Shown here one piece after another: positions 1 to 64,000 of a stretch of DNA of 64,000 nt. A model generated the notes under the pieces. The model did not search any database. It saw nothing but the letters and a program-made list of their open reading frames with translations, and was not told the DNA's origin. Numbering within the stretch: position 1 is the stretch's first letter; every line of letters starts with the position of its first letter. The position numbers and the translations under genes are program-made. The DNA lies in assembly GCF_003385215.1 (NCBI RefSeq), contig NZ_PQHW01000026.1:1-64000 (forward strand). Direction: 5' to 3'. Source of the stretch: Amycolatopsis thermalba. Its GTDB lineage: Bacteria; Actinomycetota; Actinomycetes; Mycobacteriales; Pseudonocardiaceae.

Positions 1-60
1 GGGGATGGGGCACGTCATCGCCGGCGCACCCCCGCGCCGGCGATGACGTGCCCCATCCCC
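1..60. repeat. perfect 26-bp inverted repeat at window edge
   Basis: Bases 1-26 are the exact reverse complement of bases 35-60, with an 8-base loop. The right arm lies inside the CoA-transferase reading frame at a conserved GMGHVIAGA segment, and the left arm simply reads the same bases back on the other strand. Seen directly: perfect symmetry and position at base 1. Inference: this is a fold-back assembly artefact at a contig end rather than a terminator, because a functional hairpin would not be expected to copy coding sequence exactly. Confidence 0.75.
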
Positions 61-773
61 AGCGCCCGCACCCCGGACAGCGGATCCTCCGCCGCGCCAA
101 GGGGTTCCGGCGCGCTGTCGCCGATCTTCGTGATCTCCACCAGCGGCAGGTCCGCCAGCACCTGGCGGTAGTGCGGTTCGGCCATCAGCTCCGCGGGCGT
201 GCGCAGCATCGGCAGCACCGCGCCCGCCGTGACCGCCGCGTTCTCCAGGTCCCGGCCCCGCCACTTCGCGATCGCCGCGGCGACCGCCTCGGTGTCGTCG
301 GGCACGCCGAGCAGCTTCTGCGCCGCCAGCTTGATCTTCGGGTACGGGTTGAGCGGCATCACCCACTCGTCGTCCGCCGTGCGGTAGAAGCGGAACCCCA
401 GCGCCTGTGACGGGTTCGCCGGGGTGCTCGCCGGATACCCGTTGAGCAGCTCCCACTTCCGGTCGTAGAACGGGCACAGCCGGTGCGGTGCCACGCGCAG
501 GTCGACGCCGATGTCCTGCCCGTCACCGCCGCGCAGCCGCCACAGCTTCGCGATCGCGGCGGACTTCGCGGCCAGCGCGATCGCCGCCGACCCGCCCAGC
601 CGCAGCGTGCTCGGCACCACCGGGTCCGCACCGCGGAACGTGATCGCGCCGCCGGTGTCGGCCGGGCTCATCCCGATCCCGGCCAGCACCTCGGCCAGCT
701 CGGCCTGCGGGTCGAACTCGTCGCTCGTCGTGGGGTTCGCCACGGCCGCGGTGATGCGCTCAGTCAGCGACAT
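15..773 (-). CDS. CaiB/BaiF-family (family III) CoA-transferase, C-terminus missing
   Basis: The 252 residues look like the N-terminal part of an actinobacterial family III CoA-transferase, enzymes that move CoA between acyl groups. The segment LSGVRALGMGHVIAGA near residue 235 is the usual start of a CaiB-type Rossmann lobe, but the frame stops about ten residues later inside the edge hairpin, where family members continue for roughly 200 residues. The ATG at 773 overlaps the 3' end of the upstream AtuA-like gene by 14 bases, so the two are translationally coupled. The stop codon is probably artificial and the gene should be treated as partial. Confidence 0.75.
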   Translation of the reverse strand: MSLTERITAAVANPTTSDEFDPQAELAEVLAGIGMSPADTGGAITFRGADPVVPSTLRLGGSAAIALAAKSAAIAKLWRLRGGDGQDIGVDLRVAPHRLCPFYDRKWELLNGYPASTPANPSQALGFRFYRTADDEWVMPLNPYPKIKLAAQKLLGVPDDTEAVAAAIAKWRGRDLENAAVTAGAVLPMLRTPAELMAEPHYRQVLADLPLVEITKIGDSAPEPLGAAEDPLSGVRALGMGHVIAGAGVRRR

Positions 774-2529
774 GGTCGAGCAGCTCCTCGGGGATCAGGA
801 CGTGCTTGGCGCGCAGGTACTCGCCGACGGCCTTGCCGACCTGATCGGCGCGCAGGTTCGCGGACCCTCCGGTGCCCAGCAGGCCGCGCAGGACGAAGTG
901 GACGGCCCGCAGGTGCGGGAACTCGTGCCGGACGATGCCGAGATCCCCGGTCTCGGGCAACAGCTTGCGAAGCTCCGCTGTGGACAGTGCCTGCCGCAGC
1001 CACGACCAGGCCCGCTCGTCCGGCACCCAGACCCCGACGTTGCTGTTGCCTCCCTTGTCACCGCTGCGGGCGTAGGCGACGGTGCCCAGCGGCGCCTTGC
1101 GCGCCCGCTCCGGCAGCGGCTGCCCGGCCGGTTCGGGGTGCACCGGCTGCGGCTGGACCGGCGCGGTGGGCGGCGGGGCGATCGGCAGCGTGCGGCCGTC
1201 GTCGAGGACGACCCGGTGCGGCACCTCCGACATCGGCAGCAGCGCCGGCCAGTAGTCGATGCGCGGTTTGCTGCGCGAGGTCAGCCCGGCGCCGCCGTCG
1301 TGGTAGAAGCCCGGGATGCTCTGCAGGTACAGCGATCCCAGCCGGCCGGCCAGGTTCAGCTTCGCCAGCGGCTCCGGGGTCGCGGCCACGGCCATCACGC
1401 GCACCGCGACGGTGGCGTCCCACTGCGTCTCGGGGTCGGTGGCCGCGGTGCCCAGTCTGGTGATGTCCAGCTCGACACCCTCGGGCACCTCGCGGGTGAT
1501 CTGCGCGCGCAGCAGGGCGACCTTCGCGTCCACGTCCGGCGCGGTGACGTAGACGGTGTTGACCAGCGTGTGACCGATCGCGGCGAACACCGCGACCTTC
1601 GTGGTCGGCGGGGGAGGGGACCCGGTCGCGCCGGTGACCTCGACCCGGTCCGGTCCCGCCGCGGCCAGCCGCACGGTGTCCAGGTGCACCGTGACGTCCG
1701 GGTTGAGGTAGCGCGGGCCCTGGATCTCGTAGACCAGTTGCGCGGTCACGGTGTCGACGGTGACCGCGCCGCCGTGCCCGGTGTGCTTGGTGATCACGCT
1801 GCTGCCGTCCGCGGCGACCTCGGCGATCGGGAAGCCCGGCACCAGCATGTCCGGGATGCGCGTGAAGCCGGCGAAGTTGCCGCCCACGGCCTGCGGACCG
1901 CATTCGATGACGTGGCCCGCGGTGACCGCCCCCGCGAGCGCGTTCCAGTCGTCGGTGGCCCAGCCGTGCCACCACGCGGCCGGTCCGGTGACCAGTGACG
2001 CGTCGGCGACCCGGCCGCACACCACGATGTCGGCGCCCTCGGCGAGCGCGGCCGCGATGCCCCAGCCGCCCAGGTAGGCGTTCGCGGCCAGCGGCTCGTG
2101 CCCCCAGGACGCCAGCGGCGCGCCGGTGTCCAGGTTCTCCAGCCGGTGCCCGGCCTCGGCGTACTCGCCCAGCCGGGACAGCACGTTGTCGCCCTCGACG
2201 TGCGCGATCCGCAGCGGGACGCCCTCGTCGGCGGCGACCTTGCGCAGCTTCTCCGCGAGCGCGGCGGGGTGGAAGCCGCCCGCGTTGGTCACGACCTTCA
2301 CGCCTCGCTGCGCGATCGCGGCCAGGTGCGGGCGGATCTGGCCGACGAAGTATTCGACGTAGCCGCGTTCGGGGTCCCGCCGGTAGCCGGTGGCCAGTGC
2401 GGCCAGCGTGACCTCGGCGAGGTAGTCGCCGATCAGCACGTCCACCGGATCGCCGCTCATCGCCTCGTCGATCGCCGTGTAGCGATCCCCCAGATAGCCG
2501 GAGAAGTTCGCGATCCGGACAGCGGTCAT
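760..2529 (-). CDS. AtuA-like acyclic terpene utilisation protein (DUF1446)
   Basis: This 589-residue protein has the two-part layout of AtuA-family proteins: a DUF1446 domain over roughly residues 1-345 (opening VRIANFSGYLGDR, with NAGGFHP near residue 87) and a C-terminal ferredoxin-like AtuA domain from about residue 480 (GTVAYARSGDKGGNSN). AtuA belongs to the citronellol/geranol pathway of Pseudomonas; in actinomycetes the family also sits with branched acyl-CoA genes, so the substrate here is not fixed. The ATG at 2529 is chosen over an in-frame GTG nine bases upstream because GGGAGG lies eight bases before it. It is coupled to the CoA-transferase gene downstream. Confidence 0.85.
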   Translation of the reverse strand: MTAVRIANFSGYLGDRYTAIDEAMSGDPVDVLIGDYLAEVTLAALATGYRRDPERGYVEYFVGQIRPHLAAIAQRGVKVVTNAGGFHPAALAEKLRKVAADEGVPLRIAHVEGDNVLSRLGEYAEAGHRLENLDTGAPLASWGHEPLAANAYLGGWGIAAALAEGADIVVCGRVADASLVTGPAAWWHGWATDDWNALAGAVTAGHVIECGPQAVGGNFAGFTRIPDMLVPGFPIAEVAADGSSVITKHTGHGGAVTVDTVTAQLVYEIQGPRYLNPDVTVHLDTVRLAAAGPDRVEVTGATGSPPPPTTKVAVFAAIGHTLVNTVYVTAPDVDAKVALLRAQITREVPEGVELDITRLGTAATDPETQWDATVAVRVMAVAATPEPLAKLNLAGRLGSLYLQSIPGFYHDGGAGLTSRSKPRIDYWPALLPMSEVPHRVVLDDGRTLPIAPPPTAPVQPQPVHPEPAGQPLPERARKAPLGTVAYARSGDKGGNSNVGVWVPDERAWSWLRQALSTAELRKLLPETGDLGIVRHEFPHLRAVHFVLRGLLGTGGSANLRADQVGKAVGEYLRAKHVLIPEELLDHVAD

Positions 2530-2555
2530 CGGCGGCACCTCCCGTGGTTCCCCCG

Positions 2556-2579
2556 ACCATAGCTCATTAGCGATCGTTA
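2556..2579 (-). promoter_or_regulatory. promoter with overlapping palindromic operator for the AtuA-like gene
   Basis: On the minus strand a good -10 hexamer TATGGT lies at 2561-2556. Just upstream is the near-palindrome TAACGATCGCTA (2579-2568), centred on CGATCG. It sits in the 61-bp gap between the TetR stop codon and the AtuA-like start. Size, symmetry and position fit a TetR operator; that the neighbouring TetR binds it is inference. Confidence 0.5.
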
Positions 2580-2590
2580 GGTAACGGTCG

Positions 2591-3211
2591 TCAGGCGATC
2601 TTCGACACGGCGAGGAAGACCTCCGTGCAGTGCTCCACCAGGTCCTCTTCGGACAGTTCGAGCGAGCCGTCCAGCCACGACGTCAGCGCCTGGGAGAGCC
2701 CGCCGACCAGCATCTCGGCGAGCAGGTCCAGCCGCGGGGTGGAGGGCATGCCGTAGAACTCGCGGGCCTGCAGGCCGAGCAGCCCGGCGAACCACCGCGC
2801 GGACGCGGCGCGCCGCTGTGCCAGGACGGTGTTGTCGAGGGTGGGGGAGAAGAGCAGGAAGCCCTTGCGCGGGTCTTCGGCGATCGCGCGGACCAGGCGG
2901 CTCAGCCCGGCGTGCGTCTTCGCGCGGGCGTCGCCGGGTGCGGACTCGACGGCCTCCAGGGTCGTCGCCGCGATGCCCTCGACCACCGAGTCGTACACCG
3001 CGACGGCCAGCGCGTCCCGGTCGGCGAAGTTCTCGTAGAAGTAGCGCGCGGCCAGCCCGGCCTGCCGGCACACGCCGCGCACGGTCAGGTTGCGGTCGCC
3101 ATCGCGCGCGCCGAGCAGTTCCAGGCCGGCCTCGATGAGCTGGGCGCGGCGCTCGGCCTGCCGGTCCTCGCCGGCGACGCCGCCGTAGGTGCGCAGCGCT
3201 GACGTCTCCAT
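2591..3211 (-). CDS. TetR-family transcriptional regulator
   Basis: A 206-residue TetR protein. The N-terminal helix-turn-helix covers about residues 15-60 (RAQLIEAGLELL, LTVRGVCRQAGLAARYFYENF), followed by an all-helical ligand-binding domain. The frame is open further upstream, but the protein pattern starts with METSALRTYGG at the ATG at 3211. It is divergent from the MpaB-type oxygenase and co-directional with the AtuA/CoA-transferase pair, with inverted repeats in both flanking gaps, so it may control both sides. Its ligand is unknown; an acyl or terpenoid CoA is a guess from the neighbours. Confidence 0.9.
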   Translation of the reverse strand: METSALRTYGGVAGEDRQAERRAQLIEAGLELLGARDGDRNLTVRGVCRQAGLAARYFYENFADRDALAVAVYDSVVEGIAATTLEAVESAPGDARAKTHAGLSRLVRAIAEDPRKGFLLFSPTLDNTVLAQRRAASARWFAGLLGLQAREFYGMPSTPRLDLLAEMLVGGLSQALTSWLDGSLELSEEDLVEHCTEVFLAVSKIA

Positions 3212-3220
3212 GCCCCCATC

Positions 3221-3274
3221 TTGACAGGTGCGGTGGGGCCGCGCTGGAATATCTGCGAACGGACGTGAGCAGAT
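3221..3274 (+). promoter_or_regulatory. promoter and inverted-repeat operator before the MpaB-type gene
   Basis: TTGACA at 3221-3226 and TGGAAT at 3245-3250, 18 bases apart, form a plausible sigma-70-type promoter. Right after it lies the inverted repeat ATCTGC (3251-3256) and GCAGAT (3269-3274) with a 12-base spacer, around the expected transcription start. This suits repression by the divergent TetR protein (inference). Confidence 0.45.
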
Positions 3275-3286
3275 CGGAGACCGGCG

Positions 3287-4108
3287 ATGGCCGCCACAGC
3301 CGCCCCCACCCGCCTCGGCGACGCGGTGATCGGGGCCGGTCTCCTGGCCGGCAGCGCGAACGTGATCATGCAGCTCGCGCACCCGTCCGTGGGCTACGGC
3401 GTGTACGAAAGCCGGGTGGACAGCGGGAACCTGTTCAAGCACCCGGTCAAGCGGAGCCGGACGACGGTGACCTACCTGGCCGTCGTGGCGCTGGGCACCG
3501 ACGAGGAGCGCGCGGCGTACCGGAAGGCCGTCAACGTCGCGCACGCGCAGGTCCGCTCCACCGGGTCCAGCCCGGTGTCCTACAACGCCTTCGATCCGAA
3601 GCTGCAGCTGTGGGTCGCGGCCTGCCTGTACCGCGGGTTCGAGGACGTCTACGAGGCGTTCGTCGGGCCGCTCGCCCCGGAGCGGGCCGAGGAGATCTAC
3701 CGGCACTCATCCGTGCTCGGCACCACGCTGCAGGTCACGGAGGACATGTGGCCGGCCGACCGGCAGGCGTTCGAGGAGTACTGGACCGGGGCGCTGGCGG
3801 AGATCTCGATCGACGACACGGTGCGCGAGTACCTGATGGGGGTCGCCGACCTGAAGTTCCTGCCCGGGTTCGTCAGCCGCGCGCTGGGGCCGGTCAACCG
3901 GTTCGTCACCACCGGCTTCCTGCCCGGCGTGTTCCGGGAGCAGATGAAGCTCGGCTGGACGCCGCGCGACGAGCGCCGGTTCGACCGGCTGCTCAAGGCG
4001 ATCGGCCTCGCGGTGCGGCTCTCCCCGCGCCCGGTGCGTGAGTTCCCGTTCAACGCCTACCTGTGGGACCTGCGACGCCGCCTGCGCACGGGCCGGCCGC
4101 TGGTCTAG
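3287..4108 (+). CDS. oxygenase MpaB family protein (DUF2236)
   Basis: A 273-residue DUF2236 protein, related to fungal MpaB and to latex-clearing protein, which are haem-binding oxygenases. Family features seen are the opening MQLAHPSVGYGVYES (near residue 28), the central RSTGSSPVSYNAFDPKLQLW stretch and the helix-rich C-terminal half. No signal peptide is seen, so it is probably cytoplasmic. It is divergent from the TetR gene and convergent with lrp (46-base gap). Substrate unknown; haem binding is inferred from the family. Confidence 0.85.
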   Translation: MAATAAPTRLGDAVIGAGLLAGSANVIMQLAHPSVGYGVYESRVDSGNLFKHPVKRSRTTVTYLAVVALGTDEERAAYRKAVNVAHAQVRSTGSSPVSYNAFDPKLQLWVAACLYRGFEDVYEAFVGPLAPERAEEIYRHSSVLGTTLQVTEDMWPADRQAFEEYWTGALAEISIDDTVREYLMGVADLKFLPGFVSRALGPVNRFVTTGFLPGVFREQMKLGWTPRDERRFDRLLKAIGLAVRLSPRPVREFPFNAYLWDLRRRLRTGRPLV

Positions 4109-4154
4109 CCGCGGCGGCGCAGGCCGCGTGGGTTCCCCAAGTGGCTTCACCGTC

Positions 4155-4613
4155 CTAGCCGCGGCGCGGTGGTCCGGACGGGCCGCGTGCCGGGAGCGTC
4201 CGCCGGTACACCACGTTCGTCGTCGTGCTGCCGAATTGCGCCAGCTGGTCCGCGACCTCCTCCAGGTGGTCCATCGAGGCGGCCGCGACCTTCAGCGTGT
4301 AGCAGTCGTCGCCGGTGGTGCGCAGGCACTCCAGGATCTCGTGGCGCTCGCCGAGCAGCCGGTGCAGCGGCTCGTGCCTGCTGCCCGGGTACTTCAGCCG
4401 CACCACGGCGAGCACCGGGTAGCCGACCTTGCCGAGATCGACCTCCGCCCGGTACCCGGTGATCACCCCCGCCGCCTCCAGCCGCTTGACCCGTTCGGTC
4501 GTCGCGGACGCGCTCAGGCTGACGCGGCGGGCCAGCTCGGTCAGCGGCACCCGCCCGTCCGCCTGCAGTTCGGTGAGGATCGCCCAGTCGGTCGCGTCGA
4601 GAGTCTCGGTCAT
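4155..4613 (-). CDS. Lrp/AsnC-family transcriptional regulator
   Basis: A 152-residue Lrp/AsnC protein: N-terminal winged helix-turn-helix (LDATDWAILTELQADGRVP, LTELARRVSLSASATTERVKRL) and a C-terminal RAM/AsnC ligand domain (GYRAEVDLGKVGYPVLAVV, TTGDDCYTLKVAA). Such proteins form octamers that sense amino acids. It is divergent from the F420-type oxidoreductase with a 93-base shared gap. A TATTTT element lies only six bases before the ATG, so the transcript may be nearly leaderless. Confidence 0.9.
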   Translation of the reverse strand: MTETLDATDWAILTELQADGRVPLTELARRVSLSASATTERVKRLEAAGVITGYRAEVDLGKVGYPVLAVVRLKYPGSRHEPLHRLLGERHEILECLRTTGDDCYTLKVAAASMDHLEEVADQLAQFGSTTTNVVYRRTLPARGPSGPPRRG

Positions 4614-4693
4614 GACCCGAAAATACCGGCAGATCCACGGCGGACGGGGCACAAGTCCGCAAGGAATCCCTGTGCCGCCCGGTGATCTCTGCC

Positions 4694-4699
4694 TAACCT
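4694..4699 (+). promoter_or_regulatory. -10 element of a probable leaderless promoter
   Basis: TAACCT lies eight bases before the GTG start of the LLM oxidoreductase. No Shine-Dalgarno sequence is seen between them. This spacing would put the transcription start at or beside the start codon, as is common for leaderless actinobacterial mRNAs. Confidence 0.4.
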
Positions 4700-4706
4700 G
4701 GACGTC

Positions 4707-5540
4707 GTGAAAATCGGTGTGAACATCCCGAACTTCGGCCCCGGCACGGATCCCGGCGTGCTCCGCGACTGGGGCCGGACCGTGGAGGGACTTGGTTTCG
4801 ACCTGCTGATGATGTCCGACCACGTGGCGATCACGCCGGACGTGGCCGGCCAGTACCCGGCGCCGTTCTACGAGCCGTTCACGACGTTGTCCTGGCTGGC
4901 GGGGGTGACCGAGCGGATCCGGCTCGGCACGACGATCCTCGTGCTGCCGTACCGCCACCCGCTGCTGACCGCGCGCATGGCCGCCAACCTGAACGCCCTC
5001 AGCGGCGGCCGGCTGGTGCTCGGCGTCGGGGTCGGCTGGGCGCGTCAGGAGTTCGAGGCGCTGGGGGTGCCGTTCGAACGGCGCGGCGCGCTGACCGACG
5101 AGTACCTGGACGTGCTGCGCGAGGCGTGGGCCGATCCGGGCTACCGGGCGGGGCGGATCCCGTTGTGGATCGGCGGGAACAGCGCGGCCGCCCTGCGCCG
5201 GGCCGTGCGGCTGGGCGAGCCGTGGCACCCGCTGCGGTTCGGCCTCGGCTGGTTCCGCGAGGCGCTGGGACGGCTCAAGGCGATCGCCGACGACGCCGGA
5301 CGGCCGGTGCCCGCCCTGGCGCCGCGGATCGCGTTGCGCCTGACCCGGGAACCGGTCACCGGCGAGCGGCTCGCGGGCGAGGGCACGATCGAGCAGATCG
5401 TCGCCGACCTCGCGGAACTGCGCGCACTGGGCGCCGAAACCGTGGTGCTCGACCCGTTCGGGGGCGACCCGGCGGAAACGTTGCGGCCCCAGGCCGCCTG
5501 GCAGGCGCTGGCGACGGTCCGCGCCCAACTGGAGGATTGA
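4707..5540 (+). CDS. LLM-class F420-dependent oxidoreductase
   Basis: A 277-residue luciferase-like TIM-barrel enzyme. It opens MKIGVNIPNFGPGTDPG, carries the family signature LGTTILVLPYRHPLLTAR and GGRLVLGVGVGW (near residues 74 and 104) and a later PLWIGGNS strand. Such proteins reduce or oxidise substrates using F420H2 or FMNH2; this one lacks a visible reductase partner nearby, so F420 is likely. The GTG at 4707 is the start. Its stop codon shares one base with the ATG of the deaminase gene, so the two form an operon. Confidence 0.88.
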   Translation: MKIGVNIPNFGPGTDPGVLRDWGRTVEGLGFDLLMMSDHVAITPDVAGQYPAPFYEPFTTLSWLAGVTERIRLGTTILVLPYRHPLLTARMAANLNALSGGRLVLGVGVGWARQEFEALGVPFERRGALTDEYLDVLREAWADPGYRAGRIPLWIGGNSAAALRRAVRLGEPWHPLRFGLGWFREALGRLKAIADDAGRPVPALAPRIALRLTREPVTGERLAGEGTIEQIVADLAELRALGAETVVLDPFGGDPAETLRPQAAWQALATVRAQLED

Positions 5541-5968
5541 TGTCCGACGAGAAGTACCTGCGGCGCGCGATCGAGCTGGCCGCCGAAGCCCGGGCCGCGG
5601 GCAACCCGCCCTTCGGCTCGCTGCTGGTCGGCCCCGACGGGCGGATCCTGGCCGAGGACCGCAACACCGCGATCACCGACCGGGACATCTCCGCGCACCC
5701 CGAGCAGAAACTGGCCCGCTGGGCGGCGCGTGAGCTGGACCCGGAGACGGCGGCGGGCACCACGATGTACACCAGCTGCCAGCCGTGCGGGATGTGCACG
5801 GGCGCGCTGGCGCGGTCCGGTCTCGGGCGGGTGGTCTTCGCCCTGTCGGGGGAGCAGCTGGAGAGCCTGAGGGAGCCGACCGCGCCGGTCGTGGTGCGGC
5901 CGGTGCCGCAGGAGGGCCCGTTCCTGTTCGACGAGGCGCGCGTGCCGGTGGACGGCTACTACCGCTGA
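5540..5968 (+). CDS. nucleoside/guanine deaminase-like protein (CMP/dCMP deaminase fold)
   Basis: A 142-residue zinc deaminase. The zinc-site signatures are HPE (in SAHPEQKLARWA, about residue 53) and PCGMC (in SCQPCGMCTGALARSG, about residue 81); the opening NPPFGSLLVGPDG is typical of the guanine deaminase-like group. The usual HAE is HPE here, which keeps the histidine and catalytic glutamate. The ATG overlaps the stop of the LLM gene by one base. The last ten bases overlap the convergent membrane-protein gene. Exact base substrate unknown. Confidence 0.85.
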   Translation: MSDEKYLRRAIELAAEARAAGNPPFGSLLVGPDGRILAEDRNTAITDRDISAHPEQKLARWAARELDPETAAGTTMYTSCQPCGMCTGALARSGLGRVVFALSGEQLESLREPTAPVVVRPVPQEGPFLFDEARVPVDGYYR

Positions 5969-7083
5969 CCGTCCGGAATGGAGCCGCTGGCGGGCTGGAA
6001 GGAGCGCACCAGCGCGGAATCCCGGTGCTCGGCGAGCGTGAGGGCGAATCCGACCTCGTCGGCCCACTCCTCGCCCGAGCAGTCCGCGCCCGGCGGGGGC
6101 GCCGCGCGCGGGGGTTCGCCGCGCTCCTTCGCCGCCTCCGCCAGGGGAAGCCAGCAGGCCGTGGCGAGGGCTTCGCTGCCCGCGTGGGCCCGGGCCGCCT
6201 CGATCGTGCCCGGGTCCACGTAGTCGCGCAGGACCAGGACCGCGTCACGGATCTCGATCACCCGGCGGTACAGCCGCAGGTCGCTGGCCCACCGGCCGCT
6301 CTCCGGCAGGTGGACCTGCGGCACCGCCGTCACCAGGCGGCGCCACAACGGTTCCAGGTGGCGCAGCGTCCGGCGGTCGCCCGCGGCCCGGTGCAGCCGC
6401 AGCAGCTGCGGCAGTGCCGTGCCCAGCGCCATGACCCACGCCGTGATCGCGACGTTGAGCGGGGCCGCCGCCCCCAGCCACGACGACCGGGTGACCAGGT
6501 AGGCGGGCACCACCAGGCCCCAGAAGACGGTCGAGGAGGCGAACCCGGTGGCGAGCACGTACAGGCCGGCCCGGAGCGGGCGGGTGGTGGCCCGCCGCCC
6601 GTAGCGGGCGCACAGGATCGCCGCGGGACCGGTGCCCAGCACGTGCGCGAGGCACAGCAGCGACCAGAACAGGCCGAACCACGGGACGTCGGCGGAGGTG
6701 AGGCAGGCCGGCTCGGGAGCGCCGGAGTTGATCAGCAGCAGCGCGGCGCTGACCAGGGCGGCACTGCCGTAGACCAGCAGCGGGCGGCGGCTGGCGGTGG
6801 CGGCCAGGACGAAGTCGAGGATGAGCGCGGAGCCGACGACGCCCCAGACGCTCACCACGATGCCGCAGCCGCCGCCCGGCCCGAAGGCGCGGTCGACCAG
6901 GCCGGCGACCGGTTCGAGGACGAGGGTGATCGAGGTGGCGAGGCTCGCGATCGCGATCAGCATGCGCCGCCGCGGGGGTGCCCGCCGGGCGGCGGGCGCG
7001 CGGATCACCAGCGTCACCCACAGCACGAGCGTCCCGGCGGCCAGGAGGTGCGTGCCGGCGCTCCCCAGCGCCGCGGGGCTCAC
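5959..7083 (-). CDS. MAB_1171c-type putative integral membrane protein
   Basis: A 374-residue protein with about seven hydrophobic segments in the first 240 residues and a soluble C-terminal part (LRLYRRVIEIRDAVLVLRDY) typical of the MAB_1171c putative transporter family. Members are usually found next to XRE regulators and ImmA/IrrE peptidases, exactly as here. It begins at a GTG 25 bases downstream of the ImmA gene. Function is not established; the family name 'transporter' is not proof of transport. It may be a membrane sensor or effector of the XRE/ImmA pair (inference). Confidence 0.75.
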   Translation of the reverse strand: MSPAALGSAGTHLLAAGTLVLWVTLVIRAPAARRAPPRRRMLIAIASLATSITLVLEPVAGLVDRAFGPGGGCGIVVSVWGVVGSALILDFVLAATASRRPLLVYGSAALVSAALLLINSGAPEPACLTSADVPWFGLFWSLLCLAHVLGTGPAAILCARYGRRATTRPLRAGLYVLATGFASSTVFWGLVVPAYLVTRSSWLGAAAPLNVAITAWVMALGTALPQLLRLHRAAGDRRTLRHLEPLWRRLVTAVPQVHLPESGRWASDLRLYRRVIEIRDAVLVLRDYVDPGTIEAARAHAGSEALATACWLPLAEAAKERGEPPRAAPPPGADCSGEEWADEVGFALTLAEHRDSALVRSFQPASGSIPDGQR

Positions 7084-7108
7084 CGCGCACCCCGGCGCAG
7101 CTGGCCGC

Positions 7109-7612
7109 TCACTCCCACGTTCCCCGCAGGCCGAGCGCGGTTTCGAACTCGCCGAGCGCCCCGGTCGTCGTCCAGGTCGCGCGGGCCTGCGCGGCGGTCC
7201 GGATGAGGCTGGCGACCAGCTCGGCCTCCTGCTCCTCCTCCGTGGTGTACCCGGTGCGGGTCAGCAGGCGCTCGATCAGCTCCGGCGACAGGTCCGGCAG
7301 CACCCGCGACAGCGGATGCCCCGTGCCGTCGCCGGTGTGGTCGCACAGCAGGTGGCCGATCTCGTGCAGCACGATGTGGTCGCGGTGCACCCGGCTCGTC
7401 TGCTCCTCGACGTAGATCACGTCCGCCGACGCCAGCCGGATCCACGCCCCGCACGCGGCGCCGCCGGACCCCGGCGGGAGCGTGCGCACGTGGATCGGGC
7501 GGCCGCGCCGCGCGGCGAGGGCGTCGACCAGCGCCGGCACCGAGAACGGCCGGGGCAGCGGCAGGCCGGCCACCAGGGCCTGGCACCGCCGCAGGTCGCG
7601 TCGCGTCACCAT
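7109..7612 (-). CDS. ImmA/IrrE-family metallo-endopeptidase
   Basis: A 167-residue zinc peptidase-like protein. The motif HEIGH lies about residue 82 (HIVLHEIGHLLCDHTGDG), with a downstream acidic helix (EEEQEAELVASLI) supplying the third ligand, as in ImmA/IrrE. ImmA cleaves its partner XRE repressor in ICEBs1; the adjacent XRE gene is a likely partner. The ATG at 7612 is favoured over a GTG at 7624 because GGAGGTG lies nine bases before the ATG. Confidence 0.85.
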   Translation of the reverse strand: MVTRRDLRRCQALVAGLPLPRPFSVPALVDALAARRGRPIHVRTLPPGSGGAACGAWIRLASADVIYVEEQTSRVHRDHIVLHEIGHLLCDHTGDGTGHPLSRVLPDLSPELIERLLTRTGYTTEEEQEAELVASLIRTAAQARATWTTTGALGEFETALGLRGTWE

Positions 7613-7669
7613 CGCTGCCGTCACCTCCGCTCGGGCGGGTCTGCGAGCGGGCGCGGCACCTGCCCCGGT

Positions 7670-8116
7670 CTACGCGCCCGGCTCGTCGTCCGGCTGCTCG
7701 GCCGGCGGCCCGAGCCGCTCGATCTTGCGGGCCTCGGTGACCATGGCCAGCAGCGCGTCCAGGGTATCGTCGGACAGCCCGTCCGCGCGCAGCGCGATCG
7801 ACCGGACCTTGTGGTTGCGCAGCGCCTGCGCCAGCTCGAGCTGGGCGTCCACGCGGGAGGTCACCGCGTCGTCGAGGAAGTAGTCGGGCGGCACGCCGAA
7901 GAACGCGGCGAGCGTGCCCAGCGTCTCCTGCGTCAGGTTGCGCTTGCGGCCGCTGGCCAGTTCCCACAGGTACGTGCTCGACAGGGTCGCCCCCGTGCGC
8001 TCGCGGATCTGCGCCGCCAGCTTCGCGTATCCGGGCCTGCCCTCGGGGTAGAGGGTGGTGATCAGGTGCGTGATCTTGGCGGCGAGCGAGCCGCCCTCCT
8101 GCCCGCCCTGGTCCAT
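7670..8116 (-). CDS. XRE-family transcriptional regulator
   Basis: A 148-residue protein with a lambda-repressor-type helix-turn-helix over about residues 12-75 (YAKLAAQIRERTGATLSSTYLWELASGRKRN, LGTLAAFFGVPPDYF). The C-terminal region (about 80-148) is helical and may be the cleavage or dimer part. The start at 8116 is preferred to an upstream one at 8173 because GAGGA lies six bases before it. It heads the XRE/ImmA/membrane-protein run, and its upstream inverted repeat also covers the promoter of a divergent small transcript. Confidence 0.88.
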   Translation of the reverse strand: MDQGGQEGGSLAAKITHLITTLYPEGRPGYAKLAAQIRERTGATLSSTYLWELASGRKRNLTQETLGTLAAFFGVPPDYFLDDAVTSRVDAQLELAQALRNHKVRSIALRADGLSDDTLDALLAMVTEARKIERLGPPAEQPDDEPGA

Positions 8117-8166
8117 GCGGTTCCTCGTGCTCGAAGGTGGTCGTCCGCTTCGGCGGACGGCAGTCA

Positions 8167-8194
8167 TTGTCAATCAGCCGCAGGCCGTTGACAA
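8167..8194. promoter_or_regulatory. inverted repeat, probable XRE operator
   Basis: TTGTCAA (8167-8173) and TTGACAA (8188-8194) are exact reverse complements separated by 14 bases. The site is about 50 bases upstream of the XRE start. The right half contains the TTGACA -35 element of the rightward promoter P1. XRE autorepression that also controls the divergent transcript is an inference from this overlap. Confidence 0.55.
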
Positions 8195-8218
8195 ACCGAG
8201 GTGTCCTGCACCTATTCT
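8188..8218 (+). promoter_or_regulatory. rightward promoter P1
   Basis: A consensus -35 TTGACA (8188-8193) is followed after 19 bases by TATTCT (8213-8218). The spacing is a little long. No gene with a ribosome site starts close behind it; an intrinsic terminator follows within 70 bases, suggesting a very short transcript. Confidence 0.5.
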
Positions 8219-8224
8219 GGCCCA

Positions 8225-8282
8225 GGTCATCCGCTACAGCGGATGCGCGGCCGGCGGGGCCTGGGGGCTCGCCGGCCTTTTT
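8225..8282 (+). ncRNA. candidate small RNA ending in an intrinsic terminator
   Basis: Downstream of P1 lie a small hairpin (ATCCGC/GCGGAT around 8229-8244) and then a strong GC hairpin with arms GGCCGGCG (8249-8256) and CGCCGGCC (8270-8277), followed directly by five T residues (8278-8282). A transcript from P1 would be about 58 bases with two stem-loops. No start codon with a ribosome site is seen inside. It could equally be an attenuator leader for the downstream oxidoreductase gene; start position is estimated. Confidence 0.4.
8249..8282 (+). terminator. Rho-independent terminator T1
   Basis: Eight-base perfect GC arms (8249-8256 and 8270-8277) with a 13-base loop and a T5 run. U-tract terminators are uncommon in such GC-rich DNA, which makes this one notable. 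Confidence 0.75.
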
Positions 8283-8326
8283 CGTGTCGAGATCCGTTCA
8301 GCCTGCACACCCCGCCCCGAAGCGGC

Positions 8327-8332
8327 TATGAT
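8327..8332 (+). promoter_or_regulatory. -10 element of second promoter P2
   Basis: TATGAT at 8327-8332 is a near-consensus -10, with TGCACA (8304-8309) 17 bases upstream as a weaker -35. Transcription would begin at about 8339, directly at the left arm of the next terminator hairpin. Confidence 0.35.
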
Positions 8333-8338
8333 GGTGGA

Positions 8339-8391
8339 GGCGTCGTTCTCCCAGTGACCCCCAGGCTGGTCGAGGACGACGCCCCTTTTTT
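8339..8391 (+). terminator. Rho-independent terminator T2
   Basis: Arms GGCGTCGT (8339-8346) and ACGACGCC (8376-8383) enclose a second internal stem (CCAG/CTGG) and are followed after two bases by six T residues (8386-8391). It is the second U-tract terminator in 110 bases. Confidence 0.7.
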
Positions 8392-8396
8392 GCGAC

Positions 8397-8425
8397 TTGA
8401 CTTATGTTCACGGTATGCATTAGAT
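8397..8425 (+). promoter_or_regulatory. promoter for the Gfo/Idh oxidoreductase gene
   Basis: TTGACT (8397-8402) and TTAGAT (8420-8425) are separated by exactly 17 bases in a locally AT-rich stretch, 40 bases before the GTG start. The -35 begins right after the T-run of terminator T2, insulating this gene from upstream transcription. Confidence 0.6.
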
Positions 8426-8464
8426 GATTTCAGTAGTGCAGAAGACCTGCTGACAGGGGGAGAA

Positions 8465-9541
8465 GTGAGCGAGCCGTTGCGGGCCGGGATCATCGGCGCC
8501 GGGTTCATCGGAGCCGTACACGCCCGTGCGGTGCGCACGCTGGGCCAGGACCTGGCCGCGGTGGCCGCGTCCACGCCCGCCCGCTCCCGCGCGGCGGCGG
8601 CCGAGCTGGGCGCCCGGTCGGCCGTGGACAGCGCGGAGGAGCTGGCCGCCGCCCCCGGCATCGACGTCGTGCACATCTGCACCCCGAACGCCCTGCACGC
8701 GCCGCTGACCCGCATCGCGCTGGACGCGGGCAAGCACGTCGTCCTGGAAAAGCCCGTCGGCATGAGCGGCGCCGAGGTCGCCGGCCTCGTCCGGCGGTGG
8801 CGCGACACCGACCGCGTGGTCGCCGTGCCGTTCGCCTACCGCTTCTACCCGGTGGTGCGCGAGGTGCGGGAGCGGGTGCGCGGCGAGCGGATCCGGCTGA
8901 TCCACGGCGTCTACCTGCAGGACTGGCTCTCCCGCGACAGCGACACGAACTGGCGGGTGCGGTCCGAGCTGGGCGGGCCGTCGCGCGCGTTCGGCGACAT
9001 CGGGGTGCACTGGTGCGATCTGGCGGAGTTCGTCACCGGACAGCGGATCGCGCGGGTGCACGCGGTGCTGCCGCGGGTCGTGCCGGTGCGGGCGGGCGCC
9101 GAGGTGGACACCGAGGACGCGGCGCTGCTGCAGTTCGAGACCGAGCAGGGCGTGTTCGGGTCGGCGGTGATCAGCCAGATCTCGCCGGGGCGGCGCAACC
9201 AGCTGCAGCTGCGGATCGACACCCCCGAGGTCGAGTACGCGTTCGACCAGCAGGAGCCGGAGATCCTGTGGATGGGCCGGCGCGACGAGACGCGGGTTCT
9301 GCACCGCGGCGACCCCGCCCTCGGCCCCGACGCGACGTCCCGCAACCTCGTCCCGGCCGGCCACCCGCAGGGCTACCTGGACTCCTTCACCGGCTTCATC
9401 GCCGACACCTACGCCACGATCCGCGGCGAGAAGCCCGAGGGCCTGCCGACGCTGGCCGACGGCGCCCGCGCCACGGCGATCACCGAGGCGGTCCTGAGCT
9501 CCGCCACGCGCCGCGACTGGGTGGAGGTCACGCCCGGCTGA
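8465..9541 (+). CDS. Gfo/Idh/MocA-family NAD(P)-dependent oxidoreductase
   Basis: A 358-residue sugar/inositol dehydrogenase-type enzyme. The N-terminal Rossmann fold shows GIIGAGFIGAVHARA (residue 8 on) and the family EKP motif (KHVVLEKPVG, about residue 95), with the C-terminal GFO/IDH substrate domain containing GDIGVHWCDL, whose histidine is the usual catalytic position. The GTG at 8465 follows GGGGGAG. The frame is open back to 8201 across two terminators, but that part has no family similarity. The ROK regulator 50 bases downstream suggests sugar catabolism. Confidence 0.88.
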   Translation: MSEPLRAGIIGAGFIGAVHARAVRTLGQDLAAVAASTPARSRAAAAELGARSAVDSAEELAAAPGIDVVHICTPNALHAPLTRIALDAGKHVVLEKPVGMSGAEVAGLVRRWRDTDRVVAVPFAYRFYPVVREVRERVRGERIRLIHGVYLQDWLSRDSDTNWRVRSELGGPSRAFGDIGVHWCDLAEFVTGQRIARVHAVLPRVVPVRAGAEVDTEDAALLQFETEQGVFGSAVISQISPGRRNQLQLRIDTPEVEYAFDQQEPEILWMGRRDETRVLHRGDPALGPDATSRNLVPAGHPQGYLDSFTGFIADTYATIRGEKPEGLPTLADGARATAITEAVLSSATRRDWVEVTPG

Positions 9542-9591
9542 CCCCGGGCCTGGTACGAATTTCCGGGTTAGTGCGAGCGAAGGGAACGCGC

Positions 9592-10848
9592 GTGACCGCA
9601 ACCATCCCGTCCGACCAGCTCGACGATCTGGTCCTGGTGCTCGATCTGGTGCGCTCCGGCGCCGCGCGGACCCGGCCGGAGCTGGGCAGGCGGTCGGGGC
9701 TGGGGCGGACCGTCATCAGCCAGCGCGTCGGTCACCTGATGCGCGCCGGGCTGCTGGAGGACGGCGAGCTGGGGCCCTCCAGCGGCGGACGCGCGCCGCG
9801 GGAGCTGCGGTTCCGCTCCGGCGCCGGGGTGATCCTCACCGCCGAGCTGGGCGCCACCAGCATCAGCGCCGGGCTCACGGACCTCGCCGGGACCCTGCTC
9901 GCCCAGCGCACCGAGGCCTCCGACGTCGCCCGCGGGCCGGAACCCGTGCTCGCCCAGGTCGGCGCGCTCTTCGACGACCTGCTGGCCGCCCGGCCGGGCG
10001 CCGAGGTGTGGGGGGTGGGCATCGGGCTGCCGGGCCCGGTCGAGTTCGCCACCGGGCGGCCCAGCGCCCCGCCGATCATGCCGGGCTGGGACGGCTACCC
10101 GGTGCGCGACCACTTCGCCCGGCGGCACAGCGCGCCGGTGTGGGTGGACAACGAGGTCAACGCGATGACGCTCGGCGAGTTCCGGGCGGGCGCGGCGGCC
10201 GGGGTGCGGGACTACCTCTACGTCAAGATCGGCACCGGGATCGGCGCCGGGCTCATCTCCGGCGGTCACCTGCACCGCGGCAGCCAGGGGTGCGCCGGCG
10301 ACATCGGGCACACGGCGGCCCGCACCGACACGACGGTCGTGTGCCGGTGCGGCAACATCGGCTGCCTGGAAGCGCTTGCCGGCGGCGCGGCACTGGCCCG
10401 GGACGGCGAGACGGTGGCGAAGGACGGCACCAGCCCGATCCTGGCCGAGCGGCTCGCCGGGAACGGTGTGGTCACCGCGGAGGACGTGGCGTGGGCGGCG
10501 CAGAACGGCGACCGGGCGGCGCTCGAACTGATCCAGCGCGCCGGGCGGCTGATCGGCGACCAGCTGGCGATGCTGGTGAGCTTCTTCAACCCGTCGCTGC
10601 TGCTGATCGGCGGCGGCGTGGCCGGCGCGGGCGACCACCTGCTCGCCACGATCCGCGAGGTGATCTACGGCAGGTCCCTGCCCCTGGCGACGCGGGACCT
10701 GCGCATCGCGCGCTCGTCGCTGGGCGACCAGGCGGGCGTGGTGGGCGCCGCGTTCATGGTGCTGGACGAGCTGTTCACGCGCGACCGCCTGGCGAGGTGG
10801 ATCGACGCGGGCACCCCGGCGGGGTTGCCGGACCTGACGGCGGCGTGA
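9592..10848 (+). CDS. ROK-family transcriptional regulator
   Basis: A 418-residue repressor-type ROK protein: an N-terminal winged helix (residues 5-75; LGRRSGLGRTVISQRVGHLM) joined to an ASKHA sugar-kinase-like domain. The ROK zinc motif CRCGNIGCLEALAGG is intact near residue 247, and the ATP/sugar region VKIGTGIGAGLI is present. The GTG at 9592 follows AAGGGA. Such proteins sense a sugar or sugar phosphate; the Gfo/Idh gene just upstream is the likely target. Confidence 0.88.
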   Translation: MTATIPSDQLDDLVLVLDLVRSGAARTRPELGRRSGLGRTVISQRVGHLMRAGLLEDGELGPSSGGRAPRELRFRSGAGVILTAELGATSISAGLTDLAGTLLAQRTEASDVARGPEPVLAQVGALFDDLLAARPGAEVWGVGIGLPGPVEFATGRPSAPPIMPGWDGYPVRDHFARRHSAPVWVDNEVNAMTLGEFRAGAAAGVRDYLYVKIGTGIGAGLISGGHLHRGSQGCAGDIGHTAARTDTTVVCRCGNIGCLEALAGGAALARDGETVAKDGTSPILAERLAGNGVVTAEDVAWAAQNGDRAALELIQRAGRLIGDQLAMLVSFFNPSLLLIGGGVAGAGDHLLATIREVIYGRSLPLATRDLRIARSSLGDQAGVVGAAFMVLDELFTRDRLARWIDAGTPAGLPDLTAA

Positions 10849-10946
10849 TCGCGACGGCGATTTTGCGTCCGGCCGGTCCGAGCCGGACGAGAATGCCGGG
10901 GGCCGTGGCGATCGGCACTTGCCCGGCGAGCGGTGTGCTGCAACGG

Positions 10947-10984
10947 CAACGGGCCGGTCCCCCGGATGGGGAACCGGCCCGTTG
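10947..10984. terminator. bidirectional hairpin between ROK and cold-shock genes
   Basis: CAACGGGCCGGT (10947-10958) is the exact reverse complement of ACCGGCCCGTTG (10973-10984): a 12-bp perfect stem with a 14-base loop between two convergent genes. No long T-run follows on either strand, so it is a terminator by position and strength only. Confidence 0.6.
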
Positions 10985-10998
10985 AGCAGTCGTGCGTG

Positions 10999-11199
10999 TC
11001 AGACGATGCTGACGCGGCTCGCCTGGGGGCCCTTGGCGCCCTGCGTGATCTCGAAGGTCACCTGCTGGTTCTCTTCAAGGCTGCGGAAGCCGTTGCCGTC
11101 GATCTCCGAGTAGTGGACGAAGACGTCCGGTCCGCTCTCCTGCGCGATGAAGCCGAAGCCCTTTTCGGCGTTGAACCATTTGACGGTGCCCTGTGTCAT
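10999..11199 (-). CDS. cold-shock protein (CspA type)
   Basis: A 66-residue CSD protein, full length for the family, binding single-stranded RNA/DNA. The RNP1-like KGFGFIAQ and RNP2-like VFVHYSEI motifs are both present, after the opening [14 protein letters not shown]. The ATG follows AAGGAG at a seven-base distance. It lies 29 bases after the small gene behind the desaturase, in the same direction, with no terminator between, so all three are probably one transcript. Confidence 0.95.
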
Positions 11200-11228
11200 G
11201 CGTTTCTCCTTGATATTTTCTCTAACAA

Positions 11229-11432
11229 TCAGAGCGCGGAAGCCGCGCCCTTCGTGGTCAGCCCGAGCATGGCGAGCAGCTCGCGGCAGTCGTGGACGTC
11301 CAGCGCGTGGTCGGCGACCGTGCGCGCCGCACGGTGGTTGGCGATCGCCTCGTCCTGGGCCATCCGGGCGCGTGCCTCGGCGATCGGGCCGCTTTCGGGT
11401 CGCGGCGGGGAAGCGTGGCGAGCCCAGGTCAT
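11229..11432 (-). CDS. small protein of unknown function coupled to desaturase
   Basis: A 67-residue soluble, Ala-rich protein ([20 protein letters not shown] at the start; later [14 protein letters not shown]). I do not recognise a family. Its ATG overlaps the desaturase stop in an ATGA arrangement, which argues for a real translated gene. The cold-shock gene follows after 29 bases. A link to membrane or cold response is inferred only from position. Confidence 0.6.
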
Positions 11433-12391
11433 GACGATCCCTTCGGTGGTGCGGATTTCACGGCCAGCCGCGCCAGCCGCTGCTCGGTGGGCCAGCGCAC
11501 CTGCCAGGCCCAGCCGAGACGTTCGAACGCCCAGATCACCCGGGCGGACACGTCGATCTGCCCGCGTCGCACGCCGTGGCGGGCGCAGGTCGGATCGGCG
11601 TGGTGGGAGTTGTGCCACGACTCGCCCATGGACAGGATCGCCAGCGGCCAGAAGTTGGCCGAGCGGTCCCGGCTGGCGAACGGGCGGTCACCGATCATGT
11701 GGCAGATCGAGTTCACCGACCAGGTCACGTGGTGCTGGAACGCCACCCGCGCCAGCCCGGCCCACAGGAACCCGGTGAGCGCGCCCCACCAGGACATCGT
11801 CGCCAGCCCGCCGATCAGCGCCGGCAGCAGCACCGACAACGAGACCCACAGCGGGAACAGCCGGTCCACCGCGCGGATGTCCGGGTCGGCGGCGAGATCC
11901 GGGGCGAACCGGTCCACATTGGTCCGGTCGCGGCCGAACAGCCAGCCCATGTGGGCGTGCCAGAAACCCTTGGCCAGCGCGGCCGGCGAGGTGCCGAACA
12001 GCCACGGCGAGTGCGGATCGCCCGCGCGGTCGGAGAACGCGTGGTGACGACGGTGGTCGGCCACCCACCCGATCACCGGTCCCTGCGCCGCCATGCTCCC
12101 CGCGATCGCCAGCGCGATCCGAAGTGGACGGTTCGCGCGGAACGCGCCGTGGGTGAAGTAGCGGTGGTAGCCGATGGTGATGCCCAAAGTGGACACCGTG
12201 TAGAACGCGGCGGCGACGGCGAGGTCGAGCCAGCTCAGTCCCCAGCCCCAGAGCAGGGGAACGGCGGCGATCAGCGCGGCGAAGGGGATGATCAGGAACG
12301 CCCGGATGACCACCATCTCGGTCATCGACGCTTGTTCCGACAGCAGGGGCTTGGTCTTCCGGTCCGGGACAACGGGAGCCGAAGAGGTCAA
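11429..12391 (-). CDS. membrane acyl-CoA (fatty acid) desaturase
   Basis: A 320-residue membrane di-iron desaturase. All three histidine boxes are present: HRYFTH (about residue 68), HRRHH (about 105) and HNSHH (about 245), with four hydrophobic segments around them. It introduces a double bond (usually delta-9) into fatty acyl chains. The likely start is the TTG at 12391, which has AGAGAAG seven bases upstream and begins the family-like [13 protein letters not shown]; the frame itself is open to 12523. It heads an operon with a small gene and csp. Confidence 0.88.
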
Positions 12392-12543
12392 GAAGGAACT
12401 TCTCTCGTGGAGGATCAACCACGATGGGCCAACCGAAGGGAACGAAACCGGCCCTGTGCCAGCCTGCGAGAATCTCCCGACAAGACCGACTCTACCCCAT
12501 CGGATCCGGTCCGTCACGGTCACCGCGTGGGAAACTGCCGTTC

Positions 12544-13638
12544 ATGATCATCGTCGCGGCGGTCGCGCTGCTGGCCTGGCTGTGGCTGGCCGCGACCGGC
12601 TTCTGGCGCACTGACCAGCGGTTACCGCCCCGCCGGGAGCCCGCCGCGTGGCCGTCGGTGGCGGTCGTGGTACCCGCGCGCGACGAGACCGCGATCCTGC
12701 CGGAAACACTTCCGGCACTGCTCGCCCAGCGCTACCCGGGACCACTCCGGATGATCCTCGTCGACGACGGCAGCGGCGACGGCACCGCGGACGTCGCCCG
12801 CGCCCTCGGCGGCGAGCGGCTCACCGTCACCGCACCGGGTGAACGCCCGCCCGGCTGGACCGGCAAGCCGTGGGCGCTCGCGCACGGCGTCGCCCAGGCC
12901 GGCGAGCCCGACTTCCTGCTGTTCACCGACGCCGACATCGCCCACGGCCCGTACTCGGTCGCCGCGCTGGTCGCCTCCGCCGACGGCCGCGATCTGGTGT
13001 CCCAGATGGCCCGCCTGCGCACCCGCACCCGCTGGGAACGGCTGATCGTTCCCGCTTTCGTGTACTTCTTCGCGATGCTCTACCCGTTCCGGTGGGTCAA
13101 CGGCCCCGGCCGCACCGCCGCGGCCGCCGGAGGCTGCTGCCTCGTGCGGCGCACCGCGCTCGAGCGGGCCCGCTGCCCGGCCGCGATCCGGGACGCGCTG
13201 ATCGACGACGTCGCCCTCGGCCGCGCCATCAAGCGCGCCGGAGGCCGCATCTGGCTCGGACTGGCCGGGGACGTGCGCAGCGTCCGTCCCTACCCCACGC
13301 TGCGCTCCCTGTGGGACATGATCGCGCGCAGCGCCTACGCCCAGCTGCGGCACTCCCCGCTGCTCCTCGCCGGCACCGTGCTGGGCCTGGCCGTGGTCTT
13401 CCTCGCGCCCCCGGTGCTGACCTTCGCGGCCACCGGCGCTGTCCGCGTGCTGGCCCTCGCCGCGTGGGTGCTCATGACGGCGACCTTCGTCCCGATGCTG
13501 CGCTACTACCGGCAGCCGTGGCTCGCCGCGCCCCTGCTGCCCGTCATCGCCACGCTGTACCTGCTGATGACCGTCGGCTCGGCGGTGCGCCACTGGCGCG
13601 GGCTCGGCGCGACCTGGAAGGGGCGCAGCTACGGGTGA
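12544..13638 (+). CDS. HpnB-like family 2 glycosyltransferase
   Basis: A 364-residue membrane glycosyltransferase. An N-terminal anchor (residues 1-20) is followed by a GT2 domain: VAVVVPARDETAILPETL, LVDDGSGDGTADVA, the DAD-type metal site FTDADIAHG (about residue 123) and IDDVALG, with three or four membrane helices at the end (about 270-350). The closest family I recognise is the hopene-associated glycosyltransferase HpnB. No squalene-hopene genes are in the window, so a hopanoid role is not shown. It is divergent from the desaturase. Confidence 0.8.
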   Translation: MIIVAAVALLAWLWLAATGFWRTDQRLPPRREPAAWPSVAVVVPARDETAILPETLPALLAQRYPGPLRMILVDDGSGDGTADVARALGGERLTVTAPGERPPGWTGKPWALAHGVAQAGEPDFLLFTDADIAHGPYSVAALVASADGRDLVSQMARLRTRTRWERLIVPAFVYFFAMLYPFRWVNGPGRTAAAAGGCCLVRRTALERARCPAAIRDALIDDVALGRAIKRAGGRIWLGLAGDVRSVRPYPTLRSLWDMIARSAYAQLRHSPLLLAGTVLGLAVVFLAPPVLTFAATGAVRVLALAAWVLMTATFVPMLRYYRQPWLAAPLLPVIATLYLLMTVGSAVRHWRGLGATWKGRSYG

Positions 13639-13682
13639 TCGCGGGTACGGTCTGAAGCGGTGACCGGAACGAGGAGGGAACC

Positions 13683-13925
13683 ATGGCCGACCAGGACATC
13701 ATCGCCAACATCGACAAGCTGATCGCCGAGGAGCACGAGCTGCGGTCGCGGTCGGTCGGCGGGGGCCTGAGCGAGGAGGACCGGGCCCGGATGCGCCGGG
13801 TCGAGGAGCAGCTGGACCAGTGCTGGGACCTGCTCCGGCAGCGCCGGGCCGCGCGCGAGTTCGGTGAGGACCCCGACAAGGCGCAGGCCCGCCCGGTCGG
13901 CGAGGTCGAGTCCTACCGGCAGTAG
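13683..13925 (+). CDS. DUF2630 family protein
   Basis: An 80-residue actinobacterial protein of unknown function with the full DUF2630 pattern: DIIANIDKLIAEEHELRS, EEDRARMRRVEEQLDQCWDL, and a polar tail. It is entirely helical and probably forms a coiled coil. The ATG follows GAGGGA. A four-unit 21-bp repeat array begins nine bases after its stop. Confidence 0.92.
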   Translation: MADQDIIANIDKLIAEEHELRSRSVGGGLSEEDRARMRRVEEQLDQCWDLLRQRRAAREFGEDPDKAQARPVGEVESYRQ

Positions 13926-13933
13926 GTCACGCC

Positions 13934-14017
13934 AACGCAGGACTCGCGTGCGTGAGCGTGGGACTCGCGCGCATGAACGCAGGACTCGCGTGCGCGAACG
14001 CGGGACTCGCGTGCGGG
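13934..14017 (+). repeat. array A: four 21-bp tandem repeats (GGACTCGCG family)
   Basis: Four consecutive units of exactly 21 bases start at 13934, 13955, 13976 and 13997. Each contains GGACTCGCG followed by a variable (C/T)GC(A/G) tail, with A(A/G)CG at the front. The array fills almost all of the gap between DUF2630 and the FMN reductase and ends ten bases before the latter's start. The same family appears at 40700-40905. Confidence 0.9.
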
Positions 14018-14026
14018 GTGAGGTCC

Positions 14027-14641
14027 ATGTCCCGCACACTCGTGGTCGTCTCGGCCGGTCTGAGCAGCCCCTCCTCGACGCGGCTGCTGGGCGACCGCCT
14101 GGCCCAGGCCGCGGCCCGCGAGACCGGCGCCGGTGTCGAGGTCGTGGAGCTGCGCGACCTCGCCGGCGACATCGCGAACAACCTGGTCACCGGCTTCCCC
14201 AGCCCCAAGCTGGCCGGCGCGATCGAGACGGTGACCCGCGCCGACGGCCTGATCGTCGTCACGCCGATCTTCAACGCCTCCTACAGCGGCCTGTTCAAGT
14301 CGTTCTTCGACGTCATCGAGGCCGGTTCGCTGCGGGGCAAGCCGGTCCTGATCGCCGCGACCGCCGGCACCGCCCGGCACTCGCTCGCGCTGGAGTTCGC
14401 CCTGCGGCCGCTGTTCGCCTACCTGCGCGCCGACGTGATGCCGACCGCCGTCTTCGCCGCCGCCGAGGACTGGGGCAGCTCCGACGGCCCGGACGGCGAC
14501 CTCACCGCCCGCATCGAGCGCGCCGCCGGTGAGCTGGCCACGGCGATGGGCGGGCGGCCCGCCGCCGCGCCCACCGGTGAGGACGAGTTCGTCCCCTTCG
14601 ACCAGCAACTGGCCCGGCTGGGCATCACGTCATCGCGTTGA
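14027..14641 (+). CDS. CE1759-type NADPH-dependent FMN reductase
   Basis: A 204-residue flavodoxin-fold reductase. It opens SRTLVVVSAGLSSPSSTRLL, with the FMN phosphate loop in SSPSSTR and the family stretch VVTPIFNASYSGLFKSFFD near residue 80. It supplies reduced FMN to flavin-dependent partners such as LLM monooxygenases. The ATG at 14027 has GGTGAGG just upstream, immediately after repeat array A. The last 17 bases overlap the convergent acyl-CoA dehydrogenase gene. Confidence 0.88.
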   Translation: MSRTLVVVSAGLSSPSSTRLLGDRLAQAAARETGAGVEVVELRDLAGDIANNLVTGFPSPKLAGAIETVTRADGLIVVTPIFNASYSGLFKSFFDVIEAGSLRGKPVLIAATAGTARHSLALEFALRPLFAYLRADVMPTAVFAAAEDWGSSDGPDGDLTARIERAAGELATAMGGRPAAAPTGEDEFVPFDQQLARLGITSSR

Positions 14642-15785
14642 CGCCGGTCAGGTCCCGGCCGATGATCAGCTTCTGCACCTGGCTGGTGCCCTCGTAGAGG
14701 GTGAGCACGCGGGCGTCGCGCACGTACTTGCCGACCGGGTACTCGTCGATGAACCCGTAGCCGCCGAACACCTGCAGGCAGTTGTTCGTCACGCGCACCG
14801 CGGTCTCGCTCGCGTGGTACTTCGCGGCCGAAGCGTCCGTGGCGTACTCCTTCGGCTTCATCCCGGCGTCGGCCATGCGCGCGACCTGGTGGGTGAGCAG
14901 GCGGGAGGCCTGCACGTCCACCGCGGCGTCCGCGAGCAGCTCCTGCACCAGCTGGAACGAGGCGATCGGCTTGCCGAACTGGTCCCGCTCGGTGGCGTAG
15001 CGGGTGGCCGCGTCCACGTCGTCGAGCGCCACGCCGACCGCGCCCGCGGCCACCGAGATCCGGCCGCGGGACAGCGTGCCGAGCGCGATGCCCAGGCCCT
15101 TGCCGACCTCCCCGAGCCGCGCCGAATCGGGCACGCGCACGTTGTCGTAGGTCAGCTCGGCGGTCGCCTGGCCACGCAGGCCGAGCTTGCCCTTGATCTC
15201 CCTGGCGGTGAACCCGGGGGAGCCGGTGGGCACCAGGAACGCGGTGATGCCGGTCTCGCTGGTGCGGGCGAACGTGAGCGCGACCTTGGCCCAGGTGCCG
15301 TTGGTGATGAACATCTTGCTGCCGTTGATCACCCAGTCGCCGCCGTCGCGCTCGGCGCGGGTGCTCAGTGACCCGGCGTCGGAGCCGGTGCCCGGTTCGG
15401 TGAGGCCGAAGCAGCCGAGCGCCTCACCGCTGATCAGCCGCGGCAGCCACTCCTGCTTCTGCTCCTCGGTGCCGTGCGCGGCGATCGTCTTCGACACCAG
15501 GCCGAGCGACACCGACACGATCCCGCGCACCGCCGAATCGCCGCGGCCCAGCTCCTCGGTGACCAGCACGTAGGACAGCATGTCGGCGTCCACCCCGCCG
15601 TAGCGCTCGTCCAGCGTCAGCCCGAGGAACCCCAGTTCCCCGAGCCGCCGCACCACGGACTGGTCGACGTGCTCGGCGCGGTCCCACTCGCGCGCGTTGG
15701 GCGCGATCTCGGCGTCGACGAACTCCGCCGCCATCCGGCGAAAGTCGCGCTGGGTCTCGGTGAGCCCGAAATCCCGTGCCAGCAT
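14625..15785 (-). CDS. acyl-CoA dehydrogenase
   Basis: A 386-residue FAD enzyme, the normal family length. It shows the substrate and FAD signatures CFGLTEPGTGSDAGSL (about residue 125) and the C-terminal QVFGGYGFIDEYPV (about residue 342); the catalytic glutamate is in LTLYEGTSQVQ near residue 368. It catalyses alpha,beta-dehydrogenation of an acyl-CoA. The ATG at 15785 is 14 bases after the 3-hydroxyacyl-CoA dehydrogenase stop, making it the last gene of a four-gene operon with the two CoA-transferase subunits. Confidence 0.92.
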   Translation of the reverse strand: MLARDFGLTETQRDFRRMAAEFVDAEIAPNAREWDRAEHVDQSVVRRLGELGFLGLTLDERYGGVDADMLSYVLVTEELGRGDSAVRGIVSVSLGLVSKTIAAHGTEEQKQEWLPRLISGEALGCFGLTEPGTGSDAGSLSTRAERDGGDWVINGSKMFITNGTWAKVALTFARTSETGITAFLVPTGSPGFTAREIKGKLGLRGQATAELTYDNVRVPDSARLGEVGKGLGIALGTLSRGRISVAAGAVGVALDDVDAATRYATERDQFGKPIASFQLVQELLADAAVDVQASRLLTHQVARMADAGMKPKEYATDASAAKYHASETAVRVTNNCLQVFGGYGFIDEYPVGKYVRDARVLTLYEGTSQVQKLIIGRDLTGVNAMT

Positions 15786-15799
15786 GGCTCTTCTCCTTC

Positions 15800-17287
15800 T
15801 CAGACGTCTTCGGGCGCGATGCCGGCGGCGGTCAGCGGCAGGCCGAGCTGGGCGCGCTCGGTCAGCCACCGCGTCGGCCGGTAACGCGGGTCGCCGGTGG
15901 CCTGCTGCAGCGCGCGCTGCAGCGTGAGCAGCCGGGCCGGGCCCACCACGTCGCCCCAGGCCAGCGGCCCGCGCGGGTAGCCGAGCCCGAGCCGCACGCC
16001 CAGGTCGATGTCGTCCGGCGCGGCGATGCCCTGTTCGGCGATCGAGGCGGCGACCGACACGATCGAGGACACCAGCCGCTGCGCGACCCCGCCCTCGACG
16101 TCCCGCACCACCGAGACCGCCTTCTCGCCACGAGCCAGCACCGCGCGCGCGTCGCGGGCCGCGGCCGGGTCGGCGGCCGGGGTGATCGCCAGCACCCGGC
16201 GGCCGGTCCGGATCGACAGCGGGTCGACGCCGAACGTCCGCTCCGGCGGCAGGCCCTGCGCGGCGATCGCGGTCGCGACCGTGGTGCCCCACGTCGTGAC
16301 GAGCGCGACCGCGTCGCCGGTGAGCGTGCCGGTGACCTTCGCCCCGGCCTCGGTCAGGGCGGCGCGCAGCTCGTCGTCGTCCGTCCACACCGGACGGTCG
16401 GCATCGCCGGTGATCGGCTTCTCCGCGGGCTTTTCCGCCCCCTCGGTGTAGTCGAACCAGCCCTGCTTCGTCTTGCGGCCGTGCAGGCCCGCCGCGACGC
16501 GGTTCGGCGTGAGGAACGACGCGCGCAGCCGGTCGGAGAAGCGGAACCCGGCCCAGATCGACTCGATCACCGTCGCGGTGACGTCCAGCCCGGTGAGGTC
16601 CATCAGCTCGAACGGGCCCATCTTCAAGCCCAGCACGTCCCGCGCGATGCGGTCCAGCTCGGCCGGTCCGGCGACCTGGCGCTCCAGCAGCGCGAGCGCC
16701 TCGGTGACCAGGCCGCGCCCGGCGTGGTTGATCAGGAAGCCCGGCGTGTCCGACACGACCACCGCGCTGTGCCCGGTCTCGCGGACGAGCGCGGAGACGC
16801 TGTCCACGACATCGGGCCGGGTGCGGGCGCCGGGGATCACCTCGACGATCTTCATCAGCGGCGCCGGGTTGAAGAAGTGCAGGCCGACCAGGCGGGACGG
16901 ATCGGACAGCCGGGCGGCGATCTGCGTGACCGGCAGCGACGAGGTGTTGGTGGCGAACACCGTCGTGGCAGGCAGCGCCTTCTCCAGGTCGGTGAACAAC
17001 GCGGCCTTGGTGTCCAGGTCCTCCCGGATCGCCTCGATCACCAGGTCCGGCTCGCCCGGCTGGGCGGGGGAGTCCAGTGGCACCAGCCGTGCGCCGATCG
17101 CGGCGGCCTCCTCGGCGGTGCTGCGGCCCTTCCGCACCGCCCGGTCGAGCATGCCGCGGACGAACTCCACGGCCTCGCCGACCGATTCCGGCCGGGCGTC
17201 GGCCAGCTCCACGGTGTGCCCGGCGGTCGCCGCCCACTGGGCGATCCCGCGGCCCATCACCCCGGTCCCGACGATCCTGATGCGCAC
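15800..17287 (-). CDS. 3-hydroxyacyl-CoA dehydrogenase (PaaH/FadB type)
   Basis: About 495 residues. The N-terminal NAD Rossmann domain opens VRIRIVGTGVMGRGIAQWAA; catalytic-region signatures HFFNPAPLMKIVEV and the SDTPGFLINHAGRGL segment follow, then one complete and a second C-terminal helical 3HCDH domain (GVRLGLGYPRGPLAWGD). It oxidises 3-hydroxyacyl-CoA to 3-ketoacyl-CoA. The GTG at 17287 has AAGGAG six bases upstream; an ATG at 17302 overlapping the preceding stop as ATGA is the alternative and would add five residues. Confidence 0.9.
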   Translation of the reverse strand: MRIRIVGTGVMGRGIAQWAATAGHTVELADARPESVGEAVEFVRGMLDRAVRKGRSTAEEAAAIGARLVPLDSPAQPGEPDLVIEAIREDLDTKAALFTDLEKALPATTVFATNTSSLPVTQIAARLSDPSRLVGLHFFNPAPLMKIVEVIPGARTRPDVVDSVSALVRETGHSAVVVSDTPGFLINHAGRGLVTEALALLERQVAGPAELDRIARDVLGLKMGPFELMDLTGLDVTATVIESIWAGFRFSDRLRASFLTPNRVAAGLHGRKTKQGWFDYTEGAEKPAEKPITGDADRPVWTDDDELRAALTEAGAKVTGTLTGDAVALVTTWGTTVATAIAAQGLPPERTFGVDPLSIRTGRRVLAITPAADPAAARDARAVLARGEKAVSVVRDVEGGVAQRLVSSIVSVAASIAEQGIAAPDDIDLGVRLGLGYPRGPLAWGDVVGPARLLTLQRALQQATGDPRYRPTRWLTERAQLGLPLTAAGIAPEDV

Positions 17288-17298
17288 GGTTCTCTCCT

Positions 17299-18054
17299 TC
17301 ATCGCAGATACACCCGCTCCGGGTCGACATCCTCGCGCAGCAACCGTAGTTCGGCCTCGCTCGGCGGTGCGATCACCGTCACGTCGCCGGCGACCTTCAG
17401 CGGCCAGCCGGTGGCTTCACGCGCCTGCTCGACGGTGGCGCCGGGGTGCAGCGCGACCAGTTCCAGCTCCTCGCCGGGGCCGCCGCGCGCGAGGATGCCC
17501 AGCTCGGTGATCACCTTCGTGACGCCGAGCCCGGACGGCCGCACGCCGTCGGCGAGCGCGCGGTCCGGGCCGGGGGAGGTGCAGAAGTCCAGCTCGTCCA
17601 CAAAGGACCGCGGGTCGTGGCGGCGCATCACCACGAACACCTCGCGGGAGTTCGCCATGACCTCCATCGCGCCCCCGGGGCCGGGCAGCCGCACCTTCGG
17701 CGAGTGCCAGTCGCCGATCACCGACGAGTTCAGGTTGCCCCAGCGGTCGATCTGCGCGGCGCCGAGGAACCCGACGTCGATGTGCCCGCCCTGCAGCACG
17801 TACCCGAACAACGCGGGCATCGACAGCACGGCCTCGGCGCCGGTGATCAGCACCGCGTCGGCGATCGTCTCGGGCAGGTGCGAGGGGTGCGCCCCGCACA
17901 CGCCGGATTCGTAGACGATCTCCAGATCGGGTGCCACGGTCAGGTGCGCCAGCGACGCGGCCAGCGTGGGCAGGCCGATCCCGGCGAACACCGTGCGCTT
18001 GCCCGCCAGCTCGCGGGAGGCGACGACGGACAGGACTTCGCTCGACGTGGTCAC
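17299..18054 (-). CDS. CoA-transferase subunit beta (class I, GctB/IpdB-like)
   Basis: A 251-residue class I CoA-transferase small subunit. It carries LEIVYESGVCGAHPSHLP (about residue 43), with the ESG segment in the place of the usual catalytic-glutamate loop, and DVGFLGAAQIDRWGNLNSS later. Such alpha/beta enzymes act on glutaconate, 3-oxoacids or, for IpdAB, steroid ring remnants. The GTG overlaps the alpha-subunit stop by four bases. Substrate is open; the neighbours suggest a beta-oxidation-like pathway. Confidence 0.85.
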   Translation of the reverse strand: MTTSSEVLSVVASRELAGKRTVFAGIGLPTLAASLAHLTVAPDLEIVYESGVCGAHPSHLPETIADAVLITGAEAVLSMPALFGYVLQGGHIDVGFLGAAQIDRWGNLNSSVIGDWHSPKVRLPGPGGAMEVMANSREVFVVMRRHDPRSFVDELDFCTSPGPDRALADGVRPSGLGVTKVITELGILARGGPGEELELVALHPGATVEQAREATGWPLKVAGDVTVIAPPSEAELRLLREDVDPERVYLR

Positions 18055-18986
18055 TTCTGCAGCCTCCGTCCGTAGTTCACCGGTTCGCTCCAGGCTTCGC
18101 CGACGGCCAGGCCCGCCCAGGACTCCGCGCCCAGCTTGGCGACGTACTCGGCGTGGTCGGCGGTGCCGTGCACCCACTCCGCCATCCACGCGGCCAGCTT
18201 TTCCTTGTCCCTGCTGATGCCCGACCACGCGCGGTAGAAGGCGTTGTCGCGGTCGTAGTAGCCCTGCGCGAACGACGGGTGCGCGCCGCGCGGGACCTCG
18301 ACCACCGCGTCCACGGCGTGCGCGGGCACGACCGTGCGGTTGGGGTCGCTGCGGATCACCTCGTCGGCGACGATCTCCTCGACCACCACGATCGCCTTCT
18401 CCGCGGCGTACACCGCCTCGGCCTGGATGCCGGTCAGGCCCCAGATCTGGGTGTTGCCGGCCCGGTCGGCGCGCTGGGCGTGGATGATCGTGACGTCCGG
18501 GTTGACCGGCGGGACGACGTAGATCTGCTCGTCGCCGTAGGGCGAGGCGACCTTGCGGATGTCCGGGTTGACCCGCGGCAGGTCGGAGCCGGCGTAGGAG
18601 CGCAGCGGGTAGAACGGCAGGCGCTGCGCCCCGGCGAGGTAGCGGCAGATCATGCCGTAGTGGCTGTACTCCTCGAACTCCAGCGGTTCGGGGTCGGCGT
18701 GCTCGACGCGGCGGCGCAGCCTGCCCAGCGACCCGGCCGAGGAGTTGCCGACGAACGACGACACCAGCTTGCGCACGCAGCCGCCGGCGAGCATCTGGTC
18801 GACGACGATGTCCGCGGTCATCCGGACCACCGTGAGGTCGCGGCGGCCCTGCCGGATGATCTCGTGCCCGGCCGCGGTGGGGATGAGGTGCGTGAACCCT
18901 TCCAGCGAGACGGTGTCCCCGTCGTGCACGAAGGCCGCGACCGCGTCGCGCAGGCTCATCGTCTTGTCCGGACCCGGGCGGGGCAT
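18051..18986 (-). CDS. CoA-transferase subunit alpha (class I, GctA/IpdA-like)
   Basis: A 311-residue class I CoA-transferase large subunit. Features are the opening DGDTVSLEGFTHLIPTAAGH, FEEYSHYGMICRYLAGAQRLPFYPLRS in the middle and HAQRADRAGNTQIWG, the usual subunit signature. The ATG at 18986 follows GAGGAG. It is the first gene of the operon with beta subunit, 3-hydroxyacyl-CoA dehydrogenase and acyl-CoA dehydrogenase, and is divergent from a LysR gene whose likely operator lies in the shared 108-base gap. Confidence 0.85.
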   Translation of the reverse strand: MPRPGPDKTMSLRDAVAAFVHDGDTVSLEGFTHLIPTAAGHEIIRQGRRDLTVVRMTADIVVDQMLAGGCVRKLVSSFVGNSSAGSLGRLRRRVEHADPEPLEFEEYSHYGMICRYLAGAQRLPFYPLRSYAGSDLPRVNPDIRKVASPYGDEQIYVVPPVNPDVTIIHAQRADRAGNTQIWGLTGIQAEAVYAAEKAIVVVEEIVADEVIRSDPNRTVVPAHAVDAVVEVPRGAHPSFAQGYYDRDNAFYRAWSGISRDKEKLAAWMAEWVHGTADHAEYVAKLGAESWAGLAVGEAWSEPVNYGRRLQK

Positions 18987-19047
18987 CGTCGCGCTCCTCG
19001 AAGGTTCGTGGGTTGGGGCGGTCTTCACCGTGCCAGGAACATTGATT

Positions 19048-19064
19048 AGAGTCCAATACCGAAT
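19048..19064. promoter_or_regulatory. LysR-type site 1
   Basis: AGAGTCCAATACCGAAT occurs here between the CoA-transferase operon and lysR, and its exact reverse complement occurs at 20023-20039. With flanking bases it gives the interrupted palindrome ATTAGA-G-TCCAAT (19045-19057), a plausible LysR contact site. That the adjacent LysR binds it is inference. Confidence 0.6.
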
Positions 19065-19094
19065 TCGGGTCAGATCAAGACGGAGACGGTAATA

Positions 19095-19994
19095 ATGGAG
19101 TTGCGTTATCTGACGTCGTTCCTGGCGGTGGCGGAGGAGCTGCACTTCGGGCGCGCCGCCAAGCGGTTGCAGATGGCGCAGCCGCCGCTGTCCCAGCAGA
19201 TCCGGCAGCTGGAGAAGGAGCTCGGGGTCCAGCTGTTCGAACGCAACACCCGGTCGGTGCGGCTGACCAGCGCGGGCGAGTCGTTCCTGGGCCCGGTGCG
19301 GCGGGTGATGGAGGACCTGGACATCGCGACGAAGGCGGCGCCGGCGGCCGGGCGGGGCGAGTACGGGCGCGTGACGGTGGGGTTCGCGGGGGCGTCGAGC
19401 CACGAGAGCCTGCCGCTGCTGACCCGGGCGGTGCGGGCCGCGCACCCCGGGCTGGAGCTGGTGATGCGCGGGCAGACCTACGCCAACGTCGCGCTGGCGC
19501 GGGTCGCGGACGGTTCGCTGGACCTGGGGTTCGTGCGGTTGCCGATCACCCAGCCCGGCGTGGCGGCGCGGGTGATCGACGAGGAGGAGATGATCTGCGC
19601 GCTGCCGTCGGATCATCCGCTGGCCCGCCTGGACGAGGTGCCGGTGGAGGCGCTGGCGGAGGAGCCGTTCGTGAGTTTCCCGGCCAACGCGGGGTCGAGC
19701 GTGCGGGACGCGACGGTGCGGGTGTGCGTGTCCGCCGGGTTCAACCCGCGGGTGGTGCAGGAGGCGCCGGACTCGTACACGATCCTGGCTCTGGTGGCCG
19801 CCGGGGTCGGGGTGACCCTGACACTGTCGTCCTGCCAGCACATCCAGCAGACGGGGCTGGCGTACCGGCGGCTGGCCGGGGAGCCGGTGCGGTTGCAGGC
19901 CGCGCTGGCCTGGCGGCCGGACAACCCCTCGGCGGCGTTGCGGACGGTGCTGGCCATCGCGGAACAAGCCCTGCCGACGCCCGTCCGCGATTGA
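19095..19994 (+). CDS. LysR-family transcriptional regulator
   Basis: A 299-residue LysR protein: N-terminal helix-turn-helix (MELRYLTSFLAVAEELHFG, LQMAQPPLSQQIRQLEKELG) and a two-lobed periplasmic-binding-like effector domain (GRVTVGFAGASSHESLP onward). The sequence resembles the BenM/CatR side of the family, which senses aromatic or organic acids. It is flanked on both sides by copies of one 17-bp site, so it may govern both the divergent acyl-CoA operon and the downstream permease. Confidence 0.92.
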   Translation: MELRYLTSFLAVAEELHFGRAAKRLQMAQPPLSQQIRQLEKELGVQLFERNTRSVRLTSAGESFLGPVRRVMEDLDIATKAAPAAGRGEYGRVTVGFAGASSHESLPLLTRAVRAAHPGLELVMRGQTYANVALARVADGSLDLGFVRLPITQPGVAARVIDEEEMICALPSDHPLARLDEVPVEALAEEPFVSFPANAGSSVRDATVRVCVSAGFNPRVVQEAPDSYTILALVAAGVGVTLTLSSCQHIQQTGLAYRRLAGEPVRLQAALAWRPDNPSAALRTVLAIAEQALPTPVRD

Positions 19995-20022
19995 GACGAT
20001 CACCGTCTTGCCGAGGTGCTCA

Positions 20023-20039
20023 TTCGGTATTGGACTCTT
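20023..20039. promoter_or_regulatory. LysR-type site 2
   Basis: ATTCGGTATTGGACTCT is the perfect inverted copy of site 1 (19048-19064). It lies 63 bases before the permease ATG. A 17-base perfect match by chance within 1 kb is very unlikely. Confidence 0.6.
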
Positions 20040-20101
20040 CTAGGTCCTGTTTGGCACGGTGTCCAGCAACACGGGATCTCAAGGGAGAGAGAAAAACACG
20101 C

Positions 20102-21412
20102 ATGAGCACGGCCACGGCGGCCAGGCGAGCGGGCATCGGGTCGTTCATCGGCTCGACCATCGAATGGTTCGACTTCTACATCTACGGCACCGCGTCGGCG
20201 CTGGTCTTCGACAAGGTCTTCTTCCCCGAGCTGGACGGCGCGCTGGGCACGCTCGTCGCGTTCGCCACGTTCTGGGTGGGTTTCCTCGCCCGGCCGCTGG
20301 GCGGGATCGTCTTCGGCCACTACGGTGACCGGCTCGGCCGCAAGAAGACGCTGGTCATCACGCTGCTCATGATGGGCATCTCGACCACGCTGATCGGCGT
20401 CCTGCCCTCCTACGCCCAGATCGGCGTCGCCGCGCCGATTCTGCTCATCGTGATCCGCATGGTGCAGGGCATCGGCCTCGGCGGGGAGTGGGGCGGTTCC
20501 GTCCTCATCGCCTCCGAGCACGCGCCCAAGGGCAAGTCGATCCTCTACGGCGCGTTCGCCCAGCAGGGCTCGCCCGTCGGCAACACCCTGAGCACGGTCA
20601 GCTTCCTGGCGATCAGCCAGCTGCCGGACGACGCGTTCACCTCGTGGGGCTGGCGGGTGCCGTTCCTGTTCTCCGCGCTGCTGGTGATCGTCGGCCTGTT
20701 CATCCGGCTGCGGGTGGCCGAATCGCCCGCGATGGCGAACCTCATCGAGAAGAAGGCGGTCGCCAAGCTGCCGTTCACCGAGGTGCTGCGGACCCAGCCG
20801 CTGCTGATCGTCCTCGGCATCGGGGCGTGCACCATCGGGCTGTCCGCCACGTACTTCAAGTCGACGTTCGCGCTGTCCTGGGCCACCTCGGACCTCAGCT
20901 TCGACAAGAGCTCCTTCCTGACGATCATCCTGGTCGCCAACATCACCCAGATCCTGGTGCAGCCGTGGGGCGCGCTGATCGCGACGAAGATGCGCAGCTG
21001 GTCCCGCGCGGTGATCGTGATGCTGGTGCCGGAGATCCTGCTGATGCCGCTGATGTTCCTGTTCATCAGCACGGAGAACTACGCGCTGGCGATGGTCGGC
21101 ACGGTGATCGCGACCGTCCCGCACTGCCTGTACTACGCGGCGCTGGCCGGGATGCTCGCCAGCCGCTTCCCGGCGAACGTGCGCTACACCGGAATTTCCC
21201 TGTGCTACCAGCTGTGCGGCACGCTGCTCGGCGGCACCACGCCGATCGTGGGCCAGTTCCTGCTGAGCCAGACCGGATCGATCGTCGCCGTGATCGTGTA
21301 CGCGGTGTTCCAGGTGCTGCTGACGCTGGGCTGCATGCTCGCGTTGCTGCGCAAGCCCAACTACGACGAGCGCGCCGGCGAGGCGTCGGGCGCGCAGGCC
21401 GTCGCGGCCTGA
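20102..21412 (+). CDS. MHS-family MFS transporter (metabolite:H+ symporter)
   Basis: A 436-residue, 12-helix permease. It opens with the MHS hallmark GSTIEWFDFYIYGTASALVF, and the loop 2-3 motif GHYGDRLGRKKTLV is present near residue 75, as is RMVQGIGLGGEWGGSVLI (about residue 120). Family members import organic acids such as alpha-ketoglutarate, shikimate or proline derivatives. It probably brings in the substrate of the LysR-controlled acyl-CoA pathway and is followed after 14 bases by a MaoC gene. Confidence 0.9.
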   Translation: MSTATAARRAGIGSFIGSTIEWFDFYIYGTASALVFDKVFFPELDGALGTLVAFATFWVGFLARPLGGIVFGHYGDRLGRKKTLVITLLMMGISTTLIGVLPSYAQIGVAAPILLIVIRMVQGIGLGGEWGGSVLIASEHAPKGKSILYGAFAQQGSPVGNTLSTVSFLAISQLPDDAFTSWGWRVPFLFSALLVIVGLFIRLRVAESPAMANLIEKKAVAKLPFTEVLRTQPLLIVLGIGACTIGLSATYFKSTFALSWATSDLSFDKSSFLTIILVANITQILVQPWGALIATKMRSWSRAVIVMLVPEILLMPLMFLFISTENYALAMVGTVIATVPHCLYYAALAGMLASRFPANVRYTGISLCYQLCGTLLGGTTPIVGQFLLSQTGSIVAVIVYAVFQVLLTLGCMLALLRKPNYDERAGEASGAQAVAA

Positions 21413-21426
21413 GGGGAGTGGCTGCG

Positions 21427-21885
21427 ATGCCGGTGGTGGCGAACGGGATCCCGGAGATCCTGGCCTTGCAGGGGCGCGACCTGGGGTACTCGGCGTGGCG
21501 GGAGGTGACGCAGGAGCTGATCGACGCCTACGCCGAGGTGTCCGGGGACCACCAGTGGATCCACACCGACCCCGAGCGCGCCGCGCGGGGCCCGTTCGGC
21601 CGCACGATCGCCCACGGGTACATGACGCTGAGCTGGGGCATCCCGATGGTCGCCGAGCTGCTGCAGGTCACCGGCGTCGGGATGGCGCTGAACTACGGCG
21701 TGAACAAGGTCCGCTTCCCGGCGCCCGTCCCGGTGGGCAGCCGGGTGCGCCTGCACGCCGAGATCGCCGCGGTGGAGGAGGTCGGCCGCGGCGGGGTGCA
21801 GGTGACGCGGAAGTTCACGTTCGAGATCGAGGGTTCGGAGAAACCGGCCTGCGTGGCGGAATCCCTGACGCGCTACTACCCGTAG
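21427..21885 (+). CDS. MaoC-family enoyl-CoA hydratase/dehydratase
   Basis: A 152-residue single hot-dog-fold hydratase. The hydratase-2 motif with its catalytic Asp/His pair is clear in YAEVSGDHQWIHTDPERA (about residue 38) and GRTIAHGYMTLSW follows. It hydrates trans-2-enoyl-CoA to (R)-3-hydroxyacyl-CoA or the reverse. The ATG at 21427 follows GAGGGGAG. It sits behind the MHS permease and opposite an acyl-CoA degradation operon, likely part of the same pathway. Confidence 0.9.
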   Translation: MPVVANGIPEILALQGRDLGYSAWREVTQELIDAYAEVSGDHQWIHTDPERAARGPFGRTIAHGYMTLSWGIPMVAELLQVTGVGMALNYGVNKVRFPAPVPVGSRVRLHAEIAAVEEVGRGGVQVTRKFTFEIEGSEKPACVAESLTRYYP

Positions 21886-22018
21886 GGCGGATCGCGGAGG
21901 CCGTGTGGGAGGTGTGCCGGGACGGGCGGTACGTCCCGATCACCCGCAAGTAGCTCGGCGAACCGTGGAGCATCGCCACCGTGCCCGGTGCCGGCTACCG
22001 GATCGCCCACGGGCAGTG
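21886..22018 (+). pseudogene. relic of an OmpR-type response regulator C-terminus
   Basis: Directly after the MaoC stop, one frame reads RIAEAVWEVCRDGRYVPITRK, then a TAG stop, then LGEPWSIATVPGAGYRIA. This matches the end of an OmpR/PhoB winged helix (usual pattern: R-x-LRxKLGEPW-x-I-x-TVxGxGYRL). There is no receiver domain upstream and no start codon. It is the decayed last 40 or so codons of a regulator gene. Confidence 0.65.
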
Positions 22019-22021
22019 CCC

Positions 22022-22110
22022 ATGGATAGGCGCGCGGGCTACGCGCCCGGCTGAAACTCCTCCTCGCCGGCGTGATCCTGCTGGCCGTGGTCTGGTTGTT
22101 CCTGACGTGG
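22022..22110 (+). pseudogene. relic of a sensor histidine kinase N-terminus
   Basis: An ATG at 22022 reads MDRRAG; shifting frame by one base gives LRARLKLLLAGVILLAVVWL and FLTWSVPD. This is the characteristic start of a sensor kinase (LRxRLxLL plus first membrane helix), in the position expected right behind an OmpR-type regulator. A frameshift and the loss of the rest make it non-functional. It runs straight into a GNAT fragment. Confidence 0.55.
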
Positions 22111-22284
22111 TCCGTGCCGGACCGCGGGCAGCTCATCCAAGCGCTCCTCGGGCTGGCCGCCGGGCTGGGACTGGAGCGGGTGACGGTGCATTCGTCGTCC
22201 CGGGCGGTGGCGGCCTACCGGCGGCACGGGTTCGCGGCCTCGCCGCGGCTGCTGCACGCGGTGCTCGTCCCGCCGGCCCGTTGA
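22111..22284 (+). pseudogene. relic of a GNAT acetyltransferase C-terminus
   Basis: The frame continuing from the kinase relic reads GLERVTVHSSSRAVAAYRRH then GFAASPRLL, which matches the last strand-helix of a GNAT N-acetyltransferase (V-x-V-x-SS-x-xAVxxYxxxGF). The acetyl-CoA site and the N-terminal two thirds are missing. It ends at a TGA at 22282-22284, overlapping the -35 of the next gene's promoter. Confidence 0.6.
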
Positions 22285-22309
22285 CCGCGAACGAACTTCA
22301 CGTTATGGT
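22281..22309 (+). promoter_or_regulatory. promoter for the LPMO gene
   Basis: TTGACC (22281-22286) and TATGGT (22304-22309) are 17 bases apart. The -10 overlaps the first of two TGGTC-N2-ACCA-like boxes, so a bound repressor would block it. Confidence 0.55.
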
Positions 22310-22331
22310 CCATACCACATGGTCTAGACCA
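22306..22331. promoter_or_regulatory. two DasR-like (dre) operator boxes
   Basis: TGGTCCATACCA (22306-22317) and the perfect palindrome TGGTCTAGACCA (22320-22331) lie 14 bases apart, upstream of a chitin-active enzyme gene. TGGTCTAGACCA is the known core of the DasR-responsive element that represses chitin genes in Streptomyces until glucosamine-6-phosphate accumulates. Binding here is inferred from the match. Confidence 0.75.
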
Positions 22332-22362
22332 AAGAAGTCCAGGTTCGCCCCAAGGAGCCGAC

Positions 22363-22878
22363 ATGACCATGAGACGACGCATCGCGACCATCGCCGCCGG
22401 GGCGGCTCTCGCTCCCCTCGCCCTCGTGGCCCTCCCGGGCACCGCCAGCGCCCACGGCTACGTCAACTCGCCGCCCAGCAGGCAGGCCCAGTGCGCCCAG
22501 GGGATCGTGCCCTGCGGCGACATCAAGTACGAACCGCAGAGCGTGGAGGGTCCCAAGGGCCTGCGCAGCTGCAGCGGGGGCAACACCCGTTTCGCCGAGC
22601 TGGACGACGACGGCAAGGGCTGGCGCGCCACCCCGGTCGGCGGCACCGTGACCTTCACCTGGAGGCTGACCGCCCAGCACCGCACCAGCACGTGGGAGTA
22701 CTACATCGGCGACCGGCGCGTCGGCTTCGTCGACGACCACGGTGCCCAGCCGCCGGCGACCGTCTCCCACCCGGTCGACCTCACCGGCTTCACCGGACGG
22801 CAGAAGCTGCTCGCGGTCTGGAACGTCGCCGACACCGCCAACGCCTTCTACGCCTGCGTCGACCTGCAGATCGGCTGA
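22363..22878 (+). CDS. secreted AA10 lytic polysaccharide monooxygenase (chitin-binding type)
   Basis: A 171-residue secreted copper enzyme that cleaves chitin or cellulose oxidatively. A signal peptide (residues 1-30) ends TASA, leaving His31 (HGYVNSPPSRQAQC) as the N-terminal copper-binding residue; the second histidine of the brace is in LTAQHRTSTWEYYI (about residue 107). Four or more cysteines suit disulfides. It is a single catalytic domain without an added carbohydrate-binding module. The dre boxes upstream point to induction by chitin breakdown products. Confidence 0.9.
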   Translation: MTMRRRIATIAAGAALAPLALVALPGTASAHGYVNSPPSRQAQCAQGIVPCGDIKYEPQSVEGPKGLRSCSGGNTRFAELDDDGKGWRATPVGGTVTFTWRLTAQHRTSTWEYYIGDRRVGFVDDHGAQPPATVSHPVDLTGFTGRQKLLAVWNVADTANAFYACVDLQIG

Positions 22879-22923
22879 CCCGCGGGTGGTCCCGCGCCCG
22901 TCCGCGCGGGGCCGCCACCCCGA

Positions 22924-23661
22924 TCAGCCGTCTCCCAGGTCGCGGGCGATCGCCGTCGCGGTGGCGGACAGGGCGCCCACCCAGGTGGGCAGCACGTCGT
23001 GGTCGAAGCGGGCCGACGGGAGCGCCACCGAGACCGCCGCCGCGGGCTCGTCGGCGCCGGGCCACGGGATCGCCACCCCGACGGCCGTCAGCCCGGTCTC
23101 GGTGAGCTGGTCGTTGATCGCGAAGCCGCGCCGCCGGATCAGGCCCAGCTCGCGCCGCAGCCGGGTCAGGTTCACGTCCGTCCCGGCGTACCGGCGCGTC
23201 AGCTCGGCCGCCGGCAGCGCGGCCAGCAGCGCCTTGCCGCCCGACGCGAGGTGCGCGGGCAGCACCCGCCCGGCCCGGTCGCCCACGCGCAGGATCTGGT
23301 CGCACTCCACCGAAGCCAGGAACCGCGCCTCCGTCCCGGCCAGCACCTGCAGGTTCACCGTCTCCCGCACCCGCGCCACCAGCGCCCGCAGGTGGGGCAT
23401 CGCCACCTCGCGCAGCAACGCCACCGGCGCGCCGACCGGATCGGCCGGCCGCAGCACCGGCCCCGCCCGGTAGCGGCGGTCCGGCCCCTGCTCGGCGAAA
23501 TCCCGGTACACCAGCATCGCCAGCAGCCGGTGCGCCGTCGACCGCGACACCCCCAGCCGCGCCGCCGCCTCCGACACCCCCAGCGGCCCCTCCTGCAGCA
23601 TCGTCGCGAGGTGCAGCGCGTGGTCGACCGAGTCGATCGCGTACGGCGGTTTGTTCTTCAC
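22924..23661 (-). CDS. IclR-family regulator of the gentisate operon
   Basis: A 245-residue IclR protein: winged helix-turn-helix (AIDSVDHALHLATMLQEGPL, LGVSRSTAHRLLAMLVYRDF) and C-terminal effector domain (ASGGKALLAALP, IPWPGADEPAAAVSVALP). The GTG at 23661 begins KNKPPYAIDSVD; TACAAT lies six bases upstream on the minus strand, consistent with a leaderless transcript. It is divergent from the transporter gene of the 3-hydroxybenzoate operon with a 48-base gap, so it is almost surely its regulator. Confidence 0.9.
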   Translation of the reverse strand: MKNKPPYAIDSVDHALHLATMLQEGPLGVSEAAARLGVSRSTAHRLLAMLVYRDFAEQGPDRRYRAGPVLRPADPVGAPVALLREVAMPHLRALVARVRETVNLQVLAGTEARFLASVECDQILRVGDRAGRVLPAHLASGGKALLAALPAAELTRRYAGTDVNLTRLRRELGLIRRRGFAINDQLTETGLTAVGVAIPWPGADEPAAAVSVALPSARFDHDVLPTWVGALSATATAIARDLGDG

Positions 23662-23684
23662 AGCAGAATTGTAGATCCCTGCTG
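23661..23684. promoter_or_regulatory. inverted repeat in the IclR/transporter gap
   Basis: CAGCAG (23661-23666) and CTGCTG (23679-23684) form a perfect inverted repeat with a 12-base spacer across the start of the iclR gene. In a 48-base divergent gap this is the best operator candidate for the IclR protein. Confidence 0.4.
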
Positions 23685-23709
23685 ACAGAACCTCGCTTAC
23701 GTTCCTCGC

Positions 23710-24981
23710 ATGCCCGCCCCACCGCGCAACGTCGCGCCCCTGGTGACCGCCCTGTGCTGGGTGGTCGTCGTGTTCGACGGATACGACCTCATCGTCTACG
23801 GCACGGTCCTGCCGCAGCTGCTCACCGAACCCGGCTGGAACCTGACCAGCAGCACCGCCGGCCTGCTCGGCAGCCTCGCCTTCCTCGGCATGCTGCTCGG
23901 CGCCCTGCTCGCCGGCCGCCTGGCCGACGCGCTCGGCCGCCGCCGGACCATCCTGGCCTGCACCGCCTGGTTCTCGGTGTTCACCGCGCTCTGCGCGATC
24001 GCCCCGGACCCGGTCGTCTTCGGCGCCTTCCGCCTGCTCGCCGGGCTCGGCCTGGGCGGCCTCGTGCCCTCGGCCAACGCCCTGGGCAGCGAGTTCGTCC
24101 CCGCCCGCAGCCGCTCGCTGGTCGCCACGCTGATGATGTCCGGTGTCCCGATCGGCGGCAGCCTCGCCGCGCTGATCGGCATCGCGGTCCTGCCCCGCTA
24201 CGGCTGGCCGGCGATGTTCGCGATCGCCCTGCTCGCGCTCGTCCTCGTGCTGCCGCTGTGCGCGTGGCTGCTGCCCGAATCCCCGGCCTGGCTGCGCGCC
24301 AAGGGCCGCATCGCGCAAGCCGAGGCACTGGAACGCAAGTACTCCCTCGTACCGGAGACGGAAACCGTGCCGCACCGGGGTTTCCGCGCCCTGCTGAAGC
24401 CGCCCTGCACCCGCGCCACCGTGCTGTTCGCCCTCGCCACGCTGGCGACGCTGTTCGCCTGGTACGGGCTGGGCACCTGGCTGCCGCAGCTGATGCGGCA
24501 GAGCGGGTTCGACCTCGGCTCCGCGCTGACGTTCCTGCTCGCGCTCAACCTCGGCGCCGTCGGCGGCTCGCTGGTCACCGCGTGGGCCGGCGCCCGCCTC
24601 GGCCCGCGCCGGGCCGCCGTGCTCGCCGCGGCCGTCGCCGCCGCCGGCCTGCTCGTGCTGGTGCTGCGCCCGTCGCAGGCGGGCGCCTACCTCGCGCTGG
24701 TCCTGGCCGGCGTCGGCACCCACGGCACGCAGTGCCTGATCATCGCCGCGGTCGCCGACCACTACCCGGCCCCGCTGCGCGGCTCCGCGCTCGGCTCGGC
24801 GCTGGGCATCGGCCGCATCGGCGCCGTGCTCGCCCCGCAGGCCGGCGGCTGGCTGCTGGCCGCCGGGTTCGGCGTCACCGCCAACTTCCTCGTGTTCGCC
24901 ATCGGCGCGGCCGTCGCCAGCGGCTTCGTCTGGGCCTGCCCCCGTCCCGTCATCCGTAAGGAAGGAGTGGTCACCCGATGA
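23710..24981 (+). CDS. AAHS-family MFS aromatic acid transporter
   Basis: A 423-residue, 12-helix permease. It has the aromatic acid:H+ symporter motif DGYDLIVYGTVLPQLL in helix 1, GRLADALGRRRTIL in loop 2-3 and RLLAGLGLGGLVPSANAL in helix 4. Position at the head of a gentisate operon suggests 3-hydroxybenzoate or gentisate uptake; it corresponds in order to MhbT of the Klebsiella mhb cluster. Its stop overlaps the next ATG as ATGA. Confidence 0.9.
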   Translation: MPAPPRNVAPLVTALCWVVVVFDGYDLIVYGTVLPQLLTEPGWNLTSSTAGLLGSLAFLGMLLGALLAGRLADALGRRRTILACTAWFSVFTALCAIAPDPVVFGAFRLLAGLGLGGLVPSANALGSEFVPARSRSLVATLMMSGVPIGGSLAALIGIAVLPRYGWPAMFAIALLALVLVLPLCAWLLPESPAWLRAKGRIAQAEALERKYSLVPETETVPHRGFRALLKPPCTRATVLFALATLATLFAWYGLGTWLPQLMRQSGFDLGSALTFLLALNLGAVGGSLVTAWAGARLGPRRAAVLAAAVAAAGLLVLVLRPSQAGAYLALVLAGVGTHGTQCLIIAAVADHYPAPLRGSALGSALGIGRIGAVLAPQAGGWLLAAGFGVTANFLVFAIGAAVASGFVWACPRPVIRKEGVVTR

Positions 24982-26051
24982 CCAGCAACCAGCCCGAGCC
25001 GTCCCCCGAACTCGACGAGCTGTACCGGGGGTTCGCCGAGGAACTCCTCGTTCCACTGTGGACCGAGATCGGCGACCTGATGCCGATGAGCCCGTCCCCG
25101 GCGATGCGCCCGCACGCCTGGCGCTGGAAGACCCTGCTGCCGCTCGCGGAAAAGGCCGGCGAGCTGGTGCCGGTCGGCCGCGGCGGCGAGCGGCGCGCCA
25201 TCGCGCTCGCCAACCCGGGGCTCGGCGGCGCGCCGTACGCGACGCCGACCCTGTGGGCGGCGATCCAGTACCTCGGCCCGGGCGAGAACGCGCCCGAGCA
25301 CCGGCACACGCAGAACGCGTTCCGGTTCGTCGTCGAGGGCGAAGGCGTGTGGACGGTCGTCGACGGCGACCCGGTCGCCATGCGCCGCGGCGACTTCCTG
25401 CTCACCCCCGGCTGGCACTTCCACGGCCACCACAACACCTCCAGCGAGCCGATGGCCTGGATCGACGGCCTGGACATCCCGTTCGTGCACTACACCGGCT
25501 CGGCGTTCTTCGAGTTCGGCCCGGAGCGGGTGTCCAGCACCGACACCCCGGAGCGCTCCCGCGCCGAGCGGCTGTGGGCCCACCCCGGCCTGCGCCCGGT
25601 GTCGCAGACCGCGCCCGCGGTGCACTCGCCGATCGCCGCCTACCGGTGGGAGCACACCGACGCCGCGCTGACCGACCAGCTCGCCCTGGAGGACGAGGGC
25701 TACCCGGGCGTGGTCGAGCCGGGTCACGCCGCGATCCGCTTCACCAACCCGACCACCGGCGGCGACGTCATGCCGACCATCCGCGCCGAGTTCCACCGGC
25801 TGCGTCCCGGCGCGGAAACCGCGCCGCGGCAGGAGGTCGGCTCCGCCGTGTGGCAGGTGTTCGACGGCTCCGGCACGGTCCGCGTCGCCGATCAGGAGTG
25901 GACCGTCGACCACGGTGACCTGTTCGTCGTGCCGTCCTGGGCCGAGGTGACCCTGGCCGCCGACACGCAGCTGGACCTGTTCCGGTTCAGCGACACCCCG
26001 ATCTTCGAGCGACTGCACGCCGACCGCGTGCGGGTGGGAGGACAGCAGTGA
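24978..26051 (+). CDS. gentisate 1,2-dioxygenase
   Basis: A 357-residue bicupin ring-cleavage dioxygenase (EC 1.13.11.4). The first cupin shows the Fe-binding PEHRHTQNAFRFVVEGEG (about residue 108) and the third His in TPGWHFHGHHN (about 150). The second cupin (about 255-345) lacks a full set of metal histidines, as is normal. It opens gentisate to maleylpyruvate. It corresponds to MhbD by order and overlaps genes on both sides by four bases. Confidence 0.93.
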   Translation: MTSNQPEPSPELDELYRGFAEELLVPLWTEIGDLMPMSPSPAMRPHAWRWKTLLPLAEKAGELVPVGRGGERRAIALANPGLGGAPYATPTLWAAIQYLGPGENAPEHRHTQNAFRFVVEGEGVWTVVDGDPVAMRRGDFLLTPGWHFHGHHNTSSEPMAWIDGLDIPFVHYTGSAFFEFGPERVSSTDTPERSRAERLWAHPGLRPVSQTAPAVHSPIAAYRWEHTDAALTDQLALEDEGYPGVVEPGHAAIRFTNPTTGGDVMPTIRAEFHRLRPGAETAPRQEVGSAVWQVFDGSGTVRVADQEWTVDHGDLFVVPSWAEVTLAADTQLDLFRFSDTPIFERLHADRVRVGGQQ

Positions 26052-26881
26052 AACTCGCGACCCTGCGCACCGCCGAGGGCACCCGCGCGATCCGCGTCGA
26101 GGGCGAGCGGTACGCCGAACTCGGCGCGCCGGATGTCGGCGCCTTCCTCGCCCAGGAGGACTGGCGCGCCCAGGCCGGAGCGGTCACGCCGGAGCGGCCG
26201 CTGGCGGGTGCCGGCCTCGCCCCGGTCGTGCCGCGGCCGGGCAAGATCCTGTGCGTCGGCCTGAACTACCGCAACCACATCCTGGAGATGGGCCGCGAGC
26301 TGCCGCGGTACCCGACGCTGTTCGCCAAGTACCCGGAGGCGCTCGTCGGCCCGGCCGACCCGATCGCGCTGCCGCCCGAATCGGACGCCGTGGACTGGGA
26401 GGCCGAGCTGGCGCTGGTCATCGGCGCGACCGTGCGCCGCGCGAGCGAGACCGAGGCGGCCGCCGCGATCGCCGGGTTCAGCGTCCTCAACGACGTCACC
26501 ACCCGCGACTGGCAGTACCGGTCGCCGATGTGGTTGCAGGGCAAGACGTTCGAGGGAACCACCCCGTTCGGCCCGTACCTGGTGACCCCGGACGAGCTGC
26601 CCGGCGGCACCACACCCGCCCTGGACCTGAGCTGCTCGGTCGACGGCGAGCAGGTGCAGAAGGCGAACACCGGCGACCTGGTGTTCGGCCCGGTCGACCT
26701 GGTCCGGTACGCGTCCACGATCCTGACGCTGCGGCCCGGCGACGTGATCGCCACCGGCACGCCCGGCGGAGTGGGCCACGCCCGCAAGCCGCCGCGCTAC
26801 CTGTCCGGCGGCGCCCGGCTGGTCACCGAGATCAGCGGCCTGGGCCGGCTGGAGAACGTGGCGCGTGATGAGCACGCGTGA
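26048..26881 (+). CDS. fumarylacetoacetate hydrolase-family fumarylpyruvate hydrolase
   Basis: A 277-residue FAH-fold enzyme. The fold signatures are GKILCVGLNYRNHILEMG (about residue 67), DWEAELALVIG with the metal-binding glutamates (about 115-122), and TTRDWQYRSPMWLQGKTFEG. It hydrolyses fumarylpyruvate to fumarate and pyruvate, the last pathway step. The GTG start overlaps the dioxygenase stop (GTGA), and its own 3' end overlaps the isomerase gene by 17 bases. It equals MhbH by order. Confidence 0.9.
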   Translation: MKLATLRTAEGTRAIRVEGERYAELGAPDVGAFLAQEDWRAQAGAVTPERPLAGAGLAPVVPRPGKILCVGLNYRNHILEMGRELPRYPTLFAKYPEALVGPADPIALPPESDAVDWEAELALVIGATVRRASETEAAAAIAGFSVLNDVTTRDWQYRSPMWLQGKTFEGTTPFGPYLVTPDELPGGTTPALDLSCSVDGEQVQKANTGDLVFGPVDLVRYASTILTLRPGDVIATGTPGGVGHARKPPRYLSGGARLVTEISGLGRLENVARDEHA

Positions 26882-27455
26882 CTGGATGGACGAGGGCACC
26901 CGGCTGGTCCTCGGGGTGATCGGCGAGCTGTCCGACGCGGAGTTCGACGCGCCGACGCTGCTGCCCGGCTGGACCCGCCGCCACCTCGTCGCGCACCTGC
27001 ACTACAACGCCGAAGCGCTGCGGCGCCTGGTCAGCTGGGCCCGCACCGGGGTCGAATCACGCATGTACGCGAGCACCGAGCAGCGCAACGCCGAGATCGA
27101 GGCGGGCGCGCGGCTGCCCGTGACCGAACTGCGCCGCCTGGTGCGGGAATCGGCGGACGCGCTGGCCGCGGACCTGGACGGACTCCCGGACGCGGCGTGG
27201 GCCAGCCAGGTGGTCACGGCGCAGGGCCGGACCGTGCCGGCCACCGAGATCGTCTGGATGCGCACCCGCGAGGTCGCCGTGCACGCGGCCGATCTCGACC
27301 GCGGCGTGGGGTTCGGCGATCTGCCCGCCGACCTGGTCGAGGCCCTGATCGGCGACGCGCTCAAGCGCCGGATCACGCAGGGGCACGGGCCCGCGCTCGC
27401 GCGCTGGCTCACCGGACGCACCGGCCAGGCCCCCGAACTCGGCCCGTGGTTGTAG
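26865..27455 (+). CDS. mycothiol-dependent maleylpyruvate isomerase
   Basis: A 196-residue DinB-like protein of the mycothiol-dependent maleylpyruvate isomerase family. It shows the N-terminal helix with LLPGWTRRHLVAHLHYNAEA, whose histidine is a metal ligand, and REVAVHAADLDRG (about residue 138) with the other ligand residues. It converts maleylpyruvate to fumarylpyruvate using mycothiol, replacing the glutathione-dependent enzyme MhbI of Gram-negatives. It starts GTG-ATG inside the end of the hydrolase gene. Confidence 0.9.
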   Translation: MMSTRDWMDEGTRLVLGVIGELSDAEFDAPTLLPGWTRRHLVAHLHYNAEALRRLVSWARTGVESRMYASTEQRNAEIEAGARLPVTELRRLVRESADALAADLDGLPDAAWASQVVTAQGRTVPATEIVWMRTREVAVHAADLDRGVGFGDLPADLVEALIGDALKRRITQGHGPALARWLTGRTGQAPELGPWL

Positions 27456-27466
27456 GAGGAGAGGAC

Positions 27467-28639
27467 ATGACCGACACCGATGTCGTGGTGGTCGGGGGCG
27501 GGATCGGCGGGCTGGCCAACGCCCTCGCCCTCGCCGCGGCCGGGCAGCGCGTCCGCGTGCTGGAGCGCGCGCCCGCGTTCGCCGAGGTGGGCGCCGGGCT
27601 GCAGCTGGCGCCCAACGCCACCCGGATCCTGCGCGAGTGGGGCCTGCTCGACGAGGTCGTCGCGCGCGGGGTGCTGCCGCGGCGGCTCGTGCTCAAGGAC
27701 GCGCTCGACGGCGCCGAGCTGACCTCGATGGACCTCGGTCCGGGGTTCGTCGAGCGCTACGGCGCGCCGTACGTGGTGATCCACCGCAGCGACCTGCTGA
27801 CGATCCTGCACGACGCGTGCGCCCGCGCCGGGGTCGAGCTGCTGGCCGACCACAAGGTGGACGACGTCGAGGTGCTGTCCGAGGGCGTGCGCGTGCGGGC
27901 GGGGGAGCGGGAGTTCGCGGCGGGCGCGGCGCTGGCGGCCGACGGGTTGTGGTCGTCGCTGCGGCCGCGGCTGTCCGGCGACCAGCCGGTGTGCTCGGGT
28001 TACGTCGCCTACCGCGGCACCCGCCCGGTGGCCGAGGTGACCGGGCTGGACTCCGACGTGCTCACCGACGTGGTCGTCCACTTCGGACCACGGTGTCACC
28101 TGGTGCAGTACCCGCTGCGGGGCGGGGAACTGCTCAACACGGTCGCGGTGTTCGCCTCGCCCGCGTACGCGCGCGGCGAGGCGGAGTGGGGCGGCCCGGA
28201 GGAGCTGGACGCGGCGTTCGAGGGCACGTGCGACGCGGTGCGGCGTGGCCTGGCGTGGCTGTGGCGGGACCGGCGGTGGCCGATGTACGACCGGCTGCCG
28301 GTGGACCGCTGGGTCGACGGGCGGCTGGCCCTGACCGGCGACGCGGCGCACCCGATGTTGCAGTACCTCGCGCAGGGGGCGTGCCAGGCCCTGGAGGACG
28401 CGCACAGCCTCGCCGGGGAGGTCGCGAAGCAGCAGGCCGCGGCGGCGCTGGACTGGCCGTCCGCGCTCGCGGCCTACGAACAGGCCCGCACGGCGCGGAC
28501 GGCGCGGGTGCAGTCGAGCGCCCGGGTGTGGGGCGAGCTGTGGCACTGCGACGGCCTCGCCCGGCTGCTGCGCAACCAGTACCTGAGCGAACGCCGCCTG
28601 GACGACTACCGCTGGACCGACTGGCTCTACCAGCCGTGA
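27467..28639 (+). CDS. 3-hydroxybenzoate 6-hydroxylase (FAD monooxygenase)
   Basis: A 390-residue group A flavoprotein monooxygenase making gentisate from 3-hydroxybenzoate. It has the FAD fingerprint VVVVGGGIGGLANALALAA (residues 6-24) and GDAAHPMLQYLAQGACQALE (about 288) for the flavin ribityl site. The ATG at 27467 follows AGGAGGAG. It is the last gene of the transporter-dioxygenase-hydrolase-isomerase-hydroxylase operon. Its last 25 codons are copied, degenerately, in the following 150 bases. Confidence 0.92.
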   Translation: MTDTDVVVVGGGIGGLANALALAAAGQRVRVLERAPAFAEVGAGLQLAPNATRILREWGLLDEVVARGVLPRRLVLKDALDGAELTSMDLGPGFVERYGAPYVVIHRSDLLTILHDACARAGVELLADHKVDDVEVLSEGVRVRAGEREFAAGAALAADGLWSSLRPRLSGDQPVCSGYVAYRGTRPVAEVTGLDSDVLTDVVVHFGPRCHLVQYPLRGGELLNTVAVFASPAYARGEAEWGGPEELDAAFEGTCDAVRRGLAWLWRDRRWPMYDRLPVDRWVDGRLALTGDAAHPMLQYLAQGACQALEDAHSLAGEVAKQQAAAALDWPSALAAYEQARTARTARVQSSARVWGELWHCDGLARLLRNQYLSERRLDDYRWTDWLYQP

Positions 28640-28648
28640 GCCGGTGCC

Positions 28649-28677
28649 GGGACGCCCCGCCGGGTGCGGGGTGTCCC
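28649..28677 (+). terminator. hairpin terminator after the gentisate operon, copy 1
   Basis: Arms GGGACGCCCCGC (28649-28660) and GCGGGGTGTCCC (28666-28677) pair over 12 positions with one G-U, beginning ten bases after the stop codon. No T-run follows. The hairpin recurs twice downstream. Confidence 0.65.
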
Positions 28678-28689
28678 GTTGGTGGCTTG

Positions 28690-28893
28690 CGTGTGATGGC
28701 TTTGTGCGGCTGTTGCGCAACGAGTACGTGAGTGAACGCCGTCTGGACGGCTACCGCTGGACGGACTGGCTCTACCGGCCGTGAGCCGGTGCCGGGGCAC
28801 CTCGCCGGGCGGGGTGCCCCGTCGGCGGCCTGGATCCACCGGCCCGTGACGCGGTGCCGGGGGCGCCCCGCCGGGTGCGGGGTGTCCCGTCGG
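28690..28893 (+). repeat. two degenerate tandem copies of the hydroxylase 3' end plus hairpin
   Basis: Copy 2 (about 28690-28822) repeats the last 25 codons of the hydroxylase, ending in the same frame at TGA 28782-28784, exactly 145 bases after the true stop, then a hairpin (GGGGCACC 28794-28801 with GGTGCCCC 28813-28820). Copy 3 (about 28830-28893) retains only the last codons (TGGATCCACCGGCCCGTGA) and an almost exact copy of hairpin 1 (right arm 28877-28888). The copies are non-coding relics of tandem duplication. The rest of the gap to 29172 shows no gene. Confidence 0.8.
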
Positions 28894-29172
28894 CGATGCG
28901 CTTCCCGGTCCGTCGCTGACGGCCCCACCGGCTGTTGGCCGTCCTCTACAAGGGCGAGTGATCAGGCTCTCACGATCCGCGCGGTCCCGCGTGCGCGCGA
29001 GCCGCCGGCATTGTCCCGGGTCAGCGCGCTGCTTTGGAGGGTTCCGACAAAAATCCGCCCACGGCACGGTGCGGGTGCGACGATCACACTACCGATGGGT
29101 ACGCGCGATGCTGGACCAGCGGCCAGGGGAGGCCGCGCCGTCCAACCACCACAACCTGTGAGGCTCGATTCG

Positions 29173-32100
29173 GTGTTCAGTCGTGTCGCGATCGTCAACC
29201 GGGGAGAAGCCGCGATGCGGCTCATCCACGCCGTCGGTGAGCTCAACGCGGAGGGCGGGCCACGCATCGAGACGGTGGCCCTCTACACCGACGCGGACCG
29301 CAACGCCACGTTCGTGCGGGAAGCCGACATCGCCTACAACCTGGGGCCCGCGGCCAACCGCCCCTACCTCGACCTCGCCGTCCTCGAACGCGCCCTGATC
29401 GAGACGAAGGCCGACGCCGCGTGGGTCGGCTGGGGCTTCGTCGCCGAGGACCCGGCCTTCGCCGAACTCTGCGAGAAGATCGGCGTCACCTTCATCGGCC
29501 CGAACCCGGACGCCATGCGCAAACTGGGGGACAAGATCGGCGCCAAGCTGATCGCCGAAGAGGTCGGCGTACCGGTCGCGCCGTGGAGCCGCGGCCCGGT
29601 CGAGGACCTGGACGCCGCCCTGCGCTCGGCCGAGCGGATCGGCTACCCGCTGATGCTCAAGGCCACCGCGGGCGGCGGCGGCCGCGGCATCCGGGTGATC
29701 AACAACGCCGACGAGCTGCGCGATGCCTACGAGCGCACCAGCCAGGAGGCCGCGCGCGCCTTCGGCAGCGGCGTGGTGTTCCTGGAGCGCCTGGTCACCG
29801 GCGCCCGGCACGTCGAGGTCCAGGTCATCGCCGACGGCCAGGGCACCGCGTGGGCGCTGGGCGTGCGCGACTGCTCCGTGCAGCGCCGCAACCAGAAGAT
29901 CATCGAGGAGTCCTCCTCGCCGCTGCTCGCGCCGGACCAGGTGGCCGAGCTGAAGGCCTCCGCCGAGCGGCTGGCCGTCGCGGTCGGCTACCGCGGCGCC
30001 GCCACCGTCGAGTTCCTGTACCACCCGGTGGAGAAGCTGTTCGCCTTCCTCGAGGTCAACACCCGCCTGCAGGTCGAGCACCCGATCACCGAGGCCACCA
30101 CCGGCATGGACCTGGTCAAGGCCCAGCTGCACGTCGCCTCCGGCGGCAAGCTCGAGGGCACCCCGCCCGCCGAGCTGGGCCACGCCATCGAGGCCCGGCT
30201 CAACGCCGAGAACCTGCGCCGCGACTTCGCGCCCGCCCCGGGCCGCATCGCGCTGCTCGACCTCCCGGCCGGCCCCGGCATCCGGGTCGACACCGGCGTC
30301 AGCGAGGGCGACACCATCCCCGCCGACTTCGACTCGATGATCGCCAAGATCATCGCCTACGGCCGCGACCGCGATGAGGCGCTGTCCCGGCTGCGCCGCG
30401 CGATGCGCGAGACCACCGTGCTCATCGAGGGCGGCACCACCAACAAGAGCTTCGTCCTCGACCTGCTCGACCAGCCCGAGGTGATCGACGCCAGCGCCGA
30501 CACCGGCTGGATCGACCGGGTCCGCGCCCAGGGCCGCCTGGTCTCGCACGCCCACTCCGGCATCGCGCTGGCCGCCGCCGCGATCGAGGCCTACCAGGAC
30601 GAGAAGCAGGTGGAGCTGCAGCGCCTGCTGTCCACCGCGCACGGCGGGCGCCCGCAGGTGCAGCACGAGGTGGGCCGCCCGATCGACCTCAAGCTGCGTG
30701 GCGCGACCTACCGGCTGACCGTCGCCGAGACCGGTCCCGGCCGCTACCGCATCGGGTTCGTCACCGGCGACGACGTGGAGACCGTCGACGCCGAGCTGGA
30801 GCGGTACGACGAGCACACCGGCCAGATCCACGTCAACGGCCGCCGCTTCCGGCTGGTGACCGGCACGCACGGGCCGATCCACCTGGTCGAGGTCGACGGC
30901 GTGACGCACCGGATCAGCCGCGACGAGGGCGGCGTGGTCCGCTCGCCCGCCCCGGCCCTGGTGGTCGCCACACCGCTCGCCGTCGGCGACGAGGTCGAGG
31001 CCGGCGCCCCGGTGCTGGTGCTGGAGTCCATGAAGATGGAGACCGTCCTGCGCGCGCCGTTCAAGGCGCTGCTCAAGGAGTCGATGGTCTCCGTCGGCAG
31101 CCAGGTCGAGACCGGCGCCGCCCTGCTGCGCCTGGAACCGCTGGCCGAGGACGCCGACGCCGCGCCGGAAACCGCCGGGGTGGACCTGGACCTGCCGTCC
31201 GAGCCGGACGGTCTGACCGCGGTGCAGCGCGCCGAGCGCGGGATGAACGACCTGCGCAGCATGCTGCTCGGGTTCGACGTCGACCCGCGCGACGGCGGCC
31301 GCACCCTGGCCGGGTACCTCGCCGCGCGGTCCGAGCTGCGGTACCGGGGCCTGGCCGCCGAGGCCGAGCTGCTGGAGATCTTCGCCGACCTGTCCGAGCT
31401 GTCCCGCAACAAGCCCGACGGCGAGGAGACCAAGGCCGAGACGCGGGTGCACAGCCCGCGCGAGCACTTCCACACCTACCTGCAGAGCCTGGACGCCGAG
31501 CGCGCCGGGCTGTCGGAGACCTTCCAGGGCCGGCTGACCCGCGTGCTGAGCCACTACGGGGTCGAGGGGCTGGACCGCACGCCCGAGCTGGAGGAAGCGG
31601 TCTTCCGCATCTTCCTCGCCCAGCAGCGCGCCGCCTCCGACGTCGCGGTGATCACCGCGCTGCTGCAGCAGTGGCTCACCGAGGCCCCGCCGGACAACGG
31701 CTCGCGGCAGACCGTCGGCCAGGCGCTGGAGCACCTGATCCGCGCCACGCAGCTGCGGTTCCCGGTGGTCGGCGACCTCGCCCGCAGCGTGGTGTTCCGC
31801 TGGTTCGCCCAGCCGCTGCTGCGCCGCACCCGCGCCGAGGTCTACACGAAGGTGCGCCGGCACCTCGGCTACCTGGACGCCAACCCGGAGGCGCCCGACC
31901 GCGAGCAGCGCATCGCCGAGATGGTCGCCAGCCCCGAACCGCTGGTGCGGCTGCTCGGCCAGCGCATCGGGCGGCCCGGCCTGGACCCGGGCCCGCTGCT
32001 GGAGGTGCTGAGCCGCCGCTACTACCGCGAGCACGGCCTGGAGGGCGTGGAGACCGGCACCGCGGGCGGGCACGCGTTCGTCACCGCCGGGTACGACCTG

Positions 32101-34656
32101 GACGGCCAGCGGCAGCGGCTCATCGCCACCGTCGCCGACTTCACCGGCCTGGCCGACGCGGTGCGCACGGTCGCCGAGGTCGCGGCGAAGGCCGAGCCGG
32201 GCGCGCTGGTCGCCGACGTCTACCTGACCTGGACCGGCCAGCCGGCCGAGGCCGACCTCATGGCCGCCGAGCTGCGCGAGGTGCTGTCCCGGGTCGCGCT
32301 GCCGGCCGACCTGCGCCGCATCACCACCACGGTCGCCGGGCGCAGCGGCTCGGCGATGCACCACCACTTCACGTTCCGGCCGTCGTCGGCGGGCCTGACC
32401 GAGGAGCGGCTGATCCGCGGCCTGCACCCGCTGATCGGGCAGCGGCTGCAGCTGCGGCGCCTGCAGAACTTCGACCTCACCCGGCTGCCGTCGGCCGACG
32501 AGGACGTCTACCTGCTGCGCTGCGTCGCGCCGAAGAACCCGTCCGACGAGCGGCTCGTCGCGATGGCGCAGGTCCGCGACCTGACCCCGCTGCGCGACGA
32601 CGAGGGCCGCATCCTCGCCCTGCCCGCCGTCGAGGGCGCGCTCGGCGCGTGCCTGGACGCGATCCGCAAGGTGCAGGCCCAGCGCCCGGCCAAGAAGCGG
32701 CTCGACACCAACCGGATCTTCCTCTACGTGTGGCCGCCGAGCGACCTCACGGCCGACGACCTGAACACGGTCGCGCAGCGGGTGGTGCCGTCGACCGCGG
32801 GCGCCGGTGTCGAGGAGGTGCTGTTCCTCGGCCGCCAGCGGGACAAGGAGACCGGTGAGCTGCGGCCGATCGCGGTGCGGGTGACCTACGACGTCGCCAC
32901 CGGGGTGCGGCTGACCATCACCGATCCGCCGACCGAGCTGATCCAGCCGCTGGACGACTACGGCCAGAAGGTGCTGCGGGCGCGGCGCCGCGGCACGGTC
33001 TACCCGTACGAGCTGACCGGCATGCTGGCCGGCGAGGGCGGCTCGTTCACCGAGTACGACCTCGACGACTCCGGCGCGCTGGTGCCGGTCGAGCGCGAGA
33101 AGGGGCTCAACAAGGCCGGGATCGTGGCCGGGGTGGCGACCACGCCGACCGAGCGGTACCCGGAGGGCGTGACCCGCGTGGTGCTGCTCGGCGACCCGAC
33201 GAAGGCGCTCGGCGCGCTGTCCGAACCGGAGTGCGCGCGGGTCATCGCGGCGCTGGACCTGGCGGACCGGCTGGGCGTTCCGGTCGAGTGGTACGCGCTG
33301 TCGGCCGGGGCGCGGATCGCGATGGACTCCGGCACCGAGAACATGGACTGGATCGCCGCGGCCCTGCGCCGGATCGTCCAGTTCACCCAGGACGGTGGCG
33401 AGATCAACATCGTGGTGGCCGGCATCAACGTGGGCGCCCAGCCGTACTGGAACGCCGAGGCCACGATGCTCATGCACACCAAGGGCGTCCTGGTGATGAC
33501 GCCGGACTCGGCGATGGTGCTCACCGGCAAGCAGTCGCTGGACTTCTCCGGGGGCGTGTCGGCCGAGGACAACTTCGGCATCGGTGGCTACGACCGGGTG
33601 ATGGGCCCGAACGGGCAGGCGCAGTACTGGGCGCCGAACCTCGGCGCCGCACACGGCGTGCTGATGTCCCACTACGACCACACGTACGTGCTGCCGGGCG
33701 AGACCGGCCCGCGCCGGGCGGTCACCACCGACCCGGTGGACCGGGACATCTCCGACTACCCGCACGCGATCGTCGGGTCCGACTTCACCACGGTGGGCCA
33801 GATCTTCTCGCGGGAGACCAACCCGGACCGCAAGAAGCCGTTCGACATCCGCACCGTGATGCGCGCCCTGGCCGACCAGGACCACGCGATCCTGGAACGC
33901 TGGGCCGGCATGGCGGACGCGGAGACCGCGGTGGTGCAGGACGTGCACCTCGGCGGCTATCCGGTGTGCCTGCTGGGCATCGAGTCGCGGTCGGTGCCGC
34001 GGCGCGGGTTCCCGCCCACCGACGGACCGGACACCTACACCGCCGGCACGTTGTTCCCGCGCTCGTCGAAGAAGGCGGCGCGCGCGATCAACGCGGCGAG
34101 CGGGAACCGGCCGCTGGTGGTGCTGGCGAACCTGTCCGGGTTCGACGGTTCCCCGGAGTCGATGCGCAAGCTCCAGCTGGAGTACGGCGCGGAGATCGGG
34201 CGGGCGATCGTGAACTTCCGCGGGCCGATCGTGTTCTGCGTCATCTCGCGCTACCACGGCGGGGCGTTCGTGGTGTTCTCGAAGACGCTGAACCCGAACA
34301 TGACGGTGCTGGCCGTGGACGGTTCGTACGCCTCGGTGCTGGGCGGCGCCCCCGCGGCGGCGGTGGTGTTCGCGCAGGAGGTCAACGCCCGCACGGCGAA
34401 CGACCCGCGGGTGACGGAGCTGGAGGCGCGGATCGCGGCGGCGGACAGCGCCTCGCGGGCCGCGCTGGTGACCCAGCTGGCGGACGTCCGGGCGTCGGTG
34501 CGGGCCGAGAAGCTGGGCGAGGTGGCCGCCGAGTTCGACGGGGTGCACTCGATCCAGCGGGCGCAGCGGGTGGGCTCGGTGGACGCCATCATCCGCCCGG
34601 AGGAGCTGCGGCCGCAGATCATCGCCGCCGTGGAGCGCGGACTGGCGCGGAGCTGA
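29173..34656 (+). CDS. single-chain acyl-CoA carboxylase (biotin carboxylase, BCCP and carboxyltransferase)
   Basis: An 1,827-residue multidomain enzyme. Biotin carboxylase occupies about residues 1-450 (opening VAIVNRGEAAMRL; ATP-grasp loop KATAGGGGRGIRV). The biotin carrier domain holds LESMKMET with biotinyl-lysine 621. A long central helical region (about 700-1230) resembles that of eukaryotic acetyl-CoA carboxylase, and the carboxyltransferase domain fills about 1250-1800 (GGSFTEYDLDDSG, DFSGGVSAEDNFGIGGYD). It carboxylates an acyl-CoA using biotin, ATP and bicarbonate. The GTG at 29173 is chosen because BC similarity starts there; the frame is open to 28732. Substrate length is unknown. 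Confidence 0.9.
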   Translation: MFSRVAIVNRGEAAMRLIHAVGELNAEGGPRIETVALYTDADRNATFVREADIAYNLGPAANRPYLDLAVLERALIETKADAAWVGWGFVAEDPAFAELCEKIGVTFIGPNPDAMRKLGDKIGAKLIAEEVGVPVAPWSRGPVEDLDAALRSAERIGYPLMLKATAGGGGRGIRVINNADELRDAYERTSQEAARAFGSGVVFLERLVTGARHVEVQVIADGQGTAWALGVRDCSVQRRNQKIIEESSSPLLAPDQVAELKASAERLAVAVGYRGAATVEFLYHPVEKLFAFLEVNTRLQVEHPITEATTGMDLVKAQLHVASGGKLEGTPPAELGHAIEARLNAENLRRDFAPAPGRIALLDLPAGPGIRVDTGVSEGDTIPADFDSMIAKIIAYGRDRDEALSRLRRAMRETTVLIEGGTTNKSFVLDLLDQPEVIDASADTGWIDRVRAQGRLVSHAHSGIALAAAAIEAYQDEKQVELQRLLSTAHGGRPQVQHEVGRPIDLKLRGATYRLTVAETGPGRYRIGFVTGDDVETVDAELERYDEHTGQIHVNGRRFRLVTGTHGPIHLVEVDGVTHRISRDEGGVVRSPAPALVVATPLAVGDEVEAGAPVLVLESMKMETVLRAPFKALLKESMVSVGSQVETGAALLRLEPLAEDADAAPETAGVDLDLPSEPDGLTAVQRAERGMNDLRSMLLGFDVDPRDGGRTLAGYLAARSELRYRGLAAEAELLEIFADLSELSRNKPDGEETKAETRVHSPREHFHTYLQSLDAERAGLSETFQGRLTRVLSHYGVEGLDRTPELEEAVFRIFLAQQRAASDVAVITALLQQWLTEAPPDNGSRQTVGQALEHLIRATQLRFPVVGDLARSVVFRWFAQPLLRRTRAEVYTKVRRHLGYLDANPEAPDREQRIAEMVASPEPLVRLLGQRIGRPGLDPGPLLEVLSRRYYREHGLEGVETGTAGGHAFVTAGYDLDGQRQRLIATVADFTGLADAVRTVAEVAAKAEPGALVADVYLTWTGQPAEADLMAAELREVLSRVALPADLRRITTTVAGRSGSAMHHHFTFRPSSAGLTEERLIRGLHPLIGQRLQLRRLQNFDLTRLPSADEDVYLLRCVAPKNPSDERLVAMAQVRDLTPLRDDEGRILALPAVEGALGACLDAIRKVQAQRPAKKRLDTNRIFLYVWPPSDLTADDLNTVAQRVVPSTAGAGVEEVLFLGRQRDKETGELRPIAVRVTYDVATGVRLTITDPPTELIQPLDDYGQKVLRARRRGTVYPYELTGMLAGEGGSFTEYDLDDSGALVPVEREKGLNKAGIVAGVATTPTERYPEGVTRVVLLGDPTKALGALSEPECARVIAALDLADRLGVPVEWYALSAGARIAMDSGTENMDWIAAALRRIVQFTQDGGEINIVVAGINVGAQPYWNAEATMLMHTKGVLVMTPDSAMVLTGKQSLDFSGGVSAEDNFGIGGYDRVMGPNGQAQYWAPNLGAAHGVLMSHYDHTYVLPGETGPRRAVTTDPVDRDISDYPHAIVGSDFTTVGQIFSRETNPDRKKPFDIRTVMRALADQDHAILERWAGMADAETAVVQDVHLGGYPVCLLGIESRSVPRRGFPPTDGPDTYTAGTLFPRSSKKAARAINAASGNRPLVVLANLSGFDGSPESMRKLQLEYGAEIGRAIVNFRGPIVFCVISRYHGGAFVVFSKTLNPNMTVLAVDGSYASVLGGAPAAAVVFAQEVNARTANDPRVTELEARIAAADSASRAALVTQLADVRASVRAEKLGEVAAEFDGVHSIQRAQRVGSVDAIIRPEELRPQIIAAVERGLARS

Positions 34657-34663
34657 CGGCGAC

Positions 34664-34691
34664 GGGCCGCTGCCTCGCGGGGCAGCGGCCC
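34664..34691 (+). terminator. terminator hairpin after the carboxylase
   Basis: GGGCCGCTGCC (34664-34674) pairs perfectly with GGCAGCGGCCC (34681-34691) over 11 bp with a six-base loop, eight bases after the carboxylase stop. No T-run follows. Confidence 0.65.
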
Positions 34692-34744
34692 GCTCGCCAG
34701 GCCCTGATGTGCCCCGGACTACTGGCCGTTGGGGCCGGCGCGAG

Positions 34745-34772
34745 GGGCGCCCGGGTTCCGGCCCGGGCGCCC
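34745..34772 (-). terminator. terminator hairpin after the EphD-like gene
   Basis: GGGCGCCCGGG (34745-34755) and CCCGGGCGCCC (34762-34772) form an 11-bp perfect stem touching the minus-strand stop codon at 34774. With 34664-34691 it makes a paired convergent terminator. Confidence 0.6.
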
Positions 34773-34773
34773 G

Positions 34774-35997
34774 TCAGACTCCCGCGTGGCGGTTCCGCGC
34801 CACCGCGCGGAGGACCCGCTGGGCGGCCCGGTCCGGGGAGCCGTCCCCGGCCAGGACCACTCCCAGCCCCGGGAACTTCTTCCGCAGGCGGGCGGCCTCG
34901 GCGGGGTCGTGCAGCACCAGGCAGCCGCCCTCGCCCCGGTCGGCCATCCGCCGGGCGTACTCGGCGGCGGACCCCTGGCTGTCGACGGCCACGTCGGGCA
35001 CCTCGGTCCCGTCGCGGCGCACCTCCGCCCCGGCGGCCGCGAACGCCGCCGAGACGGCCCCGGCGAAGCGGCTCGCCCCGGTGACCAGCACCGAATACCC
35101 CTCGAATCCGGCGGACCGCGCCCGCCGCAGCGACCGGCTCTCCGGCGCGCCCTCGGCGAACTCGACCAGCTCGGCCGCGCACCGCGCGATCACGTCCGGC
35201 CGCTCCCGCGGGATCCAGTGCCCGCCGGGCAACCGCCGCACCCACAGCCGCGGCGCCCACCGCGCCACGTCGGTCTGCAGCGCGGGCGTCACGTACGGAT
35301 CACCCAGCGGCGCGAGCACCTGCACCGGCACCTCGGCGGGCCGCGGCCGCGGGCGCGACAACCGGACGCCGACGTTGGCCCGGTACAGCTCCAGCCCGTG
35401 CACGGCGTCCGCCACCGCCGGACGGCCCGCCGCACTGCCCGAAAGCCGCCGCAGCACCCAGCGGCCCACCCCGGACCGCCAGCTCAGCTCGGGAACCAGC
35501 GGGATCTGGAAGAACACGATGTAGGCCGAGTGCACCAGCTGCCGCAGCGCGGGCCCCCACCCCGACGGCCGCCGCAACCGGGCGCGGACCCAGTGCCCGA
35601 CGTGGTCCAGCGAGGGCCCGGAGATCGAGGTGAACGACGCGATCCGCCCGCGCAGCCGGTCCCCGGTCACCGCGTGCCAGCTTTGGATCGACCCCCAGTC
35701 GTGCGCGACGAGGTGCGCCGGGCGGTCCGGGCTGACCTCGTCGAGCACGGCGGCCAGGTCCTCGGCCAGCCGGTCGAGCGCGTAGGCCGCGCGCCGCGAC
35801 GGGCGATCCGACTCGCCCGCGCCCCGGACGTCGTAGGTGACCACGTGGAACCGCGGTTCGAGCCGGGCCACCACGCCGTCCCACACGGAACGGTCGTCGG
35901 GGTAGCCGTGCACGCACACCACGGTCGGCGCCGCCGGATCGCCGGCCTCCGCGACCGCGATCCGGGTGCCGTCCCGGGACACCACTCGCCGGACCAC
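34774..35997 (-). CDS. EphD-like alpha/beta hydrolase with shortened SDR domain
   Basis: A 407-residue protein. Residues 1-290 are an epoxide-hydrolase-type alpha/beta hydrolase: VVCVHGYPDDRSVWDGV (oxyanion loop), nucleophile Asp in VAHDWGSIQSW (about residue 98) and His in LPGGHWIPRERPD. Residues 300-405 start like an SDR (YSVLVTGASRFAGAVSAAF) but end after about 105 residues, without the YxxxK active site. Mycobacterial EphD has a full SDR half and is near 590 residues. The GTG follows a strong GGAGGAGG. Confidence 0.75.
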   Translation of the reverse strand: MVRRVVSRDGTRIAVAEAGDPAAPTVVCVHGYPDDRSVWDGVVARLEPRFHVVTYDVRGAGESDRPSRRAAYALDRLAEDLAAVLDEVSPDRPAHLVAHDWGSIQSWHAVTGDRLRGRIASFTSISGPSLDHVGHWVRARLRRPSGWGPALRQLVHSAYIVFFQIPLVPELSWRSGVGRWVLRRLSGSAAGRPAVADAVHGLELYRANVGVRLSRPRPRPAEVPVQVLAPLGDPYVTPALQTDVARWAPRLWVRRLPGGHWIPRERPDVIARCAAELVEFAEGAPESRSLRRARSAGFEGYSVLVTGASRFAGAVSAAFAAAGAEVRRDGTEVPDVAVDSQGSAAEYARRMADRGEGGCLVLHDPAEAARLRKKFPGLGVVLAGDGSPDRAAQRVLRAVARNRHAGV

Positions 35998-36026
35998 GCC
36001 GCCTCCTCCCTGAAGCCATTACCCGA

Positions 36027-36039
36027 AGTAACAGTTACT
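36027..36039. promoter_or_regulatory. 13-bp palindrome upstream of the EphD-like gene
   Basis: AGTAAC-A-GTTACT is a perfect palindrome 30 bases upstream of the minus-strand start at 35997. It is of a size seen for TetR-type operators. No TetR gene is adjacent, so the binder would act in trans. The rest of the 36000-36344 gap shows no gene. Confidence 0.45.
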
Positions 36040-36344
36040 GCGATGAGCATCGGCGGCCGGGGAGGTGTTGTCAACCTCCGGAACCTGGTCCAGTCCACAC
36101 CCGTGAGTGACGCACCAACGATGGATGCCCTGCGCCACAACGAATTTCACCGCGCCCGCCGTGACGGATCGGTTTCGCGGGGCCGACCAGCGGGAGTTCG
36201 GCTGTCGCGCCGACACGCCGTGATCGCAACGTGTCCTGCGTCACATCTACCTGCCGGATTTGCCCCGGCGGTCCCGGGCACCCGGTCCGCGGAGCCGGTC
36301 AGGTTCCGGTCCGGAATCCGTTGATACGAAGGGAATTCAGAACA

Positions 36345-36779
36345 ATGAACGTTCGTCGCTTCGCGATCGCCAGCCTGCTGGCCATCCCGCTGTCGTTCGG
36401 TGCCGCGGGCATCGCGTCGGCTGACAGCTACGGGGCCTACGGTGAGTCCAGCGCGTCCGCCGGGGCGCACGGCGCCGCGATCAGCAACACCGGCGCGGTC
36501 GCGGGCCACGATGACGGCTACGACCACGACGGCTGGGGCCACGGCCACCACGGCTACGCCGCCTACCACGACTCCAGTCTGTCGGCCGGCCCGGACGGCG
36601 CGGGCGGCGAGTACACCGTCGCCGGCACCAACGGCCACCACGCCTGGTACGCCGATGGCTGCTTCTGGGCGGGCCCGAATGGTGCGCACGCGAGTGAGAC
36701 CCACGCGGTCGCGGGGCACGACCACCACGGCCACGACTGGGACGATGAAGAGGACGAGGACGAGGGCTACGACGACTGA
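36345..36779 (+). CDS. secreted Asp/His-rich small protein of unknown function
   Basis: A 144-residue exported protein. A signal peptide (about residues 1-27) ends GIASA before DSYGAYGESS. The mature part is rich in Gly, His and Asp, with clusters HDDGYDHDGWGHGHHGY (about 55), NGHHAWYADGCFW and HDHHGHDWDDEEDEDE near the acidic C-terminus. I do not recognise a family. The composition suggests divalent metal or calcium binding outside the cell (inference). Two strong terminators follow. Confidence 0.75.
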   Translation: MNVRRFAIASLLAIPLSFGAAGIASADSYGAYGESSASAGAHGAAISNTGAVAGHDDGYDHDGWGHGHHGYAAYHDSSLSAGPDGAGGEYTVAGTNGHHAWYADGCFWAGPNGAHASETHAVAGHDHHGHDWDDEEDEDEGYDD

Positions 36780-36800
36780 CGCCGGCCGCCTCTCTCCCTG

Positions 36801-36835
36801 ACGGTGACCCCCAGCTCCGGCCGGGGGTCACCGTT
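36801..36835 (+). terminator. terminator after the His-rich protein gene
   Basis: ACGGTGACCCCC (36801-36812) pairs perfectly with GGGGGTCACCGT (36823-36834), followed by TTT. It lies 22 bases after the stop codon. Confidence 0.7.
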
Positions 36836-36865
36836 TCCCGGTGCCGGGGTTGCGGCTGTTGGGCA

Positions 36866-36902
36866 CCCCGGCCAGTGGCGTCTTCCGGCTGGGGCGTTTT
36901 TT
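36866..36902 (+). terminator. second, U-tract terminator
   Basis: CCCCGGCC (36866-36873) pairs with GGCTGGGG (36887-36894) with one G-U, followed by CG and six T residues (36897-36902). It backs up the first terminator before the convergent two-component genes. Confidence 0.7.
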
Positions 36903-36936
36903 GTGGCCGGGCTCCGGCGTGCCCCGTCGGCTGGGG

Positions 36937-37584
36937 TCATCGTTTCCCGGTGTCCGGTGTCAGGTCGTGGCGCACCGCCAGGATCGCCAGGTGCACGCGG
37001 CTCGGGCTGCCGGTCTTGTCCATCAGGTTCGCCACGTGCGTCTTGACCGTCGTGACCCCGACGTGCATCCGCGCCGCGATGTCCGCATTGGACAGTCCCA
37101 TCCCGACCAGCCCCAGGACCTCCCGTTCGCGCGGGGTCAGCGGCAGCTCGGGGCGCGGCGCCCGGGACCGCACCGCCTGCCCGACCAGCCGCCGCAGGAC
37201 GTCGTCGCTGAACGGGCTGCCGCCCGCCGCCGCCCGGCGGATCCCGTCGAGCAGCTCGGCGGGCGTGGCGTCCTTCGCGAGGAACCCGCACGCGCCCGCC
37301 GCCAGCGCCGGGTACAGGTGCTCGTCGTCGTCGAAGGTCGTCAGCACCACGATCCGCGTCGCCGGCCGCTCGCCGAGGATCGTCTTCGTCGCGGCGATCC
37401 CGTCCACGCCCGGCATCCGCAGGTCCATCAGCACCACGTCGGGCTTCACCCGGCCGGCCAGCCGCACCGCCTCACCGCCGTGCGGCGCCTCCCCGACGAC
37501 CTCGATGTCGGGAGTGGACTCGCACAGCATGCGCAGACCGGCGCGGACGAGCTGCTGGTCGTCGACGAGCAGGGTGCGGATCAC
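36937..37584 (-). CDS. NarL/LuxR-type response regulator
   Basis: A 215-residue regulator. The receiver domain has the acidic pair DDQQ at residues 8-9, phospho-acceptor Asp in VVLMDLRMPGVDG (about 54), Thr in LTTFDDDEH and Lys in GFLAKDATP. The C-terminal LuxR helix-turn-helix reads LTPREREVLGLVGMGLSN and VGVTTVKTHVANLM. Its GTG overlaps the kinase stop by four bases. It forms a two-component pair with the upstream kinase; targets are unknown. Confidence 0.93.
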   Translation of the reverse strand: MIRTLLVDDQQLVRAGLRMLCESTPDIEVVGEAPHGGEAVRLAGRVKPDVVLMDLRMPGVDGIAATKTILGERPATRIVVLTTFDDDEHLYPALAAGACGFLAKDATPAELLDGIRRAAAGGSPFSDDVLRRLVGQAVRSRAPRPELPLTPREREVLGLVGMGLSNADIAARMHVGVTTVKTHVANLMDKTGSPSRVHLAILAVRHDLTPDTGKR

Positions 37585-38762
37585 GGGCCCTCCGGGGATG
37601 CCTGGGCGGACGTCTCCGCCGGGATCGACGCCCGCACCCGCCAGCCGTCGCCGTGCGGGCCGGCCTCCAGGGAACCGCCGACCAGGTCGACGCGCTCCCG
37701 CAGGCCGACCAGGCCGAAGCCGGGCTCACCACCGCCGTCCCGCGCGCCGCCGGTGTCGGTGACCTCGACCAGCACCTGCCCGCCGCCCGAGTCCACCCGC
37801 ACGCACGCCCGCGCGCCCGGCCCGGCGTGCTTGGCCACGTTCGTCAGGCTCTCCTGCACCAGCCGCAGCACCGCCAGGCCGCGCAGCGAGTCCAGCGCCG
37901 CGATGCCCGGGTCGACGCGGCAGTCGATCGCCAGCCCGGCCCGCCTGCTGCGCTCGATCACCGACTCGACCGCGGCCGGCAGCGACGCCGTCTCGATGAG
38001 CACCCCGTGGTCGCGCACGCTCGCCGGATCGCGCAGCGCGGACACCAGCTCCCGCAGGTCGGACAGCGTCCGGGTGGCCGAGGCGTGCACGTCGTCGAGC
38101 ACCTCGCCGACCCGCGGGTCCAGGTCCGGCACCACGGCCCGCGCCACCCCCACCCGCAGCGCCATCGACGCGACGTGGTGGGCGACCAGGTCGTGCAGTT
38201 CGCGAGCGATCTCGGTGCGCTCGGTCAGCCGGGCGCCGCGCGCGGCCAGTTCGCGGCGCGCTTCGGCCTCGGTGGCCCGCGCGATGTCCCGCGCCACCGC
38301 GCGCACCCCGGCCCGCAGGTAGGCGCCGAGCAGCAGCGGCCCGCCGACGACGGTGAGCACGCGGTAGCCGACGGCGAGCACGCCGGTGAGCACGTGGTCG
38401 TAGGTGCCGAGCACGAAGTACACGGCGGTGACCGCGCCCGCGCCGAGCAGGGCGGTGCGCATCGGGCGGCGGATGGCCAGCTCGAACAGCGCCACGCCGG
38501 CCAGGACCTTGACCGCGACCGGGGTCGCGTCCGCCCACTGGTGCGCGGCCAGGATGAGCAGCGCCTCCGCGACGGTGACCGCCAGCGGCCACACCCCGCC
38601 CGCGAGGAACACCCCCGCCGCGGCGAACACGACCGCCCAGTCCGCGGCCGTCGGCTCGGGCCCCTGCACCAGCAGCAGATACCCCGGGCCGACCACCAGC
38701 GGCACCAGGCGCGCGGGCCCGAACCGGTCACCCACCGCCCGCCCCACCCACGCCAGCACCAC
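37581..38762 (-). CDS. sensor histidine kinase (HisKA_3, NarX/DesK type)
   Basis: A 393-residue membrane kinase. Four or five hydrophobic segments lie in residues 15-155, with no large extracellular loop, so it senses within the membrane. The H-box ARELHDLVAHHVASMALRVG (about residue 187) carries the phospho-His; the C-terminal HATPase has LVQESLTNVAKHAGPGA (N-box) and GFGLVGLRERV (G-box). It starts at a GTG. Signal not known. Confidence 0.92.
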   Translation of the reverse strand: MVLAWVGRAVGDRFGPARLVPLVVGPGYLLLVQGPEPTAADWAVVFAAAGVFLAGGVWPLAVTVAEALLILAAHQWADATPVAVKVLAGVALFELAIRRPMRTALLGAGAVTAVYFVLGTYDHVLTGVLAVGYRVLTVVGGPLLLGAYLRAGVRAVARDIARATEAEARRELAARGARLTERTEIARELHDLVAHHVASMALRVGVARAVVPDLDPRVGEVLDDVHASATRTLSDLRELVSALRDPASVRDHGVLIETASLPAAVESVIERSRRAGLAIDCRVDPGIAALDSLRGLAVLRLVQESLTNVAKHAGPGARACVRVDSGGGQVLVEVTDTGGARDGGGEPGFGLVGLRERVDLVGGSLEAGPHGDGWRVRASIPAETSAQASPEGP

Positions 38763-38872
38763 ACGACGACACTATCCGGCCGCGACGCCGGGCGGCTCCT
38801 CCGCAGGAACGAGATGCTCCAGCCGGGGCAGGGCTTTCCACCGGTTCGCCAAGGGGCCGGGCCGGGGAAAGA

Positions 38873-39169
38873 TCAACCCCCGGCCATCGCGCCCATCACC
38901 AGGAACGGTTCGGTTCCCGCGACCACCGGTGCGGGCAGCGGGGCGTCCGGCTCCTCGTGCGACAGGTCCTGCTCGCAGGCGAAGAACCGGACGAACGCCC
39001 GCCGCTTGCCGGTGCCGTGCTCGCGGATCGTGCCGCGCAGCATCGGGTACCGCTCCTCGAGCGCGTCCAGCACCGCGCGCTGGGTGACGGTGCCGTCCAG
39101 GTCGAGCTCGACCTCGCCGTCGATGTGGGCGATCGTGCGCAGGTGCGCGGGCAGGTGAACGCGGATCAT
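38873..39169 (-). CDS. MoaD/ThiS-like ubiquitin-fold protein
   Basis: A 98-residue beta-grasp protein ending in GAMAGG, the C-terminal Gly-Gly needed for adenylation and sulfur transfer in MoaD/ThiS proteins. It has the family pattern [20 protein letters not shown] and the [18 protein letters not shown] stretch. Its ATG overlaps the stop of the BNR-repeat gene (ATGA), so the two are made together. A sulfur carrier role is family knowledge; its E1 partner is not in the window. Confidence 0.85.
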
Positions 39170-40281
39170 GGCAGCGTCTGGACCTCCACCGAGAGGACCG
39201 CGGGCAGGTCACGCACGATCGGCGCCCAGGTGTCCCCGGAGTCGGCCGACGCGTAGACCTGGCCGCCGGTCGTGCCGAAGTAGATCCCGCACGACTCCAG
39301 CGAATCCACGGCCATCGCGTCGCGCAGCACGTTCACGTAGCAGTTCTCCTGCGGCAGCCCCGCGGTCAGCGGCTCCCACTCGTTGCCGCCGCCGCGGCTG
39401 CGGTACACGCGCAGCCGCCCGTCCGGCGGGAAGTGGTGCTCGTCGCTCTTGATCGGCACCACGTACACCGTGTCCGGCTCGTGGGCGTGCACGTCGATGA
39501 CGAACCCGAAGTCCGTGGGCAGGTCCCCGCTGATCTCGTACCAGTTGTCGCCGCCGTCGTCGCTGCGCATCACGTCCCAGTGCTTCTGCATGAACAGCAC
39601 GTCGGGCCGCTGCGGGTGGCGCGCGATGTGGTGCACGCAGTGCCCGACCTCGGCGTCCGGATCGGGGATCTGACCCGACTGCAGGCCGTGGTTGATCGCC
39701 TGCCAGGTCTTGCCGCCGTCCTCGGTGCGGAACGCCCCGGCCGCGGAGATGGCGATGACCAGGCGGTTGGCGTCACGCGGGTCCTGGATGATCGTGTGCA
39801 GGCACAGCCCGCCCGCGCCCGGCTGCCAGTTCGGGCCGGAGCCGTGCCCGCGCAGGCCCGGCAGCTCCTGCCAGGTCGCGCCCGCGTCGTTCGAGCGGAA
39901 CAGCGCCGCGTCCTCGACCCCGGCGTAGATCAGGTCCGGGTCGGTCAGCGACGGTTCGAGGTGCCACACGCGCGCGAACTCCCACGGGTGCGGGGTGCCG
40001 TCGTACCACTGGTGGGTGCCCGGGACGCCCTCGTAGGCGAACTCGTTGCCCACCGGCCGCCACGTCTTCCCGCCGTCGTCGGAGCGCTGGATCAGCTGGC
40101 CGAACCAGCTGGTGGACTGCGCGGCGAAGATCCGGTCCGGGTCGGCGGGGGAGCCCTTGACGTGGTAGATCTCCCAGCCCGGGAAGTGCGGTCCGCTGAC
40201 CTCCCAGTCGGCGCGCCGTTCGTCGGATGTCAGGACGAACGCACCCTTGCGTGTGCCGACCAGCACGCGAACCCCGCTCAT
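39166..40281 (-). CDS. WD40/YVTN/BNR-like repeat (sialidase-fold) protein
   Basis: A 371-residue beta-propeller protein without a signal peptide. Asp-box repeats SxDxGxTW occur several times: [44 protein letters not shown] and [11 protein letters not shown]. The fold is that of exo-alpha-sialidases and photosystem assembly factors, but catalytic sialidase residues are not evident. It is translationally coupled to the MoaD-like gene. The biochemical role is unknown; a scaffold or glycan-binding role is a guess. Confidence 0.82.
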
Positions 40282-40408
40282 CGCCGCTCCTTCCCGTGTG
40301 TGTGGTTAGACCGTAGGGAGCGGCGGGGCGCCGCGTCTTCTCCAATCTTGCGGTTTGCGGGCGGGGCCCCGGGTACCCGCCCGGGAAGCGCATCGGAAGG
40401 AGCAGGCC

Positions 40409-40699
40409 ATGCCGCAGGCGCTGTCGGACACCGAAATCGCCCGTGCCCTGGGCGGGCTCGCGAACTGGCGCGGCAACGCCGGCCGCCTGTCGCGCACCGT
40501 GCGGCTGCCGGAGCAGGCGCACGGCACGCTGATCGGCCGCGTGCAGCGGGACGCCGCGGAGCTGGCCGACCACGCCCAGTTCGAGCGCCGCCGCGGCGAG
40601 CTGACTTTCACGGTCACCACGGGTTTCCCCGGACGGGTGACCGAGCCGGACCTGTGGCTGGCACGCCGCATCGAAGCGCTGCTGACCGAACTGACCTGA
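40409..40699 (+). CDS. pterin-4a-carbinolamine dehydratase-like protein, degenerate active site
   Basis: A 96-residue protein of the PCD/DCoH fold (LSDTEIARALGGLANWRGNA at the start; LDLELA-like PDLWLARRIEALL at the end). True dehydratases carry an HHP motif plus a later TH; here the segment reads ADHAQFERRRGELTFTVTTG, so only one of three histidines remains. Dehydratase activity is therefore doubtful. The ATG follows GGAAGGAG. Repeat array B begins at the base after its stop codon. Confidence 0.75.
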   Translation: MPQALSDTEIARALGGLANWRGNAGRLSRTVRLPEQAHGTLIGRVQRDAAELADHAQFERRRGELTFTVTTGFPGRVTEPDLWLARRIEALLTELT

Positions 40700-40783
40700 C
40701 GCGCGAGTCCCACGCTCCCGCGCGCGAGTCCCACGTTCGCGCGCGCGAGTCCCGCATTCCCGCGCGCGAGATCCACGTTCGTG
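40700..40783 (-). repeat. array B: four 21-bp repeats, reverse orientation
   Basis: Four exact 21-base units start at 40700, 40721, 40742 and 40763, each opening CGCGCGAG(T/A)(C/T)CC. On the minus strand they read GGACTCGCGCG, the same family as array A. The array starts directly after a stop codon. Confidence 0.9.
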
Positions 40784-40821
40784 GCCGGGGCCCTGAGCGC
40801 GGCGGCCCGGGCGGGGCCACC

Positions 40822-40905
40822 GAATGCGGAACTCGCGGGCTTGAGTGTGGGACTCGCGGGCCTGAGTGTGGGACTCGCGGGCTTGAGTGTGGGACTCGCG
40901 GGCGT
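40822..40905 (+). repeat. array C: four 21-bp repeats, forward orientation
   Basis: Four exact 21-base units start at 40822, 40843, 40864 and 40885; three contain GAGTGTGGGACTCGCGGG. It is inverted relative to array B across a 38-base spacer, and its last base is the first base of the convergent SDR stop codon. B and C can pair through CGCGAGTCCCAC/GTGGGACTCGCG. Confidence 0.9.
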
Positions 40906-41732
40906 CAGATCTTGCGCCAGCTGTTGTCGCCGAGGCCGGAGGCGCCCTGCGGGCCCATCAGCAGCATCCCGCCGTCCACCACGTACGACGAGCCGGTCAC
41001 GTAGCCGGCCGCGGGGGTGGTCAGGAACGCCACCACGGCGGCGACCTCCTCCGCGTGCCCGGTCCGCCCCAGCGGCACCCCGGGGCGCTCCTGGTCGTGC
41101 GGGTTCACGTCGGTCTGGCCGGTCATCGGCGTGGAGATCTCGCCCGGCGCCACCGAGTTCACCGTGATCCCGTGCTCGGCCAGCTCCAGCGCCAGCACCT
41201 TGGTCAGCATGCCCATCCCGGCCTTCGCCGCGCAGTAGGGCGCCGCGCCGACCTTCGGGGCGTGCTCGTGCACGCTGGTGATGTTGACGATCCGCCCGCC
41301 GGTGCCGGCGTCGATCATCCGCCGCGCCGCGCGCTGCGCGCACAGGAACGCGCCGTCCAGGTCGACGCTGAGCACGTGCCGCCAGGTGTCGAAGTCCATG
41401 TCCATGACCCGCTGACCGGTGCCCGTGCCGGCGCAGTTGACCAGCACGTCGACACCGCCGAGCGCGTCGGCCAGCTCGTCGATCGCGGCGGCCGCGGTGG
41501 GCAGGTCGGCCAGGTCGAGCCGCCGCACCTCGGCGTGGGCCCCGGCTTCGCGCACCTGCTCGGCGGTCGCGTTGGCGCCGTCCTCGTCACGGTGCCAGGT
41601 GATGCCGACGTCCACGCCGCCACCACCGAGCGCGACGGCGATCGCGCGCCCGATGCCGGAGTCGGACCCGGTCACGATCGCGGTCCGCGGCCGTCCGGCC
41701 TGCTCTGCGGGAAGGGGAGCTGTGTGCGTCAT
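40905..41732 (-). CDS. SDR-family NAD(P)-dependent oxidoreductase
   Basis: A 275-residue classical short-chain dehydrogenase. It has the cofactor motif TGSDSGIGRAIA (about residue 21), NCAGTGTG (about 98), catalytic Ser in NITSVHEHAP and the YCAAKAGM Tyr-Lys pair (about 166-170). Substrate unknown. It lies 29 bases downstream of the HtrA-like protease gene in the same direction. Confidence 0.9.
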   Translation of the reverse strand: MTHTAPLPAEQAGRPRTAIVTGSDSGIGRAIAVALGGGGVDVGITWHRDEDGANATAEQVREAGAHAEVRRLDLADLPTAAAAIDELADALGGVDVLVNCAGTGTGQRVMDMDFDTWRHVLSVDLDGAFLCAQRAARRMIDAGTGGRIVNITSVHEHAPKVGAAPYCAAKAGMGMLTKVLALELAEHGITVNSVAPGEISTPMTGQTDVNPHDQERPGVPLGRTGHAEEVAAVVAFLTTPAAGYVTGSSYVVDGGMLLMGPQGASGLGDNSWRKI

Positions 41733-41761
41733 ACCCGACCAGCTACCCGCCGCCCCGGTGC

Positions 41762-42922
41762 TTAACCCACCGGCCCCTCGACCAGCGCGGCGGTCGCGCC
41801 GTGCTGCTGCCCGGCCTGGTCCAGCCAGGTGACCGTGACGTGGTCGCCCGGGTGCAGCGTGTCCATCACCGCGGTCAGCTCGGTCGCCGAGCCCACCGCG
41901 CGGCCGTCCAGGCCGGTGATGACGTCCCCGGCCCGCAGGCCCACGTTGTCCGCCGGGCCGCCGGAGACCACCTGCCGCACCAGCGCGCCCGAGCCGCCCG
42001 CGTCGCTCACCGACACCCCGAGGAACGCCGACGGTCCGATGTGGATGGTGTCGGAACCCTGCCCGGCCGCGATCTGCCGGGCCAGCGTCAGCGCGTCGTC
42101 GATCGGGATGGCGAACCCGCTCACCCCGGCGGTGCGCCCGCTCTGCCCGAACTGGTAACCGGTCGAGGCCGCCGTGTTCATCCCGATCACCTTGCCGTCG
42201 GCGTCGGCCAGCGCGCCGCCGGAATCGCCCGACTGGATGTTCGCGTCCACCTGGATGAGGCCGGTCAGCTGCTCGCTGCTGCCCGTCGACTCGTCCGTCG
42301 CGGTGATCGACTGGTTCAGCGCGGTCACCTTCCCGGGTGAGACGCTCGGTTCGCCGCCGTCGCCGCCCGCGTTGCCGAGCCCGACCACCGGATCACCCAC
42401 GGACACCGCCGAGGAGTCGCCCGTGGTGACGGTGCCCAGCCCGGAGGCGTTCCGCAGGCGCAGCAGCGCCACGTCCCGTGACCGGCTGTACCCCATGACC
42501 TCGGCGCGGTAGGTGCGTCCGGTGTCCACGTCGGTCACCTTGATGCTGGTGGCGCCCGCGACCACGTGGTTGTTCGTCAGGACCTGGCCGTCCCCGGTGA
42601 GCACCATCCCGGTGCCTGCCGCCTGCTGCCCGGAGTAGCCCAGCGTGGCGTAGACGTCGACCAGCCCGGGCTCGACCTTCTCCGCGACCCCGGCCACGTC
42701 CAGGGTGGAGCTGCTGGTCTGCTCCCCGCGCAGGCCGCGCTCCAGCGGCGACGAGGTGCTGCCCGGCGACAGGGACCCGCGGCCCAGGTCCCACGCCACG
42801 AAACCCAGCGCGAGCAGCACCACCAGGCCCAGCACGCTCAGCAGCGTGCCCAGCCCCCGCTTCCGGCGCGGCGGTGGTGGCGGCGGCGCCCAGGGGTCGT
42901 AGTGCGGTGGGTAGTAGGTCAT
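41762..42922 (-). CDS. membrane-anchored HtrA-like S1C serine protease with PDZ domain
   Basis: A 386-residue protein. A Pro-rich cytoplasmic start (PPHYDPWAPPPPPPRRKR) is followed by one membrane helix (about 24-44), then a trypsin-like domain with the triad His (VLTNNHVVAG), Asp (SRSRDVALLRL) and Ser (IQSGDSGGALAD), then a C-terminal PDZ domain (ADNVGLRAGDVITGLDGRAV). It degrades or senses misfolded proteins outside the membrane. The ATG at 42922 follows AGGAGGGG; the frame is open further upstream without support. Confidence 0.93.
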   Translation of the reverse strand: MTYYPPHYDPWAPPPPPPRRKRGLGTLLSVLGLVVLLALGFVAWDLGRGSLSPGSTSSPLERGLRGEQTSSSTLDVAGVAEKVEPGLVDVYATLGYSGQQAAGTGMVLTGDGQVLTNNHVVAGATSIKVTDVDTGRTYRAEVMGYSRSRDVALLRLRNASGLGTVTTGDSSAVSVGDPVVGLGNAGGDGGEPSVSPGKVTALNQSITATDESTGSSEQLTGLIQVDANIQSGDSGGALADADGKVIGMNTAASTGYQFGQSGRTAGVSGFAIPIDDALTLARQIAAGQGSDTIHIGPSAFLGVSVSDAGGSGALVRQVVSGGPADNVGLRAGDVITGLDGRAVGSATELTAVMDTLHPGDHVTVTWLDQAGQQHGATAALVEGPVG

Positions 42923-43043
42923 GACTGCCCCTCCTCCGCCGTCCAGTGAACCCCTCATCCCTGAGATTCGCCTGCGGCCGGACCGTGAAACACCTGAGAG
43001 GCCCTCCCGTTTGCCCAGTTGACCTTGGGGTACACCGGGCCCG

Positions 43044-43475
43044 ATGCGGAGGACGGTCTTCGCGGGCCTCGCGCTCGCGGTCACGCTCACCGCCTGTTCC
43101 GGCTCAGCAGCGAGCTACGCGGACAGCGCGGTGGTCCGCGCGCAGGAGGGCCTCTCCGCCGTCGGCACCCTGCACCAGATCATCGTGGCCCACACCGAAG
43201 GCCGCCTGTTCCCCACGTTCGCCACCGCCGCCGTGGACGACACGCTCGCCACCGCCACCAAGGCGCTCGACGAGCTCGACAGCCAGCCGCCCACCAGCCC
43301 CGAGACCCAGCGGCTCTACGACGAGCTGCACCCGCGCCTGCAGGACGCCGCCGCCCGCGCCACCGAGGCCCAGGAAGCGCTGGAGGCGGGCGACACCGGA
43401 CGGATCGCCGACGCCGACGCCGAGCTGGTGCGCGTCAGCGACGAGCTGACCGCGTTCGTGGAGAGCCACGGATGA
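43044..43475 (+). CDS. small lipoprotein upstream of NRAMP-like transporter
   Basis: A 143-residue probable lipoprotein: signal peptide with lipobox LTAC (Cys18) and a helical mature domain (SYADSAVVRAQEGLSAVGTL, then ATEAQEALEAGDTGRIADA). I recognise no family. Its stop overlaps the transporter ATG as ATGA, so it is likely a partner of the transporter on the outer face of the membrane (inference). Confidence 0.75.
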   Translation: MRRTVFAGLALAVTLTACSGSAASYADSAVVRAQEGLSAVGTLHQIIVAHTEGRLFPTFATAAVDDTLATATKALDELDSQPPTSPETQRLYDELHPRLQDAAARATEAQEALEAGDTGRIADADAELVRVSDELTAFVESHG

Positions 43476-44704
43476 AGAAGGTCATCGCCGTCACCCTGGG
43501 CGTCCTCACCGCCATCGGCGGGTTCGTCGACATCGGCGACCTGGTCGCCAACGCCCAGTCCGGCGCCCGCTTCGGCATGCGGCAGGCGTGGATCGTGGTC
43601 GTCGGCGTCCTCGGCATCTGCGTGTTCGCCGAGATGGCCGGCCGGGTCGCCGCGGTCAGCGGCCGCGCGGTGTTCGACCTGGTCCGCGAGCGCCTCGGCC
43701 CGCGCGCCGCGATGACCAACCTCGCCGGGTCCTACCTGGTCACGCTGCTGACCCTGACCGCGGAGATCGGCGGCATCGCGCTCACCATCCAGCTCGCCAG
43801 CGGCCTGCCGCACGTGCTGTGGGTGCCGCTGGCCGCGTTCGCCGTGTGGATCGTGCTGTGGCGCGTGAAGTTCTCGGTGATGGAACAGGTCTTCGGTGTG
43901 CTCGGGCTGGCGCTGGTGGTGTTCGTGGTCGCGTTGATCGCGCTCGACCCGCCGTGGGGCACCTTCGCCCAGCAGCTCACCCACGCCGGCCCGCCGCAGG
44001 GGGAGAACTGGGGCACCTGGGGCTATCTCGCGGTGTCGCTGTTCGCCTCGGCGCTCACCCCCTACGAGGTGTTCTTCTTCTCCTCCGGTGGCGTGGAGGA
44101 GAAGTGGACGACGAAGGACCTGTCCACCGAGCGCAGCAACACCTTCGTCGGCTTCCCGCTCGGCGGGCTGCTCGGCCTGGCGATCATGGGTTGCGCCGCG
44201 ACGGTGTTCTTCCCCGCCGGCGTCCAGGTCGACCAGCTCAGCCAGACCGCGCTGCCGGTCGCGCTGGCGCTGGGCAAGCTGGGCCTGGTCGTGGTGATGA
44301 TCGGGTTCTTCGCGGCCACCTTCGGCGCAGCGCTGGAGACCGGGCTGTCCACCGGGTACTCGATCGCGCAGTACTTCGGCTGGCAGTGGGGCAAGCTGGT
44401 GAAACCGCGTGAGGCGGCCCGCTTCCACACCGTGATGCTGATCAGCGTCCTGCTGGGCACCGCCGCGCTGCTGACCACGATCGACCCGGTGCAGATCACC
44501 GAGCTGTCGCTGCTGTTCAGCGCGGTGGTGCTGCCGCTGACCTACCTGCCGATCCTGGTCGTCGCCAACGACCGGGACTACCTCGGCGACCACGCCAACG
44601 GGCGGGTGCAGAACTTCCTCGGCGTGACCTTCCTGATCATCATCGTGATCGCCGCGGCCGCCGCGATCCCGCTCATGATCATCACCGGGATGGGGCAGTC
44701 GTGA
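43472..44704 (+). CDS. NRAMP-like divalent metal transporter with altered metal site
   Basis: A 410-residue, 11-helix protein of the NRAMP fold. Helix 1 reads GGFVDIGDLVANAQSGARFG: the canonical metal-binding DPGN is DIGD (residues 20-23). In helix 6 the usual A-x-x-M is replaced by ASALTPYEVFFF, without the metal-selecting methionine. Changed sites are seen in NRAMP relatives that move Mg2+ or other ions, so Mn/Fe transport should not be assumed. It is coupled to a lipoprotein gene and two PRC-barrel genes. Confidence 0.85.
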   Translation: MKKVIAVTLGVLTAIGGFVDIGDLVANAQSGARFGMRQAWIVVVGVLGICVFAEMAGRVAAVSGRAVFDLVRERLGPRAAMTNLAGSYLVTLLTLTAEIGGIALTIQLASGLPHVLWVPLAAFAVWIVLWRVKFSVMEQVFGVLGLALVVFVVALIALDPPWGTFAQQLTHAGPPQGENWGTWGYLAVSLFASALTPYEVFFFSSGGVEEKWTTKDLSTERSNTFVGFPLGGLLGLAIMGCAATVFFPAGVQVDQLSQTALPVALALGKLGLVVVMIGFFAATFGAALETGLSTGYSIAQYFGWQWGKLVKPREAARFHTVMLISVLLGTAALLTTIDPVQITELSLLFSAVVLPLTYLPILVVANDRDYLGDHANGRVQNFLGVTFLIIIVIAAAAAIPLMIITGMGQS

Positions 44705-45093
44705 TCCTCGGACGGCCGGACCCGCTGCGCGTCGAGTTCCACCTGCTGGACCGCCAGATCGTCGACGTCGACGGCCACCCCGTCGGCAAGGTCGACGACG
44801 TCGAGCTGGCCCGCAACCCCGACGGCACCTACCGGATCACCGCGCTGCTGGTCGGGCAGCACGTGCTGGGGGAGCGGATCGGCGGCCTCCTCGGGAAGGT
44901 GCTGTGCACGCTGGCCGCCCGGCTCGGGGGCGGGCGGGCCGAGCCGCTGCGGATCACCTACGACCACGTCAAACAGGTCAGCAGCGACGTGACCCTGTCG
45001 CTGCGGGCCGAGGTGCTGGAGGTGCCGCCGCTGGAGAAGTGGTTGCGGGACAAGCTGATCGCGCGGATCCCGGGGGCCGGTCATGGCGGATGA
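44701..45093 (+). CDS. PRC-barrel-like protein 1
   Basis: A 130-residue soluble protein with a PRC-barrel-like start (LLDRQIVDVDGHPVGKVDDV, residues 16-35) and a second half that ends in a helix (LEKWLRDKLIARIPG). The GTG overlaps the transporter stop (GTGA). PRC-barrel domains often regulate membrane transporters such as MgtE or bind RNA; a regulatory role for the NRAMP-like protein is inferred from the operon. Confidence 0.75.
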   Translation: MILGRPDPLRVEFHLLDRQIVDVDGHPVGKVDDVELARNPDGTYRITALLVGQHVLGERIGGLLGKVLCTLAARLGGGRAEPLRITYDHVKQVSSDVTLSLRAEVLEVPPLEKWLRDKLIARIPGAGHGG

Positions 45094-45361
45094 GGTGGTG
45101 CGGGCGAGTCAGCTGCTGGGGCGGCGGGTCTACGACGTCCGGGGCCGTCCGCTGGGGAAGGTGACCGACCTGATCACCCGGCTCGACCCGCTCGGCCGGG
45201 AGCGGACGGTGGCGGTGCTGGTGACCCCCCGGCGGCGGGGCCGGTTGCTCGGGTACGAGCGGACCAGCCAGCGCGGCCCGGTGCTGCTGGCGGGGCTGGC
45301 GAAGGTCCTGCACCGGGGAACGCGGGAGATCCCGTGGTCGCAGGTCCGCTGGACCCGCTGA
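45083..45361 (+). CDS. PRC-barrel domain protein 2
   Basis: A 92-residue protein: VVRASQLLGRRVYDVRGRPL and GKVTDLITRLD form a clear PRC-barrel, followed by a basic stretch (TPRRRGRLLGYERTSQRG). It overlaps the preceding gene by 11 bases and ends the four-gene lipoprotein/NRAMP/PRC/PRC operon. Together the two PRC proteins may be a split version of a single regulatory subunit. Confidence 0.78.
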   Translation: MADEVVRASQLLGRRVYDVRGRPLGKVTDLITRLDPLGRERTVAVLVTPRRRGRLLGYERTSQRGPVLLAGLAKVLHRGTREIPWSQVRWTR

Positions 45362-45456
45362 CGAACGGGACGAAAGCGACGCAACCTCCGGCCCGCCGGC
45401 GCGTCTGGAGAGGACCAGCGCTGGGATTCCCTCTCTCTCCCGGCAGGAGGTCACCG

Positions 45457-45945
45457 ATGACCCTCACCCCACGGCGCCTGCTCGCAGCCTGCGCCGCCAC
45501 TCTGTTCGCGATTTCGGGCGCCGTCGTCGCCGCGGCGCCGGCCGGCGCCCAACCGGGTGTCGCCACCATGACGAGCATCCGCACCGGCCTCAACACCGGT
45601 TTCGACCGGATCGTGCTGGACATGACCGGCCCGCCGCCCCAGGTCACCCACCGGTGGACCGACGAGCTGCGTGCCGACGGTTCCGGGGAGATCGTGTGGC
45701 TCACCGGCGAGCACTTCCTCGCCGTCACCACCACCCCGGCCCGCGCGCACGACGACAACGGCAACCGCACCTACCCCGGGCCGGACAAGTTCCGCACCCG
45801 CAACCTCCGCAACGTCATGGCCGTGGCCGTGACCGGGGACTACGAGGGGTACGTGTCGATCGGCCTGGGCACCCGGAACCAGTCCTGGGTGCGGGTGTTC
45901 ACGCTGACCGCACCGACCCGCGTCGTCATCGACGTCGGTCACTGA
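45457..45945 (+). CDS. secreted AMIN-like domain protein
   Basis: A 162-residue exported protein. The signal peptide (about residues 1-32) ends PAGAQ, and the mature part is a single AMIN-like beta domain: TGLNTGFDRIVLDMTGPPPQ near the start and TLTAPTRVVIDVGH at the end. AMIN domains bind cell wall material. The ATG follows GCAGGAGG. Not in an operon: an independent gene 95 bases behind the PRC operon. Confidence 0.85.
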   Translation: MTLTPRRLLAACAATLFAISGAVVAAAPAGAQPGVATMTSIRTGLNTGFDRIVLDMTGPPPQVTHRWTDELRADGSGEIVWLTGEHFLAVTTTPARAHDDNGNRTYPGPDKFRTRNLRNVMAVAVTGDYEGYVSIGLGTRNQSWVRVFTLTAPTRVVIDVGH

Positions 45946-45983
45946 GAACCGGGCCGGGCGGCCGCACCGCGCGCCGCCCGGGC

Positions 45984-47213
45984 TCACACCGAAGCCAGGT
46001 ACTCCTCGGTCTTGGCCGGGTCCAGCAGCCAGTGCTGGAAGTCGGCCGGGTTGTTGAAGCCGTTCACGAACCGCTTCGCCACCGCCGGGTTCGTCTGCGC
46101 CGCGCCGAGGATCTGCTGCACGTGCGGCGGTGGCGGCTGCAGCATCGCGTTGGTGAACGTGGTGACCCACTGGGCGTGCTCCCAGTACCGGTCGAACGCC
46201 CGCTGCATCCAGTCCCGGTCGAACGGCCGGTCCTCGTTCTCCAGGATGCTGCCCAGGTACGACTCGGCGCACTTGGCCGCGTTGTTCGCGCCCTGACCGG
46301 TGATCGGGTCGTTGGCCACCACCACGTCGGCCATGCCGAGCACGAACGCGCCGGAGGGCAGCTCGCCCACCGGGTGCCGCACCACCGGCGCGTACCCGCC
46401 GACCAGCACGGCCTTGCCGTCGGTCAGCTCCGCGTCCTTGGCCCGCTCGTACTCCCACGGGATGTACTGCCGGAACAGCTCCAGGTGCCGCCGCAGCTGC
46501 TCCTGGGCAGGCGGCCGGTCGGCGAACGCGTCGAACGGCCCGCCCGGGACACCGGACACGTAGAAGATGTCGCACGGCCCGGACAGCGTGTAGCCCGGGA
46601 TGTTGATCAGCTCGCCGACGCCGGGGATGATGTTCATCCACACGTCGGTGGTGCCCGGGCGTTCCGGCCGCGACCGCTGACCGTGCACATAGGACACCGA
46701 CAGCCTCCGCTGCGGCTTGGTGTAGGGCGATCGCGACGGGTCGCGGTCGAACAGCTGCACCAGCTCGCCCTTGCCGGCCGCGACGATCACCAGATCGTAG
46801 AGGTGGGCCAGGCCGTTGAGGTCGGCCGTGGTGACGCCGTGGATGACGACGTTGCCGCCGCGCTCCTCGAACAGCTCCAGCCACGCCGACATCTTGACCC
46901 GCTGGTCGATCGACTGCGCCGGGCCGCCGTCCCACGACGCGATCCAGTTCAGCGCCCGCTGCCCGTCCGGGCCGGCCATGGAAAACCCTTGTCCCGCAAC
47001 GCGGGGCGCGACGTCGTCCCACAGGTTCAGCCCGTGCTTGCGCTCGATCGCGAGCGCGTCGGCGAACATGCACTGGGTCGAGGTGACCCAGCCGCCGCGG
47101 ATCTCGTCCGGCGTGCGCGCCGACATCACGGTGACGTCGTAGCCGTGCTCCTGCAGGCTCAGCGCGAGCTGCAGGCCCGACTGCCCAGAACCGACGATCA
47201 GGATCTTACGCAT
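45984..47213 (-). CDS. styrene/indole monooxygenase-family flavoprotein in a conservon
   Basis: A 409-residue FAD protein of the StyA family (two-component flavin epoxidases). It opens with the dinucleotide motif RKILIVGSGQSGLQLALSL, has PYTKPQRRLSVSYVHG and the late GMADVVVANDPITGQGANNA segment that contacts FAD. Its ATG overlaps the cvnD stop by eight bases, so it is the fifth gene of the conservon. No StyB-type flavin reductase is adjacent. Substrate unknown. Confidence 0.85.
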   Translation of the reverse strand: MRKILIVGSGQSGLQLALSLQEHGYDVTVMSARTPDEIRGGWVTSTQCMFADALAIERKHGLNLWDDVAPRVAGQGFSMAGPDGQRALNWIASWDGGPAQSIDQRVKMSAWLELFEERGGNVVIHGVTTADLNGLAHLYDLVIVAAGKGELVQLFDRDPSRSPYTKPQRRLSVSYVHGQRSRPERPGTTDVWMNIIPGVGELINIPGYTLSGPCDIFYVSGVPGGPFDAFADRPPAQEQLRRHLELFRQYIPWEYERAKDAELTDGKAVLVGGYAPVVRHPVGELPSGAFVLGMADVVVANDPITGQGANNAAKCAESYLGSILENEDRPFDRDWMQRAFDRYWEHAQWVTTFTNAMLQPPPPHVQQILGAAQTNPAVAKRFVNGFNNPADFQHWLLDPAKTEEYLASV

Positions 47214-47820
47214 GGGCGCGGATCCGGCCCCCCTCCGAGACTTCGGCCAGTGACAGCGTGTAGGACACCAGTTCCTGCAGGGTTTCCAGCACCGACGCCT
47301 TGTCCCGCGCGTCGCAGGTGACCAGCGGGACGTCCGGGCTCAGCGCCAGCGCTTCCCGGACCTCGCCCACGTCGTGCGCGAGCTGCCCGTCGAACCGGTT
47401 GATGGCGACGATGAACGGCAGGTCCGAGTCGTTCTCGAAGTAGTTGATCGCGGCGAACGACTGGTCCAGCCGCCGGGTGTCGACCAGCACGATGGCGCCG
47501 AGCGCGCCACGCGAGAGGTCGTCCCACAGGAACCAGAACCGGGCCTGTCCCGGCGTGCCGAACAGGTACAGCATCAGGTCGTCGTACAGCGAGATCCGGC
47601 CGAAGTCCATCGCGACCGTGGTGGTGGTCTTGCCGCCGTCCGGCGGCAGGTCGTCCACGCCCTCGCTCGCCTCGGTCATCCACGCCTCGGTGTTCAGCGG
47701 GGGCACCTCGGACACGGACCCGACCAGCGTCGTCTTGCCCACGCCGAACCCGCCCGCGACGACGATCTTCGCCGAGATCGTCAGCGCGCCCGGATCAGAC
47801 GGGGAGCTGCTTGAGTCCAT
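47206..47820 (-). CDS. cvnD: conservon small GTPase-like protein CvnD
   Basis: A 204-residue GTP/ATP-binding protein. Walker A is VAGGFGVGKTTLVG (about residue 20), the switch II-like motif is LFGTPGQARFWF, and the base-specificity motif reads NRFD rather than NKxD. It is the GTPase of the actinobacterial conservon module, acting with the roadblock protein like an MglA/MglB pair. Its start lies 26 bases inside the DUF742 gene. Confidence 0.92.
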   Translation of the reverse strand: MDSSSSPSDPGALTISAKIVVAGGFGVGKTTLVGSVSEVPPLNTEAWMTEASEGVDDLPPDGGKTTTTVAMDFGRISLYDDLMLYLFGTPGQARFWFLWDDLSRGALGAIVLVDTRRLDQSFAAINYFENDSDLPFIVAINRFDGQLAHDVGEVREALALSPDVPLVTCDARDKASVLETLQELVSYTLSLAEVSEGGRIRAHA

Positions 47821-48175
47821 TGAGGATCCTCTCGAGCATGTTCCGGTCGTGGGAGTAGGCGTGGGCGGTCGGGTGGATGAACACCGCCCCCTGCGCGGCC
47901 AGGTCGCTGACCAGCACCCGCACCACCCCCAGCGGGATGGTCAGCAGCGAGGACAGCTCGGCGATCGAGACCTGGGAGCGGGCTCGCTCGTAGAGGGCCC
48001 GCGACTCCGGCATGAGCTTCTCCGCCAGCGCCGGGTCGTACTGCGGCACCGAGATCAGCGTCTCGACCAGCAGCTGGTGGCGGGCCCGGGTGCGGCCGCC
48101 GGTCAGCGTGTACGGGCGGATCCGCTTGCTGCGCGGCTTGACCGCCCGCTCGTCCGGCCCGGTGTCCTGGGACAT
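47795..48175 (-). CDS. cvnC: conservon DUF742 protein CvnC
   Basis: A 126-residue DUF742 protein with the typical RIRPYTLTGGRTRARHQLLVET (cut here after its core) and LERILNGLKQLPV ending, and a winged-helix-like centre (VSIAELSSLLTIPLGVVRVL, VSDLAAQGAVFIH). Its place between CvnB and CvnD is the standard conservon order. Biochemical role is not established in the family. Confidence 0.9.
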   Translation of the reverse strand: MSQDTGPDERAVKPRSKRIRPYTLTGGRTRARHQLLVETLISVPQYDPALAEKLMPESRALYERARSQVSIAELSSLLTIPLGVVRVLVSDLAAQGAVFIHPTAHAYSHDRNMLERILNGLKQLPV

Positions 48176-48201
48176 CGCGAATCACATCCTGTCGGGAGCG
48201 C

Positions 48202-48633
48202 TCAGGCCTGGGGCCGGCGGCCGGTGAGCACGCGGCGCAGGTCCGCGCGCGTCTCGGGGGTCAGCGCGTGGCCGGCGCTGGAGACGAACTGCGTCATCTC
48301 GTACGCGACAACCTTCATGTCGCAGTCGGAGGTGGTCAGCACGGCCAGTCCGGCGTGGGCGTCGATGCCCATGAACAGGAAGTACCCGTGGGTGAGCCGG
48401 ATGATGATCTGCTCGCAGGTGCCCTTGTCGAACAGCGCCGCGCTGTTGCGCGCCAGGCTGAGCAGGCCGCTGGAGATCGCGGCGAGCTGCTCGCGCTCCT
48501 CGGTCGACATGTCGTCGGAGGCGGTGAGCGAGAAGCCGTCCGAGGACATGATCAGCGCGTGCGACACGCCGTGGACCTTGCGGACGAAGTCGTTGATCAG
48601 CCAGGTGAAGTCCTGGCCGGTGTCGGCGGTCAC
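48202..48633 (-). CDS. cvnB: conservon roadblock/LC7 protein CvnB
   Basis: A 143-residue roadblock/LC7-fold protein: FTWLINDFVRKVHGVSHALI, MSSDGFSLTASDDM, and LAVLTTSDCDMKVVAYEM. Such proteins act as GTPase-activating or scaffold partners of small GTPases. The GTG overlaps the CvnA stop by four bases and cvnC follows after 26 bases. Confidence 0.92.
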   Translation of the reverse strand: MTADTGQDFTWLINDFVRKVHGVSHALIMSSDGFSLTASDDMSTEEREQLAAISSGLLSLARNSAALFDKGTCEQIIIRLTHGYFLFMGIDAHAGLAVLTTSDCDMKVVAYEMTQFVSSAGHALTPETRADLRRVLTGRRPQA

Positions 48634-49829
48634 TGCTGCTGCTCCCCGGATCCGTCGGTGCCCTGCTTCTCCCGCGCCTCGCGCTCGCCGTCGGTGAAGG
48701 CGCCGAGGTCGGCGAGCAGTTTCTCGTGCCCGGCCGCCTGGTCCTCGGCGGGGGCGGGTTCGGCCGCCGCGGGTGCCTGGCCCTGGGGGTTCTTGAGGCT
48801 GTGCGAGACCCGGCGGGGCAGGCCGCTGGCGGTGGTGCCGCCGACCATCGAGCCGGGCTGGGGACGGCGCGCGGGCGCGGGCTTCGGCGGCGCCGGTTCC
48901 CGCTTCGGCAGCCCGGAGCGCGGGCGGGCCGGCGCTTCCGCCACCGCGGCGCCACGCGCGGCCTGCGGGAACACCACCGTCTGGGTGCCCGACCAGCTGG
49001 CCTCGGGCAGGTCGGCGACGAGTCCGGCGGGCAGCAGCACCGTGGCCGTGGTGCCGTGCGGGACGCGGCGGTCGAGCCGGGTGCGCAGGTCGTGGCGGGC
49101 GGACAGCCGCCGCACCACCGCCAGGCCCATGTGCCGCACCGCGGAGTCGTCCAGCACCGGCTCGCCGGAGAGGCGGTCGTTGAGCTCCCGCAGCCGGTCC
49201 GGCGGCAGGCCGATGCCCTCGTCCTCGATGCGCAGCAGCACGCTGCCCTGCTCGGTCAGGTGCGCGCTGACCCGCACCGGGGTGTTGGGCGGCGAGGACT
49301 TCGTCGCGTTGTCCAGCAGCTCGGCGAGCAGCCGGCTGAGGTCCTCGCTCGCGAACCCGACCACGCCCAGCGACACGATCCGGCCGAGGGTGACCCGGGC
49401 GTACTGGTCGATCGACGACATCGCGCCGCGCACCACGTCGACCAGCGAGGTGGTCTCGGCCGCGGTGTCGCTGGCGTCACGGCCGGCCAGCACGCGCAGG
49501 TTCTCGGCGTTGCGGCGCAGCCGGGTGGCCAGGTGGTCGAGCCGGTACAGCTCGCCGAGCCGGTCGGTGTCCTCCTCCTTGGCCTCCATCTCCTCCAGCT
49601 GCGAGAGCAGGGAGTCGACCAGGTTGAGGTCGCGCAGCGCGACGTTCGCGCAGAGCGCGGCCAGTGCTTCCTCGTTGACCCGTTCGCCCTCCGCCCGGGC
49701 CGGGGACCGCACGATCACCGGCGGCGGCGGTTGCGCGGGTGGCGGACCGAAGAGCTGCGAGGCCGCTTCCTTCGAGCGGTCCAGCAGCGCGCGTGAGCGG
49801 TTGAGCAGTTCTCGAGCCCGCGTCGCCAT
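48630..49829 (-). CDS. cvnA: conservon sensor-kinase-like protein CvnA, soluble short form
   Basis: A 399-residue protein with a coiled-coil-like dimer region (LGELYRLDHLATRLRRNAEN, about residue 92) and an HATPase domain (LAELLDNATKSSPPNTP N-box; EDEGIGLPP; MGLAVVRRLSARHDL), then a long Pro/Ala-rich disordered tail (about 290-399). Classical CvnA proteins have membrane helices and an extracellular nitrate-sensor-like domain; none is present here, so this one must sense inside the cell. It heads the conservon. Confidence 0.9.
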   Translation of the reverse strand: MATRARELLNRSRALLDRSKEAASQLFGPPPAQPPPPVIVRSPARAEGERVNEEALAALCANVALRDLNLVDSLLSQLEEMEAKEEDTDRLGELYRLDHLATRLRRNAENLRVLAGRDASDTAAETTSLVDVVRGAMSSIDQYARVTLGRIVSLGVVGFASEDLSRLLAELLDNATKSSPPNTPVRVSAHLTEQGSVLLRIEDEGIGLPPDRLRELNDRLSGEPVLDDSAVRHMGLAVVRRLSARHDLRTRLDRRVPHGTTATVLLPAGLVADLPEASWSGTQTVVFPQAARGAAVAEAPARPRSGLPKREPAPPKPAPARRPQPGSMVGGTTASGLPRRVSHSLKNPQGQAPAAAEPAPAEDQAAGHEKLLADLGAFTDGEREAREKQGTDGSGEQQQ

Positions 49830-50031
49830 GTCGTCCTAACTGCCTGGGTTCGTCACGTGCCGGGGCCCCAACCGTCGCGGGGACACCTTTCCCCGCGTGT
49901 GGCCGAACCCGCGCCGGTGCACGCTATGCAACCATTGCGACCCCGGCCGTGTCCACCACTCTCCGCGATCTTGACGCACCGTGCCCGGGTGATCAACGGA
50001 TGGTGTTTTGCCTTGCGCGGCACGGAAACGC

Positions 50032-50778
50032 TCAGGTGAGCCGGACGTCCAGCCGCGCGGGCCCGCCGCCCACGTGCGTCGCCTGCCGGACCGGCGCGTA
50101 ACTGGTAGCGACGACGGTGTAGGTCCCGGGTTCGAGGTCGTGGAAGGCGTAGCGCCCGTCCTCGCCCGCGTACGTGCTCCGCGTGACGTTGCCCGCTTCG
50201 TCGAGCAGGCTCACCGTGATCCGCGGCCACGGGCGCGGCAGGTCGCCCACGGTGACCGAGCCGCGGATCACCGCCGCCTCGGCCAGTTCGACGTCCTGCC
50301 GCACGGACGCGTCGGTCATGGGCACCGCGACCGCCACCGGCCGGTACCCCGGGGCGTTCACGGCGAGCGTGTACGCCCCGGCGGGCAGCGCGCCGAAGGA
50401 GTATTCGCCACCCTGCCCGGACAGGTAGGAGCCGACGACCTCGCCGCGCGCGTCGGCCAGCGTCACCGTCGCGTCCGCGACCGGCACGCCGGTGGTGGCC
50501 GAGCGCACCACGCCGCCGAGTCCGGTCGCGCTCTCCAGCACGAGGTCCGGACCGGCCGCGGTGCCGCCGACGGTCACGGTGGCCGCCTCCGGCCGGTACG
50601 CCGGCGCCGACGCGATCAGGACGTGAACGCCCCGGCCGGGCGCGGGCAGCCGGTAGCCGCCGTCGCCGCCGGTGGTGCCGCGCGCGATCTGCTGCCCGCT
50701 GGAGTCGACGAGCGTGACCACGGCACCCGGCACCGGGATCCCCGCCACGTCGCGCACCCGCCCGGTCACCTCGGTCAT
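50032..50778 (-). CDS. carboxypeptidase-regulatory-like (Cna-B-like) repeat protein
   Basis: A 248-residue protein made of three beta-sandwich repeats (about 1-85, 86-165, 166-248), each with the pattern GxVxDxxGxPVPGAxVTLxD then GxYxLPAxGxYxLxxxAPGYRP. There is no signal peptide or membrane helix. Its ATG overlaps the transporter stop (ATGA), and the transporter itself ends in three repeats of the same kind, so the two may assemble. Function unknown. Confidence 0.82.
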   Translation of the reverse strand: MTEVTGRVRDVAGIPVPGAVVTLVDSSGQQIARGTTGGDGGYRLPAPGRGVHVLIASAPAYRPEAATVTVGGTAAGPDLVLESATGLGGVVRSATTGVPVADATVTLADARGEVVGSYLSGQGGEYSFGALPAGAYTLAVNAPGYRPVAVAVPMTDASVRQDVELAEAAVIRGSVTVGDLPRPWPRITVSLLDEAGNVTRSTYAGEDGRYAFHDLEPGTYTVVATSYAPVRQATHVGGGPARLDVRLT

Positions 50779-53309
50779 GAGCGCGCCTGCTCGGGACGGC
50801 CGGCGCGCAGGTCGGCGTCGACGGTCGCGGTTTCGCCGCCGCCCAGGTCGACCTGCCGCACCACGGGTTCGAACAGGCTGGTCACCACGGTGTAGTCGCC
50901 GGGCGCCAGGCCGGCCACCAGGTAGTCGCCGTGCTCGTCGGTCACCGCGGTCGCGGCGAGTTCCCCGGCGGCGGTGCTGACGGTGACGCGGGCGCCGGGC
51001 ACCGGGCGCTCGTCCGGCCCGGTGACCGTGCCGCGCAGCGTGCCGGCGGCCTGGACCAGCAGGTCCGCCACGGCGGGTTCGGTGCCGGACACCGCGACGG
51101 TGGCGGCGGCCGGGCGGTGGCCGTCCAGGTGGGCGGTCACCGTGATCTCCCCGGCGGGCAGGCCGGCGAGCTGGAAGGTGCCGTCGGCGCGGGTGCGGGT
51201 CCGCGCGAGCACCTGGCCGTCGCCGTCCGTGGCGACCACCGCGGTGTCCCCGGCGCCGGAGCCGCCGGGGGAGCGGCGCACGATGCCGGTCACGGTCCCG
51301 CCGCCGGACACCACGAAGTCCCGCACCGCGCCCGAGCCGTTGAGCGTGACCGCGGCGGCCTCCGGCTGGAAACCGGGTGCGGTGACGATGAGCGTGTAGG
51401 TGCCCGGGCGCAGGCCGGGCACCGCGTAGCCGCCGTCCGCGCCGGCCCGGGTGCGGGCGGCCTGCCTGCCGTCGGCGCCGGTCACGGTCACCACCCCGCC
51501 GGCGAGCGCGGTGCCCCCGGCCGTGCGGAGCCGACCGGCGATCCGTCCCGGGCCCGCGGTCACGGCGTCGTGCTCGCTCACGTCGACGATCTCGCCCGCG
51601 GCGGCGGCCAGTTCGGAGCCCGCGGTCTCGTGCGGCTGCCCGGGCGCGGCCCGGCGCGAGGGCCCGGTGAACCAGGACGCGAGCGCGGCGATCACCGAGG
51701 CGATGATCGCGAACCAGAACGCGGCGGTGAGACCGTCGGCGAACGGGCCGGAGATCAGCTGCGGGAAGAAGCTGCGCCCGGTCAGGTAGGCGGCCTGGTC
51801 CGGCGGCAGGGTGTGCAGCACGCCGCCGAGGAGCTGTTCGATCGGGTTGTAGCCGAGGAACGCGGCGAACAGCACCCCGACCGGCGGCAGCGACGCGATC
51901 TGGTTCGCGTCCGCGGCCGGCACGCCGTGAGCGGTCAGGCCCTGCGCCATCGCGGTCGGCAGGTGGTCGGCCAGTCCGGCGATCATCAGGCTGAAGAAGA
52001 AGCCGATGGACAGCACCATCGCCGAGTTCTGGAAGGTCGCGGTCATGCCCGCGCCGGCGCCGCGGGCGTTGTTCGGCAGGCTGTTCATCACCTCGGCCCG
52101 GTTGGGCGAGGTGAACAGGCCCATGCCGAGTCCGTTGAGGAGCAGGATGGCGGCGAAGGCCCAGTAGCCGAAATCGACGGGCAGGACTTCCAGCAGGACG
52201 AAGCTGACCGCGGTGATCAGCATGCCGCCGGTGGACAGGAACCGGCCGCCGATCCGGTCGGAGATGACGCCGGAAACCGGTGCGGAGACCAGGAATCCGA
52301 TGGTCAGCGGCAGCATGTAGATGCCGGCCCACAGCGGGGTCTGCTCGAAGCTGTAACCGTGCTGCGGCAGCCAGATGCCCTGCAGCCAGATGATCAGCAC
52401 GAACTGCAGGCCGCCGCGGCCGAGCGAGGCGAGCAGGTTCGCCAGGTTGCCGAAGGTGAACGCGCGGATCGTGAACAGCCCGAGGTTGAACAGCGGGTTC
52501 GCGACCTTGGTCTCGATCACGCAGAAGACGACGAGCACGGCGGCGCCGCCGATGAGGCAGGACAACACGAACGGGCTCGTCCAGCCCATCGTGTGGCCGC
52601 CGTAGGGCTGGATACCGTAGGTGATACCGACCAGCACGGCGATGAGGCCGGCCGCGAAGGTCAGGTTGCCCCACCAGTCCATCTTCGCGCGGTGGCGCTC
52701 GCTGGTGTCCTTGAGCTTGAGGTAGGCCCAGATCGTGCCGAACACGCCGAACGGGACGGACACGAGGAAGACCAGCCGCCACTCGACCGGGCCGAGCAGG
52801 CCGCCGATCACCAGGCCGAGGAAGGAACCCGCGATCGCGGCGACGCCGTTGATGCCCAGCGCCAGGCCGCGCTGGCGCTGGGGGAAGGCGTCGGTGAGGA
52901 TCGCGCTGGAGTTCGCCATCAGGAACGCGCCGCCGATGCCCTGGACGATGCGCCAGGCGATCATCCAGATCGCCGCCGCGTCCCCGGTCGTCCAGGTGAT
53001 CGCCAGGAAGACGGACGACACGGCGAAGACGGCGAACCCCAGGTTGTACATCCGGACGCGGCCGTACATGTCGCCCAGCCGCCCGAACCCGACCACCAGC
53101 ACCGCGGTGACGACGAGGAAGCCCATCATCATCCACAGCAGGTAGCTGGTGTTCGACGGCTCCAGCGGGTTGATGCCGATGCCGCGGAAGATGTCCGGCA
53201 GCGCGATGAGCACGATCGAGGAGTTGATCGTGGCCATCAGCATGCCCAGCGTGGTGTTGGACAGCGCGATCCACTTGTAGCGGGGACCGAGCGCAGGCTG
53301 CACTTCCAT
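50775..53309 (-). CDS. DHA2-family MFS transporter fused to Cna-B-like repeats
   Basis: An 844-residue fusion. Residues 1-560 are a 14-helix DHA2-type exporter (ALSNTTLGMLMATINSSIVL, GRLGDMYGRVRMYNLGF, VQGIGGAFLMANSSAILTD). Residues about 600-840 hold three carboxypeptidase-regulatory-like sandwiches (GRIAGRLRTAGGTALAGGVV, TVTGIVRRSPGGSGAGDTAV, TLRGTVTGPDERPVPGARV). The C-terminus of a 14-helix MFS protein is normally cytoplasmic, which would place these usually extracellular domains inside. Start is the ATG at 53309; GTG starts at 53318 and 53303 are possible. Confidence 0.85.
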   Translation of the reverse strand: MEVQPALGPRYKWIALSNTTLGMLMATINSSIVLIALPDIFRGIGINPLEPSNTSYLLWMMMGFLVVTAVLVVGFGRLGDMYGRVRMYNLGFAVFAVSSVFLAITWTTGDAAAIWMIAWRIVQGIGGAFLMANSSAILTDAFPQRQRGLALGINGVAAIAGSFLGLVIGGLLGPVEWRLVFLVSVPFGVFGTIWAYLKLKDTSERHRAKMDWWGNLTFAAGLIAVLVGITYGIQPYGGHTMGWTSPFVLSCLIGGAAVLVVFCVIETKVANPLFNLGLFTIRAFTFGNLANLLASLGRGGLQFVLIIWLQGIWLPQHGYSFEQTPLWAGIYMLPLTIGFLVSAPVSGVISDRIGGRFLSTGGMLITAVSFVLLEVLPVDFGYWAFAAILLLNGLGMGLFTSPNRAEVMNSLPNNARGAGAGMTATFQNSAMVLSIGFFFSLMIAGLADHLPTAMAQGLTAHGVPAADANQIASLPPVGVLFAAFLGYNPIEQLLGGVLHTLPPDQAAYLTGRSFFPQLISGPFADGLTAAFWFAIIASVIAALASWFTGPSRRAAPGQPHETAGSELAAAAGEIVDVSEHDAVTAGPGRIAGRLRTAGGTALAGGVVTVTGADGRQAARTRAGADGGYAVPGLRPGTYTLIVTAPGFQPEAAAVTLNGSGAVRDFVVSGGGTVTGIVRRSPGGSGAGDTAVVATDGDGQVLARTRTRADGTFQLAGLPAGEITVTAHLDGHRPAAATVAVSGTEPAVADLLVQAAGTLRGTVTGPDERPVPGARVTVSTAAGELAATAVTDEHGDYLVAGLAPGDYTVVTSLFEPVVRQVDLGGGETATVDADLRAGRPEQARS

Positions 53310-53327
53310 CACTCCCACCAGCGAAAA

Positions 53328-53347
53328 TTAGTTGACCTATGCTAACT
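53328..53347. promoter_or_regulatory. inverted repeat before the fusion transporter
   Basis: AGTT (53330-53333) and AACT (53344-53347), extended as TTAG-N10-CTAA, form an AT-rich imperfect palindrome about 20 bases upstream of the transporter start. Its size fits a TetR or MarR site. The remaining gap to 53495 shows no gene. Confidence 0.35.
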
Positions 53348-53495
53348 GGTTTCGCCGTGCGGGTGATGCGGCTCGCGCGTGATCCGGCTCGCAGGAATCT
53401 GGCGCATTTCCGGAGAATGTGCATCCAAGCGGACACTTCCGGCGAGCAGAAGCGGCGTTGACAGCGCCGCACGAGTATCAGTAGACCTGATAACC

Positions 53496-54359
53496 ATGGA
53501 TCTCAGTCAGCTCGAGGCGATCGACGTGCACGTCCACGTCGAGACCGACGACCACGGGCACCTGTCCCTGCCCGACGACTTCGTCGAGGCGTCCTCGGCC
53601 TACTTCGGCGCCGGCGCCCGGCGGCCGACCATCGACGAGATCGCCGCCTACTACCGCGAACGCCGCATCGGCGCGGTGCTGTTCACCGTCGACATCGAGG
53701 CGTTCACCGGGCACCCCGCGCTGTCCAACGAGGAGATCGCCGAGGCGGCGGCCAGGCACCCGGACGTGCTCATCCCGTTCGCCAGCATCGATCCCGCCAA
53801 GGGCCGGGCCGGTGCGCGGCAGCTGGAGCGGCTGATCGCCGATCACCGGGTGCGCGGCCTGAAGTTCCACCCGAGCCTGCAGAACTTCGCGCCCAACGAC
53901 CGCAGCGCCTACCCGCTGCTGGAGATCGCGCAGGAGCACGGCCTGCCCGCGCTGTTCCACACCGGGCAGACCGGCATCGGCGCGAACATGCGCGGCGGCG
54001 GGGGAGTGCGCCTGGGCCTGTCCGACCCGATGCTGCTCGACGACGTGGCGATCGACTTCCCGGACCTGACGATCATCATGGCCCACCCGTCGTTCCCGTG
54101 GCAGGACGAGGCGCTCGCGGTGGCCACGCACAAACCGAACGTCCACATCGACCTGTCCGGCTGGTCGCCCAAGTACTTCCCGCCGCAGCTGGTCCGCTAC
54201 GCCAACAGCCTGCTGCAGGACAAGGTGCTGTTCGGCTCGGACTACCCGCTCATCACGCCGGACCGGTGGATGGCCGACTTCGCGCGCCTGGACATCAAGG
54301 ACCACGTGCGCCCGAAGATCCTCAAGGACAACGCCGTCCGCGTGCTCGGCCTGGGTTAG
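53496..54359 (+). CDS. amidohydrolase family 2 (decarboxylase-like) protein
   Basis: A 287-residue metal-dependent TIM-barrel protein. The metal motif HxH is in AIDVHVHVETDDHGH (residues 11-13), a further His in ALFHTGQTG (about 157), HPSFPW (about 197) and the metal Asp in FGSDYPLITPD (about 250). This set is typical of the ACMSD/gamma-resorcylate decarboxylase group. The acyl-CoA ligase starts nine bases later, so they form an operon. Substrate probably an aromatic acid (inference). Confidence 0.85.
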   Translation: MDLSQLEAIDVHVHVETDDHGHLSLPDDFVEASSAYFGAGARRPTIDEIAAYYRERRIGAVLFTVDIEAFTGHPALSNEEIAEAAARHPDVLIPFASIDPAKGRAGARQLERLIADHRVRGLKFHPSLQNFAPNDRSAYPLLEIAQEHGLPALFHTGQTGIGANMRGGGGVRLGLSDPMLLDDVAIDFPDLTIIMAHPSFPWQDEALAVATHKPNVHIDLSGWSPKYFPPQLVRYANSLLQDKVLFGSDYPLITPDRWMADFARLDIKDHVRPKILKDNAVRVLGLG

Positions 54360-54368
54360 GAGCCGGAG

Positions 54369-55895
54369 ATGATCCACCGCAGCCCGCTCCCGGACGTCGA
54401 GATCCCGGACGTCACGCTCACCGAGTACGTGATCGGCGGCGCGGCCGCCTTCGGCGACGCGACCGCGCTCGTCGACGGCCGCACCGGCGAAACCCTGACG
54501 TACGCCGGATTGCGTGCGGCGGTGACGGCCGGGGCGGCGGGCCTCGCCGCGCACGGCGTCGGGCCCGGTGACGTCGTCGCGCTGATGAGCCACAACCAGC
54601 CGTCGTTCGTGGTCGCCCTGCACGCGGCGATCGCGGCCGGGGCGGCGGTCACCCCGGTCAACCCGGCGCTGACCCCCGGGGAGATCGCCAAGCAGCTGCG
54701 GCTGTCCGGGGCGCGGGTGGTGATCGCGGCGGAACCGGTGGCGGACAAGGCACTCGAGGTGGCCGGCGAGGTGTTCGTGCTGGGCGAGCGCCCGCGTGCC
54801 CGGTCGTTCACGTCGCTGTTCACCGACGGGCCCGCGCCGCGGCTCGGCCTGGACCCGGCCACGACGGTCGCGGTGCTGCCGTTCTCCAGCGGCACCACCG
54901 GGATCCCCAAGGGGGTGCGGCTGACGCACCGCAACCTGGTCGCGAACCTGGCGCAGACGCGCGCCGGGTGGCGGATCGGGCCGGACGACGTGCAGGCCGC
55001 GGTGCTGCCGTTCTTCCACATCTACGGCTTCACGATCATCCTCAACTCGGGCCTGCTCGGCGGGGCGAAGGTGGTGACGCTGCCGCGGTTCGAGCTGGAC
55101 GAGTACCTGCGGACGCTGGCGCGGCACCGGGTCACGCGCGCCTACTTCGCGCCGCCGATGGTGCTGGCGCTGGCGACCGCGCCGCACGTCGAGGACCACG
55201 ACCTGTCCAGCCTGCGGTTCGCGCTGTGCGGGGCGGCGCCGCCGGACGTGGCGGTGACCGAGCGCGCGCAGCGGCGGCTGGGCTGCCTGATCCGGCAGGG
55301 CTACGGCATGACCGAGGCCAGTCCCGGCACGCACCAGGTGTTCGACGACGATTTCGAGCGGACGCCGCCGGGCAGCGTGGGGCGGCTGTCGCCGAACACG
55401 CAGGCGCGGATCGTGGTGCCCGGGACGGATGACGACGTCGCCCCGGGCGAGACCGGCGAGCTGCTGATCCGCGGCCCGCAGGTGATGGACGGCTACCTGG
55501 ACGACCCGGACGCCACGGCGGCGACGATCACCGGCGGCTGGCTGCACACCGGTGACCTGGTGCGCGTCGACGAAGACGGCGTGTTCTGGATCGTGGACCG
55601 GCTCAAGGAGCTGATCAAGTACAAGGGCTACCAGGTCGCGCCCGCCGAGCTGGAAGCGGTGCTGCTGACCCACCCGGCCGTGCTGGACGCCGCGGTGGTC
55701 GGCGTGCCGCACCCCGAGGGCGGCGAGGCACCGAAGGCGTTCGTGGTCACCGCGGAGCCCGTCGGCGGTGACGAGCTGATGGCGTTCGTGGCCGGGCGGG
55801 TCGCGCCGTACAAGAAGGTGCGCGAGGTCGAGTTCGTCGAGCGGATCCCCAAGTCCCCGACGGGCAAGATCCTCCGGCGGCTGCTCCGGACCTGA
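54369..55895 (+). CDS. 4-coumarate:CoA ligase-like acyl-CoA synthetase
   Basis: A 508-residue adenylate-forming enzyme of normal family length. Signatures are the P-loop LPFSSGTTGIPKGVRLTH (about residue 172), the QGYGMTEASPG motif (about 313), the hinge GDLVRVDEDGVFWIVDRLKE and the catalytic Lys in KSPTGKILRR near the C-terminus. It forms an acyl-CoA from a carboxylate, ATP and CoA; similarity is to 4-coumarate ligases. Its stop is three bases from the convergent stop. Confidence 0.9.
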   Translation: MIHRSPLPDVEIPDVTLTEYVIGGAAAFGDATALVDGRTGETLTYAGLRAAVTAGAAGLAAHGVGPGDVVALMSHNQPSFVVALHAAIAAGAAVTPVNPALTPGEIAKQLRLSGARVVIAAEPVADKALEVAGEVFVLGERPRARSFTSLFTDGPAPRLGLDPATTVAVLPFSSGTTGIPKGVRLTHRNLVANLAQTRAGWRIGPDDVQAAVLPFFHIYGFTIILNSGLLGGAKVVTLPRFELDEYLRTLARHRVTRAYFAPPMVLALATAPHVEDHDLSSLRFALCGAAPPDVAVTERAQRRLGCLIRQGYGMTEASPGTHQVFDDDFERTPPGSVGRLSPNTQARIVVPGTDDDVAPGETGELLIRGPQVMDGYLDDPDATAATITGGWLHTGDLVRVDEDGVFWIVDRLKELIKYKGYQVAPAELEAVLLTHPAVLDAAVVGVPHPEGGEAPKAFVVTAEPVGGDELMAFVAGRVAPYKKVREVEFVERIPKSPTGKILRRLLRT

Positions 55896-55898
55896 CTC

Positions 55899-56915
55899 CT
55901 AGGACCTGGCGGCGAGCAGGATGTCGCGGGTCAGTTCGAGCTGTCCGTGGTGCTGGGCCAGCTCCTCGTAGACGTGCACGAGGGCGGTGCCCTGCCGCCG
56001 CCCGACCGGGGTGCCCGCGTACTTGTCCGGGACCTCGCCGCGCGGCGGGGCGTCGAAGTCGGCGGCCGCGGCGTCCGCGCGCAGCTGCTCGCGCGCCCGG
56101 GCGAGCCGGTCGAGGAGCGGGGCGACCGGGCCGGAGGCCGTGAACTCGGCCTCGCGGTCGCGGTCCACGGTGCGGCCCGCCACCACCTGGCCGCCCCAGG
56201 CCGCGATCACCCCGACGCAGTGGTTCACGATCGCGTAGGGCGTGTTCGCGCCCGGCAGGTCCGGCCGCGTGTTCGCCAGATCGTCGCCCAGGGCGGTGAG
56301 GATCGCCGCCATCCCGTCGAGCGCGCGGTCGGTGAAGAACAGGAAGCTCTCTTCATCCAGCATGATCACCATCTTCCCCGAAGCGCGCCGCCACGGTTCG
56401 GGTGGCAGGGCGAGGGCGTTGGCGAGCCCGCTGATCGTCCGGTACCAGCCGGCCAGCACCAGGAACTCCAGCAGCTGGGTGTCGGTCAGGTGCGCGGCCA
56501 GCTCGGTCCACCGGCCGGGCGAAACCGTCGCGGTTTCGTGCAGCTCGTCCACCGCTCCCACGAGTGCCCGCTGCCGCCGCGACCAGACCGGCGCGTCGGC
56601 GCCGCCGTGCACCGTCGCGGCCAGCTCATCCGCCGTGAGCTCGGGGAACACCACCGCGTGCACGCCCCACTCGTACTCGCATCCCGAGCGCGCGCACGCC
56701 CGCGCGATGACCAGCTCCCGGTCGCCGGCGGGCAGCTCCCCGTGGGCGAGCAGGCCGGCGCCGAGCACCCGCATCCGCGACGCGAGCTCCGGGTGCCGGT
56801 GCAGCACGCGGAAGAGCACCAGCGGATCGTGCGACACCTGCGGCGCCATCCAGCGGCGCAGGGCGTCCTCGATGCCGGGCGGATAGGGCGGGGTCAGCGG
56901 CGCGATCCGGGTCAT
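55899..56915 (-). CDS. carboxymuconolactone decarboxylase-like / DinB (DUF664-like) fusion
   Basis: A 338-residue fusion. Residues 1-180 are an AhpD/carboxymuconolactone decarboxylase-type helical domain (RELVIARACARSGCEYEWGVH, whose second cysteine is replaced). Residues about 185-338 are a DinB/maleylpyruvate-isomerase-like four-helix bundle (SFLFFTDRALDGMAAILTAL, NHCVGVIAAWGGQVV, HVYEELAQHHGQLELTRDIL) with its metal-type histidines. An internal ATG with GGGGAAG ahead of it precedes the second half, so a separate second product is possible. It is divergent from the Rieske oxygenase gene. Confidence 0.75.
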   Translation of the reverse strand: MTRIAPLTPPYPPGIEDALRRWMAPQVSHDPLVLFRVLHRHPELASRMRVLGAGLLAHGELPAGDRELVIARACARSGCEYEWGVHAVVFPELTADELAATVHGGADAPVWSRRQRALVGAVDELHETATVSPGRWTELAAHLTDTQLLEFLVLAGWYRTISGLANALALPPEPWRRASGKMVIMLDEESFLFFTDRALDGMAAILTALGDDLANTRPDLPGANTPYAIVNHCVGVIAAWGGQVVAGRTVDRDREAEFTASGPVAPLLDRLARAREQLRADAAAADFDAPPRGEVPDKYAGTPVGRRQGTALVHVYEELAQHHGQLELTRDILLAARS

Positions 56916-56933
56916 GGGGCCTCCTCCGGGACT

Positions 56934-56977
56934 GCTTCGATTTCCGAACCAGTGTGGCGCTTCGATAATCGAAGCGC
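56934..56977. promoter_or_regulatory. palindromic operator pair between fusion gene and Rieske oxygenase
   Basis: GCGCTTCGAT (56957-56966), one A, and ATCGAAGCGC (56968-56977) make a perfect 21-bp palindrome. A second, imperfect copy, GCTTCGAT-T-TCCGAAC, lies at 56934-56949. The pair sits in the divergent gap and is the likely site for the IclR regulator encoded at 59332 (inference). Confidence 0.65.
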
Positions 56978-57086
56978 AAGGAGGGAGTCGCGCCGGTGAT
57001 CTTTCACCTGCTGAAAACACGGCTGGTCCCGGCGCCGTGCCCCCGGCCACAGTGTGGTCGTCGCATCTACACCAGAGGAGCTGCAG

Positions 57087-58133
57087 ATGACTGCGTTCGT
57101 GCGCGACCAGTGGTACGTCGCCGCCTACGGGAGCGAGGTCGGGCGGGAACTGCTGGCCAGGACGATCCTGGGCGAGCCCATCGTCTTCTACCGCACCGAG
57201 TCCGGCGACGTCGTCGCCCTCGCCGACCGCTGCGTGCACCGCCGCTACCCGCTGTCCGAAAGCCGCCTGGACGGCGACCGGATCGTCTGCGGCTACCACG
57301 GCTTCACCTACGAACCGTCCGGCACCTGCGTGTTCGTCCCCGGTCAGGCGCGCATCCCGCGCACCGCGCGCGTGCCGTCCTACCCGGTCGCCGAGCAGGA
57401 TTCCTTCGTGTGGGTGTGGATCGGCGACCCCGCCCGCGCCGACACCGCCCTGATCCCGCGCGCGCCGTGGCTCGCCGACCCCGCCTACACCACCGTGTGC
57501 GGCATGGAGCCGCTGGCCGCGCGCTACGACCTGCTCGTGGACAACCTGATGGACCTGTCCCACGAGACCTACCTGCACGGCGGCTACATCGGCACGCCGG
57601 AGGTCGCGAACACCCCGATCACCACCGAGGTCGACGAGGACCGCCGGATCATCTACGTCAGCCGCCACATGGACGACGCGGCCTGCCCGCCGTTCTACGC
57701 CGAGTCCACCGGCATCGACGGCCGCATCACCCGCTGGCAGGACATCGAATACCACCCGCCGTGCCTGTACCTGCTGCACAGCCGCATCGCGCCGGTCGGC
57801 GTGCTGCCCAACGCCGACGGCACCGACCCGGACGGGTTCCACGTCGAGGTCGTCTACGCGATCACGCCGGAGACCGAGCACTCGACGCACGACTTCTGGG
57901 CCGTGGCACGGGACTTCGCGCTCGATGACCAGGAGGTCTCGGACTTCCTCGCGGAGAACAACCGCACGGTCGTGCTCCAGGACGTCGTCGCGCTCGACAT
58001 CCTGGAGAAGGTCATCCAGTCCGAGCCCGAGGGGTACCAAGAGCTGTCGGTGAACATCGACACCGGCGGGCTCGCCGCGCGGCGCATCCTGAAGAAGATG
58101 GCCGGGGAACAGCAGAAGGCCGCCACGCGATGA
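57087..58133 (+). CDS. VanA-like Rieske oxygenase subunit
   Basis: A 348-residue ring-hydroxylating or O-demethylating oxygenase. The Rieske [2Fe-2S] ligands are in CVHRRYPLSES and CGYHGFTYEPSG (about residues 48-70). The mononuclear iron site is in DNLMDLSHETYLHGGYIG (about 157). The overall pattern is close to vanillate O-demethylase VanA, but the substrate is unproven. The ATG follows AGAGGAG. Together with the 72-residue protein and the VanB-type reductase it forms an operon with four-base overlaps. Confidence 0.88.
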   Translation: MTAFVRDQWYVAAYGSEVGRELLARTILGEPIVFYRTESGDVVALADRCVHRRYPLSESRLDGDRIVCGYHGFTYEPSGTCVFVPGQARIPRTARVPSYPVAEQDSFVWVWIGDPARADTALIPRAPWLADPAYTTVCGMEPLAARYDLLVDNLMDLSHETYLHGGYIGTPEVANTPITTEVDEDRRIIYVSRHMDDAACPPFYAESTGIDGRITRWQDIEYHPPCLYLLHSRIAPVGVLPNADGTDPDGFHVEVVYAITPETEHSTHDFWAVARDFALDDQEVSDFLAENNRTVVLQDVVALDILEKVIQSEPEGYQELSVNIDTGGLAARRILKKMAGEQQKAATR

Positions 58134-58348
58134 CGGAACGGACCGCGATGCTGCACGGCGACACCGTGTACCGCATCCACTGGAAGCTCGGCACCGATCT
58201 GCTCGTCGGGGTCTGCTACTGCGGCGCCGAGCACGAGTCGGAGGATCCGGTCGAGCTGTGGGAGTGGCTGCTGGCCCATCCCGGCGGCCACGACGACCCG
58301 GCGCCCACCGGTGACCCGGTGCTCGCCGGAGCGGGGAGCGCGCGATGA
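58130..58348 (+). CDS. 72-residue protein between VanA- and VanB-like genes
   Basis: A small soluble protein with overlapping starts and stops on both sides (ATGA each), so it is surely translated with its neighbours. It has VGVCYCGAEHESEDPVELWE and HPGGHDD: two cysteines and several histidines that could bind zinc or iron. I do not recognise a named family. A role in assembly or coupling of the oxygenase is a guess from position. Confidence 0.7.
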   Translation: MTERTAMLHGDTVYRIHWKLGTDLLVGVCYCGAEHESEDPVELWEWLLAHPGGHDDPAPTGDPVLAGAGSAR

Positions 58349-59307
58349 CGGCGGTGCTGACCGAAGTGGAACTCGACGTTCTTCTGGAGCGCAAGGAAGA
58401 ACTCGCCGACGGCGTGGTGCGGCTGACCCTGCGGCACCCCGCCGGCGAGCCGCTGCCGAAGTGGGAGCCGGGGGCGCACCTGGACCTCGTGCTCGGCGAG
58501 GGGCTGGTGCGCCAGTACTCGCTGTGCGGCGACCCGGCGGACTCCTCGGCGCTGCAGGTCGCGGTGCTGCGCGAGCCGGACGGGCGCGGCGGTTCGGCCC
58601 ACGTGCACGATCGTCTGTCCACTGGGGACACCGTCCGGATCCGTGGTCCGCGCAACCACTTCCGGCTCGTCGACGCGCCGCGGTACCTGTTCGTCGCCGG
58701 CGGGATCGGGATCACGCCGATCGTGCCGATGATCGCGCGGGCCGACGCCGCCGGCGCGGACTGGCGGCTGGTGTACGGCGGGCGGTCGCGGGCGTCGATG
58801 GCGTTCCGCGCGGAGCTGGTCGAGCGTTACGGCGACCGGGTCGAGATCCGGCCGCAGGACGAGACCGGGCTGCTCGACCTGGACGCGCTGCTCGGCGAGC
58901 CGCGTCCGGGGGTGGCGGTGTACTGCTGCGGCCCGGAGCCGTTGCTGGCGGCGGTCGAGCAGCGCTGTGCGGCGTGGCCGCCGGGTTCGCTGCACGTCGA
59001 ACGGTTCTCCCCGAAGGCGGGCGCGGACGCGGGGGAGCGGACGGCGTTCGAGGTGGAGCTGGCGGCCTCCGGCCGGACGGTGACCGTGCCCGCGGGCAAG
59101 TCGATCCTCCAGGCGGTCGAGGAGGCCGGGGTGAGCGTGCTGTCGTCGTGCCAGGAGGGCACGTGCGGTACGTGCGAGACACCGGTGCTGGACGGGGTGC
59201 CGGACCACCGGGACTCGCTGCTGACCGACGCGGAGCGGGCGGCGAACGACACGATGATGATCTGCGTGTCGCGTTCGTGCGGGCCGCGGCTGGTGCTGGA
59301 TCTGTAG
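58345..59307 (+). CDS. VanB-like PDR-type ferredoxin reductase
   Basis: A 320-residue class IA oxygenase reductase. Order of domains: FMN-binding barrel (RQYSLCGDPADSSALQVAV, about residue 52), NAD-binding (YLFVAGGIGITPIVPMI, about 113) and C-terminal plant-type [2Fe-2S] (SCQEGTCGTCETPVLDG, about 270, with a late CVSRS cysteine). It passes electrons from NADH to the Rieske oxygenase encoded just upstream. Confidence 0.92.
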   Translation: MTAVLTEVELDVLLERKEELADGVVRLTLRHPAGEPLPKWEPGAHLDLVLGEGLVRQYSLCGDPADSSALQVAVLREPDGRGGSAHVHDRLSTGDTVRIRGPRNHFRLVDAPRYLFVAGGIGITPIVPMIARADAAGADWRLVYGGRSRASMAFRAELVERYGDRVEIRPQDETGLLDLDALLGEPRPGVAVYCCGPEPLLAAVEQRCAAWPPGSLHVERFSPKAGADAGERTAFEVELAASGRTVTVPAGKSILQAVEEAGVSVLSSCQEGTCGTCETPVLDGVPDHRDSLLTDAERAANDTMMICVSRSCGPRLVLDL

Positions 59308-59331
59308 ACCGCGGCGGGGCAGGATGATCGG

Positions 59332-60117
59332 ATGGACGGCGAAGTCCGGAGTGTCACCGGCAAGGTTCTGGCGTTGCTGGGCGCGTTCACGCCGGCTTGC
59401 CCGGAGCTGACGCTGTCGGAGCTGGCGCGGCGGGCCGGGCTGTCGCTGGCGACCGCGCACCGGCGGGTGGCGGAGCTGGTGGCGTGGGGCGCGCTGGAGC
59501 GCGGGGCCGACGGCCGGTACCGGGTCGGGTTGCGGTTGTGGGAGGTCGCTTCGCTGGCGCCGCGCGGGCTCGGGCTGCGCGAGGCGGCGATGCCGTTCCT
59601 GGAGGACCTGTACGAGGTCACGCACGAGAACGTGCAGCTCGCCGTGCGCGAGGGCCTGGAGCTGGTGTTCGTGGAACGGATCGCGGGCCGCAAGGCGGTT
59701 CCGGTGTGGACGCGGGTGGGCGGCCGGTTCGCCCTGCACGCCACGGGTGTCGGGCTGGCGTTGCTGGCGCACGCGCCGGTGGAGGTGCAGGAGGAGGTGC
59801 TGGGCTCGCCGTTGCAGGCGTACACGGAGAAGACGGTGACGAACCCGGCCCGGCTGCGGGAGATGCTCGCGGCGGTGCGCCGGACCGGCTACGCGGTGAG
59901 CGACGGCCAGGTGACGACCGACGCGGTCTCGGTGGCGGCCCCCGTGCGGGACGGCGAGGGCACGGTGATCGCGGCAGTCTCCCTGGTGGTCCACGCGAGC
60001 GGCGCCCACCCGGCGACGCTGGCCCCACTGGTCCAAGCGGCGGCGCGCGGAATCGGCCGGGCGTGCGGCTCCCCCGGCGGGGCCAGGGTCTTCCCCCGGG
60101 AGCCGATCGCGCGGTGA
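59332..60117 (+). CDS. IclR-family regulator of the VanAB-like operon
   Basis: A 261-residue IclR protein: winged helix (VTGKVLALLGAFTPACPELT, LARRAGLSLATAHRRVAELV) and effector domain (FALHATGVGLALLAHAP, VTTDAVSVAAPVRDGEGTVI). It lies 24 bases after the reductase gene in the same direction and is probably co-transcribed. The perfect palindrome at 56957-56977 is its likely operator. An aromatic acid ligand is inferred. The 60118-60279 gap shows nothing further. Confidence 0.9.
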   Translation: MDGEVRSVTGKVLALLGAFTPACPELTLSELARRAGLSLATAHRRVAELVAWGALERGADGRYRVGLRLWEVASLAPRGLGLREAAMPFLEDLYEVTHENVQLAVREGLELVFVERIAGRKAVPVWTRVGGRFALHATGVGLALLAHAPVEVQEEVLGSPLQAYTEKTVTNPARLREMLAAVRRTGYAVSDGQVTTDAVSVAAPVRDGEGTVIAAVSLVVHASGAHPATLAPLVQAAARGIGRACGSPGGARVFPREPIAR

Positions 60118-60279
60118 TCCGTGCCGGGCAAGCGCGCGGCCGAGCGGGCACGGCGCCTCGCGCTTGCGGGACGCAACTGGGCTGCCTGCGGGTTGTACCC
60201 GGCGGTTCTGAAGCTCGCGCTCCCGGGGAGCCCGGCAGGCTCGCCCGTGCCCGCCTCCTCAGCCGGTCCGCGCACCCCG

Positions 60280-60903
60280 TCAGGCAGTCAGCAGCTTCCG
60301 CACCTCCCCCACCTCGTCGTCGTTCACCAGGTGCTCCCGGTCCTCGTACACGCGCAGCGTCACCGCCGCGTCCATCCGCTCCAGCAGCCTCGCCGTCGCC
60401 TCCGCTCGCTCCAGCGGCACCCACTCGTCGTAGCGGCTCGTGCCGGCGAAAACCGGCGTGCCGGCCAGCGAGCCCGACGGCGCGCGCTCGTCCGGCCCCA
60501 GGTAACCGCCGGTCAGCAGGGCGGCCCCGGCATACCGCCGCGGTGAGCGGACCAGCAGTTCCGACACCAGGCACGCCCCCTGCGAGAACCCGATCAGGAC
60601 CACCTCCTCCGCCGCGATCCCGGCCTCCGCGATGCGCGCCAGGTGCGCCGCCATCGCCTCCAGCGCGTAGTCCGCCCACGGCTGGTTCACCGCGAGCGGC
60701 TGCATGAACCCGGCCGGGTACCAGGTCTGCCCCGCCGCCCGCGGCAGCACGTACGCGACCTCCGGCACCGCGACCCGGTCGAGGATCGCGAGCATGTAGT
60801 CCGGCGTCTGACCCCGCCCGTGCACGACGAGCGCGGCGCGCCGGGCCCGGGCCAGGGGCGCGCCCGTGAAGACCGGGGCCGGTTCCAGGTGCGGGTTGCT
60901 CAC
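60280..60903 (-). CDS. phospholipase/carboxylesterase-type alpha/beta hydrolase
   Basis: A 207-residue serine hydrolase of the carboxylesterase/YpfH group. It has AALVVHGRGQTPDYML (oxyanion loop), nucleophile Ser in LIGFSQGACLVSEL (about residue 107), and Asp and His in SRYDEWVPLERA and YEDREHLVND. The GTG at 60903 is used because TACGAT lies about nine bases ahead of it, fitting a leaderless transcript; a GTG at 60927 would add eight residues. Substrate unknown. Confidence 0.82.
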   Translation of the reverse strand: MSNPHLEPAPVFTGAPLARARRAALVVHGRGQTPDYMLAILDRVAVPEVAYVLPRAAGQTWYPAGFMQPLAVNQPWADYALEAMAAHLARIAEAGIAAEEVVLIGFSQGACLVSELLVRSPRRYAGAALLTGGYLGPDERAPSGSLAGTPVFAGTSRYDEWVPLERAEATARLLERMDAAVTLRVYEDREHLVNDDEVGEVRKLLTA

Positions 60904-60955
60904 GGACGCGATCGTATCGGCCGGCACCGACGATTCCGGGCGCTAGCGTGCCGGC

Positions 60956-61762
60956 ATGAGCTTCGCCGAGCTGCACCACACCGGCAAACCCCTGCTGCTG
61001 CCCAACGCCTGGGACCACGCCTCCGCCGCGGTCCTGGTGGCGGAGGGCTTCCCGGCGATCGGCACCACCAGCCTGGGTGTCGCCGCCGCGGCCGGCCTGC
61101 CCGACGGGACCGGCGCGACCCGCGACGAGACCGTCGCGCTCGCCCGGCGCTTGACCCGCCTGCCCTGCTACCTCACCGTCGACATCGAAGGCGGCTTCGC
61201 CGACGACCCCGCCGAGGTCGCCGCCCTCGGCGCGGAACTGGCCGCCGTGGGCGTGGCCGGGGTGAACATCGAGGACGGCCGCGACAACGGGCGCCTCGCC
61301 GACCCCGCCCACCAGCAGGAGCTGATCGCCGCGCTCAAGGCCGCCGCGCCCGGCCTGTTCGTCAACGCCCGCACCGACACGCACTGGCTCGCGACCGGGG
61401 AGGACCCCGTCGCCCGCGTCCGCGCCTACCAGGAGGCCGGGGCCGACGGGGTGTTCGTGCCGGGACTGCCGGACGAGACGTCGATCGCCGCGGTGGTCGC
61501 GGCGGCCGACGTCCCGGTGAACGTCCTGTTCTCGCCGTCCGGTCCGCCACTGGACCGGCTCGGCGAACTCGGCGTGCGGCGGATCAGTTGCGGATCGCTG
61601 CTGTTCCGGGCGGCGCTGGAGGCCGTGGCCCGCACGGCCGGCGCGGTCGCCACCGGCGGCGAGATCCCGCCCGTCCCGGCCTACGCGGACGTGCAGGCGC
61701 TCAGCTCGCCCGGAACAGCCGCCGCACCACCGCCGCCAGGATCGCCAGCAGCGCCACGGTGA
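60956..61762 (+). CDS. isocitrate lyase/PEP mutase-family protein
   Basis: A 268-residue TIM-barrel enzyme. It shows LLLPNAWDHASAAVLVAEGF, metal-binding residues in LTVDIEGGFADDPAEV (about 80-90), VNIEDGRDNG and FVNARTDTHW. Typical reactions are C-C or C-P bond cleavage such as methylisocitrate or oxaloacetate lyase; this group's substrate is mostly unknown. The last 20 residues are a Pro/Ala-rich tail that overlaps the convergent transporter gene by 62 bases, suggesting loss of an earlier stop. Confidence 0.85.
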   Translation: MSFAELHHTGKPLLLPNAWDHASAAVLVAEGFPAIGTTSLGVAAAAGLPDGTGATRDETVALARRLTRLPCYLTVDIEGGFADDPAEVAALGAELAAVGVAGVNIEDGRDNGRLADPAHQQELIAALKAAAPGLFVNARTDTHWLATGEDPVARVRAYQEAGADGVFVPGLPDETSIAAVVAAADVPVNVLFSPSGPPLDRLGELGVRRISCGSLLFRAALEAVARTAGAVATGGEIPPVPAYADVQALSSPGTAAAPPPPGSPAAPR

Positions 61763-62933
61763 ACCCGAGCAGCGCGACCCGGATGTCCACCGCCTGCGTG
61801 GCCACCCCGAGCGCGAGCACCGGCACCGCGAGCCCGGTGTAGGCGGCGAGGAACAGCCCGGCCAGCGCCTCACCCCGGCTTTCCGCCGGGGCCAGGCCGA
61901 GCACGATCCCGATGCTGCCCTTGAACCCGGCGCCCGCCCCGGCACCGGCGAGCACCGCGCCGAGCAGGAACAGCGCGAGGCTGGGCAGCCACACCGCGAC
62001 CGTCACCAGCACGAGCCCCACGGTCAGCAGCCCGAGCCCGGTGGCGAGCAACCGCCGCAACCCCGTGCGCGCCAGCACGATCTGCGCGACCGCGGCGGCC
62101 CCGAACACGGCGAACACGCTCACCCCGGCCAGCGCGTGCGAGTGCTGGTGCAGGGTGTTCGCCAGGAACCCCGGCGCGAGCGAGGTGAACAGGCCGAACA
62201 CGGCGAACTCGGCGAGCGCGGCCGCCCCCGCGGCGAGGTAGCGCGAGCGGGCGTGCGGCGGCACCGAAACCCGCTGCGGGCGGTAGCGCACGCGCGTGGC
62301 GGTCACGGTTTCCGGCGTCAGCGTCACCGCGAGCGCGCCGAGCAGCATCAGCGCCTGGAACACCAGGTAGGGCACGTGCAGCGGGTCGCCTGCGTACTCG
62401 GCCAGCAGCCCGGTCACGAGCGGGCCCAGCCCGATGCCGCCGAGGTTGGCCGCCGTCGCGACGACGTCGGCCCGGGTCCGCGCCGCGCCCGGCCGGGCGG
62501 CCAGGTGCAGCTCGGTCAGGTGCGCGGTGGCGGTCGCGGTGAGCATGCCGATGCTGATACCGGACAGGAACCGCGCCGCGAGCAGCGCGGGCACCGACGA
62601 CCAGGCCAGGAACACGACCCCGGCGAGCACGTTCACCAGCACCGCGGGCATTAGCACGCGGCGGCGGCCCACCCAGTCGGACACGTGGCCGGCCACGAAC
62701 AGGCTGGCGATCACACCGAGCGCGTAGGCGGCGAAGACGAGGGTGACCGTGAACGGGCCGAACCCGTCCTTGGCCTGGTACAGCACGTACAGCGGCGCCG
62801 GGGCCGCGGAAAAGCCCATGGTCACCGCGAAGGTGTAGGCGACGAGCCAGAAGCCCGCGCCGTGACGGCGGGACGCGGTGCGCGGGGCGGTGGTCTCAGT
62901 GATCACGAGCCCAGGGTGCGCCCGACCGGCCAT
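61701..62933 (-). CDS. MFS transporter
   Basis: A roughly 410-residue, 12-helix permease: TMGFSAAPAPLYVLYQAKDG in helix 1, GHVSDWVGRRRVLMPAVL in loop 2-3 and RFLSGISIGMLTATATAHL in helix 4. Substrate not known; the group is often annotated as drug or sugar exporters. The ATG at 62933 is used; a GTG at 62906 is possible. It is divergent from a LysR gene and shares its operator region. Confidence 0.85.
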   Translation of the reverse strand: MAGRAHPGLVITETTAPRTASRRHGAGFWLVAYTFAVTMGFSAAPAPLYVLYQAKDGFGPFTVTLVFAAYALGVIASLFVAGHVSDWVGRRRVLMPAVLVNVLAGVVFLAWSSVPALLAARFLSGISIGMLTATATAHLTELHLAARPGAARTRADVVATAANLGGIGLGPLVTGLLAEYAGDPLHVPYLVFQALMLLGALAVTLTPETVTATRVRYRPQRVSVPPHARSRYLAAGAAALAEFAVFGLFTSLAPGFLANTLHQHSHALAGVSVFAVFGAAAVAQIVLARTGLRRLLATGLGLLTVGLVLVTVAVWLPSLALFLLGAVLAGAGAGAGFKGSIGIVLGLAPAESRGEALAGLFLAAYTGLAVPVLALGVATQAVDIRVALLGFTVALLAILAAVVRRLFRAS

Positions 62934-62960
62934 CTCGTCCAACGAATGTTTTCGCTCGCA

Positions 62961-62981
62961 GCTATCGCGGTGTTAGATAGC
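62961..62981. promoter_or_regulatory. LysR-type ATC-N9-GAT box
   Basis: GCTATC (62961-62966) and GATAGC (62976-62981) are perfect inverted arms with a nine-base spacer, containing the classical LysR-regulator motif ATC-N9-GAT. It ends five bases before the lysR start and lies about 28 bases from the MFS start, suiting autoregulation and MFS control. Confidence 0.65.
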
Positions 62982-62985
62982 CGGT

Positions 62986-63870
62986 GTGGAACTGCGCCAG
63001 CTGTCGTACTTCGTCGCGGTCGCCGAGGAGCTGAGCTTCACGCGCGCGTCCCAGCGGCTCCGGGTCGTGCAGTCGGCGGTGTCGACGGCGATCCGCGCGC
63101 TGGAGCGGGAGGTCGGCGCCGAGCTGTTCGACCGGGACAGCCGCCGGGTCGCCCTGACCGCCGCCGGCGCGGCCATGCTGCCCGAGGCGCGCACCGCACT
63201 GGCCGCGGCGCGCGCGGCGGCGCAGGCCGCGGCGGGCGCGAGCGGTGAGGTGCGCGGCGTGGTCACCATGGGCACGCTCCTGTCAACCGGGCGGGTGAAC
63301 GTGCCGCGGCTGCTGGGGCGGTTCTCGCGGCGGCACCCGCGCGCCGCCGTGCGGTTGCAGTACTCGCCCTCCGGCTCGGCGGGACACGTGCGGGCGGTGC
63401 TGGACGGGCGGATGGACCTGGCGCTGGCGTCCCTGCCGGGGCGGGCACCGGCGGGGCTGGCGCACGAGATCGTCGCGGAAGAGGACCTGAGCCTGCTGGC
63501 CGCGCCGGACCACCCGATGGCGCGCCGGAGCGCGGTGACGCTCGCCGAGCTGGCGGAGGAGTCCTTCGTGGACTTCCCGGCCGGATGGGGGAACCGGACG
63601 CTGGTGGACCGCGCCTTCGCCGGGGCGGGACTGAGCCGGCAGGTGCCGCTGGAGGTGCCGGACTACGTCACGGCGCGGGCACTCATCTGCCAGGGGCTCG
63701 GGGTGGGTTTCCTGCCCGCGGGCGCGGCGGGGGAGATGACGGGCGTGGTCGAGGTGCCGCTGGCCGAACCGCTGCGCTGGTCGGTCTCGGTGATCCACTC
63801 GGCGGCGCGACCACTGTCCCCCGCGGCGGCGGCCCTGCTGCGTGAGGTGCACGCGGAGCTGGAGGTCTAG
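62986..63870 (+). CDS. LysR-family transcriptional regulator
   Basis: A 294-residue LysR protein: helix-turn-helix (MELRQLSYFVAVAEELSFTR, LRVVQSAVSTAIRALEREVG) and an effector domain beginning GVVTMGTLLSTGRVNVPRLL. It starts at a GTG five bases behind the ATC-N9-GAT box. The divergent MFS gene is the probable target. Confidence 0.92.
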   Translation: MELRQLSYFVAVAEELSFTRASQRLRVVQSAVSTAIRALEREVGAELFDRDSRRVALTAAGAAMLPEARTALAAARAAAQAAAGASGEVRGVVTMGTLLSTGRVNVPRLLGRFSRRHPRAAVRLQYSPSGSAGHVRAVLDGRMDLALASLPGRAPAGLAHEIVAEEDLSLLAAPDHPMARRSAVTLAELAEESFVDFPAGWGNRTLVDRAFAGAGLSRQVPLEVPDYVTARALICQGLGVGFLPAGAAGEMTGVVEVPLAEPLRWSVSVIHSAARPLSPAAAALLREVHAELEV

Positions 63871-63913
63871 GCGTTCGCCGGAGTTCACCGCGCTGGTGCG
63901 GTGGCGGCGATCC

Positions 63914-64000
63914 TCAGGCTGCGTGCGCCCGCTGCGCCCGGAGCTCGGCGAGCCCGGCCTCGGTGGGCACGACGGGCACGTCCTCGGTTCCCGGGCCGGG
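63914..64000 (-). CDS. C-terminal end of a protein running off the window
   Basis: The minus strand is open from the window end to a TGA at 63916-63914, giving the last 28 codons, including PVVPTEAGLAELRAQRAHAA. The Ala/Arg-rich helix is too short to assign. Start and function lie outside the window. Confidence 0.4.
   Translation of the reverse strand, partial: PGPGTEDVPVVPTEAGLAELRAQRAHAA

Follow-up and report, generated by a model that had tools for sequence, protein, structure and literature searches.

A predicted G-rich-loop RNA divergent from an EspR-like XRE regulator gene is a probable sponge for C-rich-loop small RNAs in Pseudonocardiaceae

What does an XRE regulator control when it is encoded with an ImmA-like protease and a MAB_1171c family membrane protein, and when very short RNA genes appear to lie across its promoter? 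No description of the role of XRE/ImmA-like/MAB_1171c loci was found in the literature searched. We analysed such a locus in a 64,000-nucleotide stretch of Amycolatopsis thermalba (contig NZ_PQHW01000026.1, positions 1 to 64,000; hereafter the window), in which an earlier note had marked two promoter-terminator units divergent from the trio, here called RNA1 and RNA2 (Table 1). We consider it probable, at roughly 0.6, that RNA1 is a stand-alone, XRE-controlled sponge for C-loop sRNAs that resembles RosA of Bacillus subtilis, because its loop is complementary to the C-rich loop of a widespread sRNA family to which RNA2 is predicted to belong.

Table 1. Genes and predicted elements of the locus (positions in the window)
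Feature	Position	Strand	Basis or remark
MAB_1171c family membrane protein gene (DUF6545), third gene of the trio	5959..7083	-	NF042915 192.5 bits (cut-off 100); PF20182
ImmA/IrrE-like metalloprotease gene	7109..7624	-	HEIGH motif; PF06114 E 0.0036, below cut-off
EspR-like XRE (HTH) regulator gene	7670..8116	-	ortholog profile against EspR; HTH_3 E 0.0028, below cut-off
Operator 1 candidate GTCCGCTTCGGCGGAC, xre side	8143..8158	.	one mismatch to RTCCGCTNNAGCGGAY
RNA1 -35 TTGACA	8188..8193	+	overlaps xre -35 of the opposite strand
RNA1 -10 TATTCT, spacer 19	8213..8218	+	TATTCT in 8/8 module-bearing congeners
RNA1, predicted ~58-nt G-loop sRNA, start inferred	8225..8282	+	promoter, terminator, conservation, stem covariation
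Operator 2 candidate ATCCGCTACAGCGGAT, just 3' of RNA1 -10	8229..8244	.	perfect RTCCGCTNNAGCGGAY; strict pattern in 8/8 module-bearing congeners
RNA1 apical loop GCCUGGGGG	8259..8267	+	exact reverse complement of 8358-8366
RNA2 promoter TGCACA-17-TATGAT	8304..8332	+	TGCACA 8304-8309 likely -35, TATGAT 8327-8332; scanner-listed
RNA2, predicted ~53-nt C-loop sRNA, start inferred	8339..8391	+	model R1, 84.5 bits
RNA2 loop segment CCCCCAGGC	8358..8366	+	complement of RNA1 loop
Gfo/Idh/MocA oxidoreductase gene, GTG start	8465..9541	+	PF01408; own conserved upstream block in alignment

The XRE protein matches that of Amycolatopsis deserti at 100% and that of A. tucumanensis at 97%, and 28 of 390 Pseudonocardiaceae genomes have an ortholog (E<=1e-40). 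A profile of 16 orthologs matches the structure of EspR from Mycobacterium tuberculosis (3qf3, positions 3-130 of 142, E 4.4e-20), so that the homology covers both the HTH and the C-terminal domains; unlike EspR, the XRE gene here is accompanied by an ImmA-like protease gene and is divergent to a predicted RNA gene. For the protease, 8 of 13 homologs match M78 (PF06114) at E<=0.01, which is weak support, and a profile search of the PDB returned no M78 chain and no relevant match. Of 14 named Pseudonocardiaceae loci, 11 have the ImmA and MAB genes downstream of xre and three (L153, L155 and L156) lack them. An HTH repressor encoded beside an HEXXH protease is the arrangement of ImmR/ImmA in ICEBs1 and of CapH/CapP. 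The XRE gene adjoins a gene for a putative ImmA-like protease with a HEIGH motif, and PADLOC, which was run on the trio only, gave weak matches to capH (E 2.2e-6) and capP (E 0.0024). An ImmR/ImmA-type system is also described for TnSmu1 (PMC10233336). In contrast to ICEBs1 and TnSmu1, no conjugation gene was found among the six window genes scanned, and the predicted output is an RNA; in contrast to CapH/CapP, those six genes include no CBASS gene that the pair could control.

The anatomy proposed in the earlier note was borne out for both units. RNA1 ends in a GC-rich hairpin (8249-8277) followed by T5 (8278-8282), and its folding (z -2.85) was equalled by 1 of 200 dinucleotide shuffles; RNA2 ends in a hairpin (8339-8383) with T6 at 8386-8391, and none of 200 shuffles folded as well (z -4.68). 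A simple promoter scanner listed the xre and RNA2 promoters and missed that of RNA1, the spacer of which exceeds the scanner limit of 18, and a simple scan of the region listed zero terminators. The sequence elements for a predicted RNA1 promoter and terminator of its own are present and conserved. RNA1 is unlikely to be a leader or a small ORF, because 1-2 nt indels occur inside it among congeners and because it ends in a T tract in the window. At gathering thresholds, Rfam gave zero matches over the whole window (five matches on 8100-8480 were all sub-threshold and to unrelated families), and a tRNA scan of the window found no tRNA.

The two units differ in what they accompany. A blastn search of 41 genomes with 8118-8466 recovered the syntenic region in 8 other congeners, 2 of them partial. 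In the alignment of nine congener regions, RNA1 is kept in the 8 that have the trio, and RNA2 is kept in all 9 together with its -10 region and T tract. Among 19 congeners, an RNA1 model hits the same 8 that have an XRE ortholog and no others, although by kinship this amounts to about one event. One congener (G003) retains the order deaminase, RNA2, oxidoreductase and is missing both the trio and RNA1; therefore, RNA1 goes with the trio and RNA2 is independent of it. This rules out RNA2 as an obligate XRE target, and no match to RTCCGCTNNAGCGGAY within two mismatches was found near its promoter. Thus, very short predicted RNA genes are indeed kept beside homologous trios, and of the two units RNA1 alone accompanies the trio.

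RNA2 is predicted to be an sRNA family that is absent from Rfam (no match at gathering for the four loci submitted) and independent of the trio. A covariance model built on 20 copies (R1) matches 19/19 congeners; in the family as a whole it matches 242 of 297 genomes, which represent 43 of 46 genera, and over 121 genomes drawn across the order it matches 16, the sole non-family match being weak (33 bits). By blastn, the RNA2 core occurs at a further locus in each of 19 genus genomes and in 4 genomes of other genera. The alignment (A2) holds 20 of 26 loci, the near-duplicates L002, L004, L005, L007, L018 and L019 having been dropped, and more divergent copies exist beyond these 20. Within it, 99.4% of cells are paired (0/500 shuffles), and both-side changes occur in 5 of 16 pairs, a number reached by 73/500 shuffles and so not clearly above chance. 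The core CUCCCRGUGACCCCCAGGCYGGUYGAG is constant in 19/20 rows and the outer stem is variable; the apical core CTCCCRGTGACCCCCAGGCYGGTYGAG is found in 19/20 rows, with GTAACC in the remaining one. The main copy has ald and/or an ABC ATPase gene alongside in all 19 congeners, and among the best-scoring loci of other genera (L061-L075 and L106-L111, n=21) the ABC gene is present in 21/21 and ald too in 15; neither gene lies within 1.5 kb of two Crossiella copies (L231 and L232). Upstream of the ald-linked copies (L031-L058), elements conserved by eye (GTGAAGAAGT.TTTC, GCGAA.TC and CTAAGCT) suggest a dedicated promoter of the main copy. Strain YIM PH 21723 (L177/L260) has 14 RNA2-type matches, some of them weak, two of which lie within ~5 kb of the xre locus.

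RNA2 invites comparison with the 6C/B11 sRNAs, which according to PMC10470900 and PMC12395582 carry C-rich apical loops on GC hairpins, one of them in the terminator, and regulate by pairing these loops with G tracts of target leaders. RNA2 likewise carries a C-rich loop in its terminator hairpin. It differs from 6C (RF01066) in being a single hairpin between promoter and T tract rather than two hairpins, in its loop core GUGACCCCCAGGC, in not reaching the RF01066 gathering threshold, and in that most of these genomes also have a distinct gene for true 6C. The 6C sRNA was found in 16 of 19 congeners, with 15 scores above the cut-off; the match in the window's own genome is partial and lies where a contig ends. 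It was also found in 20/20 further genomes, of which G403 and G404 are apparently congeners again. Near position 1501 of L250 (Kutzneria viridogrisea) and L251 (Crossiella) lie two-hairpin, 6C-like RNAs with the loops ACCUCCCCCCUCG and GUGACCCCCAGGC, in which the RNA2 loop sits on a different stem and which score below gathering for Rfam 6C.

A relation that the earlier note did not contain links the two units: the apical loop of RNA1 (GCCUGGGGG) and the loop segment of RNA2 (CCCCCAGGC) are exact 9-nt reverse complements, with a predicted duplex energy of -20.0 kcal/mol. RNA1 is therefore complementary to the presumed pairing region of a predicted sRNA of the same cell, as a sponge should be. 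The same complementarity could be read otherwise, with RNA1 acting directly in trans on C-rich mRNAs or locally on the adjacent RNA2 alone. RNA2 does lie just 3' of RNA1 in the window's clade, in G046/G085 and at two loci of Actinokineospora. In Crossiella, Lentzea, Gandjariella and A. palatopharyngis, however, the ~420 nt examined around RNA1 contain no RNA2, which is located elsewhere in the genome, and we consider such a direct or local role unlikely.

Alternatively, the two hairpins could be plain intrinsic terminators or leaders, their loop match being a chance product of a GC-rich genome: the window has 72.9% GC and its intergenic stretch 61.3%, and the elements are short. The near-constant apical core of the 20 RNA2 copies and the synteny of the main copy with ald/ABC already speak against it, as does the behaviour of RNA1, the stems of which diverge with compensation around a constant loop. 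When the divergent regions of all 28 family XRE-ortholog loci were scored (G283 through its named counterpart L153, Amycolatopsis antarctica), a CCNGGGGG hairpin was present 3' of the operator in 21 by script tally, and another GGGGG loop took its place in 3 (G218 Lentzea, G024 YIM PH 21723 and G053 Kutzneria). No RNA1 hairpin was found in the divergent regions of G283, G044 and G486, the last of which has the trio and lacks the operator as well. G493 (L299), where the trio is present, has a CCGGGGGG hairpin upstream of xre and no operator; its RNA1 status is uncertain, and the hairpin is possibly a relic or variant of RNA1. Among the named loci without ImmA and MAB genes, RNA1 is absent in two and one carries the poorly fitting Kutzneria loop. 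In an alignment (A6) of 10 selected hairpins that share one simple register, which leaves out the Crossiella-type, Gandjariella, YIM PH 21723 and NBRC 105648 hairpins, both-side changes occur in 7 of 10 pairs and 96% of cells are paired, neither value being reached in 500 shuffles; the number of pair types in the same hairpins is not above shuffles (220/500). Of 654 strict hairpins at 15 XRE loci (perfect stem >=8 and loop 8-12, so that an RNA1 whose stem has a mismatch or whose loop is shorter or longer went uncounted), 12 carry GGGGG in the loop and 5 carry CCNGGGGG there, each of the latter being RNA1. These observations make chance a quite unlikely explanation. A model of RNA1 built on congeners only (R2) gave 8 strong and 29 weak matches over 297 genomes; among 15 of the 29 that were checked (L084-L098), 3 are RNA1 beside XRE and 12 are otherwise, and the CCTGGGGG hairpin-like stretches in L094 and L097 sit within long open frames. 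Upstream of xre in Actinokineospora iranica (L152), a second hairpin with a G-rich loop (GCGAGGGGGG) lies 3' of RNA1, and G046 may have one too.

Variation in the RNA1 loop bears on its choice of partner. In 12 of 14 loop rows (9 of 11 distinct), pairing with a consensus C-loop sRNA exceeded that of shuffled loops at p<0.02 each, the rows being non-independent and the partners being the consensus RNA2 and 6C loops rather than each genome's own; the Kutzneria (p 0.44) and YIM PH 21723 (p 0.10) loops failed. C-loop sRNAs may be read as CCCCC-N'-GG, N' being A in RNA2, U in 6C loop 2 and C in 6C loop 1, and the sponge would then be CC-N-GGGGG, switched between partners from lineage to lineage through one base. 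Typical 6C loops contain CCCCCCGG and CCCCCUGG, and some congeners have deviant ones. RNA1 loops with N=U fit RNA2 best (Amycolatopsis, A. palatopharyngis, Ak. iranica, G046/G085, Gandjariella and the Crossiella type), and those with N=A fit 6C loop 2 best (Actinokineospora xionganensis, G225, and Lentzea with a U-C-A variant); the loop of Actinokineospora sp. NBRC 105648 forms 13 pairs, one of them G-U, with 6C loop 1. The Amycolatopsis loop also pairs partly with 6C loops (7-8 pairs including G-U), and N alone discriminates little, as most choices would fit some C-loop sRNA. In G249 and G225, whose RNA1 carries N=A, RNA2 remains the same, so that the two RNAs do not covary on both sides. The tracking of resident C-loop partners by RNA1 variants is thus suggestive of a partner switch and falls short of proof, since the rows are non-independent and most N fit some C loop. 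We propose, tentatively and at somewhat less than even odds, a loop-to-loop code in Pseudonocardiaceae in which a G-loop sponge swaps its partner by one base and is driven by an EspR-like/ImmA-like/MAB_1171c switch; if the switch does drive the sponge, a protease-controlled repressor would therefore gate a family-wide sRNA network.

The G loop might instead anchor a protein or an RNA structure, its match to C loops being secondary. Conservation of the loop within the clade, and the Kutzneria, YIM PH 21723 and Lentzea variants, which keep GGGGG and not CC, would suit such an anchor, yet most variant loops fit some C-loop sRNA, and loci outside the family make this reading very unlikely. Among 21 of the 66 non-family XRE loci, examined in Streptomyces and relatives, the strict operator is present in 11, and CCNGGGGG is absent upstream of xre in 20, the exception (L175) being a self-palindrome with a 6-pair stem. 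RNA2 was matched in 14/14 Pseudonocardiaceae genomes with named XRE loci versus 1/21 of the other XRE genomes, and that single match (Planosporangium, 33 bits) is without the C loop. Among the loci examined, the G-loop RNA is thus seen only where the C-loop RNA2 family occurs. Most of the XRE orthologs at L161-L201 (mostly Streptomyces) have ImmA-like and MAB_1171c-like genes and often the same palindrome, and their xre apparently faces protein genes and not an RNA gene.

Which sequence would XRE recognize? The earlier note had named an inverted repeat, TTGTCAA-N14-TTGACAA, as the best operator. The repeat is present at 8167-8194 and holds the -35 element, as described; its right arm is this conserved -35, the left arm is not shared by the other seven module-bearing congeners, and among 300 loci an exact match occurs only in copies of this and the Gandjariella locus, so that we set it aside as the operator. 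The palindrome RTCCGCTNNAGCGGAY is the likelier candidate. It occurs at the RNA1 promoter in 8/8 module-bearing congeners. Beyond that promoter, G000 and G009 each have one further copy, and 3 of the 11 congeners lacking the module have a single copy; a reversed control gave none. In the window, 5 matches with at most two mismatches compare with 2.06 expected, a number reached by 5/100 shuffles. The strict pattern RTCCGC-N4-GYGGAY lies within ~430 nt upstream of xre at 24 of 28 family loci, with a looser form in G465 and none in G283, G486 and G493. At eight named family loci with two strict matches the spacing is 96-98 bp in seven and 90 bp in one; in the window it is 86 bp, about one helical turn below 97, and the pair flanks the back-to-back promoters. 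The operator 2 candidate also forms a small hairpin in RNA1. The window's genome has one more perfect copy of the operator, at G000:C2:52270, close to the end of an ORF. An ImmR/ImmA-like circuit in which XRE represses both RNAs through TTGTCAA-N14-TTGACAA, along the lines of the earlier note, would accord with the XRE and ImmA-like genes and with the repeat shared here and in Gandjariella, but is highly unlikely given the lack of conservation of the repeat elsewhere, the persistence of RNA2 without the trio in G003 and the RNA2 promoter without RTCCGCTNNAGCGGAY.

Taking RNA1 as a sponge, we envisage that the EspR-like XRE would repress it by binding the palindromes that lie at the promoters of RNA1 and of xre itself. 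By analogy with known repressor-protease pairs, inactivation of XRE by the neighbouring ImmA-like protease would allow RNA1 to be made, and the signal for this may come through the MAB_1171c membrane protein. The 9-nt G-rich loop of RNA1 would then pair loop-to-loop with the C-rich loops of RNA2-type sRNAs, both the adjacent and the ald-linked copies, and in some genomes may pair with 6C; such pairing would remove C-loop sRNAs from their targets, presumably mRNAs with G-rich leaders as for 6C/B11.

The closest functional analogue is RosA of B. subtilis, with which RsaI of Staphylococcus aureus is grouped as the same sponge type. According to PMC8216469, RosA is a stand-alone RNA of ~229 nt under the transcriptional repressor CcpA, with three G-rich regions, two of them predicted to be single-stranded, that pair with C-rich regions of several sRNAs. 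RNA1 is similar in being predicted to be stand-alone, G-rich and repressor-controlled, and differs in its length of ~58 nt, its single G tract in a hairpin loop, its occurrence in actinomycetes and its position beside EspR-like XRE and ImmA-like genes. If our reading is correct, RNA1 would be, to our knowledge, the first actinomycete sponge RNA directed at C-loop sRNAs; none was found among the best open-access literature matches, which is weak evidence of absence, and a Saccharopolyspora sRNA paper (PMC3827479) contains none of the terms looked for. It would also add an Rfam-absent sRNA family found in most Pseudonocardiaceae genomes searched, and would give XRE/ImmA-like/MAB_1171c loci a concrete output. 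The control of 6C-type C-loop sRNAs would thereby become directly testable, with natural loop variants available for the study of partner choice.

The gene 3' of the two units has features of its own. An AT-rich block (8397-8440) before the oxidoreductase gene is largely kept in the nine aligned congeners and is probably its promoter and operator. Directly before the GTG start, the leader reads CAGGGGGAG (8454-8462); because CAGGGGG complements CCCCCUG of 6C loop 2, this leader is a possible 6C target.
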